21,618 bases of DNA from an archaeon (GTDB lineage: Archaea; Hydrothermarchaeota; Hydrothermarchaeia; JALTZZ01; JALUTC01): the NCBI GenBank assembly GCA_027051265.1, contig JALTZH010000048.1, forward strand, positions 1 through 21,618, read 5' to 3'. Under the pieces are notes generated by a model. The model was not told the origin of the DNA. It saw nothing but the letters and a program-made list of their open reading frames with translations, and searched no databases. This document shows positions 1 to 21,618 of the stretch, piece by piece. The position numbers were made by a program, and so were the translations under genes. Each line of letters opens with the position of its first letter. The stretch's first letter is position 1.

Positions 1-68
1 AATAATAATCAAATATATTTAAGATATTAAATAAAGAGTTTATATTGTCAAATAATAAACATAGTTAC

Positions 69-103
69 TTTTAAATATAAGGGTTATCCTTTAAAATTAT
101 ATT
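69..103 (+). promoter_or_regulatory. Possible nrdD promoter (TATA-like)
   Basis: A TTTTAAATATA box at 69-79 follows AT-rich sequence and lies about 75 bases before the preferred nrdD start. This is compatible with an archaeal TATA box giving a leader of roughly 50 bases. A second AT-rich candidate is at 90-103. The whole upstream region is AT-rich, so the call is weak. Confidence 0.3.
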
Positions 104-152
104 GAAATATAGTTAATTTTTATTTATCTATAAATCTGAGGAGATGAATATC

Positions 153-2312
153 ATGAGAAATATGTTAATACCTAAATACGTTATAAAAAGAGATGGTTCA
201 TTGCAGGAATTTAATGAAGTTAGAATTATAAATGCTATTTATAAAGCTCTTAAAGCTACGAGTAGTGGAAATTGGAACGATGCAAGAAACCTTGCAAAAA
301 AAGTTGTAGATATTGTTGTAGATAAATATAAAAGGAATGATTTTAAAGATAAGTATCCACATGTCGAAGAAATTCAAGACATCGTTGAATATGTCCTAAT
401 GAAAGAAGGTTTCTATAAGGCTGCGAAAGCTTACATCTTATACAGAGAAAAAAGAAAAGAATTCAGAGAAAATAAACTTCAAATGCTAAGAGTCGTTGAT
501 ACCGTTCACGAATACCTCGATGGAATCGACTGGAGAGTTAAAGAAAACAGCAACGCTATCTATAGCTTCTCAGGCTTAATGAGTCATATTGCAAATAAGG
601 TCATCGCCTACTATACGTTGATGAAAATTTATAGCCATGAAATTGCTGAAGCTCATCTTAAAGGATATTTCCATATCCATGACCTGGGTTATGGTATCGT
701 ACCCTATTGTGCAGGATGGGATGTAAAAGATTTGATAATCTATGGATTCGGTGGCGTTCCAAATCTTGCAACTGCTAAGCCACCAAAACACTTGGATACG
801 TTGGTAAGTCAAATGGTTAACTTCTTAGGTAGCTTACAAATGGAGTTCGCAGGTGCTCAATCTTTTAGCGATATCGATGTTTATATGGCTGCATACATAA
901 AAAAGGAAAAGCTTGATTACAAACAGGTAAAGCAGAACGTTCAAAGATTTGTATACGGTCTAAATATTGCTTCAAGATGGGCTACGCAGACGCCATTTAC
1001 TAATATAACGTTAAACCTTGAATTCTGCCCAGAACCATTAAAAAACATGCATGCAATAGTTGGTAAGGAATATGGTAAGCCCGAGATTCTAAGCTATACA
1101 TATGAAGAACTAAAAGAAGAACTTAAAATGATAAACAAAGCATTCCTTGAAATTTATCTTGAAGGAGATGCAAACGGAAGAATTTTCACGTTTCCTATTC
1201 CGACGTTGAATTTAACAAAGGAATTTAACTGGGATTCCGAATTGGCAAACCTCTTGTTCAAAGTAACCGCAAAGTTTGGAAATTATTACTTCCAAAATTA
1301 TATAGGAAGTGATTTGGATCCGTACTCCATAAGAAGTATGTGTTGTAGATTAAATCTCGATAAAAGACAATTGAGAAGAAGAGGTTTCGGATTATTTGGT
1401 TCTGGAGAAAAAATGGGAAGCATAGGAGTTGTAACCTTAAACTTGAATAGATATGGATATGAAGCAAGAGGTGATGAAGATAGATTCTTCGAAATTCTTG
1501 ACAAATATCTCGAACTTGCAAAGATGAGCTTAGAAATTAAGAGAAAAATCATAACGGAAAACTTAAGGAGAGGGTTAATACCGTATACGAAAAGATATTT
1601 GCACGATATATATCCTCCTGGACAAGAGCTCGATTTCACAAATCATTTCTCAACGATAGGTGTTATAGGAATGAACGAGGCATTAGTAAATCTCTTTGGT
1701 AAAGATATTGCTACAAAAGAAGGATTGGAATTCGCAATCAAAGTCCTTAAGTATATAAGAAAGAGACTCGTTGAATTTCAGGAAGAAACTGGAAACTTAT
1801 ATAATCTTGAGGCAACACCTGCTGAATCGGCTATGTATAGATTGGCAATGCTTGATAAAAAAATATATGGAAGTAAAATATTTACACAACAAAACGATGG
1901 TGTTCCTTATCTAACAAATTCCACATGGCTTCCTTCAAATTATACCGATGATTTAGCCTTCGTAATCAAACATCAGGAAAAACTTCAACCCCTATACACA
2001 GGTGGAACCGTCTTACATATATATTTAGGAGAAAAGATAAATGAAGAGGATGCAAAAACATTGGTCAAATTGGTATCAAAATCTAAAATCCCATACTTTA
2101 CTGTAACACCAACGTTTAGCATATGTAAAATACATGGTTATTTCGCTGGTGAACATGAAACATGCCCTGTATGTAATAGTGAAACGGAAGTTTTCAGTAG
2201 AGTTGTAGGTTACTTTAGACCTGTTAAACAATGGAACCCAGGAAAAGTTGCAGAATGGAAGGATAGAAAATTCTTTAACTATAGAACAATATTTGAAGAG
2301 TTTTTGGATTAA
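153..2312 (+). CDS. nrdD: Anaerobic ribonucleoside-triphosphate reductase (class III, NrdD)
   Basis: Oxygen-sensitive glycyl-radical enzyme that reduces ribonucleoside triphosphates to deoxynucleotides. The N-terminal ~100 residues form an ATP-cone (KYVIKRDGSLQEFNEVRI), the allosteric nucleotide domain. The body contains the NrdD catalytic barrel. The C-terminus has a CxxH and CPVC metal-binding knuckle followed by the glycyl-radical loop RVVGYFRP, with the radical glycine about 34 residues from the end. Length (719 aa) is normal for the family. I prefer ATG 153 because GAGGAG at 138-143 is then correctly spaced; the ATG at 144 would overlap that site. The activase NrdG is not in the window, and the radical SAM gene at 7117 is not NrdG. 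The 3' end overlaps the convergent creatininase-family gene by 4 bases. It implies deoxynucleotide synthesis under anoxia. Confidence 0.95.
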   Translation: MRNMLIPKYVIKRDGSLQEFNEVRIINAIYKALKATSSGNWNDARNLAKKVVDIVVDKYKRNDFKDKYPHVEEIQDIVEYVLMKEGFYKAAKAYILYREKRKEFRENKLQMLRVVDTVHEYLDGIDWRVKENSNAIYSFSGLMSHIANKVIAYYTLMKIYSHEIAEAHLKGYFHIHDLGYGIVPYCAGWDVKDLIIYGFGGVPNLATAKPPKHLDTLVSQMVNFLGSLQMEFAGAQSFSDIDVYMAAYIKKEKLDYKQVKQNVQRFVYGLNIASRWATQTPFTNITLNLEFCPEPLKNMHAIVGKEYGKPEILSYTYEELKEELKMINKAFLEIYLEGDANGRIFTFPIPTLNLTKEFNWDSELANLLFKVTAKFGNYYFQNYIGSDLDPYSIRSMCCRLNLDKRQLRRRGFGLFGSGEKMGSIGVVTLNLNRYGYEARGDEDRFFEILDKYLELAKMSLEIKRKIITENLRRGLIPYTKRYLHDIYPPGQELDFTNHFSTIGVIGMNEALVNLFGKDIATKEGLEFAIKVLKYIRKRLVEFQEETGNLYNLEATPAESAMYRLAMLDKKIYGSKIFTQQNDGVPYLTNSTWLPSNYTDDLAFVIKHQEKLQPLYTGGTVLHIYLGEKINEEDAKTLVKLVSKSKIPYFTVTPTFSICKIHGYFAGEHETCPVCNSETEVFSRVVGYFRPVKQWNPGKVAEWKDRKFFNYRTIFEEFLD

Positions 2313-2995
2313 ATATTTTTTAACTCTTCTTTTATAAAATTTTCAAACACAGTTATTATCCTTTCAAAAATCTTTTTACCTTTACTTCTGCTCGCTTTTG
2401 AAGGAAATCCAAAAACACCACTTTCCGTTTTCTCTAATCCTTTTAAGGAAAACTTTTTTCTAACTATATTTTCATCCTTAATCTTTTCAGGTTTAATTTT
2501 ATTTGGATGTAAATACATCATTAAGCTTGTTTCCAATTCGCATGCATGCATAGGTTCTGTTTCAATTATATCCTCGTATGGTATTTTTCTCAAATCTAAT
2601 AGATACGTATCGATTTTTAAATCCCTGCATGCTTCTTTTATTGCAGCAATATGCGAGTCACCAAGATGTCCAGAAATTATGAAAAGTTTTTTTATACCGT
2701 TTTTCTCCAACGATAATGCTATATCTCTTATCAACGCTCTTAACGTGTCAAAACTTATACTTATTGTACCAGGATAATCTTTTGTTGAAATACATACTCC
2801 ATAGCTGATTATAGGTAAATATGCAATACCAGTTCTTTTACTTAACTCTTCAGCTATTTTCAAAGCAATATCGGAATCTGTAGAAAGAGGTAAATGATAA
2901 CCATGTTCCTCAACGGAACCCATTGGTAAGAGTAAAGCTTTCATCTTTTTAATATACATCGCTGCCTCTTTCCATGTTAGAGAATCAAATCTCAT
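2309..2995 (-). CDS. Creatininase-family amidohydrolase
   Basis: Member of the creatininase superfamily of metal-dependent amide hydrolases. In archaea these include the formamide hydrolase ArfB of riboflavin/F420 synthesis, and relatives act on other amides. Visible motifs are LPMGSVEEHGYHLPLSTD (residues 24-40, metal ligands in E..H..D), GHLGDSH (109-115, the usual GHGGN position) and HACELETS (150-157). Length of 228 residues is usual. It lies 16 bases downstream of the small winged-helix gene on the same strand, so the two are probably co-transcribed. Substrate cannot be told from sequence; ArfB is a reasonable but unproven option. The third glycine-rich motif has GHLGDSH rather than GHGGN, which may alter specificity. 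The gene converges on nrdD with a 4-base overlap. Confidence 0.8.
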   Translation of the reverse strand: MRFDSLTWKEAAMYIKKMKALLLPMGSVEEHGYHLPLSTDSDIALKIAEELSKRTGIAYLPIISYGVCISTKDYPGTISISFDTLRALIRDIALSLEKNGIKKLFIISGHLGDSHIAAIKEACRDLKIDTYLLDLRKIPYEDIIETEPMHACELETSLMMYLHPNKIKPEKIKDENIVRKKFSLKGLEKTESGVFGFPSKASRSKGKKIFERIITVFENFIKEELKNI

Positions 2996-3011
2996 ACTTT
3001 AATATCTATGC

Positions 3012-3212
3012 TTATGCTTTTCTAATATATATAGCATACAATCTTTTACCGTCCTTGTATTTTCTTTCAAATTTTATTTTACCCTCTTTTAACAACTTTT
3101 TAAGAACAAATTCTACGACTCCTGGATGTTCTTTTAATTCATCTATGAGATCTTGTTTAAGTATAGAATCTCTCTCTTCTAGTAATTTTATAATTCTTTC
3201 CTCGATTTTCAT
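3012..3212 (-). CDS. Small winged-helix DNA-binding protein
   Basis: A 66-residue protein with the layout of a minimal winged helix: helix 1 (EERIIKLLEERD), a helix-turn-helix (LKQDLIDELKEHPGVVEFVLKKLLKEGKI) and a wing (FERKYKDGKRLYAIYIRK). The pattern matches archaeal MarR/ArsR-like stand-alone wHTH proteins. It has no ligand or metal cysteines. It sits 16 bases before the creatininase-family gene and probably forms an operon with it, so it may regulate that gene or itself. I do not recognise an orthologue by name. The AT-rich upstream region (3213-3330) would contain the promoter, with a TnpB-tail-like hairpin further upstream. Confidence 0.65.
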   Translation of the reverse strand: MKIEERIIKLLEERDSILKQDLIDELKEHPGVVEFVLKKLLKEGKIKFERKYKDGKRLYAIYIRKA

Positions 3213-3332
3213 ATTAAGTTTAATTTTTTTTGTAATTTTTTTAAAAATTAATTAATTCTTCTAATAGAATTTATAACTCAACAATTCTGATTACAATATA
3301 TAAACGTTTCGCATACTACAGCTTTAATACAT

Positions 3333-3359
3333 CCCCAATTTAAAAAGCGAGGCTTTCTT
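3333..3359 (-). repeat. TnpB-tail-like hairpin, copy A
   Basis: On the minus strand this reads AAGAAAGCCTC, an AT-rich loop, then GGGG, and can be translated KKASLFKLG. That resembles the conserved end of many IS200/IS605 TnpB genes (roughly KQEAPSFRxG) and the matching hairpin at the end of the element. Similar short motifs occur at 14110-14136, 16306-16327 and 19375-19402. No tnpB body is next to it. It is a probable insertion-sequence relic in the upstream region of the winged-helix gene; the call is a pattern match only. Confidence 0.35.
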
Positions 3360-3376
3360 AGCAATGTTTGTAGAAG

Positions 3377-5065
3377 TTAATCATGCATATATATACACTT
3401 TATATGGTCTCTATGTTTCTCTTCAATCTTGATAAAACCATATCTTTCAAATTGTATAATATTTCCAACGTTCTCATTAAGAATATTCATTTCAACTTTT
3501 CCTTTCTCGTATACTAATTCGTTATTTTTTGCTTTAAGAACTTCTGCATCGATACATTTTTCTGGAACCCAGTGTATTAACGTTAAATTCTTTTTCATTG
3601 CATAATCTAAACTTTCGTTTAAGAATAGAGCAACAGCTTCGTTGGGTTTTTTCTCAACTATCTTTATATTCACAGCCTCCATTAATCTGATTTCATCTCC
3701 TTCTTTTATTTTTCTAAAATCATCATACGAAATATATACAACATTTCCAACCTTTAAATTTCTAAAACCTCGTTTTTCTTTTGGATGTAATCTAACCTTA
3801 TATGTCTTGCTTGGTGGATTCTCTATAAAAACTTTAACGGGATTTACTACGAAAAAATACCTATTCGCCTCCTTATCTATTAGTTCTCTATTGTAATTAT
3901 ATAAGGTTTTTAAGGACACTTTTATATCAGATTCCTTTACTCCAAGTTCTAGAACAAACTTTCTAATAGCTTCAGGTTTAATTCCCTTCCTTTTTAATGC
4001 TCTCAACGTTAATAATCTTGGATCATCCCATCCAATTAATAATTTTTTCTCAATTTTTTCTCTAATTTCACTGGTAGAGATTGTTTCACCATCTTCAATT
4101 TTTAGAAGACCATAATGTACATATATAGGTTCCTTCCATCCAAAATATTTAAAAATATATCGTTGCTTTTCAGTATTAACGATATGATCCTTTCCTCTTA
4201 AAACTAGTGTCAAACCTAATAAATGATCATCTATCGCAACAGCAAAGTTCATTAGAGGAAAAACTCTACTATTAACTCTTGGATGTTTTTTTTCACAAAT
4301 CCTCATTATGGGAAAATCTCTAATAGAAGGATCTGGATGATTGAGATCTGTTTTTAATCTTAAAACAGCCTCACCTTCTTTATAATTTTTGAACATTTTT
4401 TCGAACTCTCTTAAATTTTTCTCAACACTCTGCTCTCTATGTTTACAGGCTTTTCCTTTTTTTCGAAGTTCTTTAAAAGTGTTTTGATCACATTTACAAA
4501 CATATGCCAATCCTTTTTCTATTAATTTTTCGGCATGCTCATAGTATATATGTAAACGATCCGATTGATAAACTATGGAGTCTATATTAACGTTTAAATA
4601 TTCTAAATCTTCAAGTATTAATTTATAACCGTTATCATTTTTATCTCTGTAATATATCTTGTATGGATTTGTATCTTCAAATCTAAGTATGAATTTTCCT
4701 TTAAATCTTTTAGCATATTCATCGTTTAATATCGCAGCTCTTGCATGTCCTAGATGTAATGGGCCGTTTGGATTTGGCGCAAATCTTACAACTACCTTCT
4801 TTAAACCAAAATCTGGAAGTTCTTTTTTTTCTTTTACATGTTTTTTAATATATGTGTATTTTTTATATTCATTCTCTATTTCTTTTCTATTTAAGTTATT
4901 AACATAAGCAACGATCTCTTTAATTAGTGGTATGAGTTCTTTTATCTTGTTTTTAAGTTTTGGATTTTCCGCTATAACTTTTCCAAGAACAGCTTTCTCT
5001 CTCGCATGTCCATGTTCGTATGCATTTTTAATAGCGTACTTATATATGAGTTCTTTAACATCCAT
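3377..5065 (-). CDS. gltX: Glutamyl-tRNA synthetase, archaeal type
   Basis: Class I aminoacyl-tRNA synthetase charging tRNA-Glu; in most archaea it also mischarges tRNA-Gln for the amidotransferase route. The N-terminal archaeal helical extension is followed by the Rossmann domain with FAPNPNGPLHLGHARA, in which HLGH is the HIGH motif (about residue 104). GETISTSEI stands at the KMSKS position. The C-terminal half has the beta-barrel anticodon domain of the archaeal/eukaryotic GlnRS-like class. I chose ATG 5065 (MDVKELIYKYAI): the reading frame opens 8 residues earlier at 5089, but those residues (MLSLIFFK) fall in the AT-rich promoter and are not family-like. No clear Shine-Dalgarno is seen, so the mRNA may be leaderless. 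It is divergent from pyrF with only 33 bases between starts. Confidence 0.95.
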   Translation of the reverse strand: MDVKELIYKYAIKNAYEHGHAREKAVLGKVIAENPKLKNKIKELIPLIKEIVAYVNNLNRKEIENEYKKYTYIKKHVKEKKELPDFGLKKVVVRFAPNPNGPLHLGHARAAILNDEYAKRFKGKFILRFEDTNPYKIYYRDKNDNGYKLILEDLEYLNVNIDSIVYQSDRLHIYYEHAEKLIEKGLAYVCKCDQNTFKELRKKGKACKHREQSVEKNLREFEKMFKNYKEGEAVLRLKTDLNHPDPSIRDFPIMRICEKKHPRVNSRVFPLMNFAVAIDDHLLGLTLVLRGKDHIVNTEKQRYIFKYFGWKEPIYVHYGLLKIEDGETISTSEIREKIEKKLLIGWDDPRLLTLRALKRKGIKPEAIRKFVLELGVKESDIKVSLKTLYNYNRELIDKEANRYFFVVNPVKVFIENPPSKTYKVRLHPKEKRGFRNLKVGNVVYISYDDFRKIKEGDEIRLMEAVNIKIVEKKPNEAVALFLNESLDYAMKKNLTLIHWVPEKCIDAEVLKAKNNELVYEKGKVEMNILNENVGNIIQFERYGFIKIEEKHRDHIKCIYMHD

Positions 5066-5098
5066 TTTAAAAAAAATTAAGCTTAACAAAAAGTTTTT

Positions 5099-5731
5099 AT
5101 GATAATTGGTAAAAGATCTCGTATAATCTTAGCATTGGATGTTGAAGATTCCTCAAAGATATTTAATATAATGGAGCAAGTACATGATTTAATAGATGGA
5201 GTTAAGATAGGATATCTACCTATACTAAAGAATTCCGTAAGAATTGTTAAAGATATCAAAGAGAAGTACAACGTTACAACTATTGTAGACTTAAAAATTG
5301 CTGATATTCCATTCATCTCAAAAAACATATGTAAAATTCTAAAAGAGAATATGGCAGATTATGCAATAGTTCACGCATTTTTAGGAGAAAATGTTTTGAA
5401 AGAATGTAGTCAAGTATTAGATATATTTTCCGTAGTTGCTATGACTCATAACAATAACTTAATCAACAAATATTTTAAGAAGCTTGCAGAGATTTCATCG
5501 AAATACGTTTGTGGATTCGTTTTACCAGCAAATAAACCATCGATTATAAGAGAGATAAGAGATAAATATCCGGATAAAATAATAATATCTCCTGGAGTTG
5601 GTATTCAAGGAGCAAAACCTGGAGATGCATTGAAAGCAGGAGCTGATTATGAAATAATTGGTCGAATCATTTACAGTAGTAATAATCCTAGAGATAAATT
5701 AAAAAAAATATTAGGTGAGAGATTTATTTAA
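5099..5731 (+). CDS. pyrF: Orotidine-5'-phosphate decarboxylase
   Basis: Last step of UMP synthesis, decarboxylating OMP. It is a short archaeal-type TIM barrel of 210 residues. LALDVED (11-17) opens the barrel. VDLKIADIP (63-71) carries the catalytic D-x-K-x-x-D set (Asp64, Lys66, Asp69). SPGVGIQGAKPGDALKAGAD near residue 162 and the following IIGRIIY form the phosphate-gripping loops. There is no Shine-Dalgarno before ATG 5099, and the AT-rich TTTTAAAAAAAATT at about 5066-5079 is placed for a leaderless transcript. That box also overlaps the start of gltX on the other strand. No other pyrimidine genes are nearby. Confidence 0.93.
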   Translation: MIIGKRSRIILALDVEDSSKIFNIMEQVHDLIDGVKIGYLPILKNSVRIVKDIKEKYNVTTIVDLKIADIPFISKNICKILKENMADYAIVHAFLGENVLKECSQVLDIFSVVAMTHNNNLINKYFKKLAEISSKYVCGFVLPANKPSIIREIRDKYPDKIIISPGVGIQGAKPGDALKAGADYEIIGRIIYSSNNPRDKLKKILGERFI

Positions 5732-5855
5732 TTATGACCATTTTCTAGTTAGAATTGAAAGCCTCTAGCACTAGATTATATAGATTAATTCATAAATATA
5801 GCTAAACATAACTGCACTTTATTTCTTATAAAGTTAGAAGTTTTCTTGCAGGTTT

Positions 5856-6269
5856 TTATAATTTGTTCAAAAGTTTCTCTATTCTATTTTTTATTTCTTC
5901 CAATTCTTTTTTCAAATCCTCTCTTTTTTCTTCAAATCTTATATCGAATATTAGTTCGGGAAGCTTACCTCTGGTTAACATCTCATATGTTTCCTTTACA
6001 AACTTTCCTGCTTTACTTTTTCCTTCTAAATGCTCTCTGATCGTTGTCTCCGTTCTTCCTAACTCTTCAGCTATTTTAGTTATAGTAAATCCTGCTTTTT
6101 CTCTTGCAATAGCTCCAGCTGCTACAGCTAGGGAATCTACCCATGTTACTCTCTTTGCTGGATCTTTAATTATTTCAAATACATCCTTTCGAAGCATTGT
6201 ATAAAACAATAACGTTGTTTCAAGTTTATGTATTTCCTCTCTTGATAAGGGTCTTAAGGGTATTTCCAT
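5856..6269 (-). CDS. HTH regulator partner of the KaiC-like ATPase
   Basis: Archaeal protein of 137 residues with a central helix-turn-helix (FTITKIAEELGRTETTIREH, residues 61-80), which resembles sigma-like or MerR-type recognition helices, and a charged C-terminal coiled coil (about 112-136). The N-terminal ~55 residues (IPLRPLSREEIHKLETT) are a conserved module of this archaeal family. The start is ATG 6269, because GAGGTGAT lies 6 bases upstream; the longer reading frame to 6311 would overlap the end of the neighbouring gene. It begins 13 bases after the KaiC-like gene and is surely co-transcribed. Pairing of this regulator type with a single-domain KaiC ATPase is common in archaea, but the regulated targets are not known to me. 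Confidence 0.75.
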   Translation of the reverse strand: MEIPLRPLSREEIHKLETTLLFYTMLRKDVFEIIKDPAKRVTWVDSLAVAAGAIAREKAGFTITKIAEELGRTETTIREHLEGKSKAGKFVKETYEMLTRGKLPELIFDIRFEEKREDLKKELEEIKNRIEKLLNKL

Positions 6270-6282
6270 AATATAATCACCT

Positions 6283-7029
6283 CTATTTAACAGTTTTATC
6301 AGGATATACAATTATACCTTTTTCTGTTATATCAAACGGATGTCTTCTCATACTATGTGAGGATCCACGCATCTTCCATACAATTAAACTTCTTCTAAGT
6401 TCTCCGTTTATTTCATCTAAATCCAATCTTATTATACCATCGGATGCATGCTCAACACCTGGACCTCCAAAACCTCTTTCCGTTGCGGAGACCTGTGAAA
6501 CCAGTATAGCAGTTACACCCAATCCTGCTAGTACTTTTTTTAATTGTAATACGATATTTCTTGCTAAAGAAGGCTTAGTCAAATATAACGTTGAGACTGA
6601 GTCAATGACAGCTCTCTGAGCATTTATTTCTCGGATTGCTTCCCTGATAACATCAGCAAGCAATGTAATATCTGTAGGATCAGTTACAACATATTTTTCT
6701 TTTTCAGCATATTTTCCTATACCAGCTGTAAATGCATCGATTATTGCAATTTTATTAGCTTCTTCTAATTTTCTTACATCAACTTTACCAACATCATACC
6801 AATTAAATGTCGACATGTCTCTTCTTATTTGTGCAGGGTGTTCTTCAAGCGTTACGTATATTCCATGTTCACCATACTTAAGAGCACCAACTATTAAAAA
6901 TTGCTGTGAGAAAATTGTTTTTCCTGTTCCGGGACCACCAGAGAGAAGTATTGCATTTCTTTTAGGGATTCCACCATTCAGCAATTTATCCATCCCGGGT
7001 ATTCCAGTCTTAATTCTCTCTATAACCAT
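6283..7029 (-). CDS. Single-domain KaiC-like RecA-family ATPase
   Basis: RecA/KaiC superfamily ATPase of 248 residues. Walker A is GGPGTGKT at 31-38, Walker [10 protein letters not shown] at about 140-148, and the family opening [18 protein letters not shown] precedes them. [13 protein letters not shown] at about 60-72 is the typical KaiC glutamate region. It has one ATPase domain, unlike cyanobacterial clock KaiC with two. GGTGAT at 7035-7040 supports the start at 7029. It heads a two-gene operon with the downstream HTH protein, consistent with an ATP-dependent signalling or regulatory module. It is divergent from the radical SAM gene; the 87-base gap must hold both promoters. The exact role is unknown. 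Confidence 0.88.
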
Positions 7030-7077
7030 ATATTATCACCAAAATAAATATTGTTAAATAATTTTATGTACCTATAT

Positions 7078-7092
7078 TTACATAAAAAATAA
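7078..7092 (+). promoter_or_regulatory. Possible promoter of radical SAM-dsrAB genes
   Basis: TTTACATAAAAAATA lies 25-39 bases before ATG 7117. No Shine-Dalgarno precedes that ATG, so this fits a TATA box for a leaderless transcript. The region is shared with the divergent KaiC-like operon. Confidence 0.35.
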
Positions 7093-7116
7093 TAACGTTA
7101 AGCAAATAATTTTCAT

Positions 7117-8268
7117 ATGATTAATGTATGTAGGCTTGTATCCGATATAGAAACTGTATCAAAGGAAATTAACGATCAAAGAAAAACTCTTAGATTAAGA
7201 TATACGAAACATTCTATTCCTATAATTGTCTGGAATATGACTTATGCTTGTAATTTAAAATGTAAGCATTGTTACATAGATGCTGGTAAAAGAAAAGAAA
7301 ACGAACTAACTAAGGAAGAAGCTTATAAGTTACTTAACGATTTAAGAGAAATAGGTACAGAAGTAATACTCTTTTCCGGTGGCGAGCCGTTACTTAGAGA
7401 GGATTTTTTTGACATAGCTAAACGAGCGAAGGAAATGGGGATGAGAACGGTACTTTCAACAAACGGAACATTAATCGACGATAACATTGCAAGAAGATTA
7501 AAACATATAGGTATAGATTATGTAGGTATAAGCTTGGATGGATTAGAGGAAACCAATGATGAATTTAGAGGTGTAAAAGGAGCTTTTAATCTAGCATTAA
7601 AAGGTATAAGAAATTGTTTAAAATATAAATTAAATGTAGGTATAAGATTTACAATAACAAAGCTTAACTATAAAGATTTAAACGATTTAATAGAGACAGC
7701 AATTAAAGAAGGAGTACCAAGATTCTGTATATATCATCTTGTTTATTCAGGTAGAGGAATGGATATTTCAAATCTCGATTTAAGTGTTGATGAGAAACGA
7801 TGGTTAATAGATTTTTTAATAAAAAAGTCGTTTGAACTTAAGAGTAGAAACTTAAATTTGGAGATACTTACGGTTGATAATCATGCTGATGGTGTATATA
7901 TCTATAAATATTTAAGAAGTAAAGGATTAAAAGACTCGAATGTTGTTTTAAACATGTTAAAGAACCATGGCGGATGTTCAGCAGGTAGTAAAATACTTTG
8001 CATATCTCCTGAAGGTAATGTTTATCCTTGTCAATTCTGGCAAGATTTGAAATTAGGTAATATAAGAGAAGAAAGATTAAGCGATATTTTAAACAAAGAG
8101 ATTGTAAAAATGTTAAGATCAAAGGCAAAATATTTGAAAGGAAAATGTAAATCATGTAAATATAAAGAACTATGTGGTGGTTGTAGAGTTAGAGCTAAAT
8201 TCGTATATAACGATATTTGGCAAGAGGATCCGGGTTGTTATTTAAGTTACAAAGAAATACTATATTAA
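7117..8268 (+). CDS. Radical SAM/SPASM protein, AhbC/NirJ-like
   Basis: Radical SAM enzyme with a C-terminal SPASM domain, 383 residues. The [4Fe-4S]-SAM motif is CNLKCKHC (Cys45, Cys49, Cys52), preceded by IIVWNMTYA, which resembles the VVWNMT opening of the AhbC/NirJ1 group. The SAM-binding FSGGEPLL follows at about residue 90. The SPASM part has cysteines in GGCSAGSKILCISPEGNVYPC and in KCKSCKYKELCGGCR. AhbC and AhbD convert siroheme-derived intermediates to Fe-coproporphyrin III and heme in anaerobes. Placement 54 bases before dsrA fits a tetrapyrrole link to the siroheme-containing reductase. AhbC, AhbD, NirJ and peptide-modifying SPASM enzymes cannot be separated safely by eye; AhbC-like is my best guess. 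Both the start at 7117 and leaderless expression are inferred from the absence of an upstream ribosome site. Confidence 0.8.
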   Translation: MINVCRLVSDIETVSKEINDQRKTLRLRYTKHSIPIIVWNMTYACNLKCKHCYIDAGKRKENELTKEEAYKLLNDLREIGTEVILFSGGEPLLREDFFDIAKRAKEMGMRTVLSTNGTLIDDNIARRLKHIGIDYVGISLDGLEETNDEFRGVKGAFNLALKGIRNCLKYKLNVGIRFTITKLNYKDLNDLIETAIKEGVPRFCIYHLVYSGRGMDISNLDLSVDEKRWLIDFLIKKSFELKSRNLNLEILTVDNHADGVYIYKYLRSKGLKDSNVVLNMLKNHGGCSAGSKILCISPEGNVYPCQFWQDLKLGNIREERLSDILNKEIVKMLRSKAKYLKGKCKSCKYKELCGGCRVRAKFVYNDIWQEDPGCYLSYKEILY

Positions 8269-8279
8269 ATATTAAAAAA

Positions 8280-8288
8280 TTTTTAAAT
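8280..8288 (+). promoter_or_regulatory. Possible internal promoter before dsrA
   Basis: TTTTTAAAT about 35-43 bases before the dsrA start, in a 54-base gap after the radical SAM gene, could be a TATA box for separate dsrAB expression. It could equally be read through from upstream. A purine-rich GGGGTA precedes ATG 8323 as the ribosome site. Confidence 0.25.
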
Positions 8289-8322
8289 GTTCCTTTAACT
8301 TTATTTAATGGGGTAGATTTAT

Positions 8323-9447
8323 ATGACAAGTATTTTGGATGAACTAAAAAAAGGTAGATGGCCAAGTTTTGTTAAAGAATTAGAAAAAACTGGGGATGAA
8401 AGAATTGTTAAATATTATGAAAAATGTTTAAAAGATAAGAAACCTTATTTTGGTCATGGAGGTATAGTTGGAGTAACAGGTTATGAAGCAGGAGTTATAG
8501 GAAGAGTTGCGGTTGGTGAAGCTGCTAAAATATTACCGGAATTCCATCTTTTTAGAATCTTACCACCAGCAGGATACTTTTATACGACAGATGTCTTAAG
8601 AAAAATCTGTGATTGGGTCGATAAGTGGGGATGTAAGCTTCTAAACTTCCATGGCGCTACATACAATCTTCAAGCCTTTGGTATTCCAAGAGATAAACTC
8701 GATCCTGCTTTTGAAGAGTTGGCAAAAATTGGATTTGATTTAGGTGGTTCCGGACCGGATGTAAGAACAGCCGCTTGCTGTATGGGACCAGCGTTATGCG
8801 AGTGGGCGTTAATAGATACGTTAGACATCTATACCACGTTGATGAAGGAATACATCTTCGATATTCATAGACCGAGATTCCCATATAAATTCAAAATCAA
8901 GATATCCGGATGTCCTAACGATTGTACAGCATCTGGAGCAAGAAGTGATTTAGCAGTAATTGGTATATGGAGAGATGATATAAAAATAGATGAAGATGCA
9001 CTAAAGAAATATAAGGATGAAGAACTAGAAATGGTTGCGAAGAGATGTCCATCCGGAGCTATAACTTACAAGAATGGCAAGTTCGAAATAAACAACGATG
9101 CATGTACGAGATGCATGTATTGTATAAACGTATTACACGATGCTCTAAAACCTGGAGATGATCGAGGAGCATCCATTCTAATAGGTGCAAGAGCAAGAGG
9201 AAGATATGGCGCTTTCTTAGCTTGGGTTCTTGTTCCTTTCATGAAACTTGAACCCCCTTATAAAGAACTAAAGGAATTAATTGATAAGATACTAGATTGG
9301 TGGGACGAGCATGGAAATCCAAAAGAGAGGGTTGGTGAAACGATATATAGAATAGGATTTGGAAAATTTTTAAAGGATATAGGTATAGAACCAAAACCAC
9401 AGATGGTTTATAGACCAAGATCGAATCCATTCTGGAAATATTTCTGA
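8323..9447 (+). CDS. dsrA: Dissimilatory sulfite reductase subunit alpha
   Basis: Alpha subunit of the alpha2beta2 siroheme sulfite reductase that reduces sulfite in the cytoplasm during sulfate/sulfite respiration. It starts with the DsrA signature GRWPSFVKEL and HGGIVGVTGYEAGVIGR. The siroheme/[4Fe-4S] motifs are C-x5-C (Cys153, Cys159, in DVRTAACCMGPALCE) and C-x3-C (Cys197, Cys201, in SGCPNDC). The inserted ferredoxin domain has CPSGAI (Cys242) and CTRCMYCINV (Cys261, 264, 267). At 374 residues it is shorter than many DsrA proteins, mainly in the linker after WPSFVKE. GGGGTA precedes the start. dsrB follows after 12 bases. Reductive use is assumed from archaeal context; sequence by eye does not exclude an oxidative type. 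Confidence 0.95.
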   Translation: MTSILDELKKGRWPSFVKELEKTGDERIVKYYEKCLKDKKPYFGHGGIVGVTGYEAGVIGRVAVGEAAKILPEFHLFRILPPAGYFYTTDVLRKICDWVDKWGCKLLNFHGATYNLQAFGIPRDKLDPAFEELAKIGFDLGGSGPDVRTAACCMGPALCEWALIDTLDIYTTLMKEYIFDIHRPRFPYKFKIKISGCPNDCTASGARSDLAVIGIWRDDIKIDEDALKKYKDEELEMVAKRCPSGAITYKNGKFEINNDACTRCMYCINVLHDALKPGDDRGASILIGARARGRYGAFLAWVLVPFMKLEPPYKELKELIDKILDWWDEHGNPKERVGETIYRIGFGKFLKDIGIEPKPQMVYRPRSNPFWKYF

Positions 9448-9459
9448 AGGTGATGTTTT

Positions 9460-10557
9460 ATGGCTATGGAATTAAGAGATATTGGACCTCCTGATTATAA
9501 AAAGTTTTTACATCCAGTAATATTAAAGAATTATGGAAAATGGGTTAAGCATGAAAATGTTAGACCTGGTGTCATCAAGCATATATCTGAGACAGGAGAT
9601 GTTGTTTTTACGGTAAGAGCAGGAATACCGAAGTTTATATCTTCCGATGGTGTTCGATTCCTCTGTGATTTGGCCGATAAATACTGTGATGGATACTTAA
9701 GATTTACAATGAGACATAATATTGAGTTCATTGTTGTTAAGGAAGAGAATGTTGAAAAACTTATAAAAGAGCTAGAAGATGCTGGTTATCCAGTAGGTGG
9801 AACGGAACATAGTCTTAAAGCAATAATAAATTGTGTTGGATATGTACATTGTAACATGGCAGCAACAGATTCACCATCTATCGCTAAGGCATTATACGAA
9901 GCCTTATATGATTACTTTAAGAAAACGGACTTACCAGAGAGAATAAAGATAGCAGTTTCTGGATGTTTAAACATGTGTGGTGCTACAAATGCATCTGATA
10001 TAGCAATAATTGGAATGCATACAAAACCACCTAAAGTTATAGATGAAATCGTTCATGCACAATGTTCTCCAATAGATTTGGTAAAGATATGCCCTACCTA
10101 TGCAATTAAACCAAAGAAAGTAAAAAAGAATGGAAAAATGATTGACTCCGTATCAATAGATGAAGAAAAATGCATGTACTGTGGTAACTGTTATGCGGTA
10201 TGTCCTGGATTACCAATTCATGATCCAGAAAACGATGGCGTATCAATATGGGTAGGAGGAAAAGCTAGCATGACAAAACAAGGATTAATGGAATCAAGAC
10301 TGTTAGTTCCATTTATACCAAATCATCCACCTAAATGGGAAAAAATTGTAGAAATTGTAAAAAAGATAATCGATGTCTATATAGAAAATGCCATGCCAGA
10401 TGAAAGATTGGGAGAAATGATAGAAAGAATCGGCTGGGAAAAATTCTTTGAGCTAGTTGATGTTCCATTTACATATCAACATATAGACGATTTTGTCTTC
10501 GCTTATAGGGATTATAGAAAAGGAATAAGCTTTAGATTTACAAAGCATGTTAAATAA
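9460..10557 (+). CDS. dsrB: Dissimilatory sulfite reductase subunit beta
   Basis: Beta subunit partner of DsrA. Opening DIGPPDYKKFLHPVILKNYG and GVRFLCDLADKYCDGYLRFT are DsrB hallmarks. Cluster ligands read C-x5-C (Cys125, Cys131, NCVGYVHC) and C-x3-C (Cys169, Cys173, SGCLNMCGA). The ferredoxin domain has CPTYAI (Cys211) and CMYCGNCYAVCPG (Cys238, 241, 244, 248). Bacterial DsrB as I remember it usually has ACCxNMCGAVHC and a single upstream cysteine, so the ligand arrangement here differs. AAGGTGAT 8 bases upstream is a strong ribosome site. No dsrC, dsrD, dsrMKJOP, sat or apr genes are in the window. The gene is followed by a T-rich terminator and a convergent operon. Confidence 0.95.
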   Translation: MAMELRDIGPPDYKKFLHPVILKNYGKWVKHENVRPGVIKHISETGDVVFTVRAGIPKFISSDGVRFLCDLADKYCDGYLRFTMRHNIEFIVVKEENVEKLIKELEDAGYPVGGTEHSLKAIINCVGYVHCNMAATDSPSIAKALYEALYDYFKKTDLPERIKIAVSGCLNMCGATNASDIAIIGMHTKPPKVIDEIVHAQCSPIDLVKICPTYAIKPKKVKKNGKMIDSVSIDEEKCMYCGNCYAVCPGLPIHDPENDGVSIWVGGKASMTKQGLMESRLLVPFIPNHPPKWEKIVEIVKKIIDVYIENAMPDERLGEMIERIGWEKFFELVDVPFTYQHIDDFVFAYRDYRKGISFRFTKHVK

Positions 10558-10577
10558 TTTTTATTTTATTTTTTTCT
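10557..10577 (+). terminator. Poly-T terminator after dsrB
   Basis: Immediately after the dsrB stop the strand is a run of T tracts broken by single A residues, ending in seven T. This is the usual archaeal intrinsic terminator form. The convergent gene ends at 10576. Confidence 0.55.
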
Positions 10578-13218
10578 AATAATATAACCTTCTAATAACA
10601 AGAATTATAACTATAATCAAACCGACTACGAATGCAAGTAAATATTTGTTAAAAATTTTCCTTTTTTGAATAACGGTTTTATTTGTAGGTACCTTTATGT
10701 ATGGTGTTTTTGTTTTCTTTGATATATTTACTTTTGGAACTTTTTTAGTTGGAGTATAAACTGTTAAATTTAAGTTTTTCTTTAGTTCTAGTTCAAAGTT
10801 TTTTATGTAAGCTATTGCTTCAAGACTCATGTTTTTAGTAGCTTTTACGTTAAATGAACCTCTTACACTATCTCCTGGATTTAATCTAAACGTAAACGTC
10901 TTATTTAAATTGATGAATTTCAAATCGATATCACAATAGACATCACCAACATTTTTTAACGTATAAATGATCGTAACCTGTTTTTTATCGGTTAAAGTCA
11001 CGTTTGTTTTTTTTGTCTCGTTAAAGAATACATCAAATAACAATTTTGGATATTTTCCGGTTACATTTATTTTGAAAGGTACTTGTTTATAAAGATTTTC
11101 ACCAATGATTTCTAAAATATTCCTAAATACACCATAGTAAAACGGTTTCAATTCATGATACAATATAATTTTTTCGTTTGGTTTAATAGTTAGCTTAACA
11201 GTTCTACTTCCATTAATAACTTGTACCAATTTATCAAAAATGTAGTTTAATAAAAATGTTCCTGTTCTATTTCCGTTGTTTTCAACAACCGTTATTAGTT
11301 TAACTTTATATCCAAGAGGAATCTCTACATAATTTTTCTTTGTTTTTTCGAAATATAATTTTATTGATAAATTTGCTTCTTCGAAAAGTATATATCTAGC
11401 GATGTCTAACGTATATGGACATAAGAATTCGTAAACGTTGTTATAGCCATCTTTAGCATGAATTATAGTAGTAATGTTATATACTCCTTTCTCAGGAATA
11501 AAAAACGTTATATCTATAGGAGGAGTCTCAGTTACAGTATCGGGATTTAATTCATCAAGTTTTAACGTTACATAACTAGTACCTATCATTGCTCTTCCAG
11601 TATAATCTTTAACTATAAATTTCTCTGGATATTTTAGTTCCATCCATATCTCCTTAGCTGTAAGAGGTCCTTCATTTGATATTGAAATCTTTAGATTAAA
11701 AAGATATCCTTTAATTTTAGGATCATAAACGATCGAATAACTAGGAATACATCTAATATACAATCCAACATATATTTTTAATTTTCGTTCAACTTTTTCA
11801 TATCTGTTATAATATTCATCATAATATATTAGAGTTAAGACGAGTGAGTATTCACCGTAGCTTCTAAACGTATAAATTATCTCATTAGAAATTTTTTCAT
11901 TTGGATATATATATTCTAAATTTATATTTTTTGATGATAGAACATGTTGTGTAGCATTTAATATTGAAAGTTGTATTGAAATATTTTTTAAGACAACATT
12001 TCCAGCGTAATGTATAATCGTTTTAAACTTATAAGATTTATTTATGTTCAATTTTATAGCTTTGATTTTTTCTTTCTCCAACTCTTTTAGATAGATATCG
12101 TTTATATAGTAATCAACATCAAAAGCTATTTTTCGAACCTTTTTAAATTTTATTGTTATTGGTTTAGATTCAATGAAAAATTCTCTCTCAATACATTTAT
12201 CAATAACCCTAACCTTTAGTTTTTGTGTGAATTCTATTTCATTACTCGAGGTTATTAAATAGGATAACACGATCTCATCAATTCGATTAACATCACCTGA
12301 GAATTCGTTATCACCTATAACAGATATAACGGAAGGATATTCATTTTCAACAAGCATTTTGTATCCTTTCTTACAGGTTCCTCTTATATATATGGTATCA
12401 GTAATTCGTACTTTTTCATTTGGTTCAGCATATTCTTTAGGTTTATTCCTTTCAAAATCCCACGGGTATGTAATATTTCTAAAAATCTTTACATCTACAC
12501 CACCGATAATTTCTATAGGTATACTTATACTTTGATAATCTTTTCTTAGCTTATTTGTAGCTAAATTTATGTACTCATAATATACTCCTAAAACAATTTC
12601 CGATTTTGTTGTATTTATAATACCTCCCAATTTAAAATGAAATCTAATTTTTTCTTCCCTACAACTTGGATATAATGTTGATATAAAATCTGTTGGTTCA
12701 ATTAATTCAAGAGTTATAAACTTATCATAAATTGGTTTAATACTTATATTCTTAGCATTGAGATAACCGCAATTCCTTATAAACAAATCAACGTAAAACT
12801 TTTCGTAAGAATAAAGTTTTGATTTTTCAATTTCATACCTTAAAAATATCGAAGGCCTTTTTTCCAATATTATTTCAACCGTAGATACTTTACCAACAGC
12901 TGAATACGAAACGTGTTTTATCTTTATACTATCATCTATAGAGTATTGATCACCTTCATTCAATATAAGACTTGAAGGCAAGAGTTGCTCTCCGTTTAGA
13001 TAAATATAAAATTCGTTATATCTTTTTGTTTTGTTCACACTCAATATACTGTTACCCCAAGGGATTAAAAATCCTTTTCCATCTTCGATTAGACATTCGT
13101 ACTGAACAAACCCCCATTCGGTATCATTACTTGGAATTAAAGATTTAATCGTACATGTTTCTGCTTCAATTGTGTATAGAAAAATCATTGATACTAAAAG
13201 CAAATATATTTTATTCAT
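10576..13218 (-). CDS. Large secreted, C-terminally anchored repeat-domain protein (COG1361-like)
   Basis: An 880-residue extracytoplasmic protein. Residues 1-19 are a Sec signal peptide (MNKIYLLLVSMIFLYTIEA). The C-terminus is a membrane helix (about 859-875, YLLAFVVGLIIVIILVI) closed by RRLYY, so the bulk lies outside the cell. The body is rich in beta-strand patterns and consists of recurring modules built around phrases like VRNCGYLNAKNISIKP, YAGNVVLKNISIQL, SNEGPLTAKEIWMELK, ENNGNRTGTFLLNY and KNVGDVYCDI. These match the CARDB/COG1361 type of archaeal surface adhesive domains. Many N-x-S/T sequons suggest glycosylation. Its start overlaps the end of the Lon-like protease gene by 8 bases, so the two are translated together. 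The function is unknown: S-layer-associated or a substrate/partner of the protease are inferences. Confidence 0.75.
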   Translation of the reverse strand: MNKIYLLLVSMIFLYTIEAETCTIKSLIPSNDTEWGFVQYECLIEDGKGFLIPWGNSILSVNKTKRYNEFYIYLNGEQLLPSSLILNEGDQYSIDDSIKIKHVSYSAVGKVSTVEIILEKRPSIFLRYEIEKSKLYSYEKFYVDLFIRNCGYLNAKNISIKPIYDKFITLELIEPTDFISTLYPSCREEKIRFHFKLGGIINTTKSEIVLGVYYEYINLATNKLRKDYQSISIPIEIIGGVDVKIFRNITYPWDFERNKPKEYAEPNEKVRITDTIYIRGTCKKGYKMLVENEYPSVISVIGDNEFSGDVNRIDEIVLSYLITSSNEIEFTQKLKVRVIDKCIEREFFIESKPITIKFKKVRKIAFDVDYYINDIYLKELEKEKIKAIKLNINKSYKFKTIIHYAGNVVLKNISIQLSILNATQHVLSSKNINLEYIYPNEKISNEIIYTFRSYGEYSLVLTLIYYDEYYNRYEKVERKLKIYVGLYIRCIPSYSIVYDPKIKGYLFNLKISISNEGPLTAKEIWMELKYPEKFIVKDYTGRAMIGTSYVTLKLDELNPDTVTETPPIDITFFIPEKGVYNITTIIHAKDGYNNVYEFLCPYTLDIARYILFEEANLSIKLYFEKTKKNYVEIPLGYKVKLITVVENNGNRTGTFLLNYIFDKLVQVINGSRTVKLTIKPNEKIILYHELKPFYYGVFRNILEIIGENLYKQVPFKINVTGKYPKLLFDVFFNETKKTNVTLTDKKQVTIIYTLKNVGDVYCDIDLKFINLNKTFTFRLNPGDSVRGSFNVKATKNMSLEAIAYIKNFELELKKNLNLTVYTPTKKVPKVNISKKTKTPYIKVPTNKTVIQKRKIFNKYLLAFVVGLIIVIILVIRRLYY

Positions 13219-13912
13219 ATAATATAATTGGAATTATTTCAACAAGATTTTTAGCACGAATTATTCTGATATCATGTTTTTCAAATGGTTTGTTTTGATG
13301 AGGAATTATAACAGTTTTAAATCCATTATCTTTTGCAACTCTTATCTTCTTATCAACATCATATATCGGTAGAAGATCACCGTTGAGATTAATCTCTCCA
13401 GTCACTATTATATCGTCCTTTAAAGATTTGTTTAAAACTAATGCAATACATGCCAACGCAACCATTGCCGATGCACTCTTTCCATCTAAAATATAATTGG
13501 TATTATTTGTATAGAATACGATACCAAGTTTTTTTCCCGTGAATTTTTCACAAAATCTTATAGCAATTTTTACTCCCTGTTGAAATCTTATGGTATACAA
13601 ATTTTTATCAACATTAATAAACAAACCATCGTGTTTAGATATTGCAATCTTAACATTTAGGACAGAATCTTTCGATAAAATATAAAAGTTTAAGCTCCTT
13701 TCTTTAGAAAAATTTGAACACGTATAAATATTTGTGATATTATAAGTTATATTATAAAATATATATGTAATATTTTTATATAAATTTGTAACATTTTTAG
13801 GATTCGATATTTTTGTTTCAGATATGTTTTGGACTTTAAGAAAAATTATTGAATTGGTAAGAATAATTATTATCGTTAAAAGTATAAATGTATAATTAAA
13901 TAATTTTTTCAT
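13211..13912 (-). CDS. Membrane-anchored Lon-domain (S16) protease, COG1750-like
   Basis: A 233-residue protein with an N-terminal membrane anchor (about 8-27, TFILLTIIIILTNSIIFL), a spacer rich in N-x-T sequons and a C-terminal Lon protease domain without ATPase. Catalytic Ser146 lies in LDGKSASAMVAL and Lys189 in YDVDKKIRVAKDNGFKTVIIP. Their spacing of 43 residues equals that between Ser679 and Lys722 of E. coli Lon, and VTGEINLNGDLLPI between them is typical. The motif is GKSASA rather than GPSAGA. The Lon domain is predicted outside the membrane. The gene is the first of a two-gene operon with the large surface protein. It begins 12 bases downstream of a CRISPR-repeat-like leader unit and has no obvious Shine-Dalgarno. 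The substrate is unknown. Confidence 0.8.
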   Translation of the reverse strand: MKKLFNYTFILLTIIIILTNSIIFLKVQNISETKISNPKNVTNLYKNITYIFYNITYNITNIYTCSNFSKERSLNFYILSKDSVLNVKIAISKHDGLFINVDKNLYTIRFQQGVKIAIRFCEKFTGKKLGIVFYTNNTNYILDGKSASAMVALACIALVLNKSLKDDIIVTGEINLNGDLLPIYDVDKKIRVAKDNGFKTVIIPHQNKPFEKHDIRIIRAKNLVEIIPIILYE

Positions 13913-13924
13913 AAATATAATAAT

Positions 13925-14100
13925 CTTTCAATACTACCTTTCAATACTACAAGTATAATTTAAAACCTATATCATTCCCGAACTTAAGTATTTCGAGTCA
14001 CAAAATATATATATAGATAAAAAAATGAGGAAAAAATGCAAATAATTATTAAATAATTAAATATTAAAAGTTATTTCATTCTTATAAGTCTTAACTTCTT
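13925..14100 (-). repeat. CRISPR leader-repeat-like unit, copy 1 (no spacers)
   Basis: Minus strand order: AT-rich leader-like segment, TATA-like box (14004-14015), a weak dyad (13977-13997), then a 29-base unit at 13938-13966 that starts GTTTTAAATTATAC and ends GTAGTATTGAAAG. ATTGAAAG ends are typical of archaeal CRISPR repeats, and the unit folds into a 5-bp hairpin with wobble pairs. The last 13 bases (GTAGTATTGAAAG) are repeated once more in tandem at 13925-13937. There is no spacer: the Lon-like protease gene starts 12 bases later. A second copy of the same unit is at 19200-19345, with 28 of 29 repeat bases and most of the leader conserved. It may be a collapsed CRISPR array or a promoter/5' UTR derived from one. 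Confidence 0.5.
14004..14015 (-). promoter_or_regulatory. TATA-like box in leader copy 1
   Basis: An alternating AT box about 100 bases upstream of the Lon-like protease start, conserved at the matching place in copy 2 (19267-19278). The predicted transcript would start near 13983, within the dyad, and run through the repeat-like unit into the protease gene. Confidence 0.4.
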
Positions 14101-14109
14101 GATCCTCTT

Positions 14110-14136
14110 CCTCATACTAAAGTGTGAGGATTTCTT
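14110..14136 (-). repeat. TnpB-tail-like hairpin, copy C
   Basis: On the plus strand CCTCATAC (14110-14117), loop TAAA, GTGTGAGG (14122-14129) is an 8-bp stem with one G-T pair. Read on the minus strand with its flank it is AAGAAATCCTCACACTTTAG, the form of the hairpin at the end of many IS200/IS605-type elements. It lies just upstream of leader copy 1, in the same relative place as copy B beside leader copy 2. Confidence 0.4.
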
Positions 14137-14234
14137 GTGGTGAGGTTTGTAGTCAACTGTTAAAGGAAATGCTATAGTTTGAGAATTGGATTTAGATCTG
14201 TTGATGATATCTGATAAATTTTAAGCTTAATAGA

Positions 14235-14630
14235 ATGAAAGGTTCATATATATTAATAATCTTTCTTAAAGAGGATAGGGTAATAGATGTAGGAAAGCTC
14301 GGAAGATTTCTCTTTCCAAAAGGATATTATGCATACGTAGGATCTGCAATGAACAGCATTGAAAAAAGAATCGAGAGATATTTAAGAAGAGATAAAAAAC
14401 TGAAGTGGCATATAGATTATCTACTCTTATATGGAAAGGTTGTTTATGTTTTTAAGATTCCGAGCGAAAAGAAGATAGAATGCAGGGTTGCAAGAAAGAT
14501 AGAGAGTATCGGCAGAATTGTTGCCAAGAAGTTTGGTTCAACAGATTGCAATTGTAGATCACACTTATTTTACTTTTCCTATGACCCTAAGAATAATATT
14601 TCCAACATGCTTAACGATATTCAGCTGTAA
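14235..14630 (+). CDS. DUF123 / GIY-YIG domain protein
   Basis: A 131-residue stand-alone DUF123 protein, part of the GIY-YIG nuclease superfamily and sometimes fused to endonuclease III. Key sequence is FPKGYYAYVGSAMNSIEKRIERYL (about 28-51, the YVG half of GIY-YIG with its arginine helix), KKLKWHIDYLL (about 55-65) and the closing DCNCRSHLFYFSYDP. Length is normal for free-standing members. It has no clear ribosome site before ATG 14235, so leaderless expression is possible. It overlaps, tail to tail, a possible small minus-strand ORF. Substrate is unknown; structure-specific DNA cleavage is an inference from the fold. Confidence 0.85.
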   Translation: MKGSYILIIFLKEDRVIDVGKLGRFLFPKGYYAYVGSAMNSIEKRIERYLRRDKKLKWHIDYLLLYGKVVYVFKIPSEKKIECRVARKIESIGRIVAKKFGSTDCNCRSHLFYFSYDPKNNISNMLNDIQL

Positions 14631-14784
14631 GAATTTTTCTCATTTCCTCCGAAATTTTAATATCTATACTCTTTAACCTTAAAAAGCTCCTCTTTCCTTG
14701 CAATAAAATTTCCTCTATGATCATCATCCTCTTTTCCACTCTTATCTGAATTTCTTTTTTCCTTATACTTTCAGTTTCTTTCAC
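14611..14784 (-). CDS. Possible small charged protein (57 aa)
   Basis: A GTG-started reading frame giving 57 residues, beginning MKETESIRKKEIQIRVEK and ending SEEMRKILTAEYR. Composition is protein-like (amphipathic, many K/E/R, no stop for 58 codons in AT-rich DNA). It overlaps the 3' end of the DUF123 gene by 20 bases. There is no good ribosome site, and TTAAATATTACTTAA about 50-65 bases upstream could be a TATA box. I do not recognise a family. It could also be a fragment of a longer gene. Confidence 0.35.
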   Translation of the reverse strand: MKETESIRKKEIQIRVEKRMMIIEEILLQGKRSFLRLKSIDIKISEEMRKILTAEYR

Positions 14785-14857
14785 ATTATTGCTGAAGAAT
14801 TACAGATTCGATGCTGTTTTTGATTTAAGTAATATTTAAGCATGAAAAGAAGTGTTA

Positions 14858-15024
14858 AAATATTTTTGCTTTGCTGCAACTTAAACAACGAGTCATGAGT
14901 TTTCCAGCACATTTTCGTAACGATTAAAAAGGAGCGTGAAATTCAACTAAAATTGAACATAGCCTTTCATCTTTATTAAGTCTCTTCTTTTTGTTTTTAA
15001 ATTTGCAACAAAGCAAAATATTTA
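14858..15024. repeat. Inverted-repeat pair X (about 22 bp arms)
   Basis: AAATATTTTTGCTTTGCTGC (from 14858 to 14880 including AAC) is matched in inverse orientation by TTGCAACAAAGCAAAATATT (15003-15024) with one mismatch and one missing A. The 122-base interior has no open frame of note. The inner end touches pair Y. The shape is that of a small non-autonomous (MITE-like) element. Confidence 0.5.
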
Positions 15025-15154
15025 CCTTAGCTCCCATCAAAAGCAATAGGGTTGAAAGTATAAAAGTTCGTTGGATATGAGCAACGAAGATATGTTCGAT
15101 GATAAAGTTATAACAACTATCGTTCACGTTACCTTTTGATGGGAACTAAGGTAA
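15022..15154. repeat. Inverted-repeat pair Y (22 bp arms), MITE-like
   Basis: TTACCTTAGCTCCCATCAAA (arm 15022-15043) and its inverse at 15133-15154 match at 21 of 22 positions, enclosing 89 bases. The interior has a TATA-like box and a 20-codon open frame that stops inside the right arm. No clear target-site duplication was found. The arms are far longer than chance allows in 133 bases. Either a miniature transposable element or a hairpin-forming RNA would fit. Confidence 0.6.
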
Positions 15155-15256
15155 TATTTTTTATTAACATTCTATGATGCTATATAACGTGGAAAAAGTA
15201 GTAACGTTGAAAATATACTTTGTTTAATTTAATTACGTTTGTTAACATTACAACTT

Positions 15257-15408
15257 ATGTATAAGCTAAATGATGAAGCTCTCACGATAAAAGAAGATGG
15301 AAAAAAACTTTTCAGCGTTGCTGATCATTACTTAATGTTGATGATGCTACTTTGAGGAGAGAACGACTATTAAAGATATATATGGAGGAAAGTTTCGATG
15401 AAATATAG
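15257..15408 (+). pseudogene. Broken small gene (frameshifted)
   Basis: Two reading frames join into one protein-like sequence: MYKLNDEALTIKEDGKKLFS... from 15257 stops at 15353-15355, and the adjoining frame from about 15343 continues DATLRRERLLKIYMEESFDE to a stop at 15406-15408. That stop overlaps the start of the next broken gene (15398), as real operon genes do. One frameshift near 15340-15350 would repair it. The family is not recognised. The coding nature is inferred from composition and the operon-like overlap. Confidence 0.4.
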
Positions 15409-16206
15409 AGACATGGTATCTAAACTCTTTGGGCTTGGTTTTGGTACGATTATATATTATTTCGCATTATCAAAGCATAACATCATACTTTACTTGATTT
15501 CCTTTACAATTCTAGGATTGTTTCTCTACGTTGTTCTACCTAAATCAAAACTGCTTGCAACGGCAACAATAGTTCATATGGATTTGTTAAGTATCTTTGT
15601 AGCTTTATCCGTAGTATTATCTTCGATATTATCACGTTGGATTTCTTTAGCAGCAATCTTGCCTTCAATACTTATCTCCGCAGGTATCGTTGTTAACATT
15701 GGTCTTTTTCTCTAAGGATAAACCTTTTTTACCAACGACAACAATAGCATCGATAGCTTTATTAATTGGATTAACTATTTTATTTTTCTCCTTAGAATTA
15801 TTTATATCACCATCAATCTTGTTCCATGATACTTATATGGTATGCGTTGGCATGTTCTGGGGTTTTATTTTAACCATAGCTTCAAGTTATTCGTTATTCC
15901 TCTATTTTACCGGACAGACTTGAAGCACGAGTATATATCACGGAGATTATGTTGAGAAAGCAAGAAATATCGTTATCGATTTACTTAAAAATATAAATGT
16001 TAAATATACGATAAATATAAAAAAGTTCCCCACATTATCCTATGAATTTAAGATTTATTGGTGGAGATGTCATTCCTAGAAAGATTGGTGAACCAGGTTT
16101 AATCATTCTAATTTCTCCAGGACCTAAGAAAGCGTCTCTGGATTTGAAGAAACTAGTTATAGATTTGCTTCGTCAACTTAACTTACTAACCGTTGATTGG
16201 GAGTAG
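15398..16206 (+). pseudogene. Decayed polytopic membrane protein gene
   Basis: Frame 1 (15398-15715) encodes about four membrane helices and ends after VVNIGLFL. A one-base shift in the CTTTTTCTC tract near 15700-15712 continues into SKDKPFLPTTTIASIALLIG and two more helices, ending at an in-frame TGA (15921-15923). The same frame then reads on as a soluble segment (HGDYVEKARNIVIDLLKNIN...). A second shift near 16056 leads into IGGDVIPRKIGEPGLIILIS and the final stop at 16204-16206. Repaired, it would be about 269 residues: six helices plus a C-terminal cytosolic or external domain. I do not recognise the family. Three independent lesions favour a true pseudogene over a sequencing error. Confidence 0.65.
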
Positions 16207-16390
16207 GATGGTTTTAAATTTGAATTGTTTAGGAATTTGAAACGTTTTAGTATAAGAATTTTTGAAAAAATTTTGAAACGATGTAAGTTTTACAAAAGAT
16301 AAATCAAGCCTCACCTTTAAAAGTGGGTTCAACGCAGTTTTAAAATTAAGAAATATTTAATAAGAAACATAAAATAACATTATAGAAAAA
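16207..16390. other. Intergenic stretch between pseudogene and IS fragment
   Basis: Contains the TnpB-tail-like hairpin D and a short open frame (NLKRFSIRIFEKILKRCKFY, then KR and a stop) that may be a further gene fragment. Nothing intact is seen. Confidence 0.4.
16306..16327 (+). repeat. TnpB-tail-like hairpin, copy D
   Basis: AAGCCTCACCTTTAAAAGTG followed by GG forms CTCAC/GTGGG around an AT loop and can be read QASPLKVG, resembling the end of IS200/IS605-type TnpB genes. It is the only copy in the plus orientation and lies 64 bases before the IS607-like tnpA fragment. A competing frame (TKDKSSLTFKSGFNAVLKLR) is also open here. Confidence 0.35.
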
Positions 16391-16479
16391 TTGTATCGGA
16401 TTAAGGAAGCTGCAGAAATATTGGGAGTACATTCAAAAACTTTATAGGGATGGGTTTGGTCAGAAATGTATGATGTTGC
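16391..16479 (+). pseudogene. IS607-type tnpA (serine resolvase) N-terminal fragment
   Basis: The frame from TTG 16391 reads LYRIKEAAEILGVHSKTL, then TAG (16445-16447), then GWVWSEMYDVA. This is the N-terminal MerR-like helix-turn-helix that opens IS607-family TnpA (for example YRxxEAAxxLGVSxxTLxRW). The stop stands where a tryptophan or arginine is normal, and the catalytic serine-recombinase domain is missing. It is therefore a dead remnant, with no tnpB body between it and the GC-rich stretch that follows. Confidence 0.55.
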
Positions 16480-16516
16480 ATTTTTTAATATTATAATTAA
16501 AAATTAAATAATGAAA

Positions 16517-16948
16517 AACCTCTTACCTTCTACTCAATATGTGAGAAAAAACTAAGCACAAAGGGCAGAGGTTTGTAAAGACATATGTGGAGAGCCCCTG
16601 TTCCTTTTTCAAAAGCCTGTCAATGAAACCCAAGACGGGAAAACACTCCATAAAAGTAGCGGAGAGTCAGAACAAATACGTAAGGTTAGCTAAATGGGAT
16701 GATAGATGAAAATATTTATTAATGTTGATCAATTTAATAGTTTAGCCAGTCGCCAGGTTGATAAGCTTGATTCTAACGACCTAACCACTAAGCAGATGTA
16801 TATCGTGTAAGTAGTTCCGCCACGGTTATGGTGGGTAAGAGTAGAGGTAGCATGAACTCATCTATTGAGTAAGGCACTCATAAGAGTGTAAACCCTCACG
16901 AAGTCCATTCATAAGGAGTTATTCATAACTGAGCAAAAAATTTTTTTA
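16517..16948 (+). ncRNA. GC-rich, hairpin-rich stretch: candidate structured RNA or element relic
   Basis: About 430 bases clearly richer in G+C than all surroundings, a known mark of structured RNA in AT-rich thermophiles. Pairings visible by eye: AACCTCT/AGAGGTT (16517-16523 with 16567-16573), GGTTAG/CTAACC (16684 with about 16780), CCAC/GTGG around 16820-16834, ACTC/GAGT around 16857-16869, CACTC-ATAA-GAGTG (about 16875-16888) and AGTTAT-TC-ATAACT (16917-16930). The last is followed by a T run (16941-16948), which would end transcription. I could not match it to RNase P RNA, SRP RNA, rRNA or tRNA. Its place behind a tnpA fragment suggests the guide-RNA (omegaRNA) end of an IS605/IS607-type element. 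Two reading frames are open for 40-50 codons near 16561-16709, so a tnpB tail is also possible. Strand is inferred from the terminal T run. Confidence 0.4.
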
Positions 16949-17044
16949 TTATCAATTTTTATATTATTTAAAATATATAAAAGAAAAACAATTTTTTTTC
17001 CTTTATTCCTCATTAAAAAGATCGAATAACCTCTAGCTTTAGAG

Positions 17045-17587
17045 TTAGTCGTCAGGTGTTTCTATTTGATATCCACATTTTCTAAGATATTTTAAGTCTT
17101 TTTCTGTATCTATATCAATTAATGATGAATCAATAAAAACGTTCTTATATTTTCCGCATGGTTTTTTAAACAACGATAATCCAACGAGTCCATGTTTTGT
17201 TACCAATGTATAAACATCATAATTCGTGCTAAAAGATTCTTGAAGAAAGTTAAACAACGTATCTCTTTCATTTTTTAGATTAAAAATATCTGAAGCTACA
17301 ACCAGTAATGGCGTTCCTATAATTTTGATACAAATGTTTAAATCTCTTATATAATTTTCACCCGTTGTATATATAATTTTATACTTCTTCTTGATACAAT
17401 GTTTTATAGTTTTTGGAACATATTTTGATACAGAAACATATATGTTATTGGATATTTCCTTTAATGCATCATAAATTATATCAATGAGATAAACATTATT
17501 AATCTTTATCATAGCTTTCTCCTTGTAACCAATTCTTGAACCTTTGCCTCCGGACATTATCAAAGAGTTTATCTTATTGGGAAGCAT
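17045..17587 (-). CDS. cobY: Adenosylcobinamide-phosphate guanylyltransferase, CobY-like
   Basis: Nucleotidyltransferase of the MobA/GlmU fold, 180 residues. The GTP-binding opening is SLIMSGGKGSRIGYKEKAMI (9-28). Further matches to archaeal CobY (as I recall the Methanocaldococcus protein) are YLIDIIYDAL, NNIYVSVSKYVPKT, GENYIRDLNICI, PLLVVASDIFNL and the closing IDTEKDLKYL. CobY transfers GMP to adenosylcobinamide phosphate in archaeal cobamide synthesis. It is slightly shorter than usual between the SDIFNL and GLVGLSLF segments. It overlaps the end of tatC by 14 bases and is the last gene of the tat operon. Other archaeal NTP transferases of this size (MobA) are the alternative. Confidence 0.7.
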   Translation of the reverse strand: MLPNKINSLIMSGGKGSRIGYKEKAMIKINNVYLIDIIYDALKEISNNIYVSVSKYVPKTIKHCIKKKYKIIYTTGENYIRDLNICIKIIGTPLLVVASDIFNLKNERDTLFNFLQESFSTNYDVYTLVTKHGLVGLSLFKKPCGKYKNVFIDSSLIDIDTEKDLKYLRKCGYQIETPDD

Positions 17588-18293
17588 GAAAAATCCTCCT
17601 TAATAATAATAAAGAAGCTTCGTATATAATGATCGTTAGAGTAGTTAATACCAACGAAACTATAAAGGAGGGTTCTGGTGAAATTATGTTAAATATAACG
17701 AAGAATATTAGATAAACAAAAATTCTATACCTTTTGAGGATGTTCACGTTTAAAATCTTATACTTTATTAATAGAGTTAAAGCAATTGGTGTTTGTAAAA
17801 TTATACAGACTAGAAAGGATATGGAAACGAGGAATTTCACGTAATTCTTAATAGACAATATTAGTTCAACTCTCTCACTTGTATATAATGAAAGGATTGT
17901 TACAGTAATTGGAATTATCAATTTCAACGAAAGAATTAAGCCAAAGATGGAAAGGAATCCTGAAGATATCAATAATCTTTTTATAAAAACTCTTTCATGT
18001 TCATATAATCCCGGTTTTGCAAAGAGATATAACTCGTATAATGCGTATGGAATTGTTAAAATTATAGATATTACAGCTGATATATAAAAAAGTGCATAAA
18101 AACCTTCAACAACAGAAAAAGCAGCGATATCTACTTTAGGAAGATAGTTCATCAACGTATTTAAAATTTTCTTACTAAAGTACAGTAAAATAACGATCAA
18201 TAAAACTACAAAGAAGATAGATATTCTAATTATACGAGATCTTAATTCTAGTATATGTTCGATTAAGGGTTTTTCTACATCTTCATTTACCAT
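17574..18293 (-). CDS. tatC: Sec-independent (Tat) translocase subunit TatC
   Basis: Six-helix membrane protein, 239 residues, forming the Tat receptor that recognises twin-arginine signals of folded proteins. Visible hallmarks: IEHILELRSRI at the N-terminus, VVEGFYALFY at about residue 64 (the conserved Glu of the first loop region), FAKPGLYEHER at about 91-101 and FNIISPEPSF near residue 205. The start at 18293 overlaps the end of the upstream small tatA-like gene by 11 bases. Its own end overlaps cobY. The presence of tat genes implies export of folded cofactor proteins. Confidence 0.92.
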   Translation of the reverse strand: MVNEDVEKPLIEHILELRSRIIRISIFFVVLLIVILLYFSKKILNTLMNYLPKVDIAAFSVVEGFYALFYISAVISIILTIPYALYELYLFAKPGLYEHERVFIKRLLISSGFLSIFGLILSLKLIIPITVTILSLYTSERVELILSIKNYVKFLVSISFLVCIILQTPIALTLLIKYKILNVNILKRYRIFVYLIFFVIFNIISPEPSFIVSLVLTTLTIIIYEASLLLLRRIFHASQ

Positions 18294-18432
18294 TCAATTC
18301 CTTTTCTATTTCTCTAACATATCGTCTATATTCTCCTACTATTTTCCCAACATATCTAGCAATCTCCGGAAGCTTCTTAGGTCCGAATAATAAGAAAAGG
18401 AGTAAGAATAGAACAATAAGCTCCTCGGTCAT
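18283..18432 (-). CDS. Second TatA/B-like protein (49 aa)
   Basis: A short gene easily overlooked: 49 residues, [20 protein letters not shown] then [19 protein letters not shown] and a charged tail. It has the TatA/B plan: short membrane helix (about 5-16), the [11 protein letters not shown] hinge (the FGxxKLPE motif) and an amphipathic helix. ATG 18432 overlaps the stop of the upstream tatA as ATGA, and its own stop lies inside the start of tatC. Having two TatA-like proteins is compatible with a TatA plus TatB division of labour. The N-terminus carries acidic residues in front of the helix (TEE) as in several TatB/TatA variants. It is shorter than most family members, with no long tail. Confidence 0.85.
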
Positions 18433-18602
18433 TTCTTCTCAGATTTTTTTTCTTCAACTTTTTCTTCTTCTTCTAATGCCTTCTTGAACTCTTTTCTAGC
18501 CTTTCCTAACGCTCTTGCTAGTTCTGGTATTTTATTAGCACCAAATAACAATATTATTATTAGGAGTATAACTAATATTTCTCCAGGACCTAATTGGAAC
18601 AT
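18429..18602 (-). CDS. tatA: Tat translocase pore subunit TatA
   Basis: 57 residues: membrane helix [17 protein letters not shown] (4-20), hinge and amphipathic helix [21 protein letters not shown] with the FGxxKIPELA motif, and a lysine/glutamate tail. It forms the Tat channel. I prefer ATG 18602 because GAGGTGAT ends 4 bases upstream; a GTG at 18611 in the same frame is part of that ribosome site. It is the first gene of tatA-tatA/B-tatC-cobY, with a 4-base ATGA overlap to the next gene. Confidence 0.92.
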
Positions 18603-18657
18603 ATTAATCACCTCTAAACTTTAGTTAAATGTTAACGATAATTGAGTATTTTAATAT

Positions 18658-19197
18658 TTATAGATTTTCACACCATCTCTTGTATAAGTTATGTTCGATA
18701 CCTAAACAATCTAGTACTCTTCCAATAATAAAATTGATGATATCATCCATATCTTTCGGTTTATGATAAAAGGCAGGCATGGCAGGTAAGATTATAGCAC
18801 CAGCTTTTGCTAGTTTGAGCATGTTTTCTAGATGTATAACGTTTAAAGGCGTTTCTCTTGGAACTATTATAAGCTTTCTTTTTTCTTTCAGCATAACATC
18901 GGCAATTCTTGTGATGTTGTTTAACGCTATTCCATTAGCTATTAGTGCAAGAGTTTTCATTGAACATGGAATTACAACCATAGCATCGAGTTTTTGTGAT
19001 CCACTTACAAAAGGTATACTGAAATCATTCTCTTTATAATATTCGAATGGTATTTTTCCGTACTCTTCTTCTATAACTTTTAAACCTGCATTTGTTATTA
19101 TACAATACGTCTCCATATTAAGTTTTTTCAAAACGTTAAATAACCTTATACCATATATGACACCACTGGCACCAGTAATTGCAACCAATACCTTCAT
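18658..19197 (-). CDS. ubiX: Flavin prenyltransferase UbiX
   Basis: Makes prenylated FMN, the cofactor of UbiD-type decarboxylases. It is a Rossmann-like flavoprotein of 179 residues. VLVAITGASGVIYGIRLF (3-20) binds the FMN phosphate. MVVIPCSMKTLALIANG, KLIIVPRETPLNVIHL and GAIILPAMPAFYHKP are diagnostic. I chose ATG 19197; a TTG 9 bases upstream in frame lies inside the CRISPR-like repeat unit and is unlikely. No UbiD is in this window. The ATG comes 2 bases after the repeat-like unit, so its 5' UTR and probably its promoter (TATA-like at 19267-19278) belong to that element. There is no visible Shine-Dalgarno. Confidence 0.93.
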   Translation of the reverse strand: MKVLVAITGASGVIYGIRLFNVLKKLNMETYCIITNAGLKVIEEEYGKIPFEYYKENDFSIPFVSGSQKLDAMVVIPCSMKTLALIANGIALNNITRIADVMLKEKRKLIIVPRETPLNVIHLENMLKLAKAGAIILPAMPAFYHKPKDMDDIINFIIGRVLDCLGIEHNLYKRWCENL

Positions 19198-19236
19198 AAC
19201 TTTCAATACTACAAGTATAGTTTAAAACCTATATCA

Positions 19237-19259
19237 TTCCCGATCCTGGGGATTGGGAA
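19237..19259. promoter_or_regulatory. Dyad symmetry between TATA box and repeat
   Basis: TTCCCGATCC (19237-19246) and GGATTGGGAA (19250-19259) pair at 9 of 10 positions, with a G-T at the sixth on the plus strand. It lies where transcription of ubiX should begin and so could be a regulator-binding site or an RNA hairpin. Copy 1 has a different, shorter dyad (CCCGAA/TTCGAG) at the same place. Confidence 0.45.
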
Positions 19260-19266
19260 CTCACAA

Positions 19267-19278
19267 AATATATATAAA
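19267..19278 (-). promoter_or_regulatory. TATA-like box in leader copy 2
   Basis: Alternating AT box, conserved in copy 1, about 75 bases before the ubiX start. The predicted transcript would begin near 19245, just ahead of the repeat-like unit. Confidence 0.4.
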
Positions 19279-19374
19279 TAAAAAAAATGAGAAAAAATGC
19301 AAATAATTAAATATTAAAAGTTACTTTTATAAATCTTAACTTGCTATTGTTCCTCCAAATCTTTATTAATTCAT

Positions 19375-19402
19375 CTCCCGCTTTGAAAACCAAGGCTTTC
19401 TT
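19375..19402 (-). repeat. TnpB-tail-like hairpin, copy B
   Basis: Minus strand AAGAAAGCCTTGGTTTTC followed by AAAGCGGGAG; readable as KKALVFKAG. This is a decayed version of the motif seen at 3333, 14110 and 16306. It stands upstream of leader copy 2 as copy C stands upstream of leader copy 1, suggesting that motif plus leader plus repeat travelled or duplicated together. Confidence 0.35.
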
Positions 19403-19592
19403 AACGACATTTTGTAATCAGTTCAGCTTGTTCCTTAATAAGAAAGAAGTACAAGAGTAAATTAACATGAATTAATCCCTAGTCCGATTCCTGTAAAAAT
19501 TGGATGGTATGAGAAAAATCTTAAACTTAAGAATATAATAGTTCATAGAAGATTTAAAAATTTTTATTTTTTATGAAAAAGTAGGTGGTTGA
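19403..19592. other. Upstream region of tyrS
   Basis: No gene seen. A short plus-strand open stretch (PSPIPVKIGWYEKNLKLKNI) near 19470-19530 looks protein-like but has no start and is probably a fragment or chance. The last 40 bases hold the tyrS promoter. Confidence 0.4.
19552..19566 (+). promoter_or_regulatory. tyrS operon promoter
   Basis: ATTTAAAAATTTTTA lies 27-41 bases before ATG 19593, a good archaeal TATA-box position for a short-leadered transcript. AGGTGG (19583-19588) is the ribosome site. Confidence 0.4.
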
Positions 19593-20546
19593 ATGAATGT
19601 AGAAGAAAAAATTAAACGTATTAAAGAAAATGTTATCGAGATCGTAACGGAAAAGGAATTATATTCTCTCCTAGTAAATGAAAAGTCTCCATCCGCATAT
19701 GTTGGTTATGAACCCAGTGGCAAAATTCATCTCGGACATTTGGTAACGATAATTAAGCTAAAGCAATTACAGCAATTGGGATTTAAGATAAAAATTCTGT
19801 TAGCAGATTTACATGCATATCTTAACAACAAGGGAACTTTAGATGAAATAAGAAAAATTGCAGAAGAGAACAAAAGAATATTCCTCTCGTTTCTTGATAA
19901 AGATAGAACTGAAGTGATATTGGGTAGTACTATTCAACTTAGACCTGATTATTTCATCGATCTTCAAAAACTCGCTCTAAAAACAACAATCTCAAGAGCT
20001 GAGAGAAGTATGGATATGATAAGTAGAAGAGAAGATAATCCGAAAGTTTCTAGAATAATTTATCCGTTGATGCAAGTTATAGATATAGTTCATCTAAACG
20101 TTGATATAGCAATAGGAGGAATTGATCAGAGAAAGATACACATGCTTGCTAGGGATAATCTTCCAAAGATTGGATATAAAGCCCCGATATGTATACATTT
20201 ACCTCTTATTCATGGAATCGATGGTTCTGAAAAAATGTCCAGTAGTAAAAGAAATTTTATTGCTCTTGATGATGACGAAGATACGGTAAAGAAAAAAGTT
20301 AAACAAGCGTTTTGTCCAATGAAAAAGGTTGAAAACAATCCAATAATAGAAATTTATAAATATATAGTTTTTCCATTGTTCAAACGTGTTGAAGTTGGAA
20401 ATTATGTCTTTGAAAATTATAACGAGTTTGAAAAAGCATATATAAATGGGGATCTTCATCCTAAAGATGTTAAAGAATATTTAATTCCATATATATTAGA
20501 TTTAATAAAACCAGTTAAAAAGGTGATAAGTTGGTCGGAAAGTTAA
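19593..20546 (+). CDS. tyrS: Tyrosyl-tRNA synthetase, archaeal type
   Basis: Class I synthetase that charges tRNA-Tyr, 317 residues, the short archaeal/eukaryotic form without the bacterial S4 tail. HLGH at 46-49 (in PSGKIHLGH) and KMSSS at 214-218 are the two class I signatures. GGIDQRKIHMLARD (175-188) and YPLMQVIDIVHL are TyrRS-specific. AGGTGG is spaced 4 bases before the ATG. It is the first gene of a three-gene informational operon; its end overlaps the aIF1A gene by 16 bases. Confidence 0.95.
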   Translation: MNVEEKIKRIKENVIEIVTEKELYSLLVNEKSPSAYVGYEPSGKIHLGHLVTIIKLKQLQQLGFKIKILLADLHAYLNNKGTLDEIRKIAEENKRIFLSFLDKDRTEVILGSTIQLRPDYFIDLQKLALKTTISRAERSMDMISRREDNPKVSRIIYPLMQVIDIVHLNVDIAIGGIDQRKIHMLARDNLPKIGYKAPICIHLPLIHGIDGSEKMSSSKRNFIALDDDEDTVKKKVKQAFCPMKKVENNPIIEIYKYIVFPLFKRVEVGNYVFENYNEFEKAYINGDLHPKDVKEYLIPYILDLIKPVKKVISWSES

Positions 20547-20806
20547 GATTACCGAAAGATAATGAAGTCTTAGGTAGAGTTGAAAGAATGCTTGGTGATT
20601 GCAGAATGCTAGTTAGATGCTTTGATGGAAAAGAGAGAATAGTGAGAATTCCAGGAAAACTTAGGAATAGAGTATGGATAAAGGAGGGAGATATAGTTAT
20701 CGTGAAACCTTGGATCGTTGAAAGTGATAAAAGAGGAGATGTTGTCTACAGATACACGAGAGCAGAGGTAGAGAAGCTTGTTGAGATGGGATACATAAAA
20801 GAATAG
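20531..20806 (+). CDS. Translation initiation factor aIF1A
   Basis: 91-residue OB-fold (S1-like) factor that binds the 30S A site and promotes initiator recruitment and scanning-like start selection. RLPKDNEVLGRVERMLGDCR and RCFDGKERIVRIPGKLRNRV are the aIF1A core; WIKEGDIVIVKPW closes the barrel. The start codon is TTG 20531: AGGTGAT at 20521-20527 is correctly placed just ahead of it and lies inside the tyrS coding region, indicating translational coupling. It ends 10 bases before rio1. Confidence 0.93.
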   Translation: MVGKLRLPKDNEVLGRVERMLGDCRMLVRCFDGKERIVRIPGKLRNRVWIKEGDIVIVKPWIVESDKRGDVVYRYTRAEVEKLVEMGYIKE

Positions 20807-20816
20807 AAGCAACACT

Positions 20817-21596
20817 ATGTCAGTATTTTTTGAACGAAAGAAAAAAGAAGAAAGAAGGATAAAGGATAGAAACTTTTATAAAATTTTTGATCAAGTATTT
20901 GATAGAGAGACAATGTTAACTCTGTATGATTTGACGAATAAAGGATACTTCGAATATTTGTATGGTGTCTTAAAGACAGGAAAAGAGGCAAACATATTTT
21001 TAGCAGAAGATTCTTCGGGAGATATCGTGGTTGTGAAGATATATAGAATAGATACTTCCGATTATACAGTACGTGGAATGCGGAAATACATAGATGGTGA
21101 TCCCAGATTTCATAGAATTAGAGCCTCGAGAAGACGTTTGATATACCTATGGGTTCAAAAGGAATACAAAAATCTAGAACTTGCATATGAAGCTGGAGTT
21201 TCTTGTCCGAGACCAATTACATATATGAACAACATTATAATTATGGAATATTTGGGTAAGGAAGAATATCCTTATCCCATGTTAAAATACTACGGACGAT
21301 ATATGAGAAATCCTAGACAAATATTTGAAAGAATAATTGAAAACGTTAGTCGTTTATACTGTAAAGCAAATCTCGTACATGCAGATTTATCCGAATATAA
21401 TATATTAGTAGATGAGGATGAAAACGTATATTTAATAGATTTTCCACAAGCAGTATCAAAAGAGCATCCTCAGGCATTAGAATTTTTATATAGGGATTTA
21501 AGAAACGTTTGGAACTTCTTTTTAAATTACGAAGATGTAAGAGATTTAGAAACAATCTTTAACGAAGTAATTTCATGCAATAAAAAGAATATTTAA
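20817..21596 (+). CDS. rio1: Rio1-type serine/threonine protein kinase
   Basis: Atypical RIO1 kinase/ATPase involved in small-subunit ribosome maturation, 259 residues. The ATP-binding loop is LKTGKEANIFLAED (52-65). The catalytic segment is LVHADLSEYNILV (187-199) with Asp190, and the metal-binding LIDFPQAV has Asp208. RIO1-type features include the extended N-terminal KIFDQVFDRETMLTLYDL and SDYTVRGMRKYIDGDPRF. In archaea rio1 commonly follows aIF1A and precedes a KH-domain Dim2/Pno1 protein; here the window ends 22 bases after the stop, so the KH gene would lie beyond it. There is no strong ribosome site; coupling to aIF1A is likely. Confidence 0.93.
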   Translation: MSVFFERKKKEERRIKDRNFYKIFDQVFDRETMLTLYDLTNKGYFEYLYGVLKTGKEANIFLAEDSSGDIVVVKIYRIDTSDYTVRGMRKYIDGDPRFHRIRASRRRLIYLWVQKEYKNLELAYEAGVSCPRPITYMNNIIIMEYLGKEEYPYPMLKYYGRYMRNPRQIFERIIENVSRLYCKANLVHADLSEYNILVDEDENVYLIDFPQAVSKEHPQALEFLYRDLRNVWNFFLNYEDVRDLETIFNEVISCNKKNI

Positions 21597-21618
21597 TTAT
21601 TTATTTATATTTATTTAT

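Follow-up and report, generated by a model that had tools for sequence, protein, structure and literature searches.

Two spacerless CRISPR leader-repeat units before archaeal genes as probable members of a dispersed family

Two copies of a CRISPR-like repeat, each with a leader-like segment and each located before a gene, raise the question of what a CRISPR leader and repeat represent where no spacers follow. They are found in the window, the whole 21,618-nucleotide stretch of DNA analysed here, which is contig C48 of an archaeal MAG of 1,461,718 bases (257 contigs, 95% complete). The two 29-nt repeats are both encoded on the minus strand and differ at one of 29 bases (Table 1). The AT-rich segment behind them is conserved over approximately 120–145 bp (BLAST E = 5e-35), a similarity well above chance, and a chance repeat was therefore rejected as the origin of the pair. 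Both leaders contain a TATA-like box 46–50 bp upstream of the repeat. Each unit features a single repeat with no second repeat at spacer distance, and no spacers are present. The protease ATG lies 12 nt beyond the partial repeat that follows unit 1, and the ubiX ATG is located 2 nt past the repeat of unit 2. A TTG inside the latter repeat (19204–19206) is in frame with this ubiX ATG (19195–19197). The repeats, the conserved segment, the TATA-like box, the start-codon distances and the lack of spacers had all been described in an earlier note on this DNA and were confirmed. A search of Rfam gave no match anywhere in the window.

Table 1. Predicted features of the two leader-repeat units and their neighbouring sequences in the window
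Feature	Position	Strand	Evidence
Lon-like (S16) protease ORF, downstream of unit 1	13211–13912	-	Pfam Lon_C, E = 6e-12; ATG at 13910–13912
Additional partial repeat of 13 nt, GTAGTATTGAAAG, adjoining the end of the full unit 1 repeat	13925–13937	-	Sequence
CRISPR repeat of unit 1, GTTTTAAATTATACTTGTAGTATTGAAAG	13938–13966	-	Sequence; genome repeat search
Leader of unit 1, homologous to the C128 CRISPR array leader	13967–14055	-	Profile R1 match 13938–14055, E = 1.8e-16
Inverted repeat in the unit 1 leader, degenerate copy of TTCCCGATCCTCAGGGTCGGGAA	13975–13998	-	Alignment; pair counts
TATA box of unit 1	14006–14015	-	Sequence; unit alignment
Remnant similar to an IS607-type tnpB 3′ end, immediately upstream of the unit 1 leader	14104–14151	-	77–80% identity to C173 (tnpB C-terminal flank), C50 and C119
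ubiX-like flavoprotein ORF, downstream of unit 2	18658–19206	-	Pfam Flavoprotein, E = 2e-49; start is TTG within the repeat or ATG at 19195–19197
CRISPR repeat of unit 2, GTTTTAAACTATACTTGTAGTATTGAAAG	19200–19228	-	Sequence; genome repeat search
Leader of unit 2	19229–19316	-	Profile R1, E = 5.6e-24
Palindrome in the unit 2 leader, TTCCCAATCCCCAGGATCGGGAA	19237–19259	-	Sequence; alignment; pair counts
TATA box of unit 2	19269–19276	-	Sequence; unit alignment

The identification of these units as CRISPR leader and repeat had been made to depend on the presence of true arrays with this repeat in the genome. Such arrays were found on C128/C27, C84 and C121, with the same repeat family and a homologous leader. 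The main array starts at C128:12425 and runs on into C27, the two contigs being joined by an exact 127-bp overlap, and is composed of 29 repeats (27 perfect) and 28 spacers of 38–43 nt. All of these, including the arrays or array pieces on C84 and C121, were identified by a mismatch search of the genome. The main-array leader is 70–93% identical to the leaders of the solo units, the repeat and its orientation are alike, and the TATA box is equally placed. The genome also encodes cas1 on C117 (E = 1e-74) with a cas2-sized neighbour gene. No match to either of two Pfam models of Cas6 (PF10040 and PF01881) was obtained in this 95% complete genome, where a divergent Cas6 is possible, and the CRISPR system may therefore be partly missing or divergent. 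Processing of the units by Cas6, which the earlier note had considered, finds no support, as neither model gave a match and RNAalifold predicted no consensus RNA fold. If Cas6-type cleavage did occur at the units, RNA 5′ ends would be expected at AUUGAAAG.

Several further observations concern the arrays and the sequences around them. In one main-array spacer (C128:13405–13443, locus L045), a 23-nt stretch matches the inner repeat of the ubiX unit (window 19204–19226) exactly and is joined to GGAGGTGAGTGTATGGT, as though the spacer had been acquired from DNA in which a repeat unit precedes a gene. No source site for this spacer was found elsewhere in this genome, and its protospacer has no exact viral match. 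At its leader-side end, the C84 array (L054, 1–422) has no leader and runs directly into the middle part of a herA-like coding sequence, and this junction is either a misassembly or an insertion into the gene. A repeated motif beginning with TTCTTGCTCTGAARAG occurs upstream of the array leader and of a few units (C128:12140–12310, C50:13590–13700, C108:14006–14064 and C245:2909–2940), and may be a separate intergenic repeat or a C/D-like RNA. Besides the remnant in the window, IS607-type remnants begin at C50:13372 and C119:3051, with related sequence at C173:190–395, and an apparently intact TnpA-TnpB pair is located on C49 (L094, 2103–4038).

The units extend well beyond the window. Profile R1, built from 20 aligned units (alignment A2), identified 27 solo leader-repeat loci at the cut-off of E ≤ 1e-5 across the 1.46-Mb MAG, the main array apart, and approximately eight further loci in the same genome are weaker or consist of the repeat only. 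The two window units are two of at least 27 dispersed copies and not two special promoters. Among relatives, profile R1 is without a match in 21 further genomes from the class. The genus is represented by a single additional genome, G001 (archaeon isolate S146_metabat2_scaf2bin.220, 81% complete), which contains its own array with a related repeat and 39–44-nt spacers, one solo unit identified by profile R1, and one more repeat-like copy before psmA. A diverged leader-repeat unit of G001 at L240 (contig C139, 1183–1309) precedes small antitoxin-like and MazF-like toxin genes. No viral carrier was identified, the repeat being absent from all IMG/VR contigs; the single match of a repeat variant, to L161, a -10-box-like match in a GC-rich phage, was judged to be due to chance. 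The tree of the units is star-like with low support and gives the array leader a near-zero branch length, as would suit a master copy located at an array. The earlier note had named an ordinary intergenic repeat as the outcome that would count against its reading: the repeat is indeed intergenic, but it is built from CRISPR parts. The units very probably form a dispersed CRISPR-derived family.

Comparison with G001, which is the sole empty-site reference, provides evidence of insertion. Nine genes located behind a unit or behind the main array (truA) have orthologues in G001, and no unit is present at any of them in that genome. The gap between hdrA and the THUMP gene is 130 nt here, with the unit between them, and 20 nt in G001, whose hdrA is 93% identical. 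At the main array, eIF6 and truA are separated by a 1-nt gap in G001, whereas approximately 450 bp, the leader and the whole 29-repeat array lie between them in this genome. The eIF6-truA and THUMP genes have different neighbours in G002 and the other members of the class and are not polarised by them, so the polarity of insertion rests on G001 together with the absence of the family elsewhere. A 20-bp direct repeat with one mismatch brackets the C252 unit, its two copies adjoining precisely the beginning of the leader and the end of the repeat. This is the one clear target-site duplication among 21 units tested, the other 20 falling within the shuffled background. It is very likely that the units were inserted in this lineage specifically.

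The leader is composed, from 5′ to 3′, of an A/T tract with TTTGCATTTTTTC, a TATA box, a 23-nt palindrome (TTCCCGATCCTCAGGGTCGGGAA) and TGATATAG, after which the repeat follows. The TATAWA motif is located 46–63 bp before the repeat in 18 of the 20 aligned units, and the usual archaeal spacing would put the transcription start at the 23-nt palindrome. On one side, the resemblance among units breaks off at the final base of the repeat or close to it; on the other side, the point where it ends is variable. The unit alignments contain no terminal inverted repeats, the left and right ends being unrelated. RNAalifold did not provide a consensus RNA fold for the unit; pairing is 83% in the leader palindrome and 95% in the repeat dyad, values equally compatible with a DNA dyad and with an RNA hairpin. 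A deletion of approximately 10 nt at the leader-repeat junction is common to four units (C48:13938, the second C48 unit at 19200, C113 and C252), which suggests that the solo units have themselves been copied.

The repeat is the better conserved part of the unit. Among 14 strong solo units, divergence from the consensus is 8.0% in the repeat and 18.2% in the leader (Fisher p = 5e-7, Wilcoxon p = 4e-4). The same difference is exhibited by units that face no gene, as in C14 (leader 31%, repeat 4%), so something beyond translation keeps the repeat, with protein binding, propagation and homogenisation as the candidates. Position 16 of the repeat is A in the arrays and T in 17 of 25 solo repeats, as it is in the G001 array, and simple homogenisation by the present array is therefore unlikely. 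T16 also occurs in the degenerate repeat that closes the main array before truA, as expected if the array had grown from an older unit at this site.

A position directly before a gene start, described in the earlier note, holds for both window units and does not hold as a rule for the family: 17 of the 27 loci (approximately 63%) face a gene start and 10 do not, which is in line with the intergenic background (37 of 58 gene sides facing starts). The set tested shows no significant orientation preference, a start being faced by 21 of 30 repeat sides and by 16 of 28 leader sides, so the placement is explained by insertion between genes. The genes faced by strong units include ubiX, the Lon-like protease gene, trm56, hisB, a ttuA-like gene, and those for L18e, hdrA, THUMP and an ahbA-like product, and weaker repeat-only copies precede ribC, carS and dph6-like genes. 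Promoter-type elements upstream of unrelated genes are conserved across the family, and the TATA box in the leader makes transcription through the repeat into the gene plausible. Ahead of their conserved N-termini, trm56 and hisB offer no usable start codon other than the TTG within the repeat, and for the dph6-like gene this TTG stands where G001 has ATG. The in-repeat TTG is the only plausible start of these three genes, and exaptation of the unit as a 5′ region is likely for some copies. On balance, the units at the Lon-like protease and ubiX genes are predicted to be used as promoters.

The explanation favoured here is that the window units are probably members of a lineage-specific interspersed family in which a CRISPR leader is joined to one repeat. 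Copying and insertion at the DNA level would have generated the copies on repeated occasions, with the leader end of an array or existing copies as the source. Each insertion would bring a TATA promoter approximately 58 bp before the repeat (46–50 bp in the window units), and a unit facing a gene would drive it from a point approximately 30 nt ahead of the repeat. The repeat would then become the 5′ UTR and, in trm56, hisB and the dph6-like gene, would also provide the TTG start codon. The window units would in the same manner act as the promoters and 5′ UTRs of the Lon-like protease and ubiX genes. Cas1-Cas2 normally cuts at the repeat-spacer boundary, and the sharp end of the units at this boundary makes it a candidate mobiliser, although quite an unlikely one. 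The oldest repeat of the main array is located just before truA, and arrays may accordingly be units that later gained spacers. An extended form of this scheme, which is fairly unlikely as a whole, treats the leader-repeat units as self-standing mobile elements. The leader and first repeat would be copied from an array and inserted elsewhere, perhaps by Cas1-Cas2 at the repeat-spacer boundary, would serve host genes as promoter or start codon, and would later seed arrays through spacer uptake, such that arrays would be born from dispersed units.

Solo units could also be what remains of collapsed arrays, in which many seeded full arrays lost their spacers by recombination between the first and last repeats, leaving the leader and one repeat. 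This would account for the 13-nt partial repeats that follow the full repeat in several units (unit 1, with resembling tails in the C25, C117 and C128:2885 units), for the similar degenerate repeats in the array trailers, and for the C208 unit, which is the only one with a second repeat and has a 30-nt gap between the two. However, approximately 27 independent arrays would be needed in 1.46 Mb, with only about three surviving, and the junction deletion common to four units looks like the copying of solo units. Collapse is unlikely on this evidence and is not favoured. The units resemble a mobile repeat in their number, their location between genes and the duplication at C252, and three of them have IS607-type tnpB 3′-end remnants immediately upstream, as might be expected if the unit were a MITE-like or IS607-linked intergenic repeat used by arrays as a leader, its CRISPR likeness being secondary. 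This origin is very doubtful: the element stops exactly at the end of the CRISPR repeat, inverted termini are absent, most units are without adjoining IS sequence, and G001 has an array with a related repeat yet almost no dispersed copies.

It is highly improbable that the solo repeats are regulatory crRNA-like loci of the CreA or Cas-regulating RNA type, making guide RNAs that steer Cas proteins to genes. Constraint on the repeat where no gene is faced (C14) would agree with such a role, and guide function has been described for ectopic repeats (PMC9458426), but a regular second repeat is lacking, the window units have no adjoining toxin gene, no Cas6 was found by Pfam, and approximately 27 copies are present. 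Judged from the gene layout, the transcript after most repeats would simply be that of the adjacent gene. Guide loci of this kind would yield discrete AUUGAAAG-tagged RNAs.

The interspersed leader-repeat family preferred here can be compared with several known systems. The solo units share the repeat, its orientation and the leader with the CRISPR array of their own genome, and differ in having one repeat and no spacers and in occupying 27 loci between unrelated genes. Putative mobile promoters are near-identical promoter-bearing DNA segments upstream of unrelated genes in one genome. In the units the source is instead a CRISPR leader, the element ends in a CRISPR repeat, and promoter activity is putative. 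The term for mobile promoters or promoter propagation occurs in PMC9208149 and PMC8049555. The non-canonical Cbp1 sites of Sulfolobales are 21-bp ChIP binding motifs, often located in IS110 transposons; like the units they are repeat-like motifs outside arrays, some near promoters or mobile elements, whereas here entire leader-repeat units are dispersed (PMC10883916). CreTA and other ectopic repeats also consist of one or two chromosomal CRISPR repeats outside arrays (PMC9458426, PMC8501985), but the window units have neither a toxin-antitoxin gene nor a guide-like spacer between repeats, and the family exhibits a high copy number and housekeeping neighbours. The solitary repeat units known as Racr, with a single CRISPR repeat and no spacers, belong to viral genomes and function as anti-CRISPR RNAs (PMC10651486), whereas the units described here are located in the host chromosome and include a leader. 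A literature search, which covered only part of the subscription literature, found no description of such a leader-repeat family.

To our knowledge, little is understood of how new CRISPR arrays originate at new chromosomal sites. A single genome here features spacerless leader-repeat units and real arrays that are similarly placed, and its sister genome has the empty sites. The birth of an array from a dispersed leader-repeat seed and the domestication of CRISPR parts as promoters thereby become directly testable. The family also calls for caution elsewhere, as lone CRISPR repeats outside arrays can belong to an interspersed family and not to guide loci. The findings suggest that parts of a CRISPR locus can disperse within a genome in the manner of a small mobile element.
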